From Desulfobacteraceae bacterium CG2_30_51_40 (GTDB taxonomy: Bacteria > Desulfobacterota > DSM-4660 > Desulfatiglandales > Desulfatiglandaceae), in contig MNYJ01000138.1 of the NCBI GenBank assembly GCA_001874005.1, forward strand, positions 1 through 64,000: 64,000 nt of DNA, given 5' to 3'. Of the stretch, positions 1 to 64,000 are shown in pieces. Position 1 is the first letter of the stretch. Each line of letters opens with the position of its first letter. The position numbers and the translations under genes are program-made. The notes under the pieces are model-generated. The model was not told the DNA's origin. It ran no database searches and saw nothing but the letters and a program-made list of their open reading frames with translations.

Positions 1-4
1 ATGC

Positions 5-33
5 TGGAAATCAAGTGGTAATTCAGCTATAAT
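5..33 (+). promoter_or_regulatory. Possible sigma-70 promoter ahead of the first gene
   Basis: A perfect TATAAT lies at 28-33 with TGGAAA (four of six matches to TTGACA) 17 bases upstream. Transcription would begin near base 40 and run through the hairpin at 51-82 before reaching the ORF at 88. An upstream reading frame may end at the TAA at 19-21 (Met-Leu-Glu-Ile-Lys-Trp-stop), but too little is in the window to name it. Confidence 0.4.
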
Positions 34-50
34 GTAGAGTAAGTTATAGG

Positions 51-82
51 AATCCCGGAGGGTCTCCCTCCGGGATTTTTTT
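51..82 (+). terminator. Intrinsic terminator
   Basis: A perfect 12-bp inverted repeat (AATCCCGGAGGG / CCCTCCGGGATT, 3-nt loop) is followed by seven T residues. It probably terminates a gene left of the window. If the TATAAT at 28-33 is used, it would instead act as a leader attenuator of the gene starting at 88. Confidence 0.8.
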
Positions 83-87
83 GGCTC

Positions 88-3000
88 ATGGTATTTGATG
101 TGACGGGCTCCCCAAAAGAAAAGCGTCTTCATGGCATGATCACTGCCTGTTTTTTCCTGTCGGGCATGGCGGGCCTTATATATCAGGTCATCTGGATAAG
201 GCTTGTTGACAAGGTATTGGGAAGCGCTCCATATTCGGTCGCCGCTGTGCTCACCGTGTTTATGGCAGGTCTGGGCGCCGGCAGCTATTTGGCCGGGAGA
301 TACGGAGAGAGGATCAAACAAAGAAAAAGCCTGCTGTCCGCGTATGGCTGGATGGAGGCTGCAATAGGCATCTACGGCATCTCAAGCCCTCTTTTGATCG
401 CCTTGCTTACCCCTGTTTACCGGGCGGCCTACAATCATATATTTGACATATTTTGGCTATACCAAGTCCTGGGACTTCTGGGCTGCGGTTTGATCCTGTT
501 ACTGCCGGTCGCCCTCATGGGAGCCACGTTGCCAATTCTATGCCGGTTTCATGTGTTAAACCTTTCACACCTTGGAGAAAGGACAGGAAGGCTATACGGC
601 ATAAATACCTTGGGCGCGGCCGCGGGGGCTTTACTGGCTGGATTTTACCTTATACCGGAAATGGGTATTTGGGGCAGCCTTTTGGTTGCGGCTGCATTCA
701 ATTTCATAGTAGCGGCTTTAGCTATATTTATCTTTCCCGGTATGGCGAGTCCGGAAAGCCGCAAGGAAGGCACGCGCGAAGCCTGGGCCGACGGCAACTT
801 CGCAGCTCAGGTTGGAGCTTCAACCGACCCGCTTGCGGCGGCCGATCCTGCGAGCGGGCCAATACGGTCGTGGGCGCTAATCATATTTGCCGTCTCAGGA
901 TTCTGCGCCATGTCCTACGAGGTTATCTGGACGAGGCTTCTCGGACTCCTGATAGGCCCTACAACCTATTCGTTCACCATCGTCGTATCCACCTTCATAC
1001 TGGGGCTTGCCGCGGGAAGCATCGTATTCGGGTGGATATCGGACAGGAGCAGGGATCCTTTCAAGCTCCTAGTGATTACGCAGATGACGGCGGCCATACT
1101 ATCGGTGCTCCTGAGTCAATTCCTGGGGGGAGGACAGTTTTTCTTCGCCAAACTCATCTATTCCTTCAGGGAGAACTTCCCTCTCCTGATGACTGCGCAA
1201 TCTTTAATCCTCTTTGGGATCCTTGTGATCCCGACCTTCTTCCTCGGGGCCGCCTTCCCCATCGTAAACAAGCTCTACACCCGGTCATTTGATGGTATCG
1301 GAAGATCTGTGGGCACTGCCTATGCGGTAAATACCGTTGGCGCGATTTTAGGCTCATTTGCCGCCGGGTTTGTCATGATTCCTTTTATGGGGAAGGAAAA
1401 TGCTCTCAGGATCGCGGGGGGCCTTCAATTTTTCACGGCCATCGGCGGGGGATTTTACGTCTTTTACAATGCCGGGAAAGCAGGCATCCGGAGGGCGCTG
1501 ATATCTGCGGGATGTATAGGCCTCGGGATAGTTTTTTTTACGAGTTTCCCCTCATGGAACCGGATGCTCCTTTCCTACGGACGCTACAGGGATTTCCGCT
1601 CCATTGAAGGAGACCTGCTGAGGACCTCCTGGACTGAGGCGCTTTTCAAGGGAAACGATATACTTGCAAGACAGGAAAGGGGCCGGAGCCTTGTATTTTA
1701 TGGAGACGGGATCGGCGGATTCACCACCGTTGAGACCCTTACGGACAGCCTGGGAACAGTGCGCTACAGCCTTCTTAACAGCGGGAAGCCTGATGCCTCT
1801 TCTCACGGGGATAGATCCACCCAGACCCTCCTGGCACATCTTCCTCTCCTTTTTCACCCCGATCCCAAGAAAGTTATGGTGCTTGGTCTTGCAAGCGGCA
1901 TGACGGCCGGGGAGGCCCTGGTATATCCGATAGAGGGTCTTGACGTGGTAGAGATAAGCGATGAGGTGGTGAAGGCCTGCCGCTTTTTTCCCAAGTGGAA
2001 CAACAAGGTACTTGAAAACCCCGTATCAAAGGTCATCCTTCAGGACGGCAGAAACCACCTCGCCCTGACTAACGCGGTGTATGACGTCATAGTCTCGGAG
2101 CCTTCAAATCCCTGGATGGCCGGGCTTGCGAATCTCTATTCGAAAGAGTTCTTTGAGACGGTAAAAACGAGGCTGAGGGGTAACGGCATCTTTGTCCAGT
2201 GGATACACTCCTATGAGATGGACTGGCGCGTTTTTTCAATGGTCGGAAGAACCTTTGCCTCCGTCTTTCCAGAATCGGCCATGTTCGCGACCTTGACCGG
2301 AGTGGGGGACTATCTTCTTGTGGGGTTCAGGGAAAGGCTGGATTTAGACCTGGAAACGGCTTCCGGGCGTGTTAAATACGCCCAAGGGTCGGCCAATATG
2401 TCGCTTCCCGATGCCCTCCTATTGTTCAATCTTATTGTGAGCGAAGACCTGAAGCATGTCTTCGGAGATGGGCCGCTCCATACCGACAACAGGCCGAGGC
2501 TTGAGTTCGCCGCCCCCAGGGCGCTATATAAGAGCGGAGACGAGGTTGATCAAAAGATAAGGGAGAGAAGAACCGTTTCCAAGGCGACAAGGGATGTCCT
2601 TGAAGCCGGGAGTAAAAGTGAATTGCTCCTCGACATGGTTGAGTTTTCATCATCGGTTCTTTCGCCTCTTTTCATGCTTTTTGACCCGGAAAGAGCCCTT
2701 CCTCAGGAAAGGGCAAGATTCCTGGCCCTTGTTGACGGGTTCTGCGGGGCGAACCTTGTAGGCGACTATTCCGTATTTCCTGAAGCCGGGTCGCGGCGAA
2801 GGTGCGCGGAAACGCAGGCTGAGTTAATGAAAGCCCAGGCAGTTTCCAGACCGGATGAACCGGACCTTTTCTTCAGCCTGGGGATAGCCTTGAGGGAGGC
2901 AGGCGAGAGGGAAAAGGCAGTGGAGGCATTCGAAAAAGCCGCCTCTCTTGATTCAGAGCATCTGAGGGTGAGAAACAGCCTGGGGGTCGAGTACCTCATA

Positions 3001-3204
3001 TCAGGGGACCTCGCAAAAGCCGAGGGGCTTTTTCGCGAGGCATTGAAGATACATCCGGGATACGCGACGGCCTTTTTTAATCTGGCGCAGGTCTCTCTGA
3101 GGCGGGGGGAAAAGGGGGAGGCCATATCACACCTCAGAAAAGGCCTTTCCTTTGAAAACAATGCTGCCGCAAAAGACCTCCTGAGGAGACTTCTTCTTTC
3201 TTGA
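88..3204 (+). CDS. Fused MFS-like membrane / spermidine synthase-like / TPR protein
   Basis: Residues 1 to about 490 form many hydrophobic segments in two halves, with a polar break near 230-255, as in the fused MFS/spermidine synthase family. Residues about 590-800 resemble a spermidine-synthase methyltransferase fold: GLASGMT nucleotide-binding turn, DVVEIS acidic residue and a VSEPSNPWM motif. The C-terminus (about 900-1038) carries two to three TPR units. Members are often annotated as spermidine synthase, but the D-x-x-D polyamine site is not evident, so the substrate is unknown; a membrane-anchored aminopropyl- or methyl-transferase is an inference. The start is uncertain: no clear ribosome site precedes ATG 88, which lies just after a terminator, and ATG 136 is an alternative. 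Confidence 0.85.
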   Translation: MVFDVTGSPKEKRLHGMITACFFLSGMAGLIYQVIWIRLVDKVLGSAPYSVAAVLTVFMAGLGAGSYLAGRYGERIKQRKSLLSAYGWMEAAIGIYGISSPLLIALLTPVYRAAYNHIFDIFWLYQVLGLLGCGLILLLPVALMGATLPILCRFHVLNLSHLGERTGRLYGINTLGAAAGALLAGFYLIPEMGIWGSLLVAAAFNFIVAALAIFIFPGMASPESRKEGTREAWADGNFAAQVGASTDPLAAADPASGPIRSWALIIFAVSGFCAMSYEVIWTRLLGLLIGPTTYSFTIVVSTFILGLAAGSIVFGWISDRSRDPFKLLVITQMTAAILSVLLSQFLGGGQFFFAKLIYSFRENFPLLMTAQSLILFGILVIPTFFLGAAFPIVNKLYTRSFDGIGRSVGTAYAVNTVGAILGSFAAGFVMIPFMGKENALRIAGGLQFFTAIGGGFYVFYNAGKAGIRRALISAGCIGLGIVFFTSFPSWNRMLLSYGRYRDFRSIEGDLLRTSWTEALFKGNDILARQERGRSLVFYGDGIGGFTTVETLTDSLGTVRYSLLNSGKPDASSHGDRSTQTLLAHLPLLFHPDPKKVMVLGLASGMTAGEALVYPIEGLDVVEISDEVVKACRFFPKWNNKVLENPVSKVILQDGRNHLALTNAVYDVIVSEPSNPWMAGLANLYSKEFFETVKTRLRGNGIFVQWIHSYEMDWRVFSMVGRTFASVFPESAMFATLTGVGDYLLVGFRERLDLDLETASGRVKYAQGSANMSLPDALLLFNLIVSEDLKHVFGDGPLHTDNRPRLEFAAPRALYKSGDEVDQKIRERRTVSKATRDVLEAGSKSELLLDMVEFSSSVLSPLFMLFDPERALPQERARFLALVDGFCGANLVGDYSVFPEAGSRRRCAETQAELMKAQAVSRPDEPDLFFSLGIALREAGEREKAVEAFEKAASLDSEHLRVRNSLGVEYLISGDLAKAEGLFREALKIHPGYATAFFNLAQVSLRRGEKGEAISHLRKGLSFENNAAAKDLLRRLLLS

Positions 3205-3318
3205 AGGCTTTGCGGGAAATTTAGCCGGATAGACGTATGATCTCAAGAATCAGGGGTAGGAGCGGCTTTCTTTTCTGCCTGCCCTGATCTGCGCAAAGCC
3301 AAACGGTCACTGCCCTTC

Positions 3319-3346
3319 TTGACAAACAGCAGCCAAATGCTAGAAT
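3319..3346 (+). promoter_or_regulatory. Sigma-70 promoter of serA
   Basis: A perfect TTGACA (3319-3324) and TAGAAT (3341-3346) are separated by 16 bases, placing transcription start near 3353, about 50 bases before the serA ATG. This is the best housekeeping promoter match in the window. Confidence 0.6.
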
Positions 3347-3401
3347 CACTCGGTATCTTGAAAAATCGCAGTGAATGATTGGATACTTTTGAGGAGAAGT
3401 C

Positions 3402-4982
3402 ATGAAGGTCCTTGTGTGCGAAAGGCTTGCCGAGGCCGGTATCAAGATCTTTGAGGAAACACCAGACCTCGGGGTGGATGTCAGCACAGGGCTTACCCAC
3501 GAGGAACTTGCCGGTATTATAAGTGGTTATGATGGAGTTGCGATAGGCGGAGCAACACGGATAACTGAGCGTATCATTGAATCCGCATCCAGGCTCAAGG
3601 TGATAGGCCGGGCCGGCGCCGGGCTTGAAAATGTGGATATCAAGGCGGCAAGCAGGCGGGGAATCGTTGTCATGAATACTCCTGACGGCCGTACGGTTGC
3701 GATTGCTGAACACGCCATAGCCCTGATCCTGGCCCTTTCAAGAAACATTGCCCAGGCCAACCAATCGCTCAGAGAGGGAAGATGGGAACAGGAAAGATTT
3801 GCAGGTCAGGAGGTATTCAACAAGGTGCTTGGCCTTGTGGGAGCCGGCCACGTTGGTCGTATTACGGCGGACAGGGCAAAGGGCCTGCGGATGAAGGTAA
3901 TTGCATATGATCCATATATCAAACCGGATGTAATAGAAAGGCTTGATCTTGAGCCGGTCTCTTTTGAGGATCTGCTTGCAAGATCTGATTACATAAGCGT
4001 TCATACCCCGAAGACGGACCGGGCGGTCAATCTTTTCAACAAGGGCACGATTGCCAGGATGAAGAAAGGCGCGATCCTTGTAAACTGCGCGCACGCAGGG
4101 ATCGTAAATGAGGAAGACCTGTTCTACGCCCTCGAAAGCGGACGTCTCGGCGGGGCGGCGCTTGACGTCTTTACAAGGGAGCCCCCCGGCGAACACCGTC
4201 TCATGAAGTTACCCAACTTCATCTGCACTCCCCACCTGAGCGCATCCACCAGGGAGGCTGAAGAGGCCGCTGCAAGGGATCTGGCCAAGCAGATGACGGC
4301 CTATCTCCTCCACGGAACCGTAAAGAACGCGGTAAATGTTCCTTCTATCAGCTCGGAATTGATGGACGTCCTGGGGCCCTACGTGATTCTTATGGAGAGG
4401 GTCGGGCTGCTCCATGCGCAACTTGCGGAGGGGGCGATACTTGAGATCAGCGTGAAGTTTTCGGGGGCCATTACGGAACATGATACTTCCCCGCTTACAA
4501 CCGCGGTACTGAAGGGACTGCTTACGCCTATCGTCGGAGACCATGTCAATTTCGTCAACGCCCCGATCCTTGCTCACGACCGTGGAATACAGTTAACGGA
4601 GTCCCGGACCAAAACATGCGATGATTTTTCAAGTCTGGCAAGCGTTTCCGTAAAGAGCCTTGAAGGAGAAAACCTGGTCTCCGGAACCATTTTCGGGGCG
4701 CGTATGCCGAGGATCATCCGGATAAACGATTTCTATCTTGAGGCCGTGCCCGAGGGGCACCTTCTCCTCATCGAGAGCGAGGATAAGCCCGGTGTCATAG
4801 GCCTTATGGGGACGGCGCTCGGAAGACACGGAGTCAACATAAATCGTATGCAGGTCGGGCAGCAGACCGATGGCGGCAAAAACATAATCTTGCTTACGAC
4901 CGGGCTGAAGGCATCTGCCGAGGCCGTGGATGAACTTACCGGGCTTTCACAGGTTAAGTCCGTTAAAATGATTGAACTTTAG
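3402..4982 (+). CDS. serA: D-3-phosphoglycerate dehydrogenase
   Basis: It oxidises 3-phosphoglycerate to 3-phosphohydroxypyruvate, the first step of serine synthesis, in the cytosol. At 526 residues it is the long type: N-terminal substrate domain, Rossmann NAD domain with GLVGAGHVG near residue 145, the catalytic Arg-Glu-His arrangement of the hydroxyacid dehydrogenase family (HTPKT, then TPHLSAST with the catalytic histidine), an intervening ASB domain, and a C-terminal ACT domain from about 455 that usually senses serine. A GAGGAG ribosome site sits seven bases before the ATG. It opens the run that continues with DUF1844 and ispE, and a strong promoter lies about 55 bases upstream. Confidence 0.97.
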   Translation: MKVLVCERLAEAGIKIFEETPDLGVDVSTGLTHEELAGIISGYDGVAIGGATRITERIIESASRLKVIGRAGAGLENVDIKAASRRGIVVMNTPDGRTVAIAEHAIALILALSRNIAQANQSLREGRWEQERFAGQEVFNKVLGLVGAGHVGRITADRAKGLRMKVIAYDPYIKPDVIERLDLEPVSFEDLLARSDYISVHTPKTDRAVNLFNKGTIARMKKGAILVNCAHAGIVNEEDLFYALESGRLGGAALDVFTREPPGEHRLMKLPNFICTPHLSASTREAEEAAARDLAKQMTAYLLHGTVKNAVNVPSISSELMDVLGPYVILMERVGLLHAQLAEGAILEISVKFSGAITEHDTSPLTTAVLKGLLTPIVGDHVNFVNAPILAHDRGIQLTESRTKTCDDFSSLASVSVKSLEGENLVSGTIFGARMPRIIRINDFYLEAVPEGHLLLIESEDKPGVIGLMGTALGRHGVNINRMQVGQQTDGGKNIILLTTGLKASAEAVDELTGLSQVKSVKMIEL

Positions 4983-4992
4983 GAGAGTTGAT

Positions 4993-5376
4993 ATGTCTGA
5001 AGAGGAAAAGGGTTTTGTAATAAAGGACAGAAGGGCTTTTGACGAAAAGGGCAGTAAGAAGACGGAAGAGGAAAAGGCTGAGAAGAAGACCCCGGAGAGG
5101 GAAGAAGACAATCGCACGAAAAGACCTCCGCTGCCTGAGGTGAATTTCAGCACCTTCATTTTCAGCCTCAGTTCAGCAGCGCTGTTTCATATGGGCGAAA
5201 TAGCCGATCCGCAGACAGGAGCGAGAAATAAGGATCTTCCCCTGGCAAAGCATTCGATAGATACCCTTGGGATGCTCTGGGAAAAGACAAAGGGGAACCT
5301 TACAAAGGATGAGGAGAAACTCCTTGACAGCATTCTGACGGAGCTGCGGCTGCGCTACGTCAAAATCACAAAGTGA
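4993..5376 (+). CDS. DUF1844 domain protein
   Basis: This is a 127-residue protein of unknown function. The first 45 residues are highly charged (Lys/Glu rich, probably disordered). The conserved part follows, with FSTFIFSLSSAALFHMGE and a helical C-terminus (DTLGMLWEKTKGNLT), the pattern of the DUF1844 family found mainly in Deltaproteobacteria and Acidobacteria. I chose ATG 4993 rather than the track start at 4972 because AGGAG lies eight bases before it and the extra residues overlap serA. It sits 10 bases after serA and ahead of ispE, so it is probably cotranscribed. No catalytic motif is visible. Confidence 0.8.
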   Translation: MSEEEKGFVIKDRRAFDEKGSKKTEEEKAEKKTPEREEDNRTKRPPLPEVNFSTFIFSLSSAALFHMGEIADPQTGARNKDLPLAKHSIDTLGMLWEKTKGNLTKDEEKLLDSILTELRLRYVKITK

Positions 5377-5432
5377 CCGAATCCGATGGTGCTGTCGGAC
5401 CCTCTCCTATGAGCGAGCAGAGGAATCCCGAT

Positions 5433-6317
5433 ATGCAATCCGCTATGGTTTGCGCTGGAGGGTTTCCGGGTTTTTGCGTCTCAGCCCCGGCCAAGATCAA
5501 CGCGGGGTTAAAGGTTACAGGGGTAAGACCGGATGGATACCACGAACTGGTAACCGTCATGGTCCCGGTGTCCCTTTATGACAGGCTTGAGTTTTGGAGT
5601 TGCGGAGGGGGAGTAAACCTGGAGTGCTCCGGGAACCCTGTTCCTTGCGGAGAGGAAAACCTTGTCTGCAGGGCGGCTCACGCCTTCTTTGAGCGATCCG
5701 GCATCAAAGGAGGCGTTAAAATCAGGCTTGAAAAGAAGATACCTGTAGCCGCCGGGCTCGGAGGTGGGAGCAGCGACGCTGCGGCAACTCTTTCCGCCTT
5801 GAATAGAATCTTCGAGAATCCGCTTGATCAGGTGGCCCTGCATAAAGCCGCCCTGGGTCTTGGAGCTGATGTCCCGTTTTTTCTCCGGCAAGGGCCATGC
5901 ATTGCGCGGGGCATAGGCGAGGTGCTGGAACCTTTGGAAGACTGGCCGGATATGTGGTACGTGATAGTAACTCCTCCTGTCGAGGTTTCAACCGCCTGGG
6001 TATATTCTAATCTTAAAATCAGCTTGACAAGCGACAAGTTAGCCGCTAATATGGCTCAATTCAAAATGACTCCATTTGAGGTGGCAGGTTTCTTAACCAA
6101 TGACCTTGAGGCCGTCACCGCTGCACGCTTTCCTGTCATTATCCGCATCAAGGAACTCTTGTGTGATGCCGGCGCGGAAGGCGCCCTGATGTCAGGCAGT
6201 GGTCCCAGCGTATATGGTATATTTAAGACAGAGACAAAGGCGCGGGAGGCAAAAGCCGGCCTTATGCCCATGTTGTCTGGAGAGGTCTTTGTAGTTTCGG
6301 AGGCTCTTGGTATATGA
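5433..6317 (+). CDS. ispE: 4-diphosphocytidyl-2-C-methyl-D-erythritol kinase
   Basis: This GHMP kinase phosphorylates CDP-methylerythritol in the non-mevalonate isoprenoid pathway; ispG of the same pathway is at 45.9 kb. Visible motifs are the PAKIN start, PDGYHEL, the ATP loop PVAAGLGGGSSDAA and the C-terminal SGSGPSVYG. I favour ATG 5433: AGAGGA lies eight bases upstream and the product is then 294 residues, the usual size. The track start, GTG 5373, overlaps the DUF1844 stop and adds 20 residues without family similarity, though translational coupling there cannot be excluded. tRNA-Gln follows after 19 bases. Confidence 0.95.
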   Translation: MQSAMVCAGGFPGFCVSAPAKINAGLKVTGVRPDGYHELVTVMVPVSLYDRLEFWSCGGGVNLECSGNPVPCGEENLVCRAAHAFFERSGIKGGVKIRLEKKIPVAAGLGGGSSDAAATLSALNRIFENPLDQVALHKAALGLGADVPFFLRQGPCIARGIGEVLEPLEDWPDMWYVIVTPPVEVSTAWVYSNLKISLTSDKLAANMAQFKMTPFEVAGFLTNDLEAVTAARFPVIIRIKELLCDAGAEGALMSGSGPSVYGIFKTETKAREAKAGLMPMLSGEVFVVSEALGI

Positions 6318-6336
6318 AAGGCCGGGCGGGCCTCGA

Positions 6337-6411
6337 TGGGGTGTCGTCAAGCGGTAAGACACGGGCCTTTGGAGCCCGCATTCGGAGGTTCGAATCCTCC
6401 CACCCCAGCCA
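6337..6411 (+). tRNA. tRNA-Gln (UUG)
   Basis: A full cloverleaf can be drawn by eye. The acceptor stem TGGGGTG pairs with CACCCCA, the anticodon stem CGGGC/GCCCG encloses CTTTGGA with anticodon TTG, and the T arm is GGAGG-TTCGAAT-CCTCC. The discriminator is G and CCA is encoded (6409-6411). It lies between ispE and prs on the same strand, so processing from a longer transcript is likely. Confidence 0.96.
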
Positions 6412-6431
6412 ATTGAAAATCGGTGTTAATG

Positions 6432-7379
6432 ATGAATCATGAACCTGAACTTATGCTTTTCGGAGGCTCATCAAGCCCGGAACTGACCGGGGAGGTGTGC
6501 CGATATATGGGGATCAATCCCGGCACTATTTTCAGCAAGCGTTTCTCGGATGGTGAAACGCAGGTGGAGATAGGAGAAAACGTAAGGGGGAGGGATGTGT
6601 TTATCGTCCAATCAACCTGTCCTCCTGTAAACGACCACCTGATGGAACTTCTCATAATAATTGACGCAATGAAAAGGGCTTCGGCCAGGAGGATTACTGC
6701 GGTAATACCTTATTACGGCTACGGAAGACAGGACAGAAAGGTCAAGCCCAGGGTTCCTATAAGCGCAAAGCTTGTTGCCGATCTAATCACGATTGCCGGC
6801 GCCCACAGGGTTGTGGCAATGGATCTCCACGCAGGTCAGATACAGGGATACTTCAACATCCCGGTGGACAATATCTTTGCGGCCCCCGTCATCCTCAAAT
6901 ACATCCACACCAACTTCAAAGACAATCTGGTCATGGTCGCCCCTGACGCGGGTGGGGTTGAGAGGGCAAGGGCCTTTGCCAAAAGGCTGGATGCAACGCT
7001 TGCCATCATTGATAAGCGCAGGGAGGCCCCCAGCGAGGCTGAGGCGATGAATATAATAGGGGACGTAAATGGAAGGACGGCGGTGATACTGGATGACATG
7101 GTTGATACAGCCGGCACCCTGACCCAGGCAGCAGCCGCCTTAAAGAAAAGAGGTGCCTTGGGCATACACGCCTGCTGCACTCATCCGGTGCTCTCGGGAC
7201 CGGCAGTTGAACGGATCGAGAAATCGCCCATAGAAACCCTTGTGGTAACAAATACAATTCCGCTGGGCGAAAAGGCTAAGATGTGCACCAAGATTAATGT
7301 GCTCTCAGTGGCAGAGCTTTTGGGTGAAACTATCAAGAGAAGCTACCATTCTCAGTCGGTGAGCACTCTGTTTGTCTAG
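6432..7379 (+). CDS. prs: Ribose-phosphate pyrophosphokinase
   Basis: It makes PRPP from ribose 5-phosphate and ATP for nucleotide, histidine and tryptophan synthesis. Motifs include the early phosphate-binding GGSSSPEL, the [11 protein letters not shown] flexible loop, [11 protein letters not shown] and the PRPP loop [13 protein letters not shown]. The length (315 residues from ATG 6432) matches the class I enzyme. GTG 6423 (track start) and ATG 6429 are alternatives; no strong ribosome site decides between them. The tRNA-prs-rplY-pth order is common in Deltaproteobacteria. Confidence 0.96.
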
Positions 7380-7380
7380 G

Positions 7381-7409
7381 AAGCTTTCCCGCCAGGGGTG
7401 GGCTTTCTT
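7381..7409 (+). terminator. Weak terminator-like hairpin after prs
   Basis: CCCGCC and GGTGGG pair across a 3-nt loop, followed by CTTTCTTATTATTT. The stem is only six pairs with one G-T, and the T tract is broken, so it may only attenuate between prs and rplY. Confidence 0.35.
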
Positions 7410-7453
7410 ATTATTTGAGCTTGTGAAAAATTTTATTATCTCGGAGGTGCAAT

Positions 7454-8098
7454 TTGGCTAGGCCGTTATTAGATACCCAGGTAAGAGACTTAACAGGAAA
7501 GGGGCCGGCACGCAGGCTTAGGGCTCAGGGACGCGTTCCCGCCATTCTCTATGGCCCCAAAAGAAACCCGCTTATGCTGGCGATAGAAGCAAAACAGCTT
7601 GAAAAGCTCCTTAGCCAGGGAGGATCGGATCAGATTCTGGTTGATCTGAATCTGAGTGCAGCAGGGGAGGAAGGGGTTCATCCCGCTATGCTTAAGGAAC
7701 TTCAGATGGATCACATCAAGGATTCCATCGTTCACGCGGATTTCTATGAGATATCTTTAGATGAGGAGATAGAAATCGAAATCTCCGTGCGACTCGTAAA
7801 TACCCCTGTCGGGGCAAAGAGCGGAGGGGTGCTTGAGCATGTCAAGAGGGAGATCGTTGTCTCATGTCTGCCCGATAAAGCGGTAAGCTCCATTGAACTC
7901 GATGTCTCCGGACTGGATCTCGGCCAATCGTTACATATAAGAGATATTGTCCTTCCGGAAGGTATAACCGCCTTGGAGGAGGGAGATATTACGGTTGCGG
8001 TCGTTGCGGCGCCTCACATGGCTGAGCCTGTAAAGGCCGCCGAGGGTGAGGAGGCAGAGGCCGCCGAAGCTGGTGAAGTCAAAGAGGAGCAGTCTTGA
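7454..8098 (+). CDS. rplY: 50S ribosomal protein L25 (Ctc type)
   Basis: This is the long, two-domain form of L25. It has an N-terminal 5S-rRNA-binding domain (MARPLLDTQVRD, then KGPARRLRAQGRVPAILYG) followed by the C-terminal Ctc beta domain, and ends in an acidic Ala/Glu-rich tail. At 214 residues it is typical of the CTC type and longer than the 94-residue E. coli form. The start is TTG at 7454, preceded by a strong CGGAGGTG ribosome site. pth follows after 38 bases, the usual rplY-pth pair. Confidence 0.95.
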   Translation: MARPLLDTQVRDLTGKGPARRLRAQGRVPAILYGPKRNPLMLAIEAKQLEKLLSQGGSDQILVDLNLSAAGEEGVHPAMLKELQMDHIKDSIVHADFYEISLDEEIEIEISVRLVNTPVGAKSGGVLEHVKREIVVSCLPDKAVSSIELDVSGLDLGQSLHIRDIVLPEGITALEEGDITVAVVAAPHMAEPVKAAEGEEAEAAEAGEVKEEQS

Positions 8099-8136
8099 TC
8101 TTTTCTTGAAAGGGGGTGAAGACGAGGTATTAGAGC

Positions 8137-8727
8137 TTGTACTTGGTTGCTGGACTTGGGAATCCCGGTGCGTCTTACAAGAATTCCAGACATAATATAG
8201 GATTTATGGTGCTGGATGCATTCAGCCGGGATAGAGGCGTTTCACACGCCCGGCAGGGTTTTCAATCAAGGTTTGCGAGGACGACCTGGGGAGGTACTGA
8301 CCTGGTCTTACTCTGGCCCTTGACCTTCATGAACAATAGCGGCATGGCGGTCAGGGCGGCCGCTGACTACTACCGGATCAGGATTGCTGATATCCTGGTG
8401 ATTCACGATGATCTCGACATACCACCCGGCAGGGTTAAGATTTCGCGGGGAGGGGGAGCGGCAGGGCACAAGGGAATACTTTCCATTATAAGCCACGCGG
8501 GCTCTTCAGAATTCCCGAGGATCAGGGTGGGGATCGGACGGCCCCGTTATGGGGAGGCAATTGAGAATTACGTGCTTGCCGCATGTTACGAGGATGAACG
8601 AGAGAACATCTCGGGGGCGGTTTCAGCGGCTGTGAAGGCTTGTGAACTGATTATAGAAGAGGGGATAGAACAGGCGATGAATAAAGTTAATCGCCATAAC
8701 TTATCAAAGGAGGAGGTATCTGACTGA
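8137..8727 (+). CDS. pth: Peptidyl-tRNA hydrolase
   Basis: It releases peptides from prematurely dropped peptidyl-tRNA, recycling the tRNA. It shows the family start [10 protein letters not shown], the catalytic histidine in SRHNIGF, TFMNNSG, and DDLDIPPG with the catalytic aspartate; length is 196 residues. The start is TTG 8137, with GGGGGTGA about 18 bases upstream, so the initiation region is unusual. The stop overlaps the hppA start (TGATG). In many relatives ychF follows pth; here it is replaced by hppA. Confidence 0.96.
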
Positions 8728-10796
8728 TGCAGGGATTAGCCTACGTTGCTCCCTTTTTGGGACTTTTTGGTTTAATCATTGCGTTTCTTATCTACGGCTA
8801 TGTCAAGAAGCAGCCAAACGGCAATCCTCTCATGCAGGAACTGGAAAGCATGATTCACAAGGGTGCCATGGCATTTTTGAAAAAGGAGTATTCAGTTCTT
8901 TTCATATTTATTGTGATAGTTTTTATACTTCTTGGATGGGGTATTGACTGGTACACCGCAATAGCTTTCGTTACCGGTGCCTTTTTGAGTATTACGGCAG
9001 GCTATTCCGGAATGACCGCCGCAACTCGCGGAAATTCTCGAACCGCGGAGGCCGCCAATAAGCATGGGCAGGCCAAGGCCTTGAACGTTTCCTATTTTTC
9101 AGGCGCTGTAATGGGACTTGCAGTGGCCGGGCTTGGACTTGTGGGTTTGGGTTTCTGGTTTTGGATCTTCGGGGGAAGCCCTGAGACGGCCAAGTACATA
9201 AATGGATTTGCCATGGGCGCAAGCTCGATAGCCCTTTTTGCCCGTGTTGGAGGCGGAATCTATACAAAGGCCGCGGACGTCGGAGCCGACCTGGTTGGAA
9301 AGGTTGAGGCGGGCATCCCGGAGGATGATCCGCGTAACCCCGGCGTCATAGCCGACAACGTAGGCGACAACGTCGGCGATATCGCGGGCATGGGCGCAGA
9401 CATATTTGAGTCATACGTCGGATCCGTTATCGCTACCATAGCGATTGCGGCGACCCTGAGCATCAATACCCCCGACCTGCTGGCGGGCTTTGTAAAGCAG
9501 TTCCCTGTGCTTCAGGGACTTGATGCCACTATGATAAAACTTAAATTTATGGCAATGCCTTTGCTTATTGTTATGTCAGGCATGGTAAGCTCCATAATAG
9601 GTATATTTTCCATAAAGATTTTCCAGTCAGGAAATCCGGCTGGGGCCCTCAGGTACACCACATTTGTGGCTGCCATCATATTTGTTATACTTACCGCTAT
9701 TGTTACAAAGGCTCTTGGCATGCCGATGGGCGCCTTCTGGGCCATCTTGTCAGGTCTCCTCTGCGGCATCGCGATAGGGCTTCTTGCGGAATATTATACT
9801 TCCGGTGCTCCGGTCAGACGAATAGCCGAGCAGTCCAAGACAGGTGCCGCAACAGTCCTTATCCAGGGACTTGCCACCGGCATGCAGTCCACCTATCTCC
9901 CCATGCTGGGTATCTGCGTTGCTATCTATGTGGGATATCAGACATGCGGTATTTACGGTATAGGCCTTTCGGCAGTAGGCATGCTCGCGACCGTCGGAGC
10001 CACCATGACGGTGGATGCATACGGTCCAATTGCCGATAACGCCGGCGGTATCTCGGAGATGTCAGGTCTCGGACCTGAGACCAGGAAGATTACGGACAGC
10101 CTTGATGCACTTGGAAACACCACAGCCGCAATCGGAAAGGGATTTGCCATCGGCTCTGCAGCCCTTACGGCTCTGGCGCTCTTTGTGGCTTATACTCAGG
10201 CGGCGGGGCTAATCGGCATTGACATGACAAATCCCATGGTCATCATAGGGGTCTTTCTGGGCGGTATAGTTCCTATGCTGGCCGCAGCTTTTACCATGAC
10301 CAGCGTGGGTAAGGCCGCCTTCAGCATAGTAGAGGAGATCCGGCGTCAGTTCAGGGATATCCCAGGTCTTCTTGAGGGTAAACCGGGTGCTAAACCTGAT
10401 CCGGAAAAGTGCGTTACCATCGCTACAGGCGCGGCCCTCAGGGAAATGGTGGCTCCGGGCGTAGTTACGGTGCTGGCCCCGGTGGCAGTAGGATTTTTAT
10501 TGGGGAAAGAGGCTCTCGGCGGGATGCTCCTTGGGGCAACCACGATGGGCGCCTTTCTTGCTCTCTTTATGGCCAACGCGGGTGGAGCATGGGACAACGC
10601 CAAAAAGTATATTGAGGCCGGGAACCTTGGAGGCAAGGGCTCCCCGAACCATAAGGCCGCAGTTGTCGGCGATACGGTCGGCGATCCTTTCAAGGATACA
10701 TCCGGACCTGCCATGAACATCCTTATAAAGTTGATGTCCATTGTCTCTCTGGTTATAGCTCCGATTCTGCCTGCTATCGGGCTGTTCCTCAGATAA
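8727..10796 (+). CDS. hppA: Membrane-bound ion-pumping pyrophosphatase, K+-dependent type
   Basis: This integral-membrane enzyme couples PPi hydrolysis to H+ or Na+ export. The 689-residue protein has about 16 hydrophobic segments and the three catalytic signatures [21 protein letters not shown] and [16 protein letters not shown]. The [10 protein letters not shown] segment has Ala and Gly at the positions that separate K+-dependent enzymes (Ala, Gly/Ala) from K+-independent ones (Lys, Thr), so I call it K+-dependent. Na+ versus H+ specificity cannot be settled by eye. The start overlaps the pth stop, and an AAAGGAGGAGG ribosome site lies inside pth. It fits with the PPi-type phosphofructokinase at 44.5 kb. 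Confidence 0.95.
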
Positions 10797-10818
10797 GGGG
10801 GGAAAAGGGCTTCCCTAT

Positions 10819-10858
10819 GCGGATGGTCCGGGGGTAAGTTGTTTGCCCCCGGATCCGC
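10819..10858 (+). other. Strong hairpin after hppA
   Basis: GCGGAT...CCGGGGG pairs with CCCCCGG ATCCGC around an 11-nt loop, giving 13 pairs with one internal bulge. There is no T tract, so it is not a classical intrinsic terminator. It could be a 3' stability hairpin or work with Rho. It lies 22 bases after the hppA stop. Confidence 0.45.
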
Positions 10859-10960
10859 TACGCTGGCCATTGACGAGTGCAGGCATGTCATGGGAGGCAT
10901 AGTGTATGACACATTGCTTTTCACGTTACTGCATTGGCATGGATAGAGATGGGAGGTTGG

Positions 10961-11455
10961 ATGTTTAATATAGGTGATTTGGCTGTATATCCGGCCCACG
11001 GTGTTGGTGTTATAGAGAGAATAGAAAGACAGGAAATCTCGGGCTGCAAGCAGGATTTCTATATCATGAGAATCCTCGATAACGGAATGATCATAATGAT
11101 TCCCACAGGCAACGCGGATCATGTGGGATTAAGGGACATAATAGACCAAGGCGAGGTTAACAAGGTATATTCCATTCTAAGGAAAAGGGATATACCTTCA
11201 GACAATCAGACATGGAACCGGCGATACAGAGAGTATATGGACAAGATAAAGACCGGCTCGCCTTATGAAGTGGCGGAGGTCTATCGTGATCTATGGATGC
11301 TCAAGAGTGAAAAAGAGCTGTCATTCGGCGAAAGAAAGATGCTGGATACTGCCCGCAGCCTTCTCCTGAGGGAGCTTTCTCTTGCCAGGAATTGTCAGCA
11401 GGAGGAAGTAGCAAGGGATCTTGATGTCATCCTAGATAACGGCAAGGCCGCCTGA
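10961..11455 (+). CDS. carD: CarD family transcriptional regulator
   Basis: CarD-family proteins bind the RNA polymerase beta subunit and stabilise open complexes at promoters such as those of rRNA genes. The N-terminal interaction domain is clear ([21 protein letters not shown]) and is followed by a helical C-terminal DNA-contacting domain. I chose ATG 10961 because GGGAGG lies five to ten bases upstream; the track start at 10934 adds nine unsupported residues. The length, 164 residues, fits the family. The RluD-type gene begins five bases after its stop, so the two are probably one operon. Confidence 0.93.
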
Positions 11456-11460
11456 ACGAA

Positions 11461-12447
11461 GTGTCACCGAAGGAGAACCGTTTTTGCTGGACTGCCGGTC
11501 CGGAGGATTTCGAAATAAGGCTAGACCGGTTCCTGGCCTCGAAGCCGATAGGGATATCAAGGGCCAGGATACAGGACCTCATCAGGGAGGGTAAAGTTCT
11601 GGTGGGGGACGCAGCGGTCAAGGCGAGTCGCAGACTGCGGCCGGGAGATATTATAAGCATAGAAATACCTCCGAGTTCAGCATGGAAGATCGAACCTGAG
11701 CCGGTTCCTTTTGAAGTCCTTTACGAGGACGGATTTCTCATTGTCATAAACAAACCTGCCGGGATTGTGGTTCATCCAGGGGCGGGGCACTGGAAGGGTA
11801 CCCTTGTGCAGGGAGTTATGGATCATTGCAAGGGTCTTTCCGGCATTGGCGGAGTGGAGCGCCCGGGAGTCGTTCACAGGCTTGATAAGGATACCTCAGG
11901 GGTGATGATCATGGCCAAGGACGACAAAACCCATCTTGCCCTGTCAGCGCAATTCAAAGCAGGCCAGGTCAGGAAGAACTATCTTGCCGTTGTACATGGA
12001 AAGATGCCCTCAGACGCAGGGACTATAAACCTGCCTATCGGCAGAAACCCTTTAAGACGCAAAGAGATGACCGTAGTTGGTGAAGGGGGAAGAAATGCCG
12101 TTACCCTCTGGAGGCGAGTAAGGGATTTCTTGTGCGGGTTCTCGCTTCTTTCAGTCAGGCTCAAGACAGGAAGGACTCACCAGATAAGGGTTCATCTTGG
12201 CCATCAGGGTCATCCTATTGTAGGAGATGCTGTTTACGGCTACAGGCGATCGCAGGAGGCGTCTCTTGACGGCTGGAGAAAAGGGCTCCTTCCAAGGGTC
12301 TCGAGACAGATGCTTCACTCGCATATCCTTTGTATAAGGCACCCGGAGGAAGAGCGGGACATGGAGTTTGTGGCCCCGGTGCCTGAGGATATGAAGGCCT
12401 TTCTGACTGCACTCGAGGATCTGGAGATATCCCGAAAAAAACTGTGA
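11461..12447 (+). CDS. RluD-type 23S rRNA pseudouridine synthase
   Basis: An N-terminal S4 RNA-binding domain (about residues 14-75) is followed by the RluA/RluD catalytic domain with the signature HRLDKDTSG carrying the catalytic aspartate, and RTHQIRVHL near the C-terminus. At 328 residues it matches RluD, which modifies helix 69 of 23S rRNA in E. coli. Target specificity between RluC and RluD is not decided by these motifs. The start is GTG at 11461, five bases after carD. The gene ends about 100 bases before a repeat cluster. Confidence 0.9.
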   Translation: MSPKENRFCWTAGPEDFEIRLDRFLASKPIGISRARIQDLIREGKVLVGDAAVKASRRLRPGDIISIEIPPSSAWKIEPEPVPFEVLYEDGFLIVINKPAGIVVHPGAGHWKGTLVQGVMDHCKGLSGIGGVERPGVVHRLDKDTSGVMIMAKDDKTHLALSAQFKAGQVRKNYLAVVHGKMPSDAGTINLPIGRNPLRRKEMTVVGEGGRNAVTLWRRVRDFLCGFSLLSVRLKTGRTHQIRVHLGHQGHPIVGDAVYGYRRSQEASLDGWRKGLLPRVSRQMLHSHILCIRHPEEERDMEFVAPVPEDMKAFLTALEDLEISRKKL

Positions 12448-12546
12448 AATTAATTGACTGAAAAGAGAAGATTGCTATTATACACTTTATGGATGGATTC
12501 TTCCCTCTAAAGGACCTGATCAGAACTATACACTCCCGGATTAGTT

Positions 12547-12690
12547 AGTGTCCATCCGGAAATGAGATAGTTTCGTCGAGTGCAAGGCGGGCGATAATTT
12601 TAACCACAGTAATACATTGACGTATTTCGAGGATTAAAATTGGAGCCCAACGCCCAAATCGGTGAAAATAGCCATTTCCGGACGGACACT
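12547..12690. repeat. 144-bp palindromic MITE-like element, copy 1
   Basis: The element begins AGTGTCCATCCGGAAATG and ends with its near-perfect inverse CCATTTCCGGACGGACACT. Inner segments are also self-complementary (AATTTTAA/TTAAAATT and AATAC/GTATT at the apex), so the whole 144 bp can fold into one long hairpin. It has no ORF. Copies of identical length lie at 29831-29974 and, inverted, at 44123-44266, each differing at about five or six positions by eye. Confidence 0.92.
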
Positions 12691-12901
12691 AGTTAACAGC
12701 GCGTTTAAAAACCCGCTGTTCACAAATTTAAGTAAAAATGCCCGGATGCAAGGCCTGCGCACAGGGGACCCGACCGAAGGGTGGGGCGTCAGAGCGTGAA
12801 CGGGGACAAATCACTTGAGGAAGCCGTACTCAGAAGTACGCCGCAGTAACGATATATGAGCAAAACATAGCTGATGGCCGTCTCTCAGCAGCCTGTTAAG
12901 T
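12691..12901. repeat. Longer intergenic repeat ending in CAGCAGCCTGTTAA
   Basis: The segment contains an AACAGCG/CGCTGTT hairpin (12696-12721), an AAAAATGCCCGGATGCAAGGC stretch, a CGTACT/AGTACG hairpin, and ends CTCTCAGCAGCCTGTTAA. This arrangement resembles an element I recall from other Deltaproteobacteria. Fragments recur at about 30963-30993 (AAAAATGCCCAGATGTAAG) and 44458-44470 (CTCAGCAGCCTGTT). With copy 1 of the 144-bp element it fills the 587-base spacer before rho; no gene is seen there. Confidence 0.55.
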
Positions 12902-13034
12902 CAGTCCAAGGAGCCGCAAAGTTTAATACTCATAAGTCAGCAAAATCATAGCAGTGCCTCCTGAATATTTTGGCCTGCCTGCGCGCAATGAAATTGTATT
13001 TTAGTTCCATATTAAAAAGTTGGAGAATAGTCGT

Positions 13035-14282
13035 ATGAATCTTGAAGAACTAAAGAAGATGAAAATCAGTGAACTGAACTCCCTTGCCAAGGGGCTCAGC
13101 ATCGAGGGTGCCTCCGGCATGCCCAGGCAGAATCTCATCTTCTCATTACTCCAGGCCCATTCAGAGCAAAACGGGCTCATATACGGAACGGGAGTCCTTG
13201 AGATACTTCCCGACGGGTTCGGTTTTTTGAGGGCCCCGGACGCAAACTATCTTCCAGGTCCCGATGATATTTATGTGTCGCCTTCCCAGATAAGGAGATT
13301 TCTTCTCCGAACCGGCGATACCATTTCCGGACAGATAAGACCTCCTAAAGACTCTGAGAGATATTTCGCGCTCCTGAAGGTGGAAAAGATAAATTTTGAA
13401 GATCCTGAGGCTGCAAAGGACAAGATACTTTTCGACAATCTTACTCCCCTTTATCCAAACGAGAGAATAAATCTGGAGACCACGCCCGGCAATATGTCCG
13501 CCAGGATCATGGATCTTATGACTCCCATAGGCAAGGGGCAGAGGGGTCTGATAGTGGCGCCTCCGAGGACCGGCAAGACGATGCTTCTCCAAAATATTGC
13601 AAACAGCGTCACGGCAAACGATAAGTCTATCCATAAGATAGTGCTCCTTATTGATGAAAGGCCTGAGGAAGTGACCGACATGCAAAGATCAGTGGATGCT
13701 GAGGTCATAAGCTCCACCTTTGATGAACCTCCACACAGGCATGTCCAGGTTGCCGAGATGGTGATAGAGAAGTCCAAGAGGCTGGTAGAGCATAAGAGGG
13801 ATGTGCTCATACTCCTTGACAGCATCACACGACTTGCAAGGGCCTATAACGCAGTGGTGCCTCCGAGCGGAAAAATACTCTCGGGCGGACTTGACTCCAA
13901 TGCCCTTCATAAGCCGAAGAGGTTTTTCGGAGCTGCAAGGAACATAGAGGAGGGAGGAAGCCTTACGATCATTGCCACTGCCCTCATTGATACCGGCAGC
14001 CGCATGGATGAGGTTATCTTTGAGGAGTTCAAGGGTACCGGCAATATGGAAATACACCTCGACAGGCGTCTGAGCGATAGAAGGGTATTCCCATCCATAG
14101 ACATAAATCGCTCAGGTACGAGGAAGGAGGAATTGCTCCTGGAACAGATGGATCTTAACCGTATCTGGGTACTCAGAAAACTCCTGGCCCCCCTGACACC
14201 GATTGACACGATGGAATTTCTTCTTGATAAGATGAAAGGAACGAAAGATAATAAACATTTTCTGGCTTCTATGAGCGAATAG
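13035..14282 (+). CDS. rho: Transcription termination factor Rho
   Basis: This hexameric RNA helicase ends transcription at unstructured RNA. It has the Rho N-terminal helical domain ([15 protein letters not shown]), a cold-shock-like RNA-binding domain ([14 protein letters not shown]), and the RecA-type ATPase with Walker [18 protein letters not shown] and the [12 protein letters not shown] loop. I set the start at ATG 13035, which matches the family N-terminus; the track start, TTG 13020, adds five residues. The length is 415 residues. rpmE follows closely, a common pair. Confidence 0.97.
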
Positions 14283-14310
14283 CCTTAGATATTATGGAGG
14301 ATCACAGTAT

Positions 14311-14523
14311 ATGAAAGAGGGAATTCACCCAGTTCGTTACAAGACAATGGTTAAATGCGCCTGCGGAAATGAATTCGAGACAAGCTCTACGATGAAGGAT
14401 ATCAATGTGGAAATATGCTCTGCATGCCATCCGTTTTTCACCGGGAAGCAGAAGCTTGTTGACTCGGCGGGCAGAGTGGAGCGCTTCAGAAGAAAATACG
14501 CAAAGTTTGAAGAAGCAAAGTAA
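14311..14523 (+). CDS. rpmE: 50S ribosomal protein L31 (zinc-binding form)
   Basis: The 70-residue protein has [11 protein letters not shown] and [13 protein letters not shown], so the four-cysteine zinc-binding (C+) type of L31 is present. ATGGAGGATC gives a ribosome site before the ATG. It lies 28 bases after rho and is followed by a terminator. Confidence 0.97.
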
Positions 14524-14556
14524 TAGCCTCTCCTGTTTTTGTGTATCGTTTGCGAT

Positions 14557-14585
14557 CCCCCCACGGTTGACGGTGCGGGGGTTTT
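14557..14585 (+). terminator. Intrinsic terminator after rpmE
   Basis: CCCCCCAC pairs with GTGCGGGGG (one bulged base) around a short loop and is followed by TTTTGTATTT. It lies 34 bases after the rpmE stop and should end the rho-rpmE transcript. The 211 bases from here to prfA show no further gene. Confidence 0.7.
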
Positions 14586-14796
14586 GTATTTATCGACAGT
14601 ATCACAGTGGCCCGGCCATCTGAAATTCCGTCGTTGATTTTTTACCGGAAAAGACTTGGTTCCGGTTTCTGCCGATCTCGGCGGGCCGGTCAAAAAACGT
14701 CAATATATTTCATTTTGCTCATAATCGGAGGCAAGGCTCGGTTAATGGTTATGCCGCGTTGATACCGGCACGAATCCTGAGACTGAGACAGTAAAG

Positions 14797-15861
14797 ATGT
14801 TTGAAAGGGTTGAGCAAATAGAGCGCCGTTACAGGGAGCTTGAGGGACTGCTGGGGGATCCCGGTGTCATTTCCAACCAGAAGGCCTACCATGCCTACGC
14901 TAAGGAGCACAGCTCCCTGGAGCCCGTTGTAAGCGCATACTCTCAATACAGGTCTGTGAAGGAAGAGATCGAGAGCAACAAGTTCCTGCTTGATGATCCT
15001 GACCATGAGATGCGTGAACTCGCAAAGGAGGAGATGGTAAGGCTGGAGGCGAGGTTTTCCGCGCTTGAAAAGGACTTGATGTTACTGCTTCTTCCAAAGG
15101 ACCCTAATGACGAGAAGAATATCATAGTTGAGATCAGGGCAGGAACCGGCGGTGACGAAGCCGCCCTTTTTGCGGCGGATCTCTTCAGGATGTATCTTCG
15201 ATATGCGGAAAAGAAGCACTGGAGGACGGATATTCTGAGCCGACACGAAACGGGGATAGGAGGGGTCAAGGAGATCATCTTCCTGGTTGAGGGAAACGGG
15301 GCCTACAGCAGGCTCAAATATGAAAGCGGTGTTCACCGTGTTCAGAGGGTTCCTGAAACAGAGGCCCAGGGCAGGATTCATACCTCTACAGTGACTGTGG
15401 CAGTGCTTCCCGAGGCCGAAGAGGTTGACGTTGAGATAAATCATGCGGATCTTAGAATAGATGTTTACCGATCACAGGGATGCGGTGGCCAGCACGTCAA
15501 TACTACGGATTCGGCAGTGAGAATAACCCACATCCCGAGCGGGATGGTGGTCACATGCCAGGATGAGAAATCCCAGCACAAGAACAAGGCTAAGGCCATG
15601 AAGGTCTTGAGATCGCGACTCCTTGAAAAGGAGACGCAGGAACAGGAGGATCGAATATCTCAGGACAGAAAAAGCATGGTTGGGACCGGGGATAGAAGCG
15701 AGAGGATCAGGACATATAATTTCCCTCAATCCAGGGTGACAGATCACAGAATTGGGCTTACCCTTTATAAATTGGAATTCATTCTCACCGGCGAACTGGA
15801 TCAGATTATTGATCCCATCATAACCTATTTCAGGAGTGAGGCCCTCAAAAAGGGCGTCTAA
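14797..15861 (+). CDS. prfA: Peptide chain release factor 1
   Basis: It recognises UAA and UAG and triggers peptide release. The 354-residue protein has the catalytic GGQ loop in [14 protein letters not shown] and the codon-reading region [16 protein letters not shown], with P-x-T in the RF1 position (middle residue Glu rather than the common Ala or Val). prmC, which methylates the GGQ glutamine, follows 11 bases later. The ribosome site before ATG 14797 is weak. Confidence 0.96.
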
Positions 15862-15872
15862 AAATTACTCTC

Positions 15873-16784
15873 ATGCCCTTCTGGAGTATCGGAGAACTCT
15901 TAAAGGCAAGCTCGGACTATCTTAAGAGGAAAAAAATAGACAGCCCCCGACTTACTGCAGAGGTGCTTCTTTCCCATCAACTGGCAAGCGACAGGGTCTC
16001 CCTGTACCTCCACTTTGACAGCCCGATAAATCAAGGCGATCTAAACGGTTACCGGACTCTAATATCCAGAAGGGCAACTGGTGAGCCCCTTCACTATATT
16101 ACAGGGGTCAGGGAGTTCTGGTCCATGGAATTTCTGGTTGATCCGCGGGTTCTGATCCCAAGACCTGAAACTGAACTTCTGGTGGAGTGCGCCTTGAAGA
16201 CGGCAAAAGATATTGACAGGCAAGAGGAAATTTTGATTCTCGAACTGGGCACTGGTTCGGGTGCGGTGGCTGTTTCAATCGCAAAAGAAATTCCTGACTG
16301 TCGGATTTGGGCCACTGACATCTCAACGGATGCCCTTGGCGTTGCAAAGGAAAACGCCGTGAGGCACGGAGTTGAAAACAGGATTGTACTTATATCCGGA
16401 GATCTATTTGGAGCGTTGGTGGGCCGCAGCTCACCCCTATTCGATATAATCCTGTCCAATCCTCCATACGTTGCGGAGGAGGAATGGGATTCCCTTCCCA
16501 GGGAGGTGAAAGAACATGAGCCAAGGCCGGCCCTGGATGGCGGTGAAAAGGGAATGAAATTCCTTGCCCCCATAGTTAGGGGCGCCCACGAATTTCTTCG
16601 GCCTGGAGGAAGGCTTTTTCTGGAGATGTCCCCTCATCAGACAGAAGAGATTGTTTCTTTGTTGGAATCTTCCGGCATCTATGACGATATAGGCAGAATA
16701 ATGGATTACTCTGGAAGATACAGGTTGGTGACCGCCCGGAAAAGAAAAGCGGATGCGAAGACCCCGAAATCTAAGGGCCTTTAA
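15873..16784 (+). CDS. prmC: Release factor glutamine methyltransferase
   Basis: This is a SAM-dependent N5-glutamine methyltransferase acting on the GGQ motif of release factors. It has the helical N-terminal domain, a SAM-binding LELGTGSGAVAV loop, and the NPPYV signature that positions the glutamine amide. The length, 303 residues, is slightly above the E. coli enzyme (277). Its adjacency to prfA supports the call. A GGCCT/AGGCC hairpin overlaps the stop codon. Confidence 0.95.
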   Translation: MPFWSIGELLKASSDYLKRKKIDSPRLTAEVLLSHQLASDRVSLYLHFDSPINQGDLNGYRTLISRRATGEPLHYITGVREFWSMEFLVDPRVLIPRPETELLVECALKTAKDIDRQEEILILELGTGSGAVAVSIAKEIPDCRIWATDISTDALGVAKENAVRHGVENRIVLISGDLFGALVGRSSPLFDIILSNPPYVAEEEWDSLPREVKEHEPRPALDGGEKGMKFLAPIVRGAHEFLRPGGRLFLEMSPHQTEEIVSLLESSGIYDDIGRIMDYSGRYRLVTARKRKADAKTPKSKGL

Positions 16785-17041
16785 CAGGCCATTATAATAC
16801 GCCCATCCACTGAGGTTGGATAATCCATAGTCTCTGCAGCCTATTTTCAGTATTGGTATCAGGGGTCACTGTCGCTATCGGGCACAGATGTGAAGGCATA
16901 TCGCTAATACACGATACTGATATCGGAAGCTACCAAGACCCCGAAGTTTTTTGGTTCATCCGGTTTGTGCGTACTTGTAGGTTCCAAAGGCTGGAAATGA
17001 GGATAATGAATGATCCTGTAGCGTTTTCAGGCCGATTCCTT
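16785..17041. other. Spacer without a supported gene
   Basis: About 300 bases separate prmC from the GIY-YIG remnant. A 73-residue track ORF (16853) shows no ribosome site or family motif and runs into a CATTCCGG repeat at 17042, so I do not call it. No promoter or RNA motif stands out. Confidence 0.5.
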
Positions 17042-17074
17042 CATTCCGGCATGCCCTTAGCCGGAATCCAGTAG
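17042..17074. repeat. CATTCCGG-type palindromic repeat, left of GIY-YIG gene
   Basis: CATTCCGGC and GCCGGAATCCAG form an inverted repeat around ATGCCCTTA. The same family flanks the other side of the GIY-YIG remnant (17380-17464) and occurs at 21.9, 38.5, 52.7 and 55.9 kb. Confidence 0.7.
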
Positions 17075-17088
17075 AATGGGCGCGGATA

Positions 17089-17379
17089 GTGGATAAGCAG
17101 CCTGCCGTATACATCTTGGCGAGCAAGAGAAATGGCACCCTCTACGTAGGTGTCACCTCAGATATTCGAAAGAGGGTCTGGGAACATAAGAATGATCTGG
17201 TTGAAGGCTTTACGAAAAGATACATGTCCACCCTCTTGGTCTGGTACGAGGTGCATGAGACAATGGATTCTGCAATCCTTAGGTAGAAGAGAATAAAAGA
17301 ATGGAGGCGAGTGTGGAACCTGCGAATGATTGAAAGGGATAACCCTACTTGGAAGGACTTGTATGATAGCATCGTCTGA
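17089..17379 (+). pseudogene. GIY-YIG endonuclease-like gene with an in-frame amber codon
   Basis: The first 65 codons give a GIY-YIG N-terminus: VYILASKRNGTLYVGVTSDI matches the Y-x-L ... G-T-L-Y-V-G-V-T pattern, then RVWEHK with the conserved histidine. The frame stops at TAG 17284-17286, exactly where this small single-domain family usually has glutamate (R-E-K). Past the stop the same frame continues with the expected tail KRIKEWRRVWN...NPTWKDLYDSIV and ends at 17379. One G-to-T change would therefore restore a 96-residue protein. It is either a young pseudogene or, less likely, read through. It is bracketed by CATTCCGG repeats. Confidence 0.85.
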
Positions 17380-17464
17380 CTGGATTCCGGCATTCGCCGG
17401 AATGACGAACAACTGGATTCCGGCTCCCGGATCGCGGTCCGGGACAGGCTTCGCCGGAATGACG
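17380..17464. repeat. CATTCCGG-type repeat pair, right of GIY-YIG gene
   Basis: Two inverted-repeat units lie back to back: CTGGATTCCGGCATTCGCCGG with AATGACGAAC, then CTGGATTCCGGCTCCCGGATC with its arm GCTTCGCCGGAATGACG. The repeat starts directly at the stop codon region of the GIY-YIG frame. Confidence 0.75.
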
Positions 17465-17572
17465 AACAAAGGGAAGAGTCATCTGAAAGACTGAAAGTAC
17501 GCAAAAACCGGATGACCCGGATGTTTATTACCGGATCGGCCTTTCGGCTATGAACGTGGAATTATTTAACGA

Positions 17573-17606
17573 GTTCTTCCGGGGCCGTGGCCGGCTCCGG
17601 AAGAAC
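17573..17606 (-). terminator. Hairpin downstream of the ZraP-like gene
   Basis: GTTCTTCCGG and CCGGAAGAAC pair perfectly, with further GGCC/GGCC pairing inside. It lies 30 bases beyond the stop of the minus-strand gene. The T tract on that strand is poor (TCGTTAAATAATT), so termination is probable but not certain. Confidence 0.5.
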
Positions 17607-17635
17607 CATAACTCTTTGGGCAGGATTAATGACGT

Positions 17636-18088
17636 CTAGTTCCAGCAGGGCCTGTTTCCAGCGGGACCCCTCCCTGAACCGCCGAAAAACCTTCCCTGGT
17701 TCGGGGCGATCTCCTTGCTGCTCAACCTGAATGAAAGCCTCTTTTGCTCCATCTCGGCCCTCAGGGCGCTCAGCTCGTTCTGGAGGGCGCTAGCCTTCGC
17801 CGGATCAGGATTTTCTGATCCTAAGAGGGCGTCTAACTCTCTAGTCTTGCTCCAGATGCTGTTTCTCAATGCATAGGTGTCGTTTTCAAACTTCTGCTCA
17901 AGGCTATCCAGCTTTACTTCCTGGTCAGGGCTTAGCTCGACTCCATAACCTCCCCCGTTTCTCCAGCAAGAACCTGGGCCGCCGCCATTGCCGCCAAACC
18001 ATCCTCTACCGGGCCCCCAAGCCATCACAGGGACCGCAACTGCCGCTACCAATAAGACAATTACCACTACGCTTCCTATCTTCTTCAT
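17636..18088 (-). CDS. ZraP/CpxP-like periplasmic metal-response protein
   Basis: A 150-residue exported protein. Residues 1-24 form a signal peptide (MKKIGSVVVIVLLVAAVAVP, cut after VMA). A Gly/Trp-rich segment follows, then a long helical region (LSPDQEVKLDSLEQKF...ALRAEMEQKR) as in the Spy/CpxP/ZraP chaperone fold, and a Gly-rich tail ending NRPCWN. ZraP binds zinc and restrains the ZraSR response in enterobacteria; here it is divergent from a ZraS/ZraR pair, which supports that role. I chose ATG 18088 (GGAGGTGG ribosome site) over the track start 15 codons upstream. A sigma-54 promoter lies about 110 bases before the start. Confidence 0.8.
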   Translation of the reverse strand: MKKIGSVVVIVLLVAAVAVPVMAWGPGRGWFGGNGGGPGSCWRNGGGYGVELSPDQEVKLDSLEQKFENDTYALRNSIWSKTRELDALLGSENPDPAKASALQNELSALRAEMEQKRLSFRLSSKEIAPNQGRFFGGSGRGPAGNRPCWN

Positions 18089-18206
18089 CTTACCACCTCC
18101 GTTATTAGTTTCATTTTTGCCGCTAGAGTCCAATCATTTAAACCTGAGTTATTTCCGGCAATGAATCAAGGTCACTCATGAACGGCTCCCTTTGGTTCTA
18201 TAGCTA

Positions 18207-18222
18207 AGCAATTGGTGTGCCG
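18207..18222 (-). promoter_or_regulatory. Sigma-54 promoter of the ZraP-like gene
   Basis: Read on the minus strand, CGGCACACCAATTGCT matches the -24/-12 consensus TGGCACR-N4-TTGCW except for the first base, with the exact GG-N10-GC spacing. Transcription would start near 18196, about 110 bases before the ATG. Confidence 0.75.
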
Positions 18223-18315
18223 AAATTCATATAGATTATAACATATTGTAATAATATCATAATTGGCATTACATGTAAGTGTAAAGAATTTCATCTCGCT
18301 TCGGAAGCTCATGTT

Positions 18316-18374
18316 GGATAAAAAGTATCCACTTTTAGGACGCCCTGTGGTGTATACATGGATAATAAGTATCC
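18316..18374. promoter_or_regulatory. Two palindromic upstream activator sites
   Basis: GGATAAAAAGTATCC (18316-18330) and GGATAATAAGTATCC (18360-18374) are two GGATA-N5-TATCC palindromes, 44 bases centre to centre (about four helical turns). They lie about 95-150 bases upstream of the sigma-54 promoter, the usual place for an NtrC-class activator. The ZraR-like protein at 20.3 kb is the obvious candidate to bind them. Confidence 0.65.
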
Positions 18375-18439
18375 AGGCTCGTCGAAATCCTATAGTATGG
18401 TAAAAGGTTAGGGCCTCTTATGAACAGGGTAAACGGCCT

Positions 18440-18458
18440 TGAGGTATCCTTTTTGCTT
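18440..18458 (+). promoter_or_regulatory. Weak sigma-54-like site before the sensor kinase
   Basis: GG at 18443-18444 and GC at 18455-18456 have the exact 10-base spacing and a TTTTTGCTT -12 region, but the -24 half (AGGTAT) is poor. If real, the ZraSR-like pair would autoregulate through the shared activator sites. Confidence 0.3.
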
Positions 18459-18570
18459 GAGACTTTGTAACTACTCAGGTCCAAAGTTCAAGGGTTCACG
18501 GTTCATCTCTCGTTGTGCCCCACCCGGGCATGACCGATAGTTCCAGGATGAAGAAAGAGGAGAGTGGCTT

Positions 18571-20322
18571 TTGAGAGAAGAAAGAAAATTTCCTTCGTGG
18601 GTGGCCATTCCGCCCTGGCTGGTGGTTGGTGCACTTCTGATCTTGGTTCCCATACTGGGTTTCCTGACCCTGGATACCATAAACCGTCAGAGGACTAATA
18701 CCATCAAGCTCATGGAGGAGAAGGGAGAAGCCCTTGTTAGATCACTTGAGGCGGGGGCCAGGACAGGAATGATGGGCATGTGGGGGGGAGCATATCAGGT
18801 TCAGAGGCTTATTACTGAGACAGCGCGGCTTCCTGATATAGTTCATATAATTGTAGTAGATGAAAAGGGGATTGTCACAGCGCACAGCGATCCATCCATG
18901 ATAGGAAAGAGGTATGGAGGGGATCTGGACGCGGCAAGGATAACAAAATCTGCTGTGATTGAGTGGAGGGAGGTCCCTGGCGGGGCTGAAGGAACTATCT
19001 TTGAGGTCTTCAGGAGGTTTGCGCCCTCCGCCTCCGGCTATGGCCGGATGATGGGTAGAGACCCTCAGCAAGGCTGGCAGAGTTCGTGGATGGAGAGAAA
19101 TGGAAATCTACCAAGCGCCATATTCGTAGGCCTTGACATGGGGCCGCTGCTTGAAGGCGAGAAGGAAGATAGGGCTCATACGGTGGTAATGGGCGCCGGG
19201 CTTCTCCTGCTCGGACTGGCGGGGATGGTATCGGTGTTTCTGGCCCAGGCCTACAAGGGTGCTCGAAGCTCACTGGCCAGAGTGGAGACGCTTTCAAACG
19301 CGATAGTATCAAATATGCCCATAGGCCTTGTGGCAGTGGACAAGAATTCAAGGATCGCGCTCATAAACGATACGGCGGCAGCCATACTTGCGATAAATCA
19401 GAGGGATGTGATCGGTACCTCATTAAAGGAGTCCCTCCCGCGGGTATTTTTTGAGAGCCTTTCCGCTCTGGCTCATGAAAAAACATTTGAAAAAGAAGAG
19501 TTGTGTGAACTTAAGGACGGTAGATCAATCCCCCTTGATGTTATAGCTGCCGTCCTTGCCGGAAGCGATGATGAGTCCCAGGGCCTTTTGTTTTTGTTCA
19601 AGGACATGAGCGAAATGCATCGTCTTAAAGATGAGGTTGAAAGAAACAAACGCCTCGCATCAATAGGCATGCTTGCGGCCGGGGTTGCACACGAAATAAG
19701 AAATCCCTTAAGTTCGATAAAGGGCTTTGCTACCTACTTTAAGGAAAGATACGGGGATTCGGCGGAGGATAAGGAGATCTCCGAGGTCATGATAGAGGAG
19801 GTGGAAAGACTGAACCGCGTTGTCGGACAGCTACTCGAGTTTGCAAGGCCAATGGAGATAAGAAGAACCGTAGCAGGCATCTCAGCTCTGATTAATCATA
19901 CGGTCAGGCTGGTTGAGCAGGACGCGGCCCAGAGAGGCGTCGAGATAAGGACAAGGCTGCCCGCGGAAGAAATCTTTCTTGAACTCGATGAGGACAAAAT
20001 GAAGCAGGTGCTTATCAATATTCTCATCAACGCGTTGGATGCGACGGATAAAGGCGATGTAATCACGGTAGAGGTCGCAAGGAGCAGGCCTGGTGAATCC
20101 CTCAGCCTGATGATATCGGATACTGGGAGGGGTATAAAGAAAGACGATCTTCACCATATATTCGATCCATATTTTACGACCAAGCAGTCCGGCACCGGGC
20201 TCGGCCTCGCACTGGTGCATAAGATTGTCAAGGCCCATGGAGGTGATGTGGTCATAAGTTCCACCCCGGAACTCGGAACAGAGGTGAAGATAATTATCCC
20301 GGCAAATATGGGGGGCCTATGA
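18571..20322 (+). CDS. Membrane sensor histidine kinase, ZraS-like
   Basis: It has an N-terminal membrane segment (about residues 10-35), a periplasmic sensor of about 170 residues, a second membrane segment (about 208-235), a PAS-like domain (about 245-350), a HisKA domain with the phosphorylated histidine in VAHEIRNPLSS, and a HATPase domain with N box INALDAT, DTGRGI and GTGLGLALVHKI. The start is TTG 18571 with GAGGAGAG upstream. Its stop overlaps the response-regulator start (ATGA). The ZraP-like neighbour and the copper genes downstream point to metal or envelope-stress sensing; the ligand is inferred. Confidence 0.88.
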   Translation: MREERKFPSWVAIPPWLVVGALLILVPILGFLTLDTINRQRTNTIKLMEEKGEALVRSLEAGARTGMMGMWGGAYQVQRLITETARLPDIVHIIVVDEKGIVTAHSDPSMIGKRYGGDLDAARITKSAVIEWREVPGGAEGTIFEVFRRFAPSASGYGRMMGRDPQQGWQSSWMERNGNLPSAIFVGLDMGPLLEGEKEDRAHTVVMGAGLLLLGLAGMVSVFLAQAYKGARSSLARVETLSNAIVSNMPIGLVAVDKNSRIALINDTAAAILAINQRDVIGTSLKESLPRVFFESLSALAHEKTFEKEELCELKDGRSIPLDVIAAVLAGSDDESQGLLFLFKDMSEMHRLKDEVERNKRLASIGMLAAGVAHEIRNPLSSIKGFATYFKERYGDSAEDKEISEVMIEEVERLNRVVGQLLEFARPMEIRRTVAGISALINHTVRLVEQDAAQRGVEIRTRLPAEEIFLELDEDKMKQVLINILINALDATDKGDVITVEVARSRPGESLSLMISDTGRGIKKDDLHHIFDPYFTTKQSGTGLGLALVHKIVKAHGGDVVISSTPELGTEVKIIIPANMGGL

Positions 20323-21689
20323 AAAAGGGGATAACAGTGCTGGTGGTTGACGATGACAGGAGCCACAGACTTATGCTCAAGACCCTCCTCAAGGGATGGG
20401 GATACGCTGTTACAGAGGCGGAAGACGGCTCTCAGGCCATAGAGGCCGTAAGGGAGAAGGCCTTTGACCTTATACTGATGGACATAAGGATGGTAAGGAT
20501 ATCGGGGCTTGAGGCCCTCGGCGCGATAAAGAGCTATAACCCATCCATACCCGTCATCATCATGACCGCCTACTCATCTGTTGAGACCGCCAGGCAGGCA
20601 CTGAAGAGCGGGGCCTATGATTATCTCACCAAACCCCTTGACTTTGACGAACTGAAGATAGTCATGGAAAGGGCTGCGGAGCACACGAGCCTCAAAGAGG
20701 AAAACAGAAGACTGAAGGAAGGGCTTTCAGGGGATTTCGACAGGAGAAACATAATAGGTAACAGCCCAGGAATAATTACTCTTCTCGAGCTTGTAGCCAA
20801 GGTTGCCTCCTCCGATGCCGGGGTATTGATCACCGGGGAGTCCGGATCCGGAAAGGAGCTGATAGCAGGCGCCATCCACTTCAACAGCCCAAGGAGGCAA
20901 GGCCCGTTCGTTCAGGTCAACTGCGCCGCTATCACTGAAACCCTTCTGGAGTCGGAGCTTTTCGGGCATGAAAAAGGTGCCTTTACAGGCGCCCTAAGGC
21001 AGAAGGAGGGCCGATTCCGGCAGGCCCATAGCGGGACACTTTTCCTCGATGAGGTAAGCGAGATGTCTCCGGGAATGCAGGTCAAGCTCCTCAGAGCTCT
21101 GCAGGAAAGGGAGATTACGAGGGTGGGAGGTGAGACTCCCATAAAACTGGATGTGAGGATAATCGCCGCAACTAACCGCGACCTTGAACAGGATGTTGCG
21201 GAAGGTCGCTTCAGGGAAGATCTCTTTTACAGGCTGAATGTGATAAGCCTCAGGGTGCCGCCCTTGCGGGAAAGAAGAGAGGATATACCTATCCTTGCAA
21301 GGCATTTTCTCGCCCGCTTCGCTGAAAAAAACCGGAAAGACCTTAAGGGCTTTACCCCCCAGGCCATGGATAGGCTCTTGAGATACGGCTGGCCCGGGAA
21401 TGTGAGGGAACTCATGAACGCGGTGGAACGGTCTGTAGTGCTCTCTATCTCCGGTTACGTCGAAGCGGATGATCTGCCCCGTACCTTGAGGACGGGCAAG
21501 GAGACCGCTAAGGAACCTACCGAGGCCCCGGTGCCTGAAGGTGCCTTGCCGCTTGAGGTGGTTGAAAAGGCCACCATTCTCAAGACGCTTGAGGCGGCAA
21601 ATGGAAACAAGAGCGAGACGGCAAGACGCCTGGGTATAACAAGGAAGACCCTTCATAAGAAACTAAAGGCCTACGGCGTTATGGATTAG
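20319..21689 (+). CDS. Sigma-54-dependent response regulator, ZraR-like
   Basis: An NtrC-class activator. The receiver domain (about 1-125) has DDDRSHR and the phosphoacceptor aspartate in LILMDIRM. The AAA+ domain has GESGSGKELIA (Walker A), GAFTGA (sigma-54 contact) and GTLFLDEVSEMS (Walker B). The C-terminal Fis-type helix-turn-helix is NKSETARRLGITRKTLHKKL. At 456 residues it is full length. It is translationally coupled to the kinase and probably acts at the GGATA-N5-TATCC sites at 18.3 kb. Confidence 0.93.
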   Translation: MKKGITVLVVDDDRSHRLMLKTLLKGWGYAVTEAEDGSQAIEAVREKAFDLILMDIRMVRISGLEALGAIKSYNPSIPVIIMTAYSSVETARQALKSGAYDYLTKPLDFDELKIVMERAAEHTSLKEENRRLKEGLSGDFDRRNIIGNSPGIITLLELVAKVASSDAGVLITGESGSGKELIAGAIHFNSPRRQGPFVQVNCAAITETLLESELFGHEKGAFTGALRQKEGRFRQAHSGTLFLDEVSEMSPGMQVKLLRALQEREITRVGGETPIKLDVRIIAATNRDLEQDVAEGRFREDLFYRLNVISLRVPPLRERREDIPILARHFLARFAEKNRKDLKGFTPQAMDRLLRYGWPGNVRELMNAVERSVVLSISGYVEADDLPRTLRTGKETAKEPTEAPVPEGALPLEVVEKATILKTLEAANGNKSETARRLGITRKTLHKKLKAYGVMD

Positions 21690-21889
21690 CGCCATGCAGC
21701 GAGCCTTATTTAGGGCTATGTCTTCGGGTGATGCAGTGGCGGGAGCGCTTTAATCCTTCATTGGCCCGCATCAGGCTTAAGCGCTGGATGATAACTTGAA
21801 ATCGTATTTTAAGACATTAGTTTTTTAAATATTCTCACTGACGGTCATACCCTTTTGGGGCACAACGCAACATGAAAATGCTGCAAGTC

Positions 21890-22018
21890 ATTCGGGACTT
21901 AAGCCGGAATCCAGCTATAAAAGACTGGATTCCAGCTTGCACTGGAATGACAAAGAGTTGGCTTGTTCCGTCTTCCCGGCGAAGCCTGTCCCGGACCCCG
22001 ATCCGGAATCAAGTGGTT
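21890..22018. repeat. CATTCCGG-type repeat array
   Basis: Several family units run from CATTCGGGACTTAAGCCGG through CTGGATTCCAGCTTGCACTGG and GGCGAAGCCTGTCCCGGAC to GATCCGGAATC. They occupy much of the 389-base spacer between the response regulator and copZ. Upstream in the same spacer only a weak AGCGCTT/AAGCGCT hairpin is visible, and no gene. Confidence 0.7.
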
Positions 22019-22024
22019 TTAGCA

Positions 22025-22042
22025 CCAATTATTGAGCTGATA
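22025..22042 (-). repeat. Solo REPIN-type end, left of copZ-copA
   Basis: CCAATTATTGAGCTGATA is the exact inverse of TATCAGCTCAATAATTGG at 24764-24781 on the far side of copA. The right copy is the end of a complete REPIN-like element; this left copy stands alone, 36 bases before copZ. Confidence 0.7.
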
Positions 22043-22078
22043 TGTTTTATTCATCAAAAATAAGGAGGTATCTGTATT

Positions 22079-22282
22079 ATGGGTAAAATGACCTTTTCTA
22101 TTCCTAAGATTTCATGCCATCACTGTGTTATGACCATCAAGCGTGAACTCGGTGAACTTGAAGGAGTGCTCAGTGTTGAAGGGAATCCTGCCGGCAAGGA
22201 GATAGTGGTTGAATGGAAGGAGCCGGCAACGGTGGACAAGATAAAGGCATTGCTGAGCGAGATCAATTATCCCGCTGCGTGA
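22079..22282 (+). CDS. copZ: Heavy-metal-associated (HMA) copper chaperone-like protein
   Basis: A 67-residue single HMA domain. The metal-binding loop is [10 protein letters not shown], i.e. C-x-x-C with two histidines between the cysteines instead of the usual small residues, which could alter metal preference. A GGAGG ribosome site precedes it. It overlaps the P-type ATPase start (TGATG), so it is translationally coupled and probably delivers Cu(I) to it, as in known CopZ/CopA pairs. Confidence 0.9.
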
Positions 22283-24738
22283 TGGGGGATCGGTTGGGAA
22301 AAAAGGAGATCATAGTCCCGGTCACCGGAATGACATGTGCCAACTGCGCCATGACTATAGAGAGGACCTTAAGAAAGGTGGATGGCGTAGAAAGTGCTGT
22401 GGTCAATTTTGCCTCTGAAAAGGCCGCCATCGTCTATGATCCTGAAAAGGTAAAGCAGGAAGAGCTGGTATCCCGCATAGAGAAGGCCGGCTACGGAGTG
22501 GCTGTTGCCTCTGCGGATATCCCGGTCACCGGCATGACCTGCGCCAACTGCGCCATGACGATAGAGAGGACCCTTACGAGAAAGGTCCCTGGTGTGCTGA
22601 AGGTAGCGGTCAATTTCGCGGCTGAAACGGCCCATGTTGAATACATACCAGGTGTATCAAGCCTTCAGGATATAGCGGCCGCAATCGAAAAAGCCGGATA
22701 CGGAGCTGTGATTCCCTCTGATTCGGCGGGGGCTGAGGATCAGGAACTCCTTGCAAGGGAGGCGGAGATCCGTTCACAGACAAAGAAGTTCCTCGTGGGG
22801 GTTTTATTTGCATTTCCGCTTTTTGTCCTGAGCATGGGAAGAGACTTCGGTATTCTGGGACAATGGAGTCATGCGGCGTGGGTGAACTGGCTCTTCTTTT
22901 GCCTGGCAACCCCTGTGCAGTTCTATACCGGCCGGGATTATTATGTGGGAGGATTCAAGAGCCTAAGAAACAAATCCGCCAATATGGATGTACTTGTGGC
23001 ACTGGGGTCGTCGGTTGCATATTTTTATTCCCTTGGAGTCCTTTTTTTCCCTTCATTAGGGCATCACGTCTATTTCGAGACATCCGCCGTCATAATAACC
23101 CTTATAAAACTAGGCAAGATGCTTGAATCGCGCACAAAGGCAAAGGCGGGTATCGCCATTAGGGCCCTTATGGGATTGCAGCCGAAGACTGCCACCATCT
23201 TAAAGGATGGAGAGGAGGCCAATATTCCCATCGCCCGGATAGTGCTTGGAGATGTCGCACTCGTGCGGCCAGGTGAAAGGATACCGGTTGACGGGGTTGT
23301 GATCGAAGGGGCCTCATCCGTTGATGAATCCATGCTTACAGGGGAGCCCATGCCGGTTGAGAAAAACGCCGGATCAAAGGTTACCGGAGGCACCATAAAC
23401 GGTGAAGGTCTTTTAAGGGTGCGCGCAGAGCGTATCGGCAAAGACACCGCCCTTTCTCAGATAATCCGTCTTGTGCAGGAGGCCCAGGGGAGCAAGGCCC
23501 CTATTCAGGCCCTGGCCGACAGGGTTGCGGCCTTTTTCGTCCCGGGAGTCATCCTCTCTGCTGCAATTACCTTCATACTGTGGTGGCTACTATCCGGAGA
23601 TTCCGTTTCCGCCATGATACGCCTTGTCGCGGTGCTTGTGATAGCCTGCCCATGCGCGCTTGGCCTTGCGACTCCTACCGCCATAATGGCCGGAAGCGGA
23701 AGGGGGGCAAGAGAGGGCATCCTTTTCAAAGGGGGAGAGGCCCTTGAAGCCTCAGCCCATCTTAATGTCGTTGTTCTGGATAAGACCGGAACCATTACAG
23801 AGGGAAAACCGGTTGTGGAAAAGATCATGCCGGCTGATTCCTCCGGCCTCGACGAGGATGAAATTCTTGCCCTTGCCGCATCCGCAGAGAAGGGCTCCGA
23901 GCATCCCCTCGGAAAGGCCCTCGTGGCGGCGGCAAAGGAAAAGGGCATAGCCCTTGATGATCCTTCGGATTTCAAGGCCTACGGGGGAATGGGGATAGAG
24001 GCAAAAGTCAGGGGAAGGTTTGTCAGGGTAGGGAAACCGGCCTGGTTCCAGGCGCTCTCGATTGACCTTGAAGGGGTTAAGGAAGCCATAATTGCCCTTC
24101 AGGAGAAAAAAAAGACGGTTGCCGTTGTAGTTGCAGACGGTAGCCCCATCGGTGTAGCAGCCCTGAGTGACAGGATAAAACCTGACTCCGGACCGGCCGT
24201 ATCGCTTATCAAGAACATGGGCCTCAAGGTGGCCATGATCACCGGCGATACCAAGGAGACGGCCCTTGCTATTGCCCTTTCTGTAGGTATTGATGACGTT
24301 CTGGCTGAGGTGAGGCCTGAGGAAAAGGCTGACAGGATAAAGCAAATGAAGGCAAATGGCGCCAAAGTGGCCATGGTCGGGGACGGCATAAACGACGCAC
24401 CGGCCCTGGCGCAGGCAGACCTTGGTATCGCAATAGGCACGGGAACGGATGTGGCCATGGAGACAGGCGGGGTGATACTTGCCCGTGGTGAACTGACCGG
24501 TGTTCCCAAGGCTATATCGCTTGGAAGGGCTGTCATGCGCACCGTTAGACAAAACCTTTTCTGGGCCTTTTTCTACAACTGCATCTTGATTCCGGTAGCA
24601 GCCGGAATCCTCTTTCCATTCGAAGGGGTGCCTGCCTTTTTAAGGCAGCTCCATCCCATCCTGGCCGCTCTGGCCATGGCCGCAAGCAGCATCACGGTTA
24701 TTTCAAATTCGCTTCGGCTTCACAGGATTAAACTTTAG
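22282..24738 (+). CDS. copA: Copper-translocating P1B-type ATPase
   Basis: It exports Cu+ (or Ag+) from the cytosol using ATP. Two N-terminal HMA domains each carry [15 protein letters not shown]. The membrane core has the CPC metal site ([13 protein letters not shown]). Catalytic motifs are LTGEPMPV (actuator), DKTGTITEG (phosphorylated Asp), SEHPLGKAL (HP motif) and [13 protein letters not shown] chose ATG 22282, overlapping the copZ stop; the track start (22213) reads out-of-frame copZ sequence. The length is 818 residues. An 18-bp inverted repeat flanks the copZ-copA pair. Confidence 0.96.
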
Positions 24739-24762
24739 AAAATAAGCCCTTAAGTTTTAAAC

Positions 24763-24900
24763 GTATCAGCTCAATAATTGGGGCGATGGCAGATCAGGAC
24801 ATGCAGACCAGTAATCAGGTTCTGTAGGTGCGTCTTCAGACGCAGGGCGCACGGTTCCCTTGCGGCTGAAGCCGCACCTACCCCGAATTTTTGAGCTCAT
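24763..24900 (+). repeat. REPIN-like element, copy 1
   Basis: It starts GTATCAGCTCAATAATTGGGG. The core has two inverted GTAG-type REP hairpins (CTGTAGGTGCGTCTTCAGAC and TGCGGCTGAAGCCGCACCTA) and it ends CCCCGAATTTTTGAGCTCAT, the inverse of the left end. Related copies lie at 33551-33637 (core deleted), 38296-38427 (inverted) and 45761-45900. It sits in the 415-base spacer between copA and the dehydrogenase; the rest of that spacer shows no gene. Confidence 0.8.
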
Positions 24901-25153
24901 GCTTGTAAGCCATTAGCGTTTAGCTTGACATTGCAAGGGGTAATTGTCTATCAATTAGGGCCACAGTAAATCCGTCGGGGGTGCATTGCGAGCGGCATGA
25001 CCGGAATCTGTCGTGCCGACAAAAAGCCGGCTAAATGGGACACCGACCGGATTCAGTTTAAAACACGGAGTGAAGGCCCAGGAGAGAAGACGGCGCCCCG
25101 CTGCCGGAGGCGGGGCCATTTCTCAATAGGCTTGAACTGCGAAAGGAGCTGAT

Positions 25154-26806
25154 ATGTCATTACAATATTCAGTAAGCCCTGATGGCGAGCGCTTCAAACT
25201 CCCTGAGGAGGCTGATTATGCCGCAGAGTACAAGAGACTGGAGGCCCTTGTAGCCTCCAAAAGGGCTGAAGGGCTTGAGATTGTAGTAGTGATGGGCCTC
25301 GGCTTTGTGGGGGCGGTTATGGCTGCGGTGGTGGCCGACTCTGTTGACAAGAAGACAAGCAGGCCGAACAGATTCGTTATCGGGATGCAAAGGCCCAGTC
25401 CCAGGAGCTTCTGGAAGATACCGCTATTTAACAGGGGCGTTTCTCCGGTAAAGGCTGAAGACCCTGAGGTCGCACCCATGATCGCCCGCTGTGTAAATGA
25501 TAAGAAAACCCTGGCGGCGACCTATTCCTATGATGCGCTCAAGTTTGCCGATGTCCTGGTGGTTGATGTTCAATGCGACTTTCTCAAGCAGGATCTGGGT
25601 AACCTCAGAAGCGGATATGCGGACATAAGCGCCCTTGAGGAGAGCTTCAAGGTGATAGGTGCCAATATAAGGCCAGAGTGCCTCGTGCTGATAGAAACCA
25701 CGGTTCCTCCCGGCACCACGGAATATGTCGCCTATCCCATAATCAAGAAGGCCTTTAAGGCAAGGGGGATAGATGATGATCCGCTTCTGTCTCACAGCTT
25801 TGAAAGGGTTATGCCGGGGAGAGAATATGTCCGATCCATAAGGGATTTCTGGCGGGTGTGCAGCGGTATAAACGAGAAGGCAAAGGAAGGTATTACAAAA
25901 TTTCTCTCCGATGTCATCAACGTGGATAAACATCCCCTGACGGTGCTGGATCGTCCGATTGAAAGCGAGACGTGCAAGATTGTTGAAAACAGCTACAGGG
26001 CGACGATTCTGGCATTCATGGATGAATGGAGCCACTTTGCGGAGACAAACGGTGTTGACCTCATGAAGGTCATAAAGGCGATCAAGATGCGCCCTACCCA
26101 CAGTAACATCATTTTCCCCGGCCCCGGAATAGGAGGTTACTGCCTCCCAAAGGATGGAGGTTTGGGTCTGTGGGCCTACAAGCATCTGATGGGATTTGAA
26201 AACGACATTTTCAGGATAACCCCCGAGGCCATAAACATTAATGATACAAGGGCGCTCAGGGCCGCCCAACTCGTTCGCGACGCCCTCAGGAACATGGGCC
26301 GGATAGTGGCCGCATCTCAGGTGGCCGTTCTGGGGGCCAGCTACAGGGAAGATGTCGGAGATACCCGGTACAGCGGCTCAGAGATCATAGTCAGGAAACT
26401 CACCGAGATGGGAGCCGAGGTAAAGGCCCATGATCCCTATGTTGAGCACTGGTGGGAACTTGAAAAGCAGGATTCCTATCCGGCAGTAGGCCAGAGCTGG
26501 GGAAGATTTTTTCGAAATCAGGAACATCTCGGGGAATTTAGGATGGTAAAAGACCTCCAAACTGCCCTTACCGGTTGTGACGCGGTGGTGCTTGCTGTAA
26601 GGCACAGACCTTACCTTGAGCTTACGCCCGATAAGATATTTGAGATGGTGGGTGCGCCCTGCGCGGTGGTTGATTGCTTCGGGATACTGGATGACGAAAA
26701 GATCGAGAGGTTCTTTGAACTGGGCTGCGAAGTCAAGGGCCTTGGAAGAGGTCACATCAACAGGATAAAGGACAAGGTTCGCAGGAAGAAGACGGGAAGT
26801 TCATAA
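25154..26806 (+). CDS. UDP-glucose/GDP-mannose dehydrogenase family protein
   Basis: An NAD-dependent nucleotide-sugar 6-dehydrogenase. It has a Rossmann turn VVVMGLGFVGAVMA near residue 45, ETTVPPGTTEY, ENSYRATILAFMDE and the catalytic cysteine in GIGGYCLPKD. At 550 residues it is about 110 longer than typical WbpA or UDP-glucose dehydrogenases; the excess is an N-terminal extension of about 40 residues and insertions. The substrate (a UDP-HexNAc is most likely from the ETTVPPGTT/GGYCLPKD style) is not fixed by sequence. A GAAAGGAG ribosome site precedes the ATG. It stands alone with no glycosyltransferases nearby. Confidence 0.85.
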   Translation: MSLQYSVSPDGERFKLPEEADYAAEYKRLEALVASKRAEGLEIVVVMGLGFVGAVMAAVVADSVDKKTSRPNRFVIGMQRPSPRSFWKIPLFNRGVSPVKAEDPEVAPMIARCVNDKKTLAATYSYDALKFADVLVVDVQCDFLKQDLGNLRSGYADISALEESFKVIGANIRPECLVLIETTVPPGTTEYVAYPIIKKAFKARGIDDDPLLSHSFERVMPGREYVRSIRDFWRVCSGINEKAKEGITKFLSDVINVDKHPLTVLDRPIESETCKIVENSYRATILAFMDEWSHFAETNGVDLMKVIKAIKMRPTHSNIIFPGPGIGGYCLPKDGGLGLWAYKHLMGFENDIFRITPEAININDTRALRAAQLVRDALRNMGRIVAASQVAVLGASYREDVGDTRYSGSEIIVRKLTEMGAEVKAHDPYVEHWWELEKQDSYPAVGQSWGRFFRNQEHLGEFRMVKDLQTALTGCDAVVLAVRHRPYLELTPDKIFEMVGAPCAVVDCFGILDDEKIERFFELGCEVKGLGRGHINRIKDKVRRKKTGSS

Positions 26807-26878
26807 GAGATAAAAGGGGTTTTCGCCCATCCTCGGGCCAGTTCCCCTTTGGCGCACGCCTTGTATCCGGGCATTTAT

Positions 26879-26985
26879 ATGAAAATGCCTCTTCTCTCAA
26901 TCCCTCTCCCCCTCGATGGAGGGGTGGGGTTGATTTTCATCTTTCGTCGCGCCCCATTCGGGCATGACCGTTAGCTCCACAAATA
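26879..26985. repeat. C/G-rich palindromic repeat (GTCGAGGGGGAGGG family)
   Basis: TATGAAAATGCC ... CTCCCCCTCGATGGAGGGGTG ... GATTTTCATCTTTCGTCGCGCCCCATTCGGGCATGACCGTTAG. The TGAAAATG/GATTTTCA arms and the CGGGCATGACCG motif recur at 31.0, 33.5, 35.3, 38.6-38.9, 44.3, 53.0, 54.0 and 58.0 kb. Confidence 0.65.
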
Positions 26986-26990
26986 TGCTG

Positions 26991-27158
26991 TTAGGCCTTG
27001 GCCGAGACTTCAAATGAACTCGGCCCCGCGGCGAGTCTGATCCCGTTTTCAAGGGCTATCACATAGAGTTCGAATCTGGAGTCGGTTTTCATCTCGATTT
27101 TTCCTTTGACTCCCCTGTATCCTTTGGTCATAACTATTTCGGTTCCTTTCTCCGGCAT
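26991..27158 (-). CDS. Small hypothetical protein (55 residues)
   Basis: Too short for the ORF track. The frame begins MPEKGTEIVMTKGYRGVKGK and ends SSFEVSAKA, with no membrane segment. A GGAGG ribosome site lies about ten bases before the ATG (27158). The composition (basic first half, Leu/Val-rich second half) is protein-like and suggests a small beta fold. It lies 22 bases after another small gene on the same strand, so the two are probably cotranscribed. I do not recognise the family. Confidence 0.55.
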   Translation of the reverse strand: MPEKGTEIVMTKGYRGVKGKIEMKTDSRFELYVIALENGIRLAAGPSSFEVSAKA

Positions 27159-27180
27159 CTGTTCAATACCTCCCCATCTC

Positions 27181-27354
27181 TTATATCTGATAATCCCTCA
27201 ATTTCTCTGCCAGAGAATCCGGCCAGATATCTGAAAAGAGAAACGCATCGAGTTCTTCCCTGTTGAGACGTGCCACAAGTTCCTTTGGGAGGTTACGCAA
27301 CGCCTCCATCCTGTCAGGATCGGGATTCCTCTCCTGTTTTTTTTCTTCCGTCAT
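27181..27354 (-). CDS. Small hypothetical protein (57 residues)
   Basis: Missing from the ORF track. It starts MTEEKKQERNPDPDRMEALR and ends AEKLRDYQI; it is charged and probably helical, with an LPKELVARLNREELDAFLF core. An AAGGAG site lies eight bases before the ATG. It is upstream of the 55-residue gene on the same strand and divergent from the flippase-like gene at 27501. No family is recognised. Confidence 0.55.
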   Translation of the reverse strand: MTEEKKQERNPDPDRMEALRNLPKELVARLNREELDAFLFSDIWPDSLAEKLRDYQI

Positions 27355-27500
27355 CTCTTGCTCTCCTTATATCCCGGCTTTCCGGTCTCAGGTTCCTTGC
27401 ACCTTGCAGGCATACTATGATAAAGGGAAGCCTGTTTTCAAGTTTCAATTACAGTATCCGGTCCTTGCGGAACGCGGCATTTGAATGAGGCGGCATAATA

Positions 27501-28517
27501 TTGAAGAACAGATTGCGAATCTGGCTGGGAGTGGCCCTTGGGGTAGGATTCATGTATCTTGCCTTGAGAAAGATAAGGCTTGATGATCTCATAAACGGCT
27601 TTTCCAATGCCAGATACTGGCCTCTTCTACCCTGTGCCGTTATGGTCATCCTGAGCCATATACTCAGGGCGATCCGCTGGCAGCTTCTTATATTGCCGGT
27701 AAAAAAGGCGGCCTTGAGCCGTCTTTTCTCGGCCCTGATGATAGGCTACGTTGTAAACTCCTTTACCCCTGCCCATCTTGGAGAGCTTGTAAGAAGCTAT
27801 GTGCTGGGGAAGAAGGAGGGGATACAGGTAAGCTCCGTGCTTGCCTCTGTGGTCGTCGAAAGGGTCATTGATATATTTTCACTGCTGGCCCTTATGCTTA
27901 TTGCCGTATTTCTCTATCCTTTTCCCTCGTGGGTTACAAAGAGCGGATATCTCATGCTGGCAGTAAGCGTTGTGATGCTGCTGGTTCTCGTGACCCTGCG
28001 CCTGTATCCGGGACCTTCTTTGAGATACATCGCCTGGGCCAGCAGGTTTCTTCCCGGGAGGCTCGGGGGAAGACTCTCCGAGGTCGGAGAGGGCTTCATT
28101 TCAGGGCTTGTGCCTCTGGCCAAATGGTCTGATTACATCAAGGTAGGGGTGCTTTCGGTGGCTATTTGGCTCTGCTACGGCGTCGTATTCCATCTGTGCC
28201 TTTTCGCCTTTGATTTCAACACAATTTACGGAACGACATGGCTTACAAGCGTACTTCTGCTGGTAATTACAACCATTGCGGTCGTGGTTCCCTCCTCCCC
28301 GGGATATGTCGGGACCTACCATTATCTATGTCAGCTCACCCTTGCCATGTTTGCGGTTCCGGCAGGACAGGCACTGTCTTTTGCAGCGGTTGTTCATATG
28401 ATCAATTTTCTGCCGGTGACGCTGGTAGGGATATTCTGCGCAAAAAGAGAGGGGATGACCGTTCTAAAAAATCCGGCCGGCACCGAAAAGACCTCCGGCG
28501 GCAAGGCTGATTATTAA
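27501..28517 (+). CDS. Flippase-like / lysylphosphatidylglycerol synthase TM-domain protein
   Basis: An integral membrane protein of 338 residues with about eight hydrophobic segments. It has the family pattern of UPF0104/TIGR00374 (AglD/MprF N-terminal-like): KIRLDDLINGF near the start, LRAIRWQLLI, NSFTPAHLGELVRSYVLGKK and PSSPGYVGTYHY. Proteins of this family are thought to flip or help synthesise lipid-linked compounds; no substrate is evident here. The start is TTG 27501. It converges with lgt, with five bases between the stops. Confidence 0.85.
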   Translation: MKNRLRIWLGVALGVGFMYLALRKIRLDDLINGFSNARYWPLLPCAVMVILSHILRAIRWQLLILPVKKAALSRLFSALMIGYVVNSFTPAHLGELVRSYVLGKKEGIQVSSVLASVVVERVIDIFSLLALMLIAVFLYPFPSWVTKSGYLMLAVSVVMLLVLVTLRLYPGPSLRYIAWASRFLPGRLGGRLSEVGEGFISGLVPLAKWSDYIKVGVLSVAIWLCYGVVFHLCLFAFDFNTIYGTTWLTSVLLLVITTIAVVVPSSPGYVGTYHYLCQLTLAMFAVPAGQALSFAAVVHMINFLPVTLVGIFCAKREGMTVLKNPAGTEKTSGGKADY

Positions 28518-28522
28518 ACCGC

Positions 28523-29317
28523 TTAGTGTTTTGCCGCGCGCCTGTTAAGAAAGATGAGAATGGAAATTCCCGATGCCAGCATGAGTGATGAAAGTATCTG
28601 CCCCATGGTCAGGAAGCCTATGATATTTCCGAGTTGCGCGTCAGGCTCTCTTGCAAATTCAAGGATAAACCGAAAAAAGCCGTAAAGGATAAGGAATAGG
28701 GCAACCATTGTCCCATTCGCCAAATCCTTCTTCCGGATGGACCAAAGGATTATAAAGAGTACCACCCCTTCAAGAAGGGCCTCGTAGAGCTGGGAGGGAT
28801 GGCGCGGAAGGGGGCCGCCGTTCGGAAAGACCATGGCCCATGGAAGATCTGAGTGCCTTCCGAAAAGCTCGCCGTTTAAGAAATTTCCTATCCTTCCAAG
28901 CCCCAGTCCGATGGGGGCCGTCACGATGACGCAGTCTCCAATGGCGGCAAGAGACATCCCCTTTTTCCTGCTGAACCACCAACCCGCGGCCGCGCAACCG
29001 GCAAGCCCTCCATGAAAGGACATGCCGCCATGCCACACCGCGATGATCTCAAGGGGGTTTGCCAGCATATCCGAAAGGTTTTCGAACTGATAGAAGAGGA
29101 TGTAGCCGAGCCTTGCCCCTATCAAGAGACCAAAGAAAAGATGCATGAAAAAGGATTCAAGTATCTGGCCCTGGAGACCTATCATCTTTGCCTTGGGATG
29201 TCTTGAAGTCAATATATAGGATGCAGCAAAGCCAAGCACATACATAAGGCCATACCATCGGATATGTATGGGCCCGAATGCTATGATATCCGGATCAATG
29301 GCTGGCAAAACGATCAT
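28523..29317 (-). CDS. lgt: Prolipoprotein diacylglyceryl transferase
   Basis: It transfers diacylglycerol from phosphatidylglycerol to the lipobox cysteine of prolipoproteins in the inner membrane. Seven hydrophobic segments are visible. Family signatures are IRWYGLMY, HGGMSFHGG and GLGLGRIGNFLNGELFGR, plus RHPSQLYEA. ATG 29317 gives a 264-residue protein of normal size; the track start adds 24 residues overlapping arsC. It lies 34 bases after arsC and is probably cotranscribed with it. Confidence 0.95.
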   Translation of the reverse strand: MIVLPAIDPDIIAFGPIHIRWYGLMYVLGFAASYILTSRHPKAKMIGLQGQILESFFMHLFFGLLIGARLGYILFYQFENLSDMLANPLEIIAVWHGGMSFHGGLAGCAAAGWWFSRKKGMSLAAIGDCVIVTAPIGLGLGRIGNFLNGELFGRHSDLPWAMVFPNGGPLPRHPSQLYEALLEGVVLFIILWSIRKKDLANGTMVALFLILYGFFRFILEFAREPDAQLGNIIGFLTMGQILSSLMLASGISILIFLNRRAAKH

Positions 29318-29351
29318 AAGCGTCCCATGTCGGAAAAATGCACTTGATGGA

Positions 29352-29789
29352 TCATCCCCTTTTGAGCGAGGCGGGAAGACCCGCGACAAAGTCCTTGATT
29401 TCGTCCCTTACTCTTCTGTAATGGCCCATTGCCTCTTCTTCGTCAAGCGCTCCCGCAGCCAGGGCTGGAGGGTCTTCAAAACCCATGTGGACGAGCGCGG
29501 TCTTAGCCGGGAAATAGGGACAGGATTCCCTGGCATTATCACAGAGGGTTATGACGTAATCAAAATCCTTCTCACCCAACGAATCAAGACCTTTTGATCT
29601 TTGACGAGATATGTCAATGCCTGCCTCTGCCATTGCCTTGACCGCCCTGGGGTCGAGTCCCTTCGGCGACACCCCGGCGGATAAAGCCATAATGTCATTT
29701 CCCTTTAGTCTATTAGTCCATGCCTCTGCCATCTGGCTCCTGCATGAATTTCCGCTGCAAAGAAAAAGTATTTTCATTCTCCTATCCAT
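29352..29789 (-). CDS. arsC: Thioredoxin-type arsenate reductase (LMW phosphatase fold)
   Basis: The P-loop CSGNSCRSQMAEA and the downstream pair in ITLCDNARESCPYFP (C-x6-C) match the three-cysteine relay of thioredoxin-coupled ArsC enzymes, which distinguishes it from plain LMW tyrosine phosphatases. The general acid region FEDPP is also present. I chose ATG 29789 (GGGAG five bases upstream), giving 145 residues; ATG 29777 is also possible. No arsR or arsenite pump is adjacent. Its upstream region is a 144-bp palindromic element ending 42 bases before the start. Confidence 0.88.
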   Translation of the reverse strand: MDRRMKILFLCSGNSCRSQMAEAWTNRLKGNDIMALSAGVSPKGLDPRAVKAMAEAGIDISRQRSKGLDSLGEKDFDYVITLCDNARESCPYFPAKTALVHMGFEDPPALAAGALDEEEAMGHYRRVRDEIKDFVAGLPASLKRG

Positions 29790-29830
29790 GTCATCTCCCG
29801 GAACCGGCTCCATTACAGGGGAACGTATCT

Positions 29831-29974
29831 AGTGTCCATCCGGAAATGAGATAGTTTCGTCGAGTTCAAGGCGGGCGATAATTTTAACCACAGGAATACA
29901 TTGACGTATTTCGAGGATTAAAATTTGAGCCCAACGCCGAAATCGGTGAAAATAGCCATTTCCGGATGGACACT
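29831..29974. repeat. 144-bp palindromic MITE-like element, copy 2
   Basis: Same length and ends as copy 1 (AGTGTCCATCCGGAAATG ... CATTTCCGGATGGACACT). It fills almost the entire gap between the arsC start and the stop codon of the thioredoxin-fusion gene (two bases away), so it is either transcribed in both operons or supplies the arsC promoter region. Confidence 0.92.
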
Positions 29975-29976
29975 AT

Positions 29977-30843
29977 CTAAATAATCTGGAACTTCTTCAT
30001 CTGCTCAACAATCGCTTCCTTGGGCATGAAACCCTGACCTCTAAATATCTCCTTTCCTGAGGCGTCAAAGAGCACGAGGGTTGGTATCACCTGCACCTTG
30101 AATTTTGCGGCCAGATCCTTGTAACGGTAAACATCAATGACAAGAACCTCCATCCGGTCTGCGTTTTCCGCCTTGATCTCCTTCAAGACAGGCCTTAGCT
30201 GCCGGCAGGGAAGGCATGAGTTGGAGCCGAAATCCACCAGCATGGGCCTGCCGCTTTGAAGGCCCCTGTCAAAATCCTCGCTGGTGTTCGAATCAGGCGG
30301 CTTTGCCGCGATGGACTTAAGCGCCTCATGGTTGATTTTGATGTCGGCCTTTGACCGCAATTCCTCCAGATAAAGGTTATATTGCTCCTCAAGCTTTCCC
30401 TGACTCAATACCTGCTCTATCATCGGCCCCATCTGCTCAAGGGTCTTTCCATCGAGCCTGTCCTTGTGCGTTTCATAAAAGGCCTTAATCTCTTCGGGAG
30501 CAACTTTGGGGGTATCGGAGAAGCGCTTTTCGAGAAAAGCGTCCATAAGATCGTCTTCGTCCTTGATCTGCCTGTCCGGTTTAAAGCCCTGCGCCTTTAT
30601 TTCCTGGATGAGCAGGACCCTCATTATTATGGAATCAACAAGTTTGGCGGGGTCCTCCCTGAACATTGATTTTACCGGCTCTTCAATGGTTTCTATTGCC
30701 TTATGGAATTGAGAGATGTCAATTTTCTCTCCATTTACCGTTGCAATGATTTCTCCAGTACGACCTGTTTGCAGATAAAGAAAAACGCCCGCGGCCGCTA
30801 CAAGGGCGATTGCCGCTATAACCAGAAAAGATTTGTTTCTCAA
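29977..30843 (-). CDS. Membrane-anchored SurA-N-like / thioredoxin fusion protein
   Basis: The N-terminus has an uncleaved-looking signal anchor (FLVIAAIALVAAAGVFLYL). Residues about 30-170 resemble the SurA/PpiC N-terminal chaperone domain (IATVNGEKIDISQFHKAI, then helices), without a visible parvulin domain. Residues about 190-288 are a thioredoxin domain with the redox site SNSCLPCRQLRP and the cis-proline region VQVIPTLVLFD. A periplasmic thiol reductase or chaperone attached to the inner membrane is the likely role (inference). The start is TTG 30843 with GGAGG upstream. The DsbA-like and rhodanese-like genes lie upstream on the same strand. Confidence 0.8.
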   Translation of the reverse strand: MRNKSFLVIAAIALVAAAGVFLYLQTGRTGEIIATVNGEKIDISQFHKAIETIEEPVKSMFREDPAKLVDSIIMRVLLIQEIKAQGFKPDRQIKDEDDLMDAFLEKRFSDTPKVAPEEIKAFYETHKDRLDGKTLEQMGPMIEQVLSQGKLEEQYNLYLEELRSKADIKINHEALKSIAAKPPDSNTSEDFDRGLQSGRPMLVDFGSNSCLPCRQLRPVLKEIKAENADRMEVLVIDVYRYKDLAAKFKVQVIPTLVLFDASGKEIFRGQGFMPKEAIVEQMKKFQII

Positions 30844-31027
30844 ATGAGCCTCCAGTTGATCATCGGGATGTTGAGAAATATTTATGCGGAGTAATAGCGC
30901 AATTATTAGGCGTCCTCAAAAATGCCTCCGTCCGTGTTAACATCTCGTTAGAAAACCGCTTTTTTACAGCCTGGGAAAAATGCCCAGATGTAAGAGCTTT
31001 AAAATCCCCAAAAAAATGATTTACTGT

Positions 31028-31118
31028 GAAAATACACCCTCCACCCCGACTCTCCCCCGCGCAGGGGGGAGGGAAATCCTTGGCCTCGTAAAGTGTAGAG
31101 CCGGGGGAGGATTTTCAT
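31028..31118. repeat. C/G-rich palindromic repeat
   Basis: GTGAAAATACACCCTCCACC ... CTCCCCCGCGCAGGGGGGAG ... GGAGGATTTTCAT, a family copy with GAAAAT/ATTTTC arms. With a fragment of the CAGCAGCCTGTTAA element at about 30963-30993 it occupies the 426-base spacer between the thioredoxin fusion and the DsbA-like gene. No gene is supported there. Confidence 0.6.
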
Positions 31119-31269
31119 TTGCGGGGGCGACAAAATATTTCCGTCATGAGCGTTTAAACATGGAAGTAAATCTCAGCGGCCTGTCTTCGGTCCCACGCAC
31201 AGGGTGGCGAGGGATGAGTAAAACGCAGCCAGTAATTCCCTCTGCCTTGCCGAGGTAAGTTCCCATTTC

Positions 31270-32166
31270 CTACTCTGCGAAAAGATTTCCGGGAAACGGC
31301 GGATTAAGCCCCATCGAGGCAGCCTCTTCGTTTATTGCGTCCTTTATGAATGAGCCATGTCTTGGCAGATTGTACGCCTTTCCGTTTATATAGAGAGAGG
31401 GAGTTCCGCTTACACCTGCCGCCAAACCCTCCTCCTTGTCCCTTTCGATAACCTTCACAACGGCCTGATCGTCAAGATCGGTCTTGAAACGGTTCATGTC
31501 AAGCCCTATAGACCCTGCATGAGCTTCAAGATGCTCACGCTCCTGGTTATTCATATCCTTGAAAAGAAGTGCCGCCATCTCCCAGAACTTTCCCTGACGG
31601 TGGGCTGCTTCTGCGGCGCATGATGACAGAAGCGAGCCTTTGTGACTCTTCAGGGGAAAGTGCTTGAAAACGGCCCTTACCATTCCATTTGATGCGCTTA
31701 CAATCCTGTGTAGAAGAGGCAGGAGTTCGCCGCAGAAAGGACACTTAAACTCGGCAAAATCGGCAAGAACAATAGGTGCTTGCGGATTGCCGTCAGTGGG
31801 CCTTCCCTGAACGGTAAGCTGTGCCCTCTTGGTTTCTTTAGCAAACTTTGCCTTCTCTGAAATGATTCTTCTTATGTGCTCTTCCTTTACTCCTTTTGAG
31901 ATAAGAAAGGCTATAATATTGGCATTTTTCAGTGCTACGGGGTCGGCCGGCTTCTTATTGAGACAGGTTGATAAATCCTCCTCGCAGACTCCATAATTTG
32001 TAATATCCTTTAGAAGTCCATCCAGATCGGTTCTCTGGGCCTGGTTCAAACGGGCGATAATAGGGATACTGTCTGGTTCTGCTGCGCCCTCTTCAGCCGG
32101 GCTTAAACCCGAATAAAGGAAAACAATGCCTGCAATACAGCAGATAGAAAATACCATGTTCTTCAT
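31270..32166 (-). CDS. DsbA-family periplasmic thiol oxidoreductase
   Basis: Residues 1-24 are a signal peptide. Residues about 30-115 form a helical N-terminal domain with two extra cysteines (GVCEEDLSTCLNKK), and the DsbA-like thioredoxin fold follows with redox site KCPFCGE and cis-proline VSGTPSLYINGK. It resembles the longer DsbA/DsbG-like proteins of Deltaproteobacteria, which oxidise or isomerise exported proteins. A GGAGG site precedes the ATG. It lies between the rhodanese-like and thioredoxin-fusion genes. Confidence 0.88.
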   Translation of the reverse strand: MKNMVFSICCIAGIVFLYSGLSPAEEGAAEPDSIPIIARLNQAQRTDLDGLLKDITNYGVCEEDLSTCLNKKPADPVALKNANIIAFLISKGVKEEHIRRIISEKAKFAKETKRAQLTVQGRPTDGNPQAPIVLADFAEFKCPFCGELLPLLHRIVSASNGMVRAVFKHFPLKSHKGSLLSSCAAEAAHRQGKFWEMAALLFKDMNNQEREHLEAHAGSIGLDMNRFKTDLDDQAVVKVIERDKEEGLAAGVSGTPSLYINGKAYNLPRHGSFIKDAINEEAASMGLNPPFPGNLFAE

Positions 32167-32221
32167 GAATAACGCCTCCGCAGTAAAAAGCTTTTTTTCG
32201 GTCTGTTACAGTTAAATTATA

Positions 32222-32258
32222 AAGGGGGCCCTTCCAAAAATGCCCTGACGGCCCCCTT
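32222..32258 (-). other. Hairpin between the rhodanese-like and DsbA-like genes
   Basis: AAGGGGGCC and GGCCCCCTT pair perfectly around a 19-nt loop. On the minus strand it is followed by TATAATTTAAC, so it could be a weak terminator or attenuator after the rhodanese-like gene. Confidence 0.45.
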
Positions 32259-32291
32259 ACGAGCGGACTCATCCGCCTTTATCGAGTGCGT

Positions 32292-32807
32292 TTACTCGAG
32301 CGGTCTTTCATCGGAGGGAGGAGTTCCGCTGTAAATGCCTCCTGCCTTAACCCATGCAAGAAAGCCACCGCTAAGAATGACAGCGCCCTTTACTCCTGCC
32401 TCAAGAAGTTCGCCGGCAGCCTGTCTGTCTTTTCCATCTAGTCCGTCAAGACTGTAAACAAAGACTTTATCCATTTTTTTCAATGAATCGATTGATTTCT
32501 CCGGAAAATGCTCCAGAACTGAATAGACAAGATTGACGGCGCCCTTTATATGCCCCTTAAGGAATTCACTCCTGGGTCTGATATCCAGGAAAACGGCATT
32601 TTCCCTTTCGGTCTCATTTAAAGCATCTTTTACAGAAAAGACCCGGAGGGTATCGGTCACAGATCCGCATCTGGAATCCATACTGAGAGAAGTTGCAAGA
32701 GGCAGGGATTCTTTTCTTGCGCTGTTTCCAAGGAGGGCGAGGAGAGAAGCCGCAATAACAATAGCGGTCATCTGCAAGACTGCCTTAATAACAAGGCCCT
32801 TTTCCAA
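32292..32807 (-). CDS. Rhodanese-like protein lacking the catalytic cysteine
   Basis: An N-terminal hydrophobic segment (about 8-27, IVIAASLLALLG) anchors or exports the protein. The rhodanese domain follows: VFLDIRPRSEFLKGHIKGAVN, then VFVYSLDGLDGKDRQAAGEL and VILSGGFLAWVKAGG. The position that normally holds the sulfur-carrying cysteine reads VYS, so serine replaces it and sulfurtransferase activity is unlikely. It may be a binding or sensory domain. The start is TTG 32807 with a distant AAGGAAGG; the N-terminus is uncertain. Confidence 0.8.
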   Translation of the reverse strand: MEKGLVIKAVLQMTAIVIAASLLALLGNSARKESLPLATSLSMDSRCGSVTDTLRVFSVKDALNETERENAVFLDIRPRSEFLKGHIKGAVNLVYSVLEHFPEKSIDSLKKMDKVFVYSLDGLDGKDRQAAGELLEAGVKGAVILSGGFLAWVKAGGIYSGTPPSDERPLE

Positions 32808-32912
32808 GATCAGAACATGCCTTCCTTAACTTCCGGATTGATTACGGTGATAAGAATTATATTCCAATCCGTAGATATGTTCAAGGGTATTTGCGGACCT
32901 CTACGGAAACTC

Positions 32913-33431
32913 CTAAAAACAGGCCGGAACCTTAAGCCTCTTTCTGGACTCCTCTTTGGTTCGGATCATGGGATCGCATTTTTCTTTACGCTTTGCCTTC
33001 TCAACCCTTATTTTTTCACCCTTCCACTCAACGACGACCGTCTGATATGGGGAATTGAGCGCGGCGTTATCCAGCGGCAGACGATGCATTGTGAAATGCA
33101 TCATTCTTTTCCTGTTCCATCTCCCGGGATAATAGTCCAGAGGATCAAACTCGAAGAATCCGTCATTAAGAAGTCCTTCAACAACCAGATGTCTTGGCGG
33201 TGAGACAAGGGCCTTCTTGATCCTGTTTTCCAGTTTGGTTTTCTTCGACCTGGAGATGTCTTCGGATACCACCTGTGTAGGGAACTCTCTTCCAGGTGGT
33301 TCTTGGCTGAAGTTTCTTCTTACGGAGGCAAGGTCTCCGACTATCTTTCTCGCGTCCCAGAAGTCCAGGTCCGTGAAGACGTGGTAAGCGTAACTGGTTC
33401 TGCCGGGATGGCAGTGGACGATTCTGGCCAT
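32913..33431 (-). CDS. Hypothetical protein (172 residues)
   Basis: I do not recognise this protein. It is soluble and basic (lysine/arginine-rich C-terminal third), with no signal peptide or membrane segment. The start MARIVHCHPGRTSYAYHVFT follows a GAGGTGAT ribosome site six bases upstream, which supports a real gene. It stands between the rhodanese-like gene and a repeat-filled spacer, on the same strand as its neighbours. Confidence 0.65.
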   Translation of the reverse strand: MARIVHCHPGRTSYAYHVFTDLDFWDARKIVGDLASVRRNFSQEPPGREFPTQVVSEDISRSKKTKLENRIKKALVSPPRHLVVEGLLNDGFFEFDPLDYYPGRWNRKRMMHFTMHRLPLDNAALNSPYQTVVVEWKGEKIRVEKAKRKEKCDPMIRTKEESRKRLKVPACF

Positions 33432-33516
33432 GGTATCACCTCTATGTTGAATATCCTGAATACGTTTCGGCGCCTCTATAAAAGGAGCAGATAAATGTAC
33501 AGTGCCTATTTACCGT

Positions 33517-33550
33517 GAAAATACACCCCCCACCCCAACCCTCCCCCCAA
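33517..33550. repeat. C/G-rich palindromic repeat fragment
   Basis: GTGAAAATACACCCCCCACC with CCTCCCCCCAAC is the left part of the C/G-rich family, joined directly to a shortened REPIN-like element. Confidence 0.55.
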
Positions 33551-33637
33551 CTCTATAAATCTGGGGGATGGCTTTGCGTAGACCAGGAAAAGTAGACCAG
33601 AGGGCCACATCTACCCCGGATTTTTGAGATTCATCTG
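33551..33637 (+). repeat. REPIN-like element with deleted core
   Basis: GGGGGATGGCTTTGCGTAGACCAGG matches the left part of copies 2 and 3, and CTACCCCGGATTTTTGAGAT matches the right end. The two REP hairpins between them are missing. The remaining 180 bases of the spacer up to 33814 show no gene. Confidence 0.6.
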
Positions 33638-33814
33638 ATAAACTAATTATGATTGGCACCGGTGCAATCTATCCGGGGCGGGTTTAGCGATAATATATCC
33701 CCGTTTCCCCAAATCAATATCGGGACAGGGGCCGCTTTATTAATCCGTAGGAGCAATAATGGCGGTTGGAAGGGGATCCGGCGAGGAGGCTGCAACCGGA
33801 TCCCTGGAAGAGGG

Positions 33815-34300
33815 CTATCTCTGGATGGGACTTAGCCACTTGCGGCCTGTTATGAGGAGGAAAAGGGCCGCCAGGAAATAGAGCATCATAAAGGCAAGGT
33901 GGGATAGATCAATGAACATAGTAAACCCGGGTGAAAATACCACATCGGGCAGGTTTTTAAGGACCCTAAAGACTCCTGTAGCTACTACGGCGGAGAGAAG
34001 GGCAATTTGAAGGACGCCCGCTTTTGTAAGGCGGAAGTATTTCCTTCTTGATGCAAAAAAATCAGCTGCCGTATAGGCCATGAGTGCTATAAGGAATATG
34101 GCACCTAGATAGTGGATGTAATGGGTGGCATAGTAATTCGCGCTCCAGCCCAGGCCGGGGATACTGGAGAGCCCATATCTCTTGAATATGGGCATCTGTC
34201 CGAAGCCGGTAAAGGCGAGTACGATAAAGGTCAAGATGTATAGACGTCTGAGAGTCTTCGGGCGGCCGGGAGCCGTTGCCGTTTCAATTTTAGTTTTCAT
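33815..34300 (-). CDS. Cytochrome-b-like membrane subunit
   Basis: A 161-residue protein with four hydrophobic segments (ILTFIVLAFTGF, HYLGAIFLIALMAYTA, VLQIALLSAVVATGVF, LSHLAFMMLYFLAALFLLI). Histidines in HYIHYLG and in LSHLAF could ligate haem, as in small cytochrome-b561/formate-dehydrogenase gamma-type anchors. Its start overlaps the stop of the ferredoxin gene (ATGA), so it is coupled to it and probably hands electrons between the quinone pool and that protein. No catalytic subunit lies nearby. Confidence 0.7.
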   Translation of the reverse strand: MKTKIETATAPGRPKTLRRLYILTFIVLAFTGFGQMPIFKRYGLSSIPGLGWSANYYATHYIHYLGAIFLIALMAYTAADFFASRRKYFRLTKAGVLQIALLSAVVATGVFRVLKNLPDVVFSPGFTMFIDLSHLAFMMLYFLAALFLLITGRKWLSPIQR

Positions 34301-35268
34301 TTTCCGCCCTCCTTTTCCTTGCTGGCAAAGCTTACCATCTTGAGTGCTGCGGCTGCCAGACCAGCAAAGGGAGCTATAACCATAGCCTTGGCGAGGTTAT
34401 CCACATGGGCCATTGAGTCTGCAACCTTTTTAAAATGGGGCTTCCCATCTCCCTTTTCTATTGCTTTGTTCAGCTCTTCAAAGGGGACAGGAGAGACATA
34501 GATGGTGTTGGTACCCCCGTTTTCATCCGCTCCATAGATGTAGCCCCCTATCTCCCGGGCAATCTCCTTTGCCTCTTTTAATATCTCCTCCCTGGGCCCG
34601 ATCTTTTGCACCTTCTCAGGGCATACCTCTATGCAGGCCGGCAACTCGCCCTTTGCCACCCTCTCATAACAGCGGTCGCACTTATACATAACTCCGTTTC
34701 CCCCAAGAGAAGGCAGAATCTTAAGATAAAGACCCACTCCCGTCTGTCTCTGAGGAATCTTCCAAGGGCAGACATCCTTGCATTTAGATCCTCCCAGGCA
34801 GATGTCCGGGTGAATTACGCTTATGCCGTTATCGAGTTTTCTTGCCGCGCCCCATGGGCAGAGATCAGCGCAGGGCGGATTCTGACAGTGCATGCATCTT
34901 CTTGGAAAGGTAAGTTCCTCCTTTTTACCCTTTAAAACCACCTGGGCGTGCTGGATGAATACCCAGTTATATGGAGTGAGTCTGTCGGTTACATCCTTTT
35001 TGCCCGACCAGTCCGAAACCTTCACACTTGATGGGTACATCTTTGGATAGGGTTTAGACGGGACGGGGTATTTCCCGGCGTTAACATCTCTGCATGCCTC
35101 AACGCAGGCCTCGCATCCAATACACTTCCTGATATCTATCAGGGTGGCAAGTTCAGTTTCTTTCGCTCCCTTGACGCTTTCAGGGAGAGCCACGGTGGAG
35201 GCAGCCGCTGCTCCGGCAGCCGCAAGCCCCGATTTTAGGAAAGATCTTCTTGATATGCCTTTTTCCAT
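34297..35268 (-). CDS. Tat-exported four-cluster ferredoxin (HybA/FdhB-like)
   Basis: The N-terminus has a Tat signal (SRRSFLKSGLAAAGAAAAS). Cysteine sets CIGCEACVEACRDVN, CMHCQNPPCADLCPWGA, CLGGSKCKDVCPWKIP and CDRCYERVAKG...CIEVCPEK predict four [4Fe-4S] clusters, as in the electron-transfer subunits HybA, FdhB and DmsB. A hydrophobic segment near the C-terminus (about 290-315) may anchor it. A GGAGA ribosome site is present. It is coupled to the four-helix membrane protein downstream; the redox partner is not in the window. Confidence 0.9.
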   Translation of the reverse strand: MEKGISRRSFLKSGLAAAGAAAASTVALPESVKGAKETELATLIDIRKCIGCEACVEACRDVNAGKYPVPSKPYPKMYPSSVKVSDWSGKKDVTDRLTPYNWVFIQHAQVVLKGKKEELTFPRRCMHCQNPPCADLCPWGAARKLDNGISVIHPDICLGGSKCKDVCPWKIPQRQTGVGLYLKILPSLGGNGVMYKCDRCYERVAKGELPACIEVCPEKVQKIGPREEILKEAKEIAREIGGYIYGADENGGTNTIYVSPVPFEELNKAIEKGDGKPHFKKVADSMAHVDNLAKAMVIAPFAGLAAAALKMVSFASKEKEGGK

Positions 35269-35334
35269 GACGAAAATCTCCTGGTTTTAATCCATAAGAT
35301 TCACGTTTCCGGAAAAGGTTTCATAACGATTAAC

Positions 35335-35470
35335 GGCTATGCCCGGGCAGGGCACAACGAAAGATGAAAATCACCCTCACCCATCCCTCCCCCGTCGAGG
35401 GTGAGGGATAAAGGGAAGGGGTATTTTCATATAAACGGTCATGCCCGAATGGGGCACAACGGAGAATGAA
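35335..35470. repeat. C/G-rich palindromic repeat, complete copy plus partial
   Basis: CTATGCCCGGGCAGGGCACA precedes GATGAAAATCACCCTCACCC and CCCCGTCGAGGGTGAGGG, then GGGGTATTTTCATATAAACG, followed by a second GTCATGCCCGAATGGGGCAC unit. It lies in the 490-base spacer upstream of the Tat-ferredoxin gene; no gene is supported in the rest of the spacer (35471-35758). Confidence 0.7.
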
Positions 35471-35758
35471 AATCTTCCACTTTCTGTATCTCGCACCCTA
35501 GACCTGGGAGGGTAGGGTGGAAGTAATTTCCGCATTAATTTTACGTCTTGGAAGGAGCGCACCCCGGGGCAGGGGCAGCTTCTTGAATCTCCCTCCCTGT
35601 ATGACGGAGGCTGCATTATAGCAGAGTGCTTTGAAGTTTATGTAATTGGAAGACGGACGTATATCAACTTATATGATTGATGAGATAGAACGGCTTAAGC
35701 AGTCCTAATTGGTCGTGCGAGACCTGGGATAAAGGTGCCGTATGCTTTTTCTTATTCA

Positions 35759-36517
35759 TCAGAAAAAAAGGCCGATTTCAAGAAAAGGGCCTCCCGTCCA
35801 ACTGATGATGCGGAGCCCTCTTCTGTCCAGCTGGGCGTCTTCGTAACGATAGCCGGCCGCTATAAAGGCCGGGCCGATCAAGTTGTACTTGACCCTGCCG
35901 AGAAGATCATAAAAGTAATCCGCTGAGCCGAGAGAGATGATGCGCGCCTCGGCTTCAAGGGAAAGGCTTTTGATGATCTGCAATTGCCCGCCCAGGTAGA
36001 GCATGGGAAGCGGAACGGTATATTGTTTGGATTCGGAAACGCCGCTTTGGCTGACTGTGACGTCAAGATCAACCAGTTTGATATTAAGGCCTGCGTCAAT
36101 ATTGAGTTTTCCCAGTGTGGCTGTTTTAATGAAGGGTATTCCGTAGTAGAGGGCAAGATCATATTCATCCATCTCAAGACTGGAGGAAAGGGGGCTGGCA
36201 TTTGAAAATAAAATATCTCCGAAAACAAAGTCTCCTGTGCTTGATCCGTCTCCGTCGTTTTTTACGCGTGAGAACATGAAATAGATGTTCGGAATCATAA
36301 GAGGCATGTCAACCTTGACTCTTCCAAATATTCTAACATCATATCCAAGCTTGAGATCGTCTTCGAGACTTACCGGGTCGCCCCTGTAAGCTAGGTCTCC
36401 TTGAGGCTTTACGTTCCAAACGCCTAGAGCAGCCTCTATGCCTATGGCAGCCGCGTTTAACGGCAGAAATAAAAAGCTCAGTACCGCAAGGATATACAGG
36501 CTCTTTCCGAACTTCAT
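35759..36517 (-). CDS. Outer-membrane beta-barrel protein (TIGR04219-like)
   Basis: A 252-residue exported protein. It has a signal peptide (MKFGKSLYILAVLSFLFLPL, cut after AAA), then alternating polar/hydrophobic strands: EAALGVWNVKPQGDLAYRG, LKLGYDVRIFGRVKVDM, LDVTV, LRIISWTGG, ending in the aromatic terminal GLFF typical of outer-membrane barrels. The G-x-W-N-x-x-P-x-G-D start resembles the TIGR04219 family. I chose ATG 36517, with GGAGGAAAG upstream. It is downstream of acpP and fabF on the same strand. Confidence 0.8.
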   Translation of the reverse strand: MKFGKSLYILAVLSFLFLPLNAAAIGIEAALGVWNVKPQGDLAYRGDPVSLEDDLKLGYDVRIFGRVKVDMPLMIPNIYFMFSRVKNDGDGSSTGDFVFGDILFSNASPLSSSLEMDEYDLALYYGIPFIKTATLGKLNIDAGLNIKLVDLDVTVSQSGVSESKQYTVPLPMLYLGGQLQIIKSLSLEAEARIISLGSADYFYDLLGRVKYNLIGPAFIAAGYRYEDAQLDRRGLRIISWTGGPFLEIGLFF

Positions 36518-36609
36518 AGGTCTTTCCTCCCTGGTCACGAAATACTCCCCATACTGAAGCCGCAGAACGTTGATCCGCAATCGGCTTCCTTTGAATCAGC
36601 ACCCTTATG

Positions 36610-36867
36610 TCATTGCTTTTCGGGGATCACTTTCATCAGATAACTCACAATATCTCTAACGAATTTGAATCCCTGGATGGCCTCATCCGGAATTTGAATC
36701 CCGTACTGTTCTTCGAATTCAAATACCATCTCAACCGCGTCCAGTGAATCCATACCCAGGTCGTCCACAAGGGATGAATCCATGTTGATCTGGTCCTTTT
36801 CGACCTTACCCTTGTCGGCAAGGACGGCTATTACCTTTTCACTTATCTCTTTTTCTGTGTATGCCAT
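36610..36867 (-). CDS. acpP: Acyl carrier protein
   Basis: An 85-residue acidic helical protein with the phosphopantetheine-attachment serine in LGMDSLDAVEMVFEFEE. AAGGAGAGG precedes the ATG. It lies between an fabF-type synthase (155 bases upstream) and an outer-membrane protein; fabD, fabG and fabH are absent here, so this may be a second ACP or a split fatty-acid locus. Confidence 0.94.
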   Translation of the reverse strand: MAYTEKEISEKVIAVLADKGKVEKDQINMDSSLVDDLGMDSLDAVEMVFEFEEQYGIQIPDEAIQGFKFVRDIVSYLMKVIPEKQ

Positions 36868-37022
36868 AAAAAAGGCTTCCTCTCCTTCTTTGATTATTAT
36901 AGAAATCCCTAAACTTCGCCTTTACCGAAGACAATAAAGGCGTGATGTCTTTTCCTACTCCGGCCCCCTTCTCTGTGGCCTCTCAGGGCGTGATAATAAA
37001 TTTATAACCCCCGGGACCTTCA

Positions 37023-38267
37023 TTATTCATATCGCTTAAAGACAAGACATGCGTTTACGCTTCCAAAGCCGAAGCCGTTTGAAAGAACGGTCTCTATTTT
37101 CGCTTCTCTGGGCTCGTTGGGGACATAGTCCAGGTCGCATACAGGATCTTTTGTGTGATAATTGATAGTGGCCGGGATCACCTGATGCTCCAGTACAAGG
37201 CAGCATACAACGGCCTCTATGGCCCCCGCCGCGCCTATTGAGTGCCCGATCATGGATTTGGTTGAAGATATGGGGATATTGTAGGCTTCTTCTTTGAATA
37301 ACCTCTTTATGCCGTTTGTTTCAGCGGCGTCATTGGCAACCGTGCTTGTCCCGTGGGCGTTTATATAATCCACGGAATCAACCTCTGCATCCTTGAGAGC
37401 AAGTGCCATTGCCTCGGCTGCGTCCTCGCCTCCGGCCTGAGGCATAGCGATATGATAGGCCCCGCTTGTAAGACCGTAGCCCGCTATTTCCGCGTAGATT
37501 TTTGCACTGCGGCGGCGGGCGTGCTCCAGTTCTTCCAGTACCAGCACGGCCCCGCCTTCTCCCATGACAAAGCCGTCCCTGTCCTTTTCAAAGGGCCTGC
37601 TTGCCTCCAGGGGCGAATCATTCCGCTTGGAGAGCACGCTTCTCATGGCGCAATAGGCCCCATAGGTAAATTGTGTGAGAGGCGCTTCGACTCCTCCCGC
37701 GAGGATGATGTCCGCATCGTCATGCTGAATCTTCCTAAATGCCTCACCGATGCCGTTATTTCCTGACGCGCAGGCGGTTGAGACCACCATGTTAGGGCCT
37801 CTGAGCCCGTACTCGATAGCTATGTGGGAGGATACTGCGTTAGGCGTAACCTTCGGCACGCTCATGGGATTGAAACGGAATGTCCCCTTTTCAAGTGCAA
37901 GTGCTATCTGTTCCTCGTGAAAGAGCGCCCCGCCCAGCCCTGAGCCGATTACCACTCCTATCCTGGTCCTGTTTTCTTTTTCAAGGTCAATGACGCTTTC
38001 CTTGATGGCCATGGAGGCCGCGGCCATTCCGAAATGGACGAATCGGTCAACCCTCTTGGCCTTCTTCTCCGGCATAAAGGCCTCGGGTCTGAAATCTTTT
38101 ACCTCCGCTGCGATCCTGGAATCAAAATGGGATGCGTCAAAGCAAGTAACCGGACCTGCTCCTGATCGTCCCTTGAGATTGGCCTCCCAGAAGGCTTCAA
38201 CGCCTATTCCATTGGCCGCTACTACACCCCGCCCTGTGACTACAACCCTTTTTCGGTTAAAACCCAT
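37023..38267 (-). CDS. fabF: Beta-ketoacyl-ACP synthase II
   Basis: A thiolase-fold condensing enzyme for chain elongation with malonyl-ACP. The catalytic triad is visible: Cys in VSTACASGNNG (about 165), His in NAHGTSTVAND (about 303) and His in KSMIGHSIGAAGA (about 340). The C-terminal glycine-rich NGFGFGSVNA is present. The length is 414 residues. GGGAG precedes the ATG. With acpP and an outer-membrane protein downstream, it could serve a special lipid or envelope product rather than bulk fatty acids. Confidence 0.93.
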   Translation of the reverse strand: MGFNRKRVVVTGRGVVAANGIGVEAFWEANLKGRSGAGPVTCFDASHFDSRIAAEVKDFRPEAFMPEKKAKRVDRFVHFGMAAASMAIKESVIDLEKENRTRIGVVIGSGLGGALFHEEQIALALEKGTFRFNPMSVPKVTPNAVSSHIAIEYGLRGPNMVVSTACASGNNGIGEAFRKIQHDDADIILAGGVEAPLTQFTYGAYCAMRSVLSKRNDSPLEASRPFEKDRDGFVMGEGGAVLVLEELEHARRRSAKIYAEIAGYGLTSGAYHIAMPQAGGEDAAEAMALALKDAEVDSVDYINAHGTSTVANDAAETNGIKRLFKEEAYNIPISSTKSMIGHSIGAAGAIEAVVCCLVLEHQVIPATINYHTKDPVCDLDYVPNEPREAKIETVLSNGFGFGSVNACLVFKRYE

Positions 38268-38295
38268 AAATTCTCCCTGGAAACCGCAAACGAAG

Positions 38296-38427
38296 GTATC
38301 AGCTCAAAGATTCGGGGTAGGTGCGGCTTCAGCCGCATGGGAACCGTGCGCCCTGCGCCTGAAGGCGCACCTACAGAAGCTGATTCCTGGTCTGCGCAAA
38401 GCCATCCCCCCAATCATGAGCCGATAC
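38296..38427 (-). repeat. REPIN-like element, copy 2 (inverted)
   Basis: It starts GTATCAGCTCAAAGATTCGG and ends with the inverse CAATCATGAGCCGATAC. Inside are GGTAGGTGCGGCTTCAGCCG and CCTGAAGGCGCACCTACAG, two GTAG-type hairpins in inverted order. It is the most complete copy with both ends visible. Confidence 0.82.
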
Positions 38428-38452
38428 AAACGAAGTTTATTTAAATGAAAAT

Positions 38453-38575
38453 ACATCGTCATACAGGCGAAGCCTGTCCCAAATCTCGATCCGGGAGCCC
38501 GTATCCAGTCTTTTTTCCGGCCTTTGCCTGAATGACGACCTGGATTCCGAATCGAATCCGGAATGACGTGCGGCA
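38453..38575. repeat. CATTCCGG-type repeat array
   Basis: CAGGCGAAGCCTGTCCCAAA, GATCCGGGAGCCCGTATCCA and CTGGATTCCGAATCGAATCC with GGAATGACG are family units. They fill part of the 732-base gap upstream of fabF. Confidence 0.65.
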
Positions 38576-38576
38576 A

Positions 38577-38960
38577 TTTCATCCTTCGTTGTGCCCTATC
38601 CGGGCATGACCGTTAGACTAGAGATCATCCATTGAAGGACTTTCATTAAATACTATGAAGAGCAAATCCCGGTCAAGGGATCATTGTGCTTGCATTATTC
38701 AGGGCGCTTTCGTAGCGTGTTAGCGTTTGTGATGCCGGTTTTTTAGGCGATGACCTTGAGGTTGATTCCAATTGCAATGCCCTAAATGGGGCGCAACCAA
38801 GGATGAAAATCACCCCCACCCCTCCCTCCCCCGTCGAGGGGGAGGGAATAATGCCGCCGCATCCTGACGTTTCGACGGTAAGGGGAAGGAATAATGCCGC
38901 TACATCCCGACGTTTCGACGTAAAAGGGGGAGGGAATAATAGGAAGGGGCATTCTCTATT
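38577..38960. repeat. C/G-rich palindromic repeats with an internal tandem duplication
   Basis: CGTTGTGCCCTATCCGGGCA at 38588 and GATGAAAATCACCCCCACCC at 38801 belong to the family. Between about 38846 and 38945 a unit of about 47 bases (GGGAATAATGCCGCCGCATC then GACGTTTCGACG) occurs twice in tandem with few differences. A reverse-oriented relative is at 53965-54045. About 150 bases at 38625-38775 show nothing recognisable. Confidence 0.65.
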
Positions 38961-38999
38961 TTCTTGTAATGTCTCTACAGGTAAGGGGGGGATGGTTGG

Positions 39000-39755
39000 T
39001 TGAGTAAGGCGCAGCAGTTCAGAACAAAGGGCCTTGCCCGGATAATCCATTATGCCCTGGCAATAGCTCCTTTTGAGTTCTGCCTTATCCCTGACAGGGA
39101 TGGTTTTGTGAGCACCAAGGAACTCCTCCAGGCCCTGCATGAAGACGCGGATACCGCCTATGTGAGGGAGTCTCATCTGAGGGAGATATGCTGGGGTGAG
39201 GAAAGAGAGTCCTTTGAACTTGAAGGAAGCCGCATGAGGGCAAGGCAGAGGCGCTGGGAGTTTTCAGATGCGCCGATGCCTGCTGTGCCCAAAATACTCT
39301 ATACGGCGGTAAGAAAAAGGGCACACGCATTTACCATAGAAAAGGGCCTGTTTTCACACGGAGATAGATTCCTGGTTCTCTGCGGGGACAGAGAAACCGC
39401 GCTTCGCATGGGAAGGAGGCGTGACAGCGATCCTGTGATAATTGAGGTCATGGCAGAGGCGGGTAGAAGAAAAAATACAGCTTTTTTCGAATTCGGCTCA
39501 CTTGTACTGAGCAGGGAAATACCTCCGGAATTCATCGCCGGGCCGCCTGTCCCGATGGATCGGATGGAGATGGCAAAGGCCGCTGCCACTGAGGTTAAGA
39601 GGCCGGAGCAAAGGGGCCCCCAGTCACAGAAACAGGCCGGGTCGTTTCTGCTTGATCTTGAAAGAGACCCTGACACCGCAAGGAGGATCAAGGGGAGGAA
39701 ACAGAAGGGCTGGAAGGAGGACGCGAGGCGATTCAGACGGGATAAGGGCACGTGA
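39000..39755 (+). CDS. KptA/Tpt1-like RNA 2'-phosphotransferase homologue, degenerate
   Basis: The order of segments follows KptA: ...IIHYALAI...LIPDRDGFVSTKELL..., ...SFELEGSRMRARQRR..., ...KILYTAVRK..., IEKGL, VLCGDRETALRMGRR, then FFEFGSLVLSREIPPEFI. But the catalytic pair in L-R-H-K-P reads L-A-I-A-P, and R-A-R-Q-G-H reads R-A-R-Q-R-R. Several active-site residues of classical KptA are therefore missing, so the NAD-dependent 2'-phosphate removal is doubtful. A basic 50-residue C-terminal tail is extra. The start is TTG 39000. It converges with and overlaps mtaB by 23 bases. Confidence 0.65.
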   Translation: MSKAQQFRTKGLARIIHYALAIAPFEFCLIPDRDGFVSTKELLQALHEDADTAYVRESHLREICWGEERESFELEGSRMRARQRRWEFSDAPMPAVPKILYTAVRKRAHAFTIEKGLFSHGDRFLVLCGDRETALRMGRRRDSDPVIIEVMAEAGRRKNTAFFEFGSLVLSREIPPEFIAGPPVPMDRMEMAKAAATEVKRPEQRGPQSQKQAGSFLLDLERDPDTARRIKGRKQKGWKEDARRFRRDKGT

Positions 39756-41070
39756 TCTCTTTTCCCAATACCTTTTGCCCCCTCAGGCATGCGGCCTTTA
39801 CCATTTTGATCCCGTCGGCCGCTTTTGAGTCAAGCGGAACAAAGAGAACAGGGATGTAGTTGTCGCTTGTTCCGCACAGGAGGTCTTCCTCTTCCTTGGA
39901 TATTCCTTCCGATACGACTTCGAGCGTCTTGCCAAGAAAGCTCTTGTGGAAAGCATCTCTTTTTTCCCTTCCAAGGGCCCTCAATAGGCCGGTTCTCGCC
40001 CTGATGTCAGCCGGTTCCACCCTCCCTGCAAAGGAAGCGGCCGGGGTTCCCTTTCGCGGGGAGAAGGGAAAGACGTGGAGATATGTAATGGGAAGGCTGC
40101 GGATAAGAGAAAATGTGTTCATAAATGCCTTTTCGGATTCACCCGGAAACCCGCTGATCACATCCACTCCTATTGCGCAAAAAGGGATCCTTGATCGGAT
40201 GTTTTCTATTAAGGACTCAAACTGGTCCGTGGAATAGTGGCGGTTCATACACCTAAGTATTGCGTCATCACCGCTTTGGAGCGGAATATGGAAGTGGGGG
40301 CATATACATGGCTCTTTTCTGACAAGCCCTATAATTTCATCATCAATCTCATTGGGTTCAATGGAACTTAATCTGATCCTCAAAGGCAGGCGCCTTTCAG
40401 TCACCTTTCTCAGAAGTGAAGCTAGAGATATCTTCGGGCTTAGGTCCCTTCCGTATCTTCCAAGGTGTATGCCCGTCAGAACTACCTCGCAGATACCATG
40501 TACTGCCATCTCCTCCATCACCGAAACGGCCTTTTCGGGATCAAGACTCCTTGAAGGCCCCCTTGCCTTGGGCACTATGCAGTAACTGCAGAAAGCCTCG
40601 CAGCCGTCCTGAATCTTAAGAAACGCCCTGGCCCTGCCCGCAAATAGCCTTACAGGCATCTGCTCAAAGGCCTGGCCTGCGTGAAAGGGCCTGGTGTGAT
40701 TCTTTGAGAGGTTTTCTTGAAAGGCCTTTCTTATCAGGAAGGGGAGGTCTTTCTTATCATTGTTCCCTGTCAGGAGGCTGATGCCTTCAATTTGACCGAG
40801 TTCTTCGGGAAAGGCCTGTACATAACAGCCAACAGCGGCTACAAACGCCCCGGGATTTTCCTTTATTGCCTTTCTAATGCTCTGGCGGCTTTGCTTGGAC
40901 GCCGTGCCGGTTACGGTGCAGGTATTTATGATCACAATGTCGGCACGTTCATTGTCAGGCGCCCTTAAGAATCCGTATTCTACTAGAGACTCGGACAGAA
41001 AGGCGGATTCGTACTGGTTGACCTTGCATCCGAGGGTTATCATCCTGAATGAGGGGGAAGTTCCTTTCAT
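39733..41070 (-). CDS. mtaB: tRNA t6A37 methylthiotransferase MtaB-type
   Basis: A radical-SAM enzyme that adds methylthio to t6A37 of tRNA. The N-terminal UPF0004 domain starts ITLGCKVNQYES with the first cluster cysteine (others in INTCTVT and AVGCYVQ). The radical-SAM triplet is CEAFCSYCIVPKARG, and a C-terminal TRAM-like region follows. LGCKVNQYES favours MtaB over MiaB or RimO. The length is 445 residues. Its ATG overlaps the mnmA stop (ATGA), so two tRNA-modification enzymes are coupled. Confidence 0.93.
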   Translation of the reverse strand: MKGTSPSFRMITLGCKVNQYESAFLSESLVEYGFLRAPDNERADIVIINTCTVTGTASKQSRQSIRKAIKENPGAFVAAVGCYVQAFPEELGQIEGISLLTGNNDKKDLPFLIRKAFQENLSKNHTRPFHAGQAFEQMPVRLFAGRARAFLKIQDGCEAFCSYCIVPKARGPSRSLDPEKAVSVMEEMAVHGICEVVLTGIHLGRYGRDLSPKISLASLLRKVTERRLPLRIRLSSIEPNEIDDEIIGLVRKEPCICPHFHIPLQSGDDAILRCMNRHYSTDQFESLIENIRSRIPFCAIGVDVISGFPGESEKAFMNTFSLIRSLPITYLHVFPFSPRKGTPAASFAGRVEPADIRARTGLLRALGREKRDAFHKSFLGKTLEVVSEGISKEEEDLLCGTSDNYIPVLFVPLDSKAADGIKMVKAACLRGQKVLGKEITCPYPV

Positions 41071-42116
41071 TTCTCAGACTGACTCTCTATCCATGCCCCG
41101 CCGATGACGCGGTTGCCCAGGTAGCATACGAGTGCCTGCCCAGGCGTGACCGCCCATTGAGGTTCATCAAATCTAAAGGTCACCATGCCCATCGGGAGTA
41201 TTTTAAGGGTGCCGGGAGAAGCCCTGTGCCTGTAACGTATCTGTGCTTCACATCGCAACTCTTTTTGGGTGAGTTCCTTCCCGGTCCAGACCCAGCCCGA
41301 GCCAGATACATCTCTTGTGAAGAGATCATCCTTCAGGCCCGTTACCACAAGATTTTTATCCGGCACAATGGATGTGACATAAAGGGGCCTTGGCGATGCA
41401 AGACCCATTCCGTGCCTCTGCCCGATGGTGTATCGGTGTATCCCTGAGTGTCTTCCAAGGACTTTACCTTCACGGTCAACTATATCTCCTGCCGGTAAAG
41501 GCCCGTATTCCTCAATCAGGGGGCGATAGCCCTCCTTACCGATAAAGCATATCTCCCTGCTCTCCCCCTGAGGGATGTGGGATATGCCGACCAACCTTCC
41601 GATTTCCTTTACTTCTGTTTTCTTCAGATACCCCAGGGGGAAGACCGCCCTGTCTATTATCTCACCTGACAAACGGTGGAGAAAATAAGACTGGTCCCTT
41701 GATGAGTCAAATCCCCTGAAGAGGCTTACTTCCTCCTCTTTTGGTCCTTTATCTGATATGGCATAGTGACCCGTTGCAATGTATCTGAGTCCGTGCTCCC
41801 TGGAGAAGGCAGACAGTGCCTCAAACTTTATAACACGGTTGCATAGAACGCACGGATTGGGGGTCTTTCCCTTTCTGTAAGATGCGACAAAGGCCTCTAT
41901 CACCTTTGCCCTGAATTGATCCGAGATATCTATCGTGTGGAGTTCTATCTCCAGGGCGTTAGAGATAGCCTTCACCTGACTGAGTCTCCTTTCAGCCGTA
42001 GAAGGAGGGGCGGGAAGGATCAGATGGAGGCCGATCACAGACCATCCGGAATGGGCCAGAAGCAGGGCAGCCACTGCGCTGTCAATGCCTCCGCTCATTG
42101 CCACCGCCACGCTCAA
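41067..42116 (-). CDS. mnmA: tRNA-specific 2-thiouridylase
   Basis: It makes the 2-thio group of U34 in tRNA Lys, Glu and Gln. The PP-loop AMSGGIDSAVAA, first catalytic cysteine NPCVLCNRVIKF, SRDQSYFLHRL and second cysteine SREICFIG are all present. I start at TTG 42116 just before the PP-loop, but no good ribosome site precedes it. TTG 42257, overlapping the stop of the ferredoxin gene, would add 47 residues. The gene lies between an NIL/ferredoxin and mtaB, suggesting a sulfur-relay and tRNA-thiolation operon. Confidence 0.92.
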   Translation of the reverse strand: MSVAVAMSGGIDSAVAALLLAHSGWSVIGLHLILPAPPSTAERRLSQVKAISNALEIELHTIDISDQFRAKVIEAFVASYRKGKTPNPCVLCNRVIKFEALSAFSREHGLRYIATGHYAISDKGPKEEEVSLFRGFDSSRDQSYFLHRLSGEIIDRAVFPLGYLKKTEVKEIGRLVGISHIPQGESREICFIGKEGYRPLIEEYGPLPAGDIVDREGKVLGRHSGIHRYTIGQRHGMGLASPRPLYVTSIVPDKNLVVTGLKDDLFTRDVSGSGWVWTGKELTQKELRCEAQIRYRHRASPGTLKILPMGMVTFRFDEPQWAVTPGQALVCYLGNRVIGGAWIESQSEK

Positions 42117-42253
42117 GGGTTTGGAAAAGCGCTGATTGCGATCACGGGAGAAGAGGCCTTGATGCCGGGGAGGGCCAACTGATACCCTTCCTGAACGGCC
42201 GGCAGGAATTTGATTTAGATGGTCTTTGAGATGGATCGCCGGGTTTCCCCTTG

Positions 42254-42679
42254 TCAAGATAGAAGGGCCTTGTTGAACCTGATTTCCATGGCCTTTGCCG
42301 GGCAGGCCGAGACGCAGAGTTCGCAGGCGCTGCATTTATCCCTGTCAAAGAGCACTTCCATCTGAGGCCTCTTTACGTAAAGGGCGCCGGTAGGGCATAC
42401 CGCGGTGCAGGCCCCGCACTGGAAGCATTTCCTGTCATCCCGCCTTATGTCCTGCCCGATGCTGTCAACCTGTATGCCGAGGCTCTTGAGATAACGAATA
42501 CCTCGCTGGAAGTTGGTCTTGTGGCCGCTCAGTTCCATGACCATGAATCCTTCTTCCCTGGGATAAATGGTCGCCTTCATGATATTGAAAGTAAGATCGA
42601 ATTTTTTTACCAGGCTGTAAACCACAGGTTTATTGGCCGTCTTCTTCGGGAAGCGAAGTGAAAGCATCTTGGAGTACAT
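42254..42679 (-). CDS. NIL-domain / 2[4Fe-4S] ferredoxin protein
   Basis: Residues 1-75 look like the NIL domain seen in methionine transporters and in ferredoxin fusions (RFPKKTANKPVVYSLVKKFD). Then two cluster motifs follow: CFQCGACTAVCPTGAL and CSACELCVSACPAKAM. In other anaerobes such NIL-ferredoxins take part in sulfur assimilation and homocysteine formation. Here it sits between an aminotransferase and mnmA; supplying sulfur or electrons to tRNA thiolation is an inference. AGGGGGT lies before the ATG. Confidence 0.88.
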   Translation of the reverse strand: MYSKMLSLRFPKKTANKPVVYSLVKKFDLTFNIMKATIYPREEGFMVMELSGHKTNFQRGIRYLKSLGIQVDSIGQDIRRDDRKCFQCGACTAVCPTGALYVKRPQMEVLFDRDKCSACELCVSACPAKAMEIRFNKALLS

Positions 42680-42684
42680 TTGCT

Positions 42685-43869
42685 TTACCCCCTGTGCCTC
42701 TTGATTACACGTTCAAAACCGGGAAGTGATTTCTCTATGACGTAATCAGACACGCAGTATGCGATTCTGAAATGCCCCGGGCCTCCGAAACCGCTACCGG
42801 GAACCGTAAGGATGTTTTCTTCCTGCAGCGCCGCAACAAAAGCAACGTCATCCTTGATGGGGGTCTCAGGGAAGAGGTAGAATGCCCCCTGAGGTCTAAC
42901 GATGCTGTAACCGAATGATGACAGGGCATCGCAGAGCTTATCCCTCTTTTTTTGATAGATATTTACATCCACTGCCTCATTCAGCAGCTCGGCCACTACC
43001 CTCTGCATAAGGGCCGGGGCGTTTACATATCCGAGGATGCGGTTGCAGAGGATCATCCCCTGCACCAGCATGGCCTTATCGGCAGTCTCAGGATGAACGG
43101 CGGCATATCCGATCCTTTCCCCCGGAAGTGAGAGATCCTTGGAAAAGGATGTCACGACGAAACTATCCCGGTATGTATCGAATATGCTCGGCACAATTAC
43201 TCCGTCATATACGATCTTTCTGTAAGGTTCGTCGGATATCATATAGATCGGCCGGCCGAGTCTTGAACTATGGTGGGAAAGCACTTCCGCAAGGCCCTCC
43301 AGTTCTTCCCTGCTGTAAACCTTTCCTGTGGGATTGTTTGGGGAGTCAATAAGTACGGCCTTGGTCTTTTCTGAAACAGCGTTGCTTATCAGGTCAAGAT
43401 CAAAGGAAAAACCTTTTTTTGTTGGGACTATTCTGGGGATCCCCTGATGGTTGTCCAGGTAAAAATTGTATTCCACAAAATAAGGGCTCGGTATGATCAC
43501 CTCATCACCCGGGTCCAGAATGGTCTTGAGTACCACGTTGAGGCCGCCCCCTGCCCCAACCGTCATTACTATATCTTCGGGAGAAAAGGCGGCGTTATTA
43601 GAAGAACTCAGATAGGCTGCTACCGCGCTCCTTGTGCCAGGTAAACCCGCGTTTGCCATGTAGGCGTGCCTGCCCGGCGTGGAGTCTTCCGCCTCCTTTC
43701 TCAGGACTTCTTTGAACCTTGGAGGCGGCTCCAGATTGGGATTTCCAAGGCTGAAGTCAAATACGTTTTCAGCTCCGAACCTGGCCTTACGCCTGGCTCC
43801 TTCCTCAAACATCTTCCTTATCCAGGAGGCCTTTGCAATGGCTCCTTCCACCTTCTTTGAGGTCGGCAT
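42685..43869 (-). CDS. Pyridoxal-phosphate aminotransferase, class I/II (AspB-like)
   Basis: A 394-residue fold-type I transaminase. It has SPNNPTGKVYS for substrate and cofactor contacts, and the PLP lysine is in TSFSKDLSLPGERIGYA. Near the N-terminus FDFSLGNPNLEPP matches the aspartate/methionine aminotransferase group. The amino donor is not determined by sequence. It begins a four-gene minus-strand operon with the NIL/ferredoxin, mnmA and mtaB. AAGGGGG precedes the ATG. Confidence 0.88.
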   Translation of the reverse strand: MPTSKKVEGAIAKASWIRKMFEEGARRKARFGAENVFDFSLGNPNLEPPPRFKEVLRKEAEDSTPGRHAYMANAGLPGTRSAVAAYLSSSNNAAFSPEDIVMTVGAGGGLNVVLKTILDPGDEVIIPSPYFVEYNFYLDNHQGIPRIVPTKKGFSFDLDLISNAVSEKTKAVLIDSPNNPTGKVYSREELEGLAEVLSHHSSRLGRPIYMISDEPYRKIVYDGVIVPSIFDTYRDSFVVTSFSKDLSLPGERIGYAAVHPETADKAMLVQGMILCNRILGYVNAPALMQRVVAELLNEAVDVNIYQKKRDKLCDALSSFGYSIVRPQGAFYLFPETPIKDDVAFVAALQEENILTVPGSGFGGPGHFRIAYCVSDYVIEKSLPGFERVIKRHRG

Positions 43870-44122
43870 GGATTTTCCCCCTTTCTTGACTTTCCAGACT
43901 CAGAATATGGTTTTGGCGGCGCTTGTCAACAAAAAACCCGCAGGTAATTGGTCTTGACACCTTCTAACGGTTCTTTTAGGCTTTTTGTGGCGGTGTCGTA
44001 ACACGTCAATAATCAGGGGCAACCCTACTGGATTCCGAGGAGGGCCGGGACAATGCCAGGGACAAAGCCCGGAGAGCGGCTTCTGACGGGGTACTGGACA
44101 GACTTCGCCACTATGATTATTT

Positions 44123-44266
44123 AGTGCCCATCCGTAAATGGCTATTTTCATCGATTTCGGCGTTGGGCTCAGATTTTAATCCTCGAAATACGTCAATGTA
44201 TTCCTGTGGTTAAAATTCTCGCCCGCCTTGAACTCGACGAAACTATCTCATTTCCGGATGCACACT
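44123..44266. repeat. 144-bp palindromic MITE-like element, copy 3 (inverted)
   Basis: It begins AGTGCCCATCCGTAAATG and ends CATTTCCGGATGCACACT. Its reverse complement matches copy 2 with about six differences over 144 bases by eye. It is in the 612-base spacer between the divergent aminotransferase and phosphofructokinase genes. Confidence 0.92.
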
Positions 44267-44289
44267 GTCTATTTTCATTGAAATCCCAG

Positions 44290-44385
44290 TGTCGTGAATG
44301 GGGTGCAGCGAAGAATAAGTATCTTCCCATTGACTATATCCCTTTTCCTCGAAAGGGTATGAGGGGGGGGTGGTTTTGATACAAA
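44290..44385. repeat. C/G-rich palindromic repeat, degenerate
   Basis: GAATGGGGTGCAGCGAAGAA followed by TTTTCCTCGAAAGGGTATGA and GGTTTTGATAC keeps the family layout with many changes. A fragment of the CAGCAGCCTGTT element lies at about 44458-44470, just before the phosphofructokinase ribosome site. The spacer holds no gene. Confidence 0.5.
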
Positions 44386-44481
44386 AAGGGCGGAGAAAGG
44401 CATCCTGGGATTTGTGCAGGAGTGACTTAAGTAAGGAGTAAAAAAAGCAGATAGGCTCAGCAGCCTGTTGATGGAGGTTTT

Positions 44482-45657
44482 ATGGCCAGAAGCGGCAAAG
44501 CCAAGAGGACCCTTGCCATCTTGACGGGGGGAGGAGACGTTCCGGGATTGAATCCCTGCATAAAGACCCTCGTCTATAGGGGGGTAAGCGAAGGTTTTCG
44601 AGTTATAGGCATAAGGAGAGGTTGGGCAGGCATTCTTGCATACAATCCTGATGATCCGGCATCACGGAAAAACTGTCTTGAAGAACTCCTTCCCCTGAAT
44701 GTCAGGACAATAGATCGTTATGGCGGCACTTATCTCCACACCTCCCGCACGAACCCTAGTGCCGCTAAAGTAAAAGATGTCCCTGAGCACCTGACGAAGT
44801 TATTCTCTGAAGGGGAAAAGACAAAGGATTTCACATCCCATGTCATCCGCAATTTAGAGGCATTGGGCATTGAGGCGGTAATACCCATCGGGGGAGATGA
44901 TACCCTAAGCTTTGCCGTGCGCCTTCACAAAGAGGGTTTTCCCGTCATAGGAATACCCAAGACAATGGATAACGACGTCTTCGGCACGGACTACTGCATA
45001 GGGTTTTCCACTGCCATCACAAGAGGAGTGGGGTTTATCCATTCGCTCAGGACGTGCGCGGGTTCCCATGAGAGGATTGCGGTGGTTGAGCTTTTCGGAC
45101 GTTATTGCGGGGAGACCTCCCTTATATCGGCTTATCTTTCGGGTGTGGACCGGGCAATCATATCGGAGGTCCCCTTCGATCCGGCGAGGCTTGCCGAACT
45201 GATTATGAAGGATAAAAGGGCCAATCCCAAGAACTACGCCATGATAACCATATCGGAAGGCGCAAGCATGGTCGGGGGTGATTTGATCATGGGAGGAGAA
45301 GTGGATGCCTACGGTCACAAACGACTGGGCGGCATAGGGGAAGAGACAGGAGCGCTGCTTAAGAAGCTTACCGGTCAGGATGTACTCAATCAGAGGCTGT
45401 CATACCTGATGAGAAGCGGCGCCCCGGACTCTCTTGACCTAATGGTAGCCGTAAACTATGCAAATATGGCTGTAGATCTTTTCCTCAAGGGCATATATGG
45501 AAGGCTGGTCGCCCTGAGCCGGGGCATCTACACCGATATACCCCTGAGCACGGTAATAAGCGGCCAGAAGCGTGTTGACGTAAGAGAACTCTATGACATA
45601 AAGGAATACCGTCCAAAAGTGATGCATGTAAGCGGGAAACCCATGTTTTTATATTGA
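44482..45657 (+). CDS. pfp: 6-phosphofructokinase, pyrophosphate-dependent type
   Basis: It phosphorylates fructose 6-phosphate. [12 protein letters not shown] opens the fold, as in the PFK family. The donor-site residues are [11 protein letters not shown] and [10 protein letters not shown]: Asp and Lys at the two positions where ATP-dependent enzymes carry glycine (GGDGS, PGTIDND). That pattern is diagnostic of PPi-linked enzymes, which work reversibly in glycolysis and gluconeogenesis. The length is 391 residues. TGGAGG gives the ribosome site. It fits with the membrane pyrophosphatase at 8.7 kb. Confidence 0.9.
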
Positions 45658-45760
45658 GTCAAAGGCTGTCATTAATTTTAACCAACGGTAAAGCTCACTC
45701 AATTTCCTTGCCTCCGCTGGATAAAACTGAGAAACTATAAGACTACCATTAAATAGTGCC

Positions 45761-45900
45761 ATTTCAATAAATCAGGGGATGGCTTTGCGCAGATCAGGGA
45801 AAGCAGAGCAGAAATCAGCTCCTGCAGGTGCGCCTTCAGGCGCACGGCGCACGATATCTGTGCGGCTGAAGCCGCACCTGCCCCGGAGTTTTGCGATCAT
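45761..45900 (+). repeat. REPIN-like element, copy 3
   Basis: GGGGATGGCTTTGCGCAGAT leads into two REP hairpins (CAGGTGCGCCTTCAGGCGCA and GTGCGGCTGAAGCCGCACCT) and the tail CCCCGGAGTTTTGCGATCAT. It ends 33 bases before ispG and makes up half of the spacer after the phosphofructokinase gene. Confidence 0.78.
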
Positions 45901-45933
45901 ATGCTAAATTAGAGTCTTTTTGGGAATTCTGGT

Positions 45934-47037
45934 ATGAGCGATGTAATACGAAGGAAGACCAGGCCCATATACCTGGGGGGGATAGCTATCGGAGGCGGGG
46001 CACCTGTAGTGGTCCAGTCCATGACCAACACGGATACCCGTGATGTGGATGCCACGGTCGCCCAGATATCGGAGCTTGCGCTGGCAGGCTGCGAGATCGT
46101 GAGGCTTGCCGTCCCGGACATGGATGCCGCAAGGGCATTTGGCAGGATAAAGAGGAGGGTATCGCCGCCCCTTATAGCCGATATTCACTTTGACCACCGG
46201 CTGGCCCTTGCCGCCCTTGAAGAAGGGGCAGACGGCCTGAGGATAAATCCCGGGACCATGAAGGATGACTCTGCTGTGGCAAAGGTGGCGGAGGCAGCAA
46301 TCAGGAGGAAAGTTCCGATAAGGGTTGGAGTAAACTCCGGCTCGCTTCCCAAGGATATACTTGAAAGGTATGGAGGACCGGGTACTGATGCACTTGTGGA
46401 AGGAGCGGTGAAACAGGTAGCATTTCTTGAATCCCTTGGGGTCGAGCAGATGAAGGTCTCCATCAAGTCATCCAATGTGCCGACGACAATAAAGGCCTAT
46501 GAGATGCTGAGCGAACGTATGGATTACCCCCTTCACCTGGGAGTGACTGAGGCAGGCACTCTTATCTCAGGTACGGTCAAGAGTTCCATTGGGATAGGAT
46601 ATCTTCTCTACAGGGGTATAGGAGATACATTGCGGGTATCCTTGACCAGGCCTCCTGTTGAGGAAGTAAAGGTCGCCTATGAGATTTTAAAAGCCCTGGG
46701 CCTCAGACAGAGAGGGCCTGAGATCATATCCTGTCCGACGTGCGGGCGTTGTGAGATAGATCTATTTTCCCTTGTTGATGAGGTTGAAAGGGGGCTCACA
46801 GGGGTGCAATTTCCCTTGAAGATTGCAATAATGGGCTGTGTCGTAAACGGGCCGGGTGAGGCAAGGGAGGCTGATATCGGTATTGCGGGGGGAAGGGGCC
46901 AGGGCATATTCTTCAAAAAGGGTCAGGTTGTGAGGAAGATTCCTGAGGCTGACCTGGCAGAGGTGTTGATTAGAGAGGCAAAGGCATTGATCGCCTACGG
47001 TCGCCTCACTACAGATGGAGGTTCGGAGAATAGATGA
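45934..47037 (+). CDS. ispG: 4-hydroxy-3-methylbut-2-en-1-yl diphosphate synthase
   Basis: This [4Fe-4S] enzyme catalyses the penultimate step of the non-mevalonate isoprenoid pathway. It has the N-terminal TIM barrel ([15 protein letters not shown]) and the C-terminal cluster domain with cysteines in [11 protein letters not shown] and [12 protein letters not shown]. At 367 residues it is the short, two-domain form. The stop overlaps the proS ATG (ATGA). The ribosome site (GGGAATTC) is weak. Confidence 0.96.
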
Positions 47038-48755
47038 GATATAGCAGCTACTTTTTACCGACCCAGAAGGAACTTCCTTCGGATGCAGAGGTAATAAGCC
47101 ATCAGTTGATGCTTAGGGCGGGGATGATACGCAAGCTCACGTCGGGTGTTTATACCTATCTTCCCATGGGCCTGCGCTCTTTAAAAAAGGTTGAGAAGAT
47201 CATCAGAGAGGAGATGGACAGGGCGGGAGCAATCGAGTTGCTCATGCCGGCGGTTCAGCCGGCCGAACTCTGGCAGGAAAGCGGAAGGTGGGACTATTAC
47301 GGAAAGGAACTCCTTCGGCTCAAGGACAGACACAACAGAGATGCGTGCTTCGGGCCTACACACGAAGAGGTGATTACCGACCTGGTGAGGAGAGAAATAA
47401 AGTCCTACAAACAGCTTCCCATTAACTTCTATCAGATCCAGACCAAGTTTCGTGATGAGATAAGACCGCGCTTCGGGCTTATGAGGGGAAGAGAGTTCAT
47501 AATGAAGGATGCTTACAGCTTTGACGCGGATGAGGCCGGGGCTGCTGAAAGCTACGGGCGCATGCACAAGGCCTACTCACGTATATTTGAAAGATGCGGT
47601 CTGGCATTCCGTGCGGTCGAGGCGGACACTGGGACAATAGGCGGCAGCTTTTCCCATGAATTTATGGTCCTGGCGGACACGGGGGAAGATCAGGTTATAA
47701 GCTGCACCTCCTGCCAATATGCGGCAAACCTGGAGAAAGCGGAGGTATCTCCTGTGTCAAATCCGGCAGCTGATCCCGCGCTGTCGCCCCTCAAGGAAGT
47801 CGCTACACCGGATGTGAGGACAATAGAAGAGGTTGCGGCGTTTCTTTCCCTCCCTCCCGGCCGTCTTGTCAAGACGATGATATTTATAGCGGACGGATCT
47901 CCTCTAGCTGCGCTGGTAAGAGGCGATCATGAGATAAATCTTGCCAAGCTTAAGACGTTTATAGGGGCGCAGAGCATTGAGATGGCCCCTCCCGCAGCGA
48001 TAGAGGATGTGACCGGAGCCCCTGTCGGCTTTGCAGGCCCCTTGGGGTTGAAGATAAGGACGGTGGCGGATAACGCCCTCAGGTACATGGCCAACTATGT
48101 CACAGGAGGTAACAGAAAGGATTGCCATCTGATAAACGTCAATCACGGAAGGGATTACTCGTTAAATGAATTCGGAGATATGAGAATTATAACTCCTGAT
48201 GACAGTTGTCCCCGCTGCGGCGCGGAGATAGAATTCAAAAGAGGAATCGAGGTAGGGCATATATTCAAGCTCGGCACGAAATACAGCATGGCTATGAAGG
48301 CATCGTTTCTGGACGACAGGGGTCGTGAGCTTCCCTTCATCATGGGTTGCTACGGCATTGGAGTAGGAAGGACGCTTGCTTCGGCTATAGAGCAAAACCA
48401 TGATGAAAAGGGCATAGTATTTCCTCTGCCTCTTGCACCCTTTCAAGTGGTGCTCCTTCCACTTCAGATGCATGACTCGCATGTGGTTGAGACATCTGAG
48501 GGTATCTACAGGGATCTTGCTTCAAGGGGAGTGGAAGTGATCATGGATGATCGTGATGAAAGGCCCGGGGTGAAGTTCAACGACGCCGATCTTGTGGGGA
48601 TACCCCTTCGCGTCACAGTAGGGGCCAAAAGCCTCAAGTCGGGCCGTATCGAACTGAAGGCCAGACGTGAAGAAAACGGAAGCCTCCTCGATATCTCCGA
48701 TGCGGCTTCAGGAATAATCGAAAAGCTCTCCAGTCTTAATGATCCGCTTAAATGA
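47034..48755 (+). CDS. proS: Prolyl-tRNA synthetase, bacterial type with INS domain
   Basis: A class II synthetase. Motif 1 region [21 protein letters not shown], motif 2 [26 protein letters not shown] and motif 3 [17 protein letters not shown] are present. The YbaK-like editing insertion lies at about 225-395 ([18 protein letters not shown]). The length is 573 residues. It overlaps ispG by four bases and rel by 17 bases, so the three genes form a tight operon. Confidence 0.97.
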
Positions 48756-50883
48756 CATTACAGGGAAGGTCCTGACCTACCATCCCAGGGCGGATATCCA
48801 GCTCATAGAAAAGGCCTATGTTTACTCCGCAAAGGTGCACGAGGGACAGGTGCGTCTAAGCGGGGAGCCGTATCTTTCTCATGTCATGGAAGCTGCCTAT
48901 ATATTGGCGCAGATGAAGATGGACGTTGTCTGCGTTGCGGCGGGTATGCTTCATGACACCCTTGAGGATACAAGCGCAACGCCTGAGGAGATAGAGCGCC
49001 TTTTCGGCGCCGAGACCCTGCGCATAGTTGACGGCGTTACGAAGATCAGCAAGCTAAAGTTCAACAGTGCCCAGGAGCGACAGGCCGAAAACGTTCGAAA
49101 GATGATCCTTGCCATGTCAACCGACATCAGGGTCATACTGGTGAAACTGGCCGACAGGCTCCATAACATGAGTACACTTCGTTTTCAGCCGCCTGAGAAG
49201 CAAAGAAGGATAGCAGAGGAGACCCTGGATATATATGCGCCGATTGCCGGAAGGATGGGCATCAATTGGATTAAATCAAGTCTTGAAGATACTTGTCTGT
49301 ATTATCTGGAACCGGCGGCCTACGAACAGATTCAAAATACTATTACAAGTAAAAAGGAAGAAAGAGATCACTTCATTAATGAAGTGATACAAATGCTTAG
49401 CGATAAGGCTAAAGAATGGGATATAAGGTGTTCGATCAAGGGAAGACATAAGCATTTTTTTAGCATTTTTAGAAAGATGAAGCAGCAAAATCTCGATATA
49501 AGCCAGGTTTATGATGTCCTTGCCTTCAGGATAATCGTTGACACTGTAAGAGATTGCTACGCTGTACTCGGAAATGTCCATTCGATATGGAAGCCGGTTC
49601 AAGGCAGGATAAAGGACTATATCTCGGTTCCCAAACAGAATATGTATCAATCCCTTCACACGACCGTTGTGGGACCTTACGGCAAGAGGATGGAGCTTCA
49701 GATAAGGACCTGGGATATGGATAAGGTTGCCGAGGAAGGAATTGCTGCGCACTGGAAGTACAAGGAAAACGGTGTATCAGGGGTAGCCGATGAAAAACAA
49801 CTGTCATGGGTGCGGCAGCTTATGGAATGGCAGCAAAGTCTCCAAGACCCCGTGCAGTTCCTGGAATCGGTCAGGATGGATCTCTTTCCAAATGAGGTCT
49901 ATGTCTTCACTCCCAAAGGGGAGGTGAAGGAGTTCCCGATGGGCGCGACACCGGTTGATTTTGCTTACAGCATACACTCCGAAGTGGGGGAGAAGTGCAC
50001 CGGAGCGCGCATAAACGGCAGAATGGTTCCCCTGAGATATAAGCTCAGAAACGGCGATATCGTGGAGATAATTACTTCTCCCAAAGCGCATCCAAGCAAG
50101 GACTGGGTTGGTTTTGTAAAGACCTCAAGGGCTAAAACCAAGATACGTCAATGGGTTCAGAATCAGGAGAGGCAGGAGAGCATCAGGCTTGGCCGGGAGA
50201 TACTTGAGAGGTGCCTTCATCAGGACCATATTGCGATACCAAACCTGCTCAAGAGCGAGCAATTGGGGGCTGTCGCCAGGGAGCTTTCTTTCCGCTCGGC
50301 GGAGGATATCCTTGTTCAGATAGGCCTTGGAAGGGTGTCGGCCAAACAGGTGCTTGGCAGATTGAGGCCCAAGGTCGTAGATGAAAAAGAAGATAAGTCC
50401 GAGGGCATTGTAGCCAAGGTGGTTGACCTGTTGAAGAGGCGCAGGGAGCCGCTGGGAATAGAGGTTACAGGAATAAGCGATATGCTGGTTCGCTACGCTC
50501 AGTGTTGTCATCCTATCCCGGGAGACAGGGTAATAGGGTTTATCACGAGGGGCCGGGGTGTATCTGTCCACAGAGAAAACTGCCCCGCGATAATTGACTC
50601 GGCCCCCGAAAGGCTTGTCCCTGTAAATTGGTCACCGCCGAAAGACGAGGTCTTCCCGGTCATCCTTAGAGTTACCAGCGTGGAAAGAAAAGGCTTGCTT
50701 GCGGATGTGAGTGCAGTCATAACACAGAAGGACGCCAACATCTCAAAGGCTGAAATCCAGACCACCATGGATAAAAAGGGAATATCTTTTTTTACCATAG
50801 AGGTGAAAAACAACCGCCAGCTTCAGGAGATAATAGCCTCTATAAGAAAGGTCAAGGAGGTTCTTATCGTTGAAAGAATCTAG
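48739..50883 (+). CDS. rel: Bifunctional (p)ppGpp synthetase/hydrolase
   Basis: The stringent-response RSH protein. The N-terminal HD hydrolase keeps HD...ED in [10 protein letters not shown]. The synthetase domain has [25 protein letters not shown] ([22 protein letters not shown]), helical and zinc-finger (CCHPIPGD) domains and a C-terminal ACT domain follow. The length is 714 residues. Both catalytic halves look intact, so it should make and degrade (p)ppGpp. ATG 48739 lies inside the end of proS. The rpmB stop overlaps from the other strand. Confidence 0.96.
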
Positions 50884-51089
50884 GCCGGAGTCTTTTCGGG
50901 CAGAGCCTTTTTTATGCGTCCGCTCTTTATGCAGTTAGTGCATATTCGCATGGTCTTTGGCTGCCCGTTCTCGACGCAATGGACCTTCTTTAGATTGGGC
51001 AGCCATCTGGTGCGGGTCTTATTGTTTGCGTGGCTGACCTTGTTTCCGAGTTGGGGTTTTTTACCGCATATATCGCAGGCTCTCGCCAT
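50880..51089 (-). CDS. rpmB: 50S ribosomal protein L28
   Basis: A 69-residue protein starting [20 protein letters not shown] with the [11 protein letters not shown] core and a second cysteine pair [10 protein letters not shown], hence the zinc-binding form. It converges on rel, sharing four bases. The 141 bases to the divergent mpl gene must hold both promoters, and no clear consensus stands out. Confidence 0.96.
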
Positions 51090-51230
51090 TTTCTTATCTC
51101 CTTATACCGGAAATCTTGATCGTACGTCTGCTTCCCGGGGCATTTGGAAAACAGATATCAATATCTAAAAAATATTTATAGATTTTTATTCAGCTTTTGG
51201 CAAGTAATTTTTTGAGGTAGATATAAATCC

Positions 51231-52784
51231 ATGGATAAATCAGAGGAAAAAACATCCGAACAGACGGAGCATTTTGTGTCCAAGTTACTCAACATGATCC
51301 CTGATGATATCAAACATGTGCATCTGATGGGAATCTGCGGAACCGGCATGGCCTCCCTTGCCGGGATACTCAAGGAGATGGGCTATCTTGTTACAGGCTC
51401 TGATCAGGATGTGTATCCTCCTATGAGCGACCTGCTTGAATCCATCGGTATAAGGGTTATGAAAGGCTACAAAGCCGAAAATCTTAATCCGGTTCCGGAT
51501 CTTGTTGTTGTCGGTAACGTGATTACTCGCACTAATCCGGAAGCCGTGGAATTAGCGAGGATAGCATCGCCTTATGTCTCATTTCCCCAGGCAATCGGAA
51601 GATTCGCCCTCAGGGGGAAAAAGAGCATTGTAATAAGCGGGACACACGGAAAGACCACTACCTCGTCTTTGAGCGCGTGGCTTCTCCACTGCGCCGGCAA
51701 AGACCCGGGGTTCATGATAGGCGGAATTCCCATCAATTTCGGAGTTAATTTCAGACTGGGCAGAGGCCGCTATTTCGTAATAGAGGGAGACGAATATGAC
51801 ACCGCCTTCTTTGACAAGGGGCCGAAGTTCCTGCACTATGAACCGTGGATATGCACGGTCACAGCCATTGAATTCGATCACGCAGATATATACAGAGACC
51901 TCGATCATGTGGCATCCAGTTTTTCAAGGCTTATTTCAATAATTCCTGAAGATGGACTATTGATAGCCAATTTCGACAATGAGAGGCTCGCAAAAGAGGC
52001 CGTGGCTGCCCGCTGCCTTGTTTCTTCTTACGGGCTCAAGGACGAAGGTGTGTGGAGCGTAAGAAAAATAAAGACGGAAAAGGGCATGACCAGTCTCACC
52101 ATTGTAAGAGGGGGAAGGGATTACCTTGAGATTGTGACGCCCCTCTATGGACTCCACAATGTGTCTAATCTTCTCTCCGTTGTTGTCCTGGGGGATTTTC
52201 TGGGCCTGTCGGGGGCCGTGATGAAAGAGGCCATGAGAGACTTCAGAGGCGTAAAGAGACGTCAGGAGTTGGTCGCTGACGAAGAGGGCATTACTGTGCT
52301 TGATGATTTCGCCCACCATCCTACGGCAGTAAGAGAGACTATTGCGGCTGTAAAAAGCCGTTATCCGGCCAGACGGCTGATAGCTGTTTTCGAGCCCCGT
52401 TCCAACTCAAGCAGGAGAAATGTGTTTCAGGCAAATTACCCTGACTCGTTTGAGGGCGCTGACCTGGTGATGATACCCAGACCGCCGCTTCTGGAAAAGA
52501 TAGATCCAGAGATACGGTTCTCCTCTGAGAGGCTTGTTGAAGATCTGCGGAGAAATGGGTTTGAAGCGTTTTACTATCAGGATACAAACGCTCTTCTAGT
52601 ATCCCTGTCTTCAATGGCAAGATATGGAGACGTGGTGCTTTTCATGTCCAACGGGGCCTTCGACAATCTTCCAAGAAGGTTTTCCGCAGCCATAATGAGC
52701 CAATTGCAAAACTATGCCCACTCGTCATTCCGGCGAAGCCTGTCCCGGACCCCGATCCGGGAGCTGGAATCAGTAACGCATTGA
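51231..52784 (+). CDS. mpl: Murein tripeptide ligase (UDP-MurNAc:L-Ala-gamma-D-Glu-meso-Dap ligase)
   Basis: A Mur-family ligase that recycles cell-wall tripeptide. It has the N-terminal HLMGICGTGMASLAGILKE, the Mpl-typical VVGNVITRTNPE, the ATP loop ISGTHGKTTTSSL and FEPRSNSSRRNVF. At 517 residues it is longer than usual. About 25 residues are extra at the N-terminus, and the last 20 (SSFRRSLSRTPIRELES...) are encoded by a CATTCCGG repeat that has been read into the frame. TTTTGAGGTAG lies before the ATG. Confidence 0.9.
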   Translation: MDKSEEKTSEQTEHFVSKLLNMIPDDIKHVHLMGICGTGMASLAGILKEMGYLVTGSDQDVYPPMSDLLESIGIRVMKGYKAENLNPVPDLVVVGNVITRTNPEAVELARIASPYVSFPQAIGRFALRGKKSIVISGTHGKTTTSSLSAWLLHCAGKDPGFMIGGIPINFGVNFRLGRGRYFVIEGDEYDTAFFDKGPKFLHYEPWICTVTAIEFDHADIYRDLDHVASSFSRLISIIPEDGLLIANFDNERLAKEAVAARCLVSSYGLKDEGVWSVRKIKTEKGMTSLTIVRGGRDYLEIVTPLYGLHNVSNLLSVVVLGDFLGLSGAVMKEAMRDFRGVKRRQELVADEEGITVLDDFAHHPTAVRETIAAVKSRYPARRLIAVFEPRSNSSRRNVFQANYPDSFEGADLVMIPRPPLLEKIDPEIRFSSERLVEDLRRNGFEAFYYQDTNALLVSLSSMARYGDVVLFMSNGAFDNLPRRFSAAIMSQLQNYAHSSFRRSLSRTPIRELESVTH

Positions 52785-52830
52785 TTCAAGGATAGACTGG
52801 ATTCCCCAATCAAGTCGGGAAATGACGAAG
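52723..52830. repeat. CATTCCGG-type repeat overlapping the end of mpl
   Basis: CGTCATTCCGGCGAAGCCTG, CCCCGATCCGGGAGCTGGAA and CTGGATTCCCCAATCAAGTC with GGGAAATGACG are family units. The first 60 bases encode the C-terminal tail of Mpl. Confidence 0.8.
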
Positions 52831-53037
52831 CTGTAAATTTTGCAATTGCCTCATAATTGGTAGAATTATTAAGTGAAACAATACAGCATACACTGTATTT
52901 TAGTTGAGTTAATAATAGCAGTGGGTTAAAGTACCACGGCTTTTTCAATGCGCTGCTAAACTAACAGCCATTTCTTATATCCCTTCCCCTCGACGGAGGA
53001 GGTAAGGGAAGTTATCATTGAACATATTGCAATTGCT

Positions 53038-53748
53038 ATGGAAAAGATAGGCCCCGACATTTACGAAAGGTATATTAAGGCCCTCACCGATATAAGCGGA
53101 GCAATTACTTCAGAGAGGTATCTGGAGGATATCCTGAAGCTTATAGTGATGGTCACGGCGAAGGTTACCGGCGTTGAGATCTGTTCTCTCTGGCTCATAG
53201 ATGAAAGCGAAGAGCCGGTTCGTATAAGACTCAAGGCGACCCAGGCAATAGAACCAGAGTATGTCAAGGACAGATCCCTAAACTTGACGGAGGGGGTTGT
53301 GGGATATGTAGCGAGCAGCAATCAGCCTCTGGTCATAAGAGATGTGCTCCTGGAACCAAGATTCAAGGAAAAGGAGATGGCAAGAAAACTCGGCCTTGTC
53401 TCGATGCTGGGGGTTCCTCTCCAAGTGAGGGATCAGAGAGTCATAGGGGTATTGAACTGCTTTACTTCAGATGATCGCATATTTTCAGAGGCCGAGATAA
53501 ATCTGGTAAAGGCAGTGGCCAATCAGGCAGCCGTTGCCATCCTGAATACCGAACTGATGGTCAAAACGCGGGTCATCCAGGAGGAACTTGAGACCAGAAA
53601 GCTGGTTGAACGCGCAAAGGAGATCATCATGAGAAGGCGCCGGATGGACGGGGCCTCAGCATACAGATGGATACAGAAAAGAAGCATGGATTCAAGAAAA
53701 TCCTTAAGGCAGGTGGCTGAGGCACTGATACTTTCAGATGAGTTCTGA
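53038..53748 (+). CDS. GAF-ANTAR transcription antiterminator
   Basis: Residues about 20-170 form a GAF sensor domain (KVTGVEICSLWLIDE, EGVVGYVASSNQPLVI, GVPLQVRDQRVIGVLNCF). After a short coiled linker the C-terminal ANTAR domain follows (LVERAKEIIMRRRRMDGASA, then Y-R-W-I-Q and LRQVAEALIL). ANTAR proteins bind paired hexaloop hairpins in nascent RNA and prevent termination. The next gene downstream has such a hairpin and a terminator in its leader, so it is the likely target. The ribosome site before ATG 53038 is weak; the upstream GGAGG belongs to a repeat. The GAF ligand is unknown. Confidence 0.9.
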   Translation: MEKIGPDIYERYIKALTDISGAITSERYLEDILKLIVMVTAKVTGVEICSLWLIDESEEPVRIRLKATQAIEPEYVKDRSLNLTEGVVGYVASSNQPLVIRDVLLEPRFKEKEMARKLGLVSMLGVPLQVRDQRVIGVLNCFTSDDRIFSEAEINLVKAVANQAAVAILNTELMVKTRVIQEELETRKLVERAKEIIMRRRRMDGASAYRWIQKRSMDSRKSLRQVAEALILSDEF

Positions 53749-53964
53749 CACCTTTGCTGTCGCCTATCCGCGCACTCCCGGTATGTTCGATTTAAACATA
53801 GAGCCGCTGCGTTCCTCCCGGGTGATTGCGAGCCGGCAGGTAACCTTGCCAAGCGGAAATAGGCTGTAACACCTCTACAGCAGCAGCGCTACCTTGCCCT
53901 CTATTCTTCCATCCATGATTCCTTTTCCGTGTTCCCGGAGCCTTTCGTCATCCGTCACCAAAGC

Positions 53965-54045
53965 CTGTTTATATGAAAATGCCCCTTCCCTTTACCTCTC
54001 TCCCTTTACCGTCGAAACGTCGGGATGCAGTGGCATTATTTCCTC
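53965..54045. repeat. C/G-rich palindromic repeat fragment
   Basis: TATATGAAAATGCCCCTTCC followed by CCGTCGAAACGTCGGGATGC and ATTATTTCC is the reverse of the tandem unit at 38.85-38.95 kb. The rest of the spacer from 53749 to here shows no gene. Confidence 0.6.
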
Positions 54046-54059
54046 TTATCAGTTTATTC

Positions 54060-54088
54060 TTGACAGCTCTTATAAGCGGTGCTAAGAA
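54060..54088 (+). promoter_or_regulatory. Promoter of the glutamate-synthase-like gene
   Basis: A perfect TTGACA (54060-54065) is followed after 17 bases by TAAGAA (54083-54088, three of six matches). The predicted start near 54095 gives a leader of about 135 bases that contains the ANTAR hairpin and the terminator. Confidence 0.5.
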
Positions 54089-54116
54089 AAAAAGCTTAAA
54101 TTAAAGTAACAGTAAC

Positions 54117-54158
54117 AGCAGCACAATGGCGTGCTGCTTTGATGGGGACGAAGGCGTC
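54117..54158 (+). promoter_or_regulatory. ANTAR-type leader hairpins
   Basis: The first hairpin is perfect: AGCAGCAC pairs with GTGCTGCT around the six-base loop AATGGC, with A at position 1 and G at position 4, as in known ANTAR targets. A second, smaller hairpin (GACG-AAGG-CGTC, 54147-54158) follows nine bases later. Its 3' half is also the 5' arm of the terminator, so the two are mutually exclusive. The second loop is not a canonical hexaloop with A1. A GAF-ANTAR gene lies just upstream. Confidence 0.75.
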
Positions 54159-54194
54159 TTGCTCCCGTAAGGGGGTGGGCGCCTTTTTATTTTT
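54151..54194 (+). terminator. Leader terminator controlled by ANTAR hairpins
   Basis: AAGGCGTC pairs with GGCGCCTT-side bases (eight pairs including one G-U), with an inner CTCCC/GGGGG stem, followed by TTTTTATTTTTATT. It lies 40 bases before the coding start, so it acts inside the transcript leader. Confidence 0.85.
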
Positions 54195-54231
54195 ATTAAC
54201 CATAACTGCTAATTAAAGGAGGAAAGTAATT

Positions 54232-55815
54232 ATGAATCTTAGCCGTCCAAATTCCAACGAGGCACTTCAGACAAAGAACAGGTCTCGTGACGTCGCCCCC
54301 CAGTCCGGCATCTGCTCCAGATGCATGGACGGGTGCAAAGGTAACTGCGATCTGTTCAACGCCACATTTAGAAGCCGCGAGCTTCTGTATCCGGGTCCGT
54401 TCGGAGAGATATCCGCAGGCGCGGACAAGGACTATCCGGTTGACTATTCCCATCTCAACATCCTTGGCTACGCGATGGGTGCGCACGGGGCGATAGCCGA
54501 TCCTGACTGCGCCACGTTTCCTTCAGTGAGCACTGAGACAACTTATGGCGGGGCACATAAGGTGAAGATGAAGGTCCCCATGTTCACTGGCGCACTCGGC
54601 AGCACCGAAATAGCACGAAAGAACTGGGAGCATTTTGCGGTCGGTGCAGCCATTTCCGGAATCACCCTTGTATGCGGTGAAAACGTGTGCGGAATTGATC
54701 CAAAGCTCAAACTCAACAAAAGCGGCAAGGTTGAAGATTCTCCCGACATGCGGCGGAGGGTGGAAGACTACCGAAAGTACCATGAGGGATACGGGGACCT
54801 CATCGTACAGATGAATGTCGAGGACACAAGATTGGGAGTAGCGGAATACGTCGTAGGAAAGCTGGGCGTGGAGACGGTGGAGCTTAAGTGGGGCCAGGGC
54901 GCCAAGTGCATAGGCGGTGAGATCAAGGTCGGAAGTCTTGAAAGGGCGCTAGAACTCAAGAAGAGAGGCTATATTGTCACCCCCGATCCGGAACTTAAGG
55001 CCAATCAGGAGTCATTTAAAAAGGGTGCCATAAAGGAGTTTGAGAGGCATTCAAGACTTGGTTTTATAGACCAGAACGGTTTCATGAAGGAGGTTGAAAG
55101 GCTCAGGAGACTCGGAGCCAAGAGAGTAACACTCAAGACCGGCGCCTATCCCATGAGGGAGCTTGCCATGGCGATAAGATGGTCTGCCGATGCCAACATA
55201 GATCTTCTCACCATTGACGGAGCTTCCGGAGGAACAGGCATGAGCCCCTGGCGTATGATGAGTGAATGGGGCATACCATCCCTTTACCTCCACTCAATGG
55301 CCTATATGCTTATAGACAGACTGGCCAGAAAAGGGTCATGGGTGCCTGATATAGCCTTCGCCGGCGGCTTCTCGGCGGAAGACCATATTTTCAAGGCACT
55401 GGCCCTTGGCGCTCCGTACTGCAAGGCGGTCTGCATGGGCAGGGCCTTAATGATCCCCGGAATGGTAGGTAAGAACATTGGGCGCTGGATTAACGGCGAG
55501 GACGGCGGTTTGCCCTCAACTGTGAAGAGTTACGGTACGAAGAAAGAGGAGATTTTTGTCTGCTATGAGGAACTGAGGAGCAAGTACGGCAAGGAGGTGG
55601 ACAAATTCCCCCTGGGTGCCGTAGGTATCTACAGCGTTTCTCAGAAACTACAGATAGGGCTTCAGCAGCTTATGGCAGGGGCAAGGAAGTGGCGTGTTGA
55701 CCTTATGACCAGGAAGGACCTCGCAGCCCTTACCGAGGAGGCGGCCAAGGTTACCGGCATTCCCTACATCATGGATACCTACAAAGAAGAGGCCTTAAAG
55801 GTTATAGACGCGTAA
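54232..55815 (+). CDS. FMN-binding glutamate synthase-like protein
   Basis: Corresponds to the synthase (FMN/Fe-S) part of glutamate synthase without the N-terminal amidotransferase. It starts with a cysteine cluster (CSRCMDGCKGNCDLF). The TIM-barrel core follows, with VELKWGQGAKCIGGE, LLTIDGASGGTGMSP and FAGGFSAEDHIFKALALGA for FMN and substrate. The length is 527 residues, the archaeal/anaerobe stand-alone type. The glutaminase and NADPH-oxidising partners are not nearby, so the ammonia and electron sources are unknown. AAAGGAGG precedes the ATG. Regulation by the upstream ANTAR protein is likely. Confidence 0.88.
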   Translation: MNLSRPNSNEALQTKNRSRDVAPQSGICSRCMDGCKGNCDLFNATFRSRELLYPGPFGEISAGADKDYPVDYSHLNILGYAMGAHGAIADPDCATFPSVSTETTYGGAHKVKMKVPMFTGALGSTEIARKNWEHFAVGAAISGITLVCGENVCGIDPKLKLNKSGKVEDSPDMRRRVEDYRKYHEGYGDLIVQMNVEDTRLGVAEYVVGKLGVETVELKWGQGAKCIGGEIKVGSLERALELKKRGYIVTPDPELKANQESFKKGAIKEFERHSRLGFIDQNGFMKEVERLRRLGAKRVTLKTGAYPMRELAMAIRWSADANIDLLTIDGASGGTGMSPWRMMSEWGIPSLYLHSMAYMLIDRLARKGSWVPDIAFAGGFSAEDHIFKALALGAPYCKAVCMGRALMIPGMVGKNIGRWINGEDGGLPSTVKSYGTKKEEIFVCYEELRSKYGKEVDKFPLGAVGIYSVSQKLQIGLQQLMAGARKWRVDLMTRKDLAALTEEAAKVTGIPYIMDTYKEEALKVIDA

Positions 55816-55822
55816 CCAAACG

Positions 55823-55861
55823 TTCATGCCTGGGTGGCATTTTGCCATCCCCGGGCATGAA
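55823..55861 (+). other. Strong hairpin after the glutamate synthase-like gene
   Basis: TTCATGCC and GGCATGAA, with GGGTGGC/GCCATCCC inside, form a long stem around ATTTT. On the plus strand it is followed by A residues, not T, so it is either a Rho-type 3' end or a terminator for the opposite strand. Confidence 0.45.
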
Positions 55862-55869
55862 AAAACATG

Positions 55870-55965
55870 GTTCGTCATTCCGGGCTTGACCCGGAATCCA
55901 TGTCTATATCGCAGAGATGGATTCCGGATAAACCTGCGGCATTCCGGCTGAGCCGGACTCCGGCT
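55870..55965. repeat. CATTCCGG-type repeat array
   Basis: CGTCATTCCGGGCTTGACCC with GGAATCCATG, then ATGGATTCCGGATAAACCTG and GCATTCCGGCTGAGCCGGAC are family units between two convergent genes. Confidence 0.7.
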
Positions 55966-55978
55966 CCAATAACTCGTC

Positions 55979-57277
55979 TTATCTGATCTTTATCCACAGA
56001 AGCCTGGCGGTCACAGCTCCCTCGTTTATCCAACTCGAAGGCATTTCTGCTGAAAGGTAGATGAGGTCACCCTTATTTGCTACATAGGTAGCGTTTCCCA
56101 AGGTAACCTTAATGCTCCCTGATATCACGTACCCCATCTCATCACCCTTGTGCATAAAAAAATGTGACTGCAGGCTTGAGTCGGGAGCGATCTCTATAAG
56201 ATAAGGCTCCGCTCCGGCCTCAAGATCAACGGGGATGAGCAGCCTACCCGTGACCGCTCTTTCAGGCATATTATTGAACTTGATCCTGGAGGCATCTTTT
56301 GCGGGGAATATGAAGCGGTTTTTCTTAGCACCTGTTTCCTGAAAGAATGAGCTTACTTCCACCGAAAGTATTTCGGCCATCTTGAGGAGGGCGGGAAGGG
56401 AGGGATAGATGAGATTTCCTTCAATCTGCGATATGGTGCTGGGCGTAACTCCTACCAGCCTTGCAAGCTCGGTTTGAGAAAAACTCCTCTTTATGCGTAA
56501 CTCCTTCAGCCTTGCCCCCAGATTCCCCCTTGGGCTTCCTTTGCCTTCATCCTCAAAGGTTACTATAAGTCCTTTTGACCAGTAGCTGAAGGGTCTGTTG
56601 AAGGTATCGAGTTCTCTTTTTTCCGCCTTGACAATGCTTAGATAGGTGCTTCCCCGCTTTACCGAGAGGTCTATCACCACCTGTGCTATCTGGTTGATTT
56701 GTGCCTTCAGGCGGGGGCTGTGTGCCCCCTTTTCCAGTATCCAGTAGGCAATCGTATTGAGTTCATAAAGCCTGGGGCAGGAGTGGGCGTAAAAGCTGGC
56801 CATCTTGTCCTCTCCCCCCCACAGCTCCTGCATACCGGTAATGCTCTCGAACACAAAACGCACATCTTGCTTCATTGTGGCGTGGAGATCGTAGAATGCC
56901 TTGGTAAAACTATGTATGTCCTTTGGATCTTCCATGCGGACTATCCTGCAGCCGGTATCGGGCTGAGAATCCTCATAGAACTTGAGAAAGATGTCAGAAC
57001 CTGCCCCTTTGCCGAAGGTAAAACAGTCGAGTATGGTCAGGAGCCGGTCCTCGGCGAGATCCCCCAGTTTATCGAGGAGATTGCGCGGGGAGCGATCAAA
57101 GCTGACATAGATTATGGGCCTTCCCTGAGCGGCTGAGGCCCTTATGAAATTGAGACAAAAGACCGATGCAAGGCTACCTGCGTCGTCATGCCACACTACG
57201 TTGTCCCCTATGAACAGCCCGCCCAGTATCCTGTCAAGATACTCTATCCCGGTGCCTATCCTGTTTTTTCCCTGCAT
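55979..57277 (-). CDS. Regulator: degenerate KaiC-like domain + XRE HTH + cupin
   Basis: Residues 1-235 resemble a KaiC/RadA-type ATPase (RIGTGIEYLDRILGGLFIGD, then FVFESITGMQELW in the Walker-B place), but the segment that should be the G-x-x-G-x-G-K-T loop reads VWHDDAGSLASV, so ATP binding is unlikely. An XRE helix-turn-helix follows (LKELRIKRSFSQTELARLVG), then a cupin (SHFFMHKGDEMGYVISG). The architecture suggests a ligand-sensing DNA-binding regulator of the adjacent transport/acyl-CoA operon. ATG 57277 fits the KaiC start; the track start, ATG 57322, adds 15 residues. It lies 58 bases after a terminator, so its promoter is unclear. Confidence 0.8.
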   Translation of the reverse strand: MQGKNRIGTGIEYLDRILGGLFIGDNVVWHDDAGSLASVFCLNFIRASAAQGRPIIYVSFDRSPRNLLDKLGDLAEDRLLTILDCFTFGKGAGSDIFLKFYEDSQPDTGCRIVRMEDPKDIHSFTKAFYDLHATMKQDVRFVFESITGMQELWGGEDKMASFYAHSCPRLYELNTIAYWILEKGAHSPRLKAQINQIAQVVIDLSVKRGSTYLSIVKAEKRELDTFNRPFSYWSKGLIVTFEDEGKGSPRGNLGARLKELRIKRSFSQTELARLVGVTPSTISQIEGNLIYPSLPALLKMAEILSVEVSSFFQETGAKKNRFIFPAKDASRIKFNNMPERAVTGRLLIPVDLEAGAEPYLIEIAPDSSLQSHFFMHKGDEMGYVISGSIKVTLGNATYVANKGDLIYLSAEMPSSWINEGAVTARLLWIKIR

Positions 57278-57335
57278 AACTTTTTCTCGAAAGCTGAGCC
57301 TGCTTGCCGCTTGAGGAGACATGAATCTTCAATAC

Positions 57336-57363
57336 ACAAAAAACCCCTTTTGAGGGGCTTTTT
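57336..57363 (-). terminator. Intrinsic terminator, probably bidirectional
   Basis: AAAAAGCCCC TCAAAA GGGGTTTTTT on the minus strand, with A and T tracts on both sides. It ends the lipoprotein transcript 14 bases after its stop and separates it from the KaiC-like regulator. Confidence 0.82.
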
Positions 57364-57377
57364 GCTTCTCAAATTTA

Positions 57378-57935
57378 TTATTTTTTGACTATCTTGCCTG
57401 CGAGTCCGCCCAACCAGTCCTTTATCGAATCCCCGACAGAGGGGCCCTTTATACAAAACGGAGTTTCAGCCTTGAGATTGCTTTCCATGCTTACGGCCCT
57501 GGCAGTATAGGTCCCGGCAGGTATAGGTGGCTTGCTGACGATTACTATGTTTTCCATCTTCGCATTGGAGCCCATGTCGGCCCTCAAAAGCTCGGTGATC
57601 TTAGAAAGCGTAGGAACGCCGGCTACAAATCCACCGGCCTGGTCAACCTCTGCGTCGGCAAGGGCGATATCCATCTTCTGTCCCCCCTTTTCAACACCCA
57701 GAAGGCTTACAAAGACGGAGTCTCCCGGTTTGAATCCCTTGCCTTTGAAGATGATGGGCTTTTTAAGCAGGTTTGCCACTCCCAGGGTTATGGTATCCGG
57801 CTCTACGATCAACTGCGGCCCGGTAATTTTTGCGTCAAATTCCTTAGGGGCTGATGCGCAGCCGAAGACAAAGAAAAGCATCACCGAACTGATGATCAGA
57901 GATAATCCTTTTATTCCGAATAGATTTGCATTCAT
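57378..57935 (-). CDS. Putative lipoprotein
   Basis: A 185-residue exported protein. The signal peptide ends in a lipobox (MLFFVFGCAS), so it should be processed by Lgt and signal peptidase II. The mature part has beta-rich segments (ITGPQLIVEPDTITLGVANL, IIFKGKGFKPGDSVFVSLLG, GTYTARAVSMES) resembling an immunoglobulin-like or IPT fold, and a C-terminal helix KIVKK. No enzymatic motif. I chose ATG 57935 (AGAGGA upstream). It lies downstream of the livK-type gene on the same strand. Confidence 0.75.
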   Translation of the reverse strand: MNANLFGIKGLSLIISSVMLFFVFGCASAPKEFDAKITGPQLIVEPDTITLGVANLLKKPIIFKGKGFKPGDSVFVSLLGVEKGGQKMDIALADAEVDQAGGFVAGVPTLSKITELLRADMGSNAKMENIVIVSKPPIPAGTYTARAVSMESNLKAETPFCIKGPSVGDSIKDWLGGLAGKIVKK

Positions 57936-57949
57936 GTCAGTCCTCTCTA

Positions 57950-58050
57950 ACTGCCATGCCCTTGCAGGGCACAACGAAGTATGAAAATCACCCCCACCCC
58001 TCCCTCCCCCGTCGAGGGGGAGGAGGAAAGGGAAGGGCCATTTTCATATA
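57950..58050. repeat. C/G-rich palindromic repeat, complete copy
   Basis: GCCATGCCCTTGCAGGGCAC, GTATGAAAATCACCCCCACC, CCCCCGTCGAGGGGGAGGAG and GGGCCATTTTCATATAAA. This is one of the cleanest members, placed between the livK-type and lipoprotein genes. Confidence 0.72.
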
Positions 58051-58080
58051 AAATTGCTGTGTGACACGAGTCTTCCAATT

Positions 58081-59286
58081 TCACAGACGCCCGAGTTTCT
58101 TCAGGACGGCTTTTAGATCAACATCCGATTCCATCCAGTCCATAACCTTCACTGGCTTACCTCCCTCTGTTACCTTGGCCAAAAACGATGATCTTGCTCC
58201 CTGCCTCTGTCCCGGCCCATAGGTAAGTTTAGGCCCTATTCCCTGAAAATCCTTGAGTGTTTCCATTGCGTCAACAAAGGTTTCGGCGGTCAGATTCCTG
58301 CCTGCCTTCTTGATGGCCTCGACCATTGGCTCGGCAAAGAGGAATCCGGCATAGAAGAAGATGCCCCATCTATCCTGTGCCGCGAATTTCTCCTGGGCCT
58401 TCTTATACTTGAGCATCAAGGGATGTGGTGAATCTATGAGCTCGCCGAAGGAGGTATAGATTACGTCCTTAAAAAGCCCCTTGGTGATCTTGTACATGAT
58501 GTCCGTGTCGCTTAAGGTGCTCGTAGTCATCCATTGAGGCTTGAATCCGAGCTTGGCGGCGGTTCCCAGGATGATGGCCCCATGTTTGGGAAGGACCCAC
58601 ATAATGACGACATCGGGCTCTGCTGCCTTGAGCTTCATACAGTGTGAACTCAAATCCGTATCGAGAGGTTCCGCTGATACGGCCGCAACAAGCTTCATCC
58701 CGAGCTTTTCAAGGGCGTATTCAGCCCCTGCAAGTCCTTCCTTGCCGTAATCGTCATTCTGGTAAAAGAAGGCTATCCTCTTCTTCCCCATGGTCTTGAC
58801 TGCGTAGTTGACAAGTATGGCAGCCTCGTCAATATAAAGGGGATAATCGGCAAAAAGATACCTTGTAGGAGGGTATCCCCAGTGGCTTGATCCTGTCGCA
58901 GGCCCGACCCACGGAACCTTGTTGGTTTCGAGATACTTCTTTACAGCCATTCCAGGCGCCGTCCCTACTCCGCTTGCAAAGGCAAAGACCTGCTTGTCTT
59001 CCAGCAATTCTTTGGCAATGGCCTTGGTCCTGGGCGGCATGTAGCCGTCGTCCCTGAGATAGTATGTTATCTTACGGCCGTGTATGCCGCCTTCGTCATT
59101 AATCATGTCAAAGTAACATCCGGTGCCCCTTGCCACAGCTCCCCAGAGGGCGGCAGGTCCTGTCTGGGGACCCCATTGTCCAATACGGATCTCAGTGTCG
59201 GTAACTCCCCTTTCAGCGCATACAAGGGGCGCAGCACCCAACAGGAGAACCATTACACACAAAACCATCAAAGAATACCTTTTCAT
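58081..59286 (-). CDS. ABC transporter substrate-binding protein, branched-chain amino-acid type
   Basis: A periplasmic binding protein of 401 residues in the LivK/Leu-Ile-Val family. It has a signal peptide (YSLMVLCVMVLLLGAAPLVC, ending CAE), then GVTDTEIRIGQWGPQTGPAA and the Rossmann-like two-lobe fold (KRIAFFYQNDDYGKEGLAGA). The ligand may be a short-chain acid or amino acid and is not resolved. GGAGGG lies before the ATG. It is the last transporter gene of the liv operon, behind the acyl-CoA synthetase. Confidence 0.9.
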   Translation of the reverse strand: MKRYSLMVLCVMVLLLGAAPLVCAERGVTDTEIRIGQWGPQTGPAALWGAVARGTGCYFDMINDEGGIHGRKITYYLRDDGYMPPRTKAIAKELLEDKQVFAFASGVGTAPGMAVKKYLETNKVPWVGPATGSSHWGYPPTRYLFADYPLYIDEAAILVNYAVKTMGKKRIAFFYQNDDYGKEGLAGAEYALEKLGMKLVAAVSAEPLDTDLSSHCMKLKAAEPDVVIMWVLPKHGAIILGTAAKLGFKPQWMTTSTLSDTDIMYKITKGLFKDVIYTSFGELIDSPHPLMLKYKKAQEKFAAQDRWGIFFYAGFLFAEPMVEAIKKAGRNLTAETFVDAMETLKDFQGIGPKLTYGPGQRQGARSSFLAKVTEGGKPVKVMDWMESDVDLKAVLKKLGRL

Positions 59287-59347
59287 CCTCTTTTCCCTCC
59301 ATGCCAGTAAGATAAAATTAAAAAAATCAAAATTCTAAACGCCTTTC

Positions 59348-61156
59348 CTACCGCTTATACATTGACTCAATGAGATCCTTGAAGGCCTCGTTTACGTATT
59401 TTCTCTTGACCTTCATGGTCGGAGTTACCTCTCCGTCCTCCTCATAGAGTTTCTTGGGAATGATCTTGAATTTCTTGATCTGTTCAACCCGAGAGAGGGT
59501 TTCGTTTACTGCTTCCACCTCTTTCTGAATCAGCTCGATTATCCCAGAGTTCTGTGTGAGATCCTTATAGGTTGAAAACTGCACCTTATGGTCCTGCGCA
59601 TACTTTACGACATTGTCTTCATCAATAGCAATCAGCGCGCTTATGAACTTCCTCTTATCCCCTATCACGATTGCATCGTTTATGTAGGGGCTGAACTTGA
59701 GCTTGTTTTCTATGTACTGGGGGGTGATGTTTTTTCCACCCGCCGTTACTATGATATCCTTTTTTCGGTCCGTGATCTTTAGGTGGCCGTCATCATCTAT
59801 AATCCCTACGTCACCGGAGCATAGCCATCCGTCCTTGAGAGTCTCTGCGGTAGAATCCGGATTCTTGTAGTAGCCCTTGAAGACTCCGTCCGACTTAACA
59901 AGTATCTCTCCGTCATCGGCTATCTTTATCTCAGTTCCTGTAAGGGGCGGGCCCACTGTTCCAAGCTTAACCATACCGACCCTTGAGGCACAGGTTACTC
60001 CCGTTCCCTCGGTCTGACCGTATCCCTCGATTAGATTTACTCCAATAGACTGGAAGAATAAAAGCACATCAGGGCTAATAGGGGCTGCTCCTGAATATGC
60101 TACTCTAAGTCTCTCAAAACCCAGACGCTCCTTTAGCTTTCTAAATACGGTAAGATAGGCCAACTGATAAAGCGTCTCAAGATATGCCGGCACATTCTTA
60201 TAACTCATTTTAAGAGTGGCCCTCTGCTTGCCGATTTTGAGCGCCAGGCCGAAGAGGATCTTCTTGAACCAGGTCGCATCCGACATCTTTATGAACACGC
60301 TTGAAAGGTACTTCTCCCATATCCTTGGCACTGCATAGCCAACAGTAGGAGAAATCTCGCGCATATTGTCCGTAACGGTATCGAGGTTCTCTATGAAATT
60401 GACCGTATATGCATGGGTTATATGGACAAAGACGGAAAAAAGCCTTTCAAAGATATGGCAGAGAGGCAGAAAACTCATCACCTCATCCGTATCGTAAATC
60501 CGGTTGTCGGTTGTTACGGCCTTCGCCATCCATGTAACGTTTCTGTGTGTGAGCATGGCCCCCTTGGGCGGGCCTGTGGTTCCGGACGTATAGATTAGAA
60601 CAGACAGGTCATCGGGGGTAATATCCTTTGCCCTATCCTCGACAATCGAGGGGTTTTTGGAAAGTATCTCTTTCCCGGTATCAAGAAGTTCTTCGAAGGT
60701 CATGACCATAGGATCATTGAAATGCCTCAATCCTTCAAGATCCCAGACTATTACCTTCTTAAGCATTGGGACATTGTCCCTGAACTGGAACCACTTGTCG
60801 AGCTGCTCTTCGTTCTCCACAAAAAAGAACCTGGACTCGGAATTCTGGATTACATATTCCGCCTGGGGCCAGGCATTGGTGGAATAAACTCCCACTGCAA
60901 CGCCCCCTGAACACTGCACTCCCATGTCGGCGATGACCCACTCGGGGCAGTTATCCCCTATGATGGAAACGCATTCGCCTTTGTTGAGGCCCATTGAGAT
61001 CAGGGCTGCTCCCACCTGCGAGGAAAGCCTGTAGTATTCGTTCCAGGATATGTCGTGCCAAAGGCCGAATTCCTTCTTGCGCATGGCGACCCTTTCGCCG
61101 TATTTTTCTGCGGTGCGCTTGAAGATTGCCGGAACAGTGCCGATAACTTCATTCAT
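59348..61156 (-). CDS. Long-chain acyl-CoA synthetase (AMP-forming)
   Basis: A 602-residue adenylate-forming enzyme. It has the P-loop LIYTSGTTGPPKGAMLTHRN, A5/A8-like IEGYGQTEGTGV and the catalytic lysine near the C-terminus in ITDRKKDIIVTAGGKNI. The size and the FERLFSVFVH-type linker match the FadD15/LACS group. Embedded between livF and livK, as in many Deltaproteobacteria, it may activate the imported acid. Fatty or aromatic substrate preference is not settled. Confidence 0.92.
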   Translation of the reverse strand: MNEVIGTVPAIFKRTAEKYGERVAMRKKEFGLWHDISWNEYYRLSSQVGAALISMGLNKGECVSIIGDNCPEWVIADMGVQCSGGVAVGVYSTNAWPQAEYVIQNSESRFFFVENEEQLDKWFQFRDNVPMLKKVIVWDLEGLRHFNDPMVMTFEELLDTGKEILSKNPSIVEDRAKDITPDDLSVLIYTSGTTGPPKGAMLTHRNVTWMAKAVTTDNRIYDTDEVMSFLPLCHIFERLFSVFVHITHAYTVNFIENLDTVTDNMREISPTVGYAVPRIWEKYLSSVFIKMSDATWFKKILFGLALKIGKQRATLKMSYKNVPAYLETLYQLAYLTVFRKLKERLGFERLRVAYSGAAPISPDVLLFFQSIGVNLIEGYGQTEGTGVTCASRVGMVKLGTVGPPLTGTEIKIADDGEILVKSDGVFKGYYKNPDSTAETLKDGWLCSGDVGIIDDDGHLKITDRKKDIIVTAGGKNITPQYIENKLKFSPYINDAIVIGDKRKFISALIAIDEDNVVKYAQDHKVQFSTYKDLTQNSGIIELIQKEVEAVNETLSRVEQIKKFKIIPKKLYEEDGEVTPTMKVKRKYVNEAFKDLIESMYKR

Positions 61157-61193
61157 AAGGGGAAGACTCCATATTCAAACAGTCATAAGGCGA

Positions 61194-61970
61194 TTAACGC
61201 CAACGTTTCTTTCTCTTCCATCTCTGGAATCCCTTTGCGGATTCCTCCGAGCGGACACCCATGTAGAACTCCTGTACATCCTTATCCTGCATAAGGTCGC
61301 TTGATTTTCCCTTCATAACGAATCTTCCGTTTTCAAGAATCAGCCCTACATGGGATATGCTTAGAGCCATTCGGGCGTTCTGCTCAACCAGAAGAAGGGT
61401 CACGCCTCTTTTGGATATCTCTACGATGATCTTGAATATCTCCTTGACAAGAAGGGGAGAAAGACCAAGGGATGGTTCATCCAGGAAAAGGAGCTTCGGC
61501 CCGTTCATCAGAGCCCTTCCGATGGCGAGCATCTGCTGCTCTCCTCCTGAGAGGGTCCCGGCCCATTGGCTCTCTCTCTGCTTAAGTATTGGAAAGTAAA
61601 CGTATATTTTCTCAAAATCAGCCTTGATCCCTGCCCGGTCTCTGCGTATATATGCCCCCATGAGGAGGTTTTCCTTGACTGTCAGTTCGTCAAAGACCTC
61701 GCGGCCCTCAGGCACATAAGAAAGACCCATACGAACTATAACCTCCGGGTCCTTGCCGTCTATCCGCCGGCCCATAAACTCAATGGTCCCTTTGTCCGGC
61801 TGGTCATCCAGGAGTCCCATGACGGTCTTTAGTATCGTGGATTTACCGGCCCCGTTGTTTCCCAGGACTGCTGTGATGGTGTTTTCCTCCACGGAAAGAG
61901 ATACACCCCTCAAGGCATAGATAAGACGATAAAATGTCTCGATATTTTTAATTTCAAGAAGCGTTGCCAA
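61194..61970 (-). CDS. livF: Branched-chain amino-acid-type ABC transporter ATPase LivF
   Basis: It has Walker A LGNNGAGKSTI, LSGGEQQMLAIGRAL and Walker B LLFLDEPSLG. It forms the ATPase heterodimer with LivG. I chose TTG 61970 (AGGAAG upstream), giving 258 residues; it overlaps the livG stop by 17 bases, and the track start 12 codons upstream is inside livG. Confidence 0.95.
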   Translation of the reverse strand: MATLLEIKNIETFYRLIYALRGVSLSVEENTITAVLGNNGAGKSTILKTVMGLLDDQPDKGTIEFMGRRIDGKDPEVIVRMGLSYVPEGREVFDELTVKENLLMGAYIRRDRAGIKADFEKIYVYFPILKQRESQWAGTLSGGEQQMLAIGRALMNGPKLLFLDEPSLGLSPLLVKEIFKIIVEISKRGVTLLLVEQNARMALSISHVGLILENGRFVMKGKSSDLMQDKDVQEFYMGVRSEESAKGFQRWKRKKRWR

Positions 61971-62751
61971 TGGTTTCTTCCTCTCCAAGGTAGGCTTTAA
62001 GCACATCAGGATGCCTTTGCACGACGTCCGGAACGCCCTCGATAATGGGCCTCCCGAAGTTTATGGCAAGAACGCGATCTGAAATGTCCATGACCATCTT
62101 CATATCGTGTTCTATAAGGAGTATGGTTACCCCCAGTTCATCCTGAATGTCTTTTATCCAGAAAACCAGGTCCTGTTTCTCTTCTGAATTCATCCCGGCG
62201 GAAGGCTCATCCAGCAGGAGGAGCTTTGGTTCAAGGGCAAGTGCCCTTCCGAGTTCAACGAGTTTCTGCGTTCCGTAGGGAAGGCTCCCCACGAATTGAT
62301 TACGGGCCGATTGGAGATCAAGCAGATCAATAATCTTTTCAACATATTCGCGATGCCTTATCTCCTCTTTTGCTGCCCTGGAGCCCCTCCGGAAAAAAGT
62401 GGCCCCGCTTAAGACGCCTGTCTTCATGTGTATGTGGCGACCAAGCATGAGGTTTTCCATGGTGGTCATACGGGAGAAGAGTTCTATGTTTTGAAAGGTC
62501 CTTGCAATCCCCTTTGTGGCTATCCTGTGGGGTTTCAGACCCGTGATGTCTTCTCCCTGAAAAATGATGCTTCCGCTGCTCGGCTTGTAAAGGCCGCTGA
62601 TGCAGTTGAAGATGGTTGTCTTGCCCGCACCGTTGGGTCCGATAATGGAAAAGATAAAGCCTTTACTGACGGAAAAACTTACATGGTCCACCGCCATTAG
62701 GCCGCCGAAACTGATACAAAGATTCTCTACCGAAAAGAAGGCTTCGTTCAT
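61954..62751 (-). CDS. livG: Branched-chain amino-acid-type ABC transporter ATPase LivG
   Basis: Walker A IGPNGAGKTTIFN, Walker B KLLLLDEPSAGMNSEE and the LivG-typical GLMAVDHVSF and IARTFQNIELF are visible. The signature motif is degenerate: LPYGTQKLVELGRAL is the usual LivG form of LSGGQ. The length is 265 residues. It overlaps livF. Confidence 0.95.
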   Translation of the reverse strand: MNEAFFSVENLCISFGGLMAVDHVSFSVSKGFIFSIIGPNGAGKTTIFNCISGLYKPSSGSIIFQGEDITGLKPHRIATKGIARTFQNIELFSRMTTMENLMLGRHIHMKTGVLSGATFFRRGSRAAKEEIRHREYVEKIIDLLDLQSARNQFVGSLPYGTQKLVELGRALALEPKLLLLDEPSAGMNSEEKQDLVFWIKDIQDELGVTILLIEHDMKMVMDISDRVLAINFGRPIIEGVPDVVQRHPDVLKAYLGEEETIGNAS

Positions 62752-62777
62752 TGCAGATCTAAAAACCGCCTCTCATT

Positions 62778-63650
62778 TTATACTTTCCTTACGTAATGTT
62801 TTGCAAAAAGGCCGCTGGGCCTGAAACAGAGCACGAGGACAATTATTCCGAAGGCTACTATGGATTTGAACTCAAGTGACACATAGCCGCCGAAGAGGTT
62901 CTCTATTATACCCAGCATATATCCTCCCAGGGCGGCACCCACCAGCGTAGTCATTCCGCCGAGCACAGCGGAGGCGAACCCCTTCAGAAGCGGCTCAAGC
63001 ATCAGATTGGGATCGAGGGTCGCGACCGGGGCGAGAAGCATACCGGCCATTGCTCCGATAGTTGAACTCATGGCCCATGTTACGGATAGTATCCTGTTTA
63101 CCCTTATGCCGTTGATCCTGGCCGCCATAGGGTTCTGCTGGGTGGCCTTCATGGCGATTCCAACTTTTGTGTATCTGAAGAATAGAAAAAGCAGCACCAT
63201 CAAGACCAGGGCTACAAGAAGCGTGGCGAGATTAAGATAGCTTATTACGGCCGGTCCGATGTTGACCAGATCAAAATCCGACACTGGAAAGGAGAGGTCT
63301 CTTTGATCGGCGCCCCACTTCCAGCTTGCGACACCGTAGAGGATCATTTCAAAGCCCAGGGTTATCAGGATAAGGCTCAGGATGTTAGGGTCCTTTGCCC
63401 TCCTGAGGAATACGAACTCAAGAAATACTCCCAGCAAGGCTGCGAAGACCAGTGCCCCTAAGAAAGACACAAAAAAGGAGTGGCCATAGGTGTCCAGGAG
63501 CATAAAGGCCACAAAGGTTGAAAGCATGGCCATCTCGCCTTGTCCGAAGTTGGGGACCTCGGAGGTCTTATAGATGATAACCATGGCCAGGGCAATGAGG
63601 GCGTACAGGCTCCCGAAGGCAATACCACTCAACAGCAATTGAAGAAACAT
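62778..63650 (-). CDS. livH: Branched-chain amino-acid-type ABC transporter permease LivH
   Basis: A 290-residue permease with about eight hydrophobic segments. It starts FLQLLLSGIAFGSLYALIAL, typical for LivH, and has the EAA-like loop in NGIRVNRILSVTWAMS. AGGAGC precedes the ATG. livM follows upstream on the same strand. Confidence 0.94.
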   Translation of the reverse strand: MFLQLLLSGIAFGSLYALIALAMVIIYKTSEVPNFGQGEMAMLSTFVAFMLLDTYGHSFFVSFLGALVFAALLGVFLEFVFLRRAKDPNILSLILITLGFEMILYGVASWKWGADQRDLSFPVSDFDLVNIGPAVISYLNLATLLVALVLMVLLFLFFRYTKVGIAMKATQQNPMAARINGIRVNRILSVTWAMSSTIGAMAGMLLAPVATLDPNLMLEPLLKGFASAVLGGMTTLVGAALGGYMLGIIENLFGGYVSLEFKSIVAFGIIVLVLCFRPSGLFAKHYVRKV

Positions 63651-63723
63651 AGCTCTGAAAGCTCCTTATGAAAAAGGCTGACATCACTGCCTGATCGCGC
63701 CAGGCAGGGGCTTATATGGCTCC

Positions 63724-64000
63724 CTAGAACGGCCAGGTCTTCCAGTAGATCTTAGTCCTTATCCAGAAGCCATACAGGCCGAGCGGCTCAAAGATTACTA
63801 GAAGAACTATTATGAGGCCGAAGATAATGCTTGATATATTCGGAAGACCGGCTACGGTCATGAAGTTCTCCGAGAAGGATATGAGCATCCCCCCTATCAG
63901 AGGAAGCTCCTGTATCTTGTCCAGCTCCAGGAGAAGCCAGGTCATGACAATTCCACCCATAACAGATCCGAATATGGATCCCAGCCCACCTACTATGACG
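63724..64000 (-). CDS. livM: ABC transporter permease LivM, C-terminal part (cut by window end)
   Basis: The frame is open to the right edge. Beyond the track start at 63960 it continues upstream with VIVGGLGSIFGSV, the conserved LivM segment before MGG. Only the C-terminal 92 residues are visible, with hydrophobic segments ISSIIFGLIIVLLVIFEPLGLYG and GFWIRTKIYWKTWPF at the end. It pairs with livH. Confidence 0.92.
   Translation of the reverse strand, partial: VIVGGLGSIFGSVMGGIVMTWLLLELDKIQELPLIGGMLISFSENFMTVAGLPNISSIIFGLIIVLLVIFEPLGLYGFWIRTKIYWKTWPF

Follow-up and report, generated by a model that had tools for sequence, protein, structure and literature searches.

Paired palindromes as a predicted sigma-54 enhancer between divergent zraP- and zraS-like genes of a Desulfobacteraceae bacterium

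Described systems and the zraP/zraS-like locus

NtrC-type enhancers are built from paired dimer sites that are spaced by about three helical turns and lie at least 100 bp upstream of a -24/-12 promoter. In Escherichia coli, ZraR binds the spacer between zraP and zraSR, as found by gSELEX (PMC8249747) and ChIP-exo (PMC7657598). Desulfovibrio vulgaris DVU3381, a sigma-54 response regulator annotated as envelope stress response, targets its own operon (DVU3382-DVU3381) and DVU3384 (PMC3333781, PMC4641369). Its motif was confirmed (DAP-chip and EMSA, PMC3333781; sigma-54 regulome, PMC4641369), and palindromic motifs are the rule (PMC3333781).

The window, meaning the whole stretch of 64,000 nucleotides that was analyzed, shares with enterobacterial ZraPSR an NtrC-type regulator (56% identical) and the divergent arrangement of zraP and zraSR, which was confirmed for its zraP-like gene relative to the zraS- and zraR-like genes (Table 1). 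The zraP/zraSR gap of Escherichia whittamii (L154) also holds two 15-bp palindromes, GAGTAAAAATGACTC and GAGTCATTTTTACTC, which are spaced by 31 bp and are flanked on either side by a -24/-12 element. The sites of the enterobacterial system read GAGT-N7-ACTC, whereas those of the window read GGATA-N5-TATCC, and the distance from site to zraP element is 42 bp in E. whittamii compared with 93 bp in the window. The predicted layout is that of the enterobacterial ZraR enhancer, but its letters and distances differ. Relative to NtrC-type paired enhancers, the putative enhancer of the window is common to two divergent promoters and its spacing is one turn longer. The motif of DVU3381 is published as a figure only, so the comparison of that system with the window covered regulator type and targets. 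No GGATAC-type ZraR motif published for this bacterial group turned up in a literature search, and the system is well supported as a new example of an already known kind of switch.

None of the three proteins reached the NCBIfam equivalog cut-offs, and they are therefore named ZraPSR-like. The ZraS model was the best match of the kinase (406 bits; cut-off, 479), the ZraR model scored 561 bits on the regulator (cut-off, 760), slightly under AtoC at 567, and the ZraP model scored 42 bits on the zraP-like protein (cut-off, 200). The kinase differs from enterobacterial ZraS by an extra PAS domain. The GAFTGA motif was read in the translation of the response regulator, among whose best structure matches ZraR (1ojl) ranks, and RpoN is encoded elsewhere in the same genome. 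The zraP-like product matches the Pfam domain Metal_resist (E value, 7e-17), and its nearest solved structure is a zinc resistance-associated protein (3lay; E value, 7e-8). Unlike enterobacterial ZraP, it contains no His, and with it no His-based zinc ligand, and carries one Cys, followed by Trp, near each end (GSCW and PCWN); its metal ligands probably differ from those of the enterobacterial protein. In many relatives, the ZraP-like protein ends with CWN.

A copZ-like gene (67 amino acids, with an SCHHC motif) and a gene for a copper-type P-ATPase lie downstream of the regulator gene (22079-24738), an order also found in one relative (L046). As a direct target in the window copZ-copA was rejected, since its upstream intergenic region has no palindrome-plus-sigma-54 pair. 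The zraP-zraSR segment is flanked by a 45-nucleotide inverted repeat pair (CCGGATCGCGGTCCGGGACAGGCTTCGCCGGAATGAC...; 17427-17471 and 21962-22006) that is 87% complementary and resembles a dispersed intergenic repeat.

Control elements in the window and their genomic background

Table 1. Features of the zraP/zraS-like locus in the window
Feature	Position	Strand	Remarks
zraP-like gene	17636..18091	minus	151 aa; signal peptide-like N terminus; Metal_resist domain
-24/-12 element of zraP-like gene, CGGCACACCAATTGCT	18207..18222	minus	One mismatch from TGGCAC-N5-TTGCW
Palindrome 1, TGGATAAAAAGTATCCA	18315..18331		Predicted proximal enhancer site; 93 bp to zraP -24/-12 element; 15-base core GGATAAAAAGTATCC at 18316-18330
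Palindrome 2, TGGATAATAAGTATCCA	18359..18375		Predicted distal enhancer site; 44 bp from palindrome 1; 15-base core GGATAATAAGTATCC at 18360-18374
Second, weaker sigma-54-like element, AGGTATCCTTTTTGCT	18442..18457	plus	Faces kinase gene; 67 bp from palindrome 2
ZraS-like sensor histidine kinase gene	18571..20322	plus	sCache_3_2, PAS, HisKA, HATPase
ZraR/AtoC-like NtrC-type response regulator gene	20319..21689	plus	Receiver, sigma-54 activation and Fis-type HTH domains; predicted binder of palindromes

A preliminary description of this DNA had reported a near-consensus -24/-12 element before the zraP-like gene and, between the divergent genes, two GGATA-N5-TATCC palindromes 44 bases apart. Both were present exactly where they had been placed. 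The single mismatch of the zraP element is a C instead of T at the first position of its -24 box, and the locus has the GG and GC of a -24/-12 promoter at the standard spacing. The preliminary description had overlooked the kinase-facing element, which is weak in having GGTAT in place of GGCAC. The cores of the palindromes are 44 bp apart from start to start, and both palindromes have one further base pair of symmetry, giving TGGATA-N5-TATCCA.

Within the 3.44-Mb genome, GGATAN5TATCC occurs 8 times compared with once for a reversed-pattern control, while the looser GGRTAN5TAYCC occurs 14 times compared with 12 for its reversed pattern, and the number of palindromes in the window with one mismatch allowed falls inside the range of shuffles. 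A lone palindrome is thus no commoner than chance, and single-site counts, being at background level, were dropped as evidence; the excess over chance lies in the pairing of sites, their fixed distance to a -24/-12 element, and their conservation. A palindrome with a sigma-54 element 76 to 106 bp away was found at a single place in the genome, the zraP/zraS intergenic region. The regulon search proposed earlier therefore recovered this locus and no second target in this genome. The other six exact sites were rejected as regulon members, as they are unpaired and have no well-placed sigma-54 element, and most of them lie within reading frames.

Conservation of the paired sites and the candidate binder

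The locus of a genome of the same genus (L252), read separately from the larger sample described below, carries the palindromes TGGATAATTTGTATCCA and TGGATACATAGTATACA 43 bp apart, a zraP sigma-54 element (CGGCACAGATGTTGCT) 95 bp away, and a kinase-side element (GGTATTCATATTGCA) that aligns with AGGTATCCTTTTTGCT of the window. Identity to the window is 66% for zraP and 57% for the kinase, and the DNA between the two genes has diverged strongly, yet it retains the two sites as well as the two -24/-12 elements. Such retention within a diverged intergenic region is, as an argument for predicted function, cleaner than the shuffle figures.

The larger sample comprised 36 divergent zraP/HK-RR intergenic regions, namely orthologous loci from relatives and the window itself. 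A pair of sites with four or fewer mismatches in total was present in 33 of the 36, and the motif derived from these pairs reads T-GG(A/G)TAC-WWW-GTA(T/C)CC-A. Perfect GGRTAN5TAYCC sites were found in 29 of the 36 regions (0.05 expected; maximum of 1 in 300 shuffles), and dinucleotide shuffling of the intergenic regions produced a pair spaced at 31 to 33 bp in 0.5% of loci, although shuffle figures of this kind overstate independence because the loci share descent. Spacing was 32 bp in 23 loci, 33 bp in 8, 43 bp in one (L041), and 44 bp in the window, which is therefore unusual among relatives mostly at 32 to 33 bp; the difference between 32-33 and 43-44 bp amounts to about one helical turn. 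Distances from palindrome to zraP sigma-54 element peaked at 96 to 101 bp for the proximal site and 128 to 133 bp for the distal site, the corresponding values in the window being 93 and 137 bp. A kinase-facing sigma-54 element was present in 20 of the 33 loci, the window included (0.25 expected by chance). Two loci with GGRTA pairs (L094 and L095) had no strong sigma-54 element. A third half-site, GTATCC, lies between the palindromes and 4 bp before the distal one in 22 of the 33 loci, and is absent from that position in the window.

A motif-only search of 85 genomes of the order returned 19 pairs and 49 palindrome-plus-sigma-54 places (reversed control, 0), with the paired motif present in 17 of the 85 genomes; among 395 genomes drawn evenly from the phylum, it was found in one further family. 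The named motif-bearing relatives are MAGs that carry the labels Desulfobacterales, Syntrophaceae, and Deltaproteobacteria. In a set of 61 genomes, motif-plus-sigma-54 places were found in 23 of the 38 that have an orthologue of the regulator and in 2 of the 23 that do not (Fisher P = 5e-5). The earlier suggestion that the palindromes are a binding motif of the ZraR-like protein gains support from this co-occurrence and from the orthologous paired sites beside the same regulator. Taken together with the conserved pairing and position of the sites and with the presence of RpoN in this genome, these findings make the response regulator very likely the binder, with one enhancer serving both promoters. 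Covariation between the recognition helix and the letters of the motif was also considered and no code is claimed, as changes at one and the same helix position (to H, R, or L) coexist with unchanged sites; the loci with deviant sites (L069, L070, and L154) are those with the most diverged recognition helices.

The two genomes in which the motif lies by sigma-54 elements and no regulator orthologue was detected (one 68% complete and the other, G022, 94% complete) would fit binding of the palindromes by a different regulator, such as a MerR-, ArsR- or Fis-like protein acting on the same genes, with the response regulator bound elsewhere. This is unlikely because -24/-12 elements need an enhancer-binding protein, and the sites lie at enhancer distance from such elements. 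Moreover, motif and regulator gene occur together across genera, and the stretch from zraP to copZA in the window contains no regulator genes other than the zraSR-like pair.

Less likely still is that the regulator mainly represses a sigma-70 promoter overlapping the proximal palindrome and activates zraP through sigma-54 only as an additional role. In 23 of the 33 loci, a -35-like hexamer starting with TTG is followed, after exactly 17 bp, by a GATAAT or GATACT within the proximal palindrome, the whole being directed towards the kinase gene (binomial P of about 1e-30, shared descent being ignored). This TTG-N17-GATAMT arrangement looks like a sigma-70 promoter of the kinase operon that would be covered when the regulator binds, and in relatives (L035-L067 and others) it suggests a promoter changeover on regulator binding. 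In the window, however, the -35 hexamer is absent (TCTCGC), and a promoter of this kind inside the proximal palindrome is rejected there, so that the explanation does not apply to the window locus as such; activation, moreover, remains compatible with repression. That the palindromes are functionless products of chance, as the background frequency of lone sites in the genome might suggest, is very improbable, given that they are paired, fixed in position, and conserved in 33 of 36 loci and are retained in the diverged locus of the same genus.

Targets in relatives and the proposed switch

Most of the pairs examined sit at zraP, zraSR genes, or copper-ATPase operons. Judged from translations, 17 of the 33 readable first genes after motif-plus-sigma-54 places are zraP-like, and such places in other genomes of the order include ones ahead of additional zraP-like genes. 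Several further candidate targets in relatives set them apart from enterobacterial ZraPSR: behind a palindrome and sigma-54 element lie a copper-type ATPase with HMA domains (L237) and YHS/HMA genes ahead of a copper ATPase (L097), and other candidates encode a YHS protein (L217), an HtrA-like trypsin-domain protein (L244), an ABC ATPase (L238), a SHOCT protein (L227), and a DUF4405 protein (L219). Any single case may be due to chance; the ZraP-like and copper-ATPase cases recur. A gene for a Sir2-family deacetylase was also observed behind a palindrome and sigma-54 element in two genomes of one genus (L239 and L240).

The conserved sigma-54 enhancer predicted at the zraP/zraS-like locus is regarded as real, and we are confident that the palindromes would serve as the enhancer of the adjacent NtrC-family response regulator, driving both sigma-54 promoters. 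Binding, oligomer assembly, activation, and the metal signal are steps that we infer. One regulator dimer would bind each 15-bp site (T-GGATAC-WWW-GTATCC-A), phosphorylated dimers would assemble side by side on the paired sites, and DNA looping would allow them to drive sigma-54 polymerase at the zraP-like promoter on the left and at the weaker zraS-zraR-like promoter on the right. Envelope or metal stress would in this way raise the periplasmic effector, the sensor, and the regulator together.

Considerably more tentative is the broader proposal that the ZraR-like regulator of this order has a code of its own, the same 15-bp motif paired at three or four turns and often with a third half-site, and that a nearly single-target switch has grown into a copper/envelope-stress regulon, with a changeover from sigma-70 to sigma-54 within one palindrome in many relatives. 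The motif and its geometry are sharp and testable for a regulator of uncultured deltaproteobacterial-type bacteria. Candidate targets in relatives can be read from sequence, among them zraP-like proteins, a copper ATPase, and an HtrA-like protease, and the loci offer a natural series in which two predicted enhancer sites lie three or four helical turns apart.
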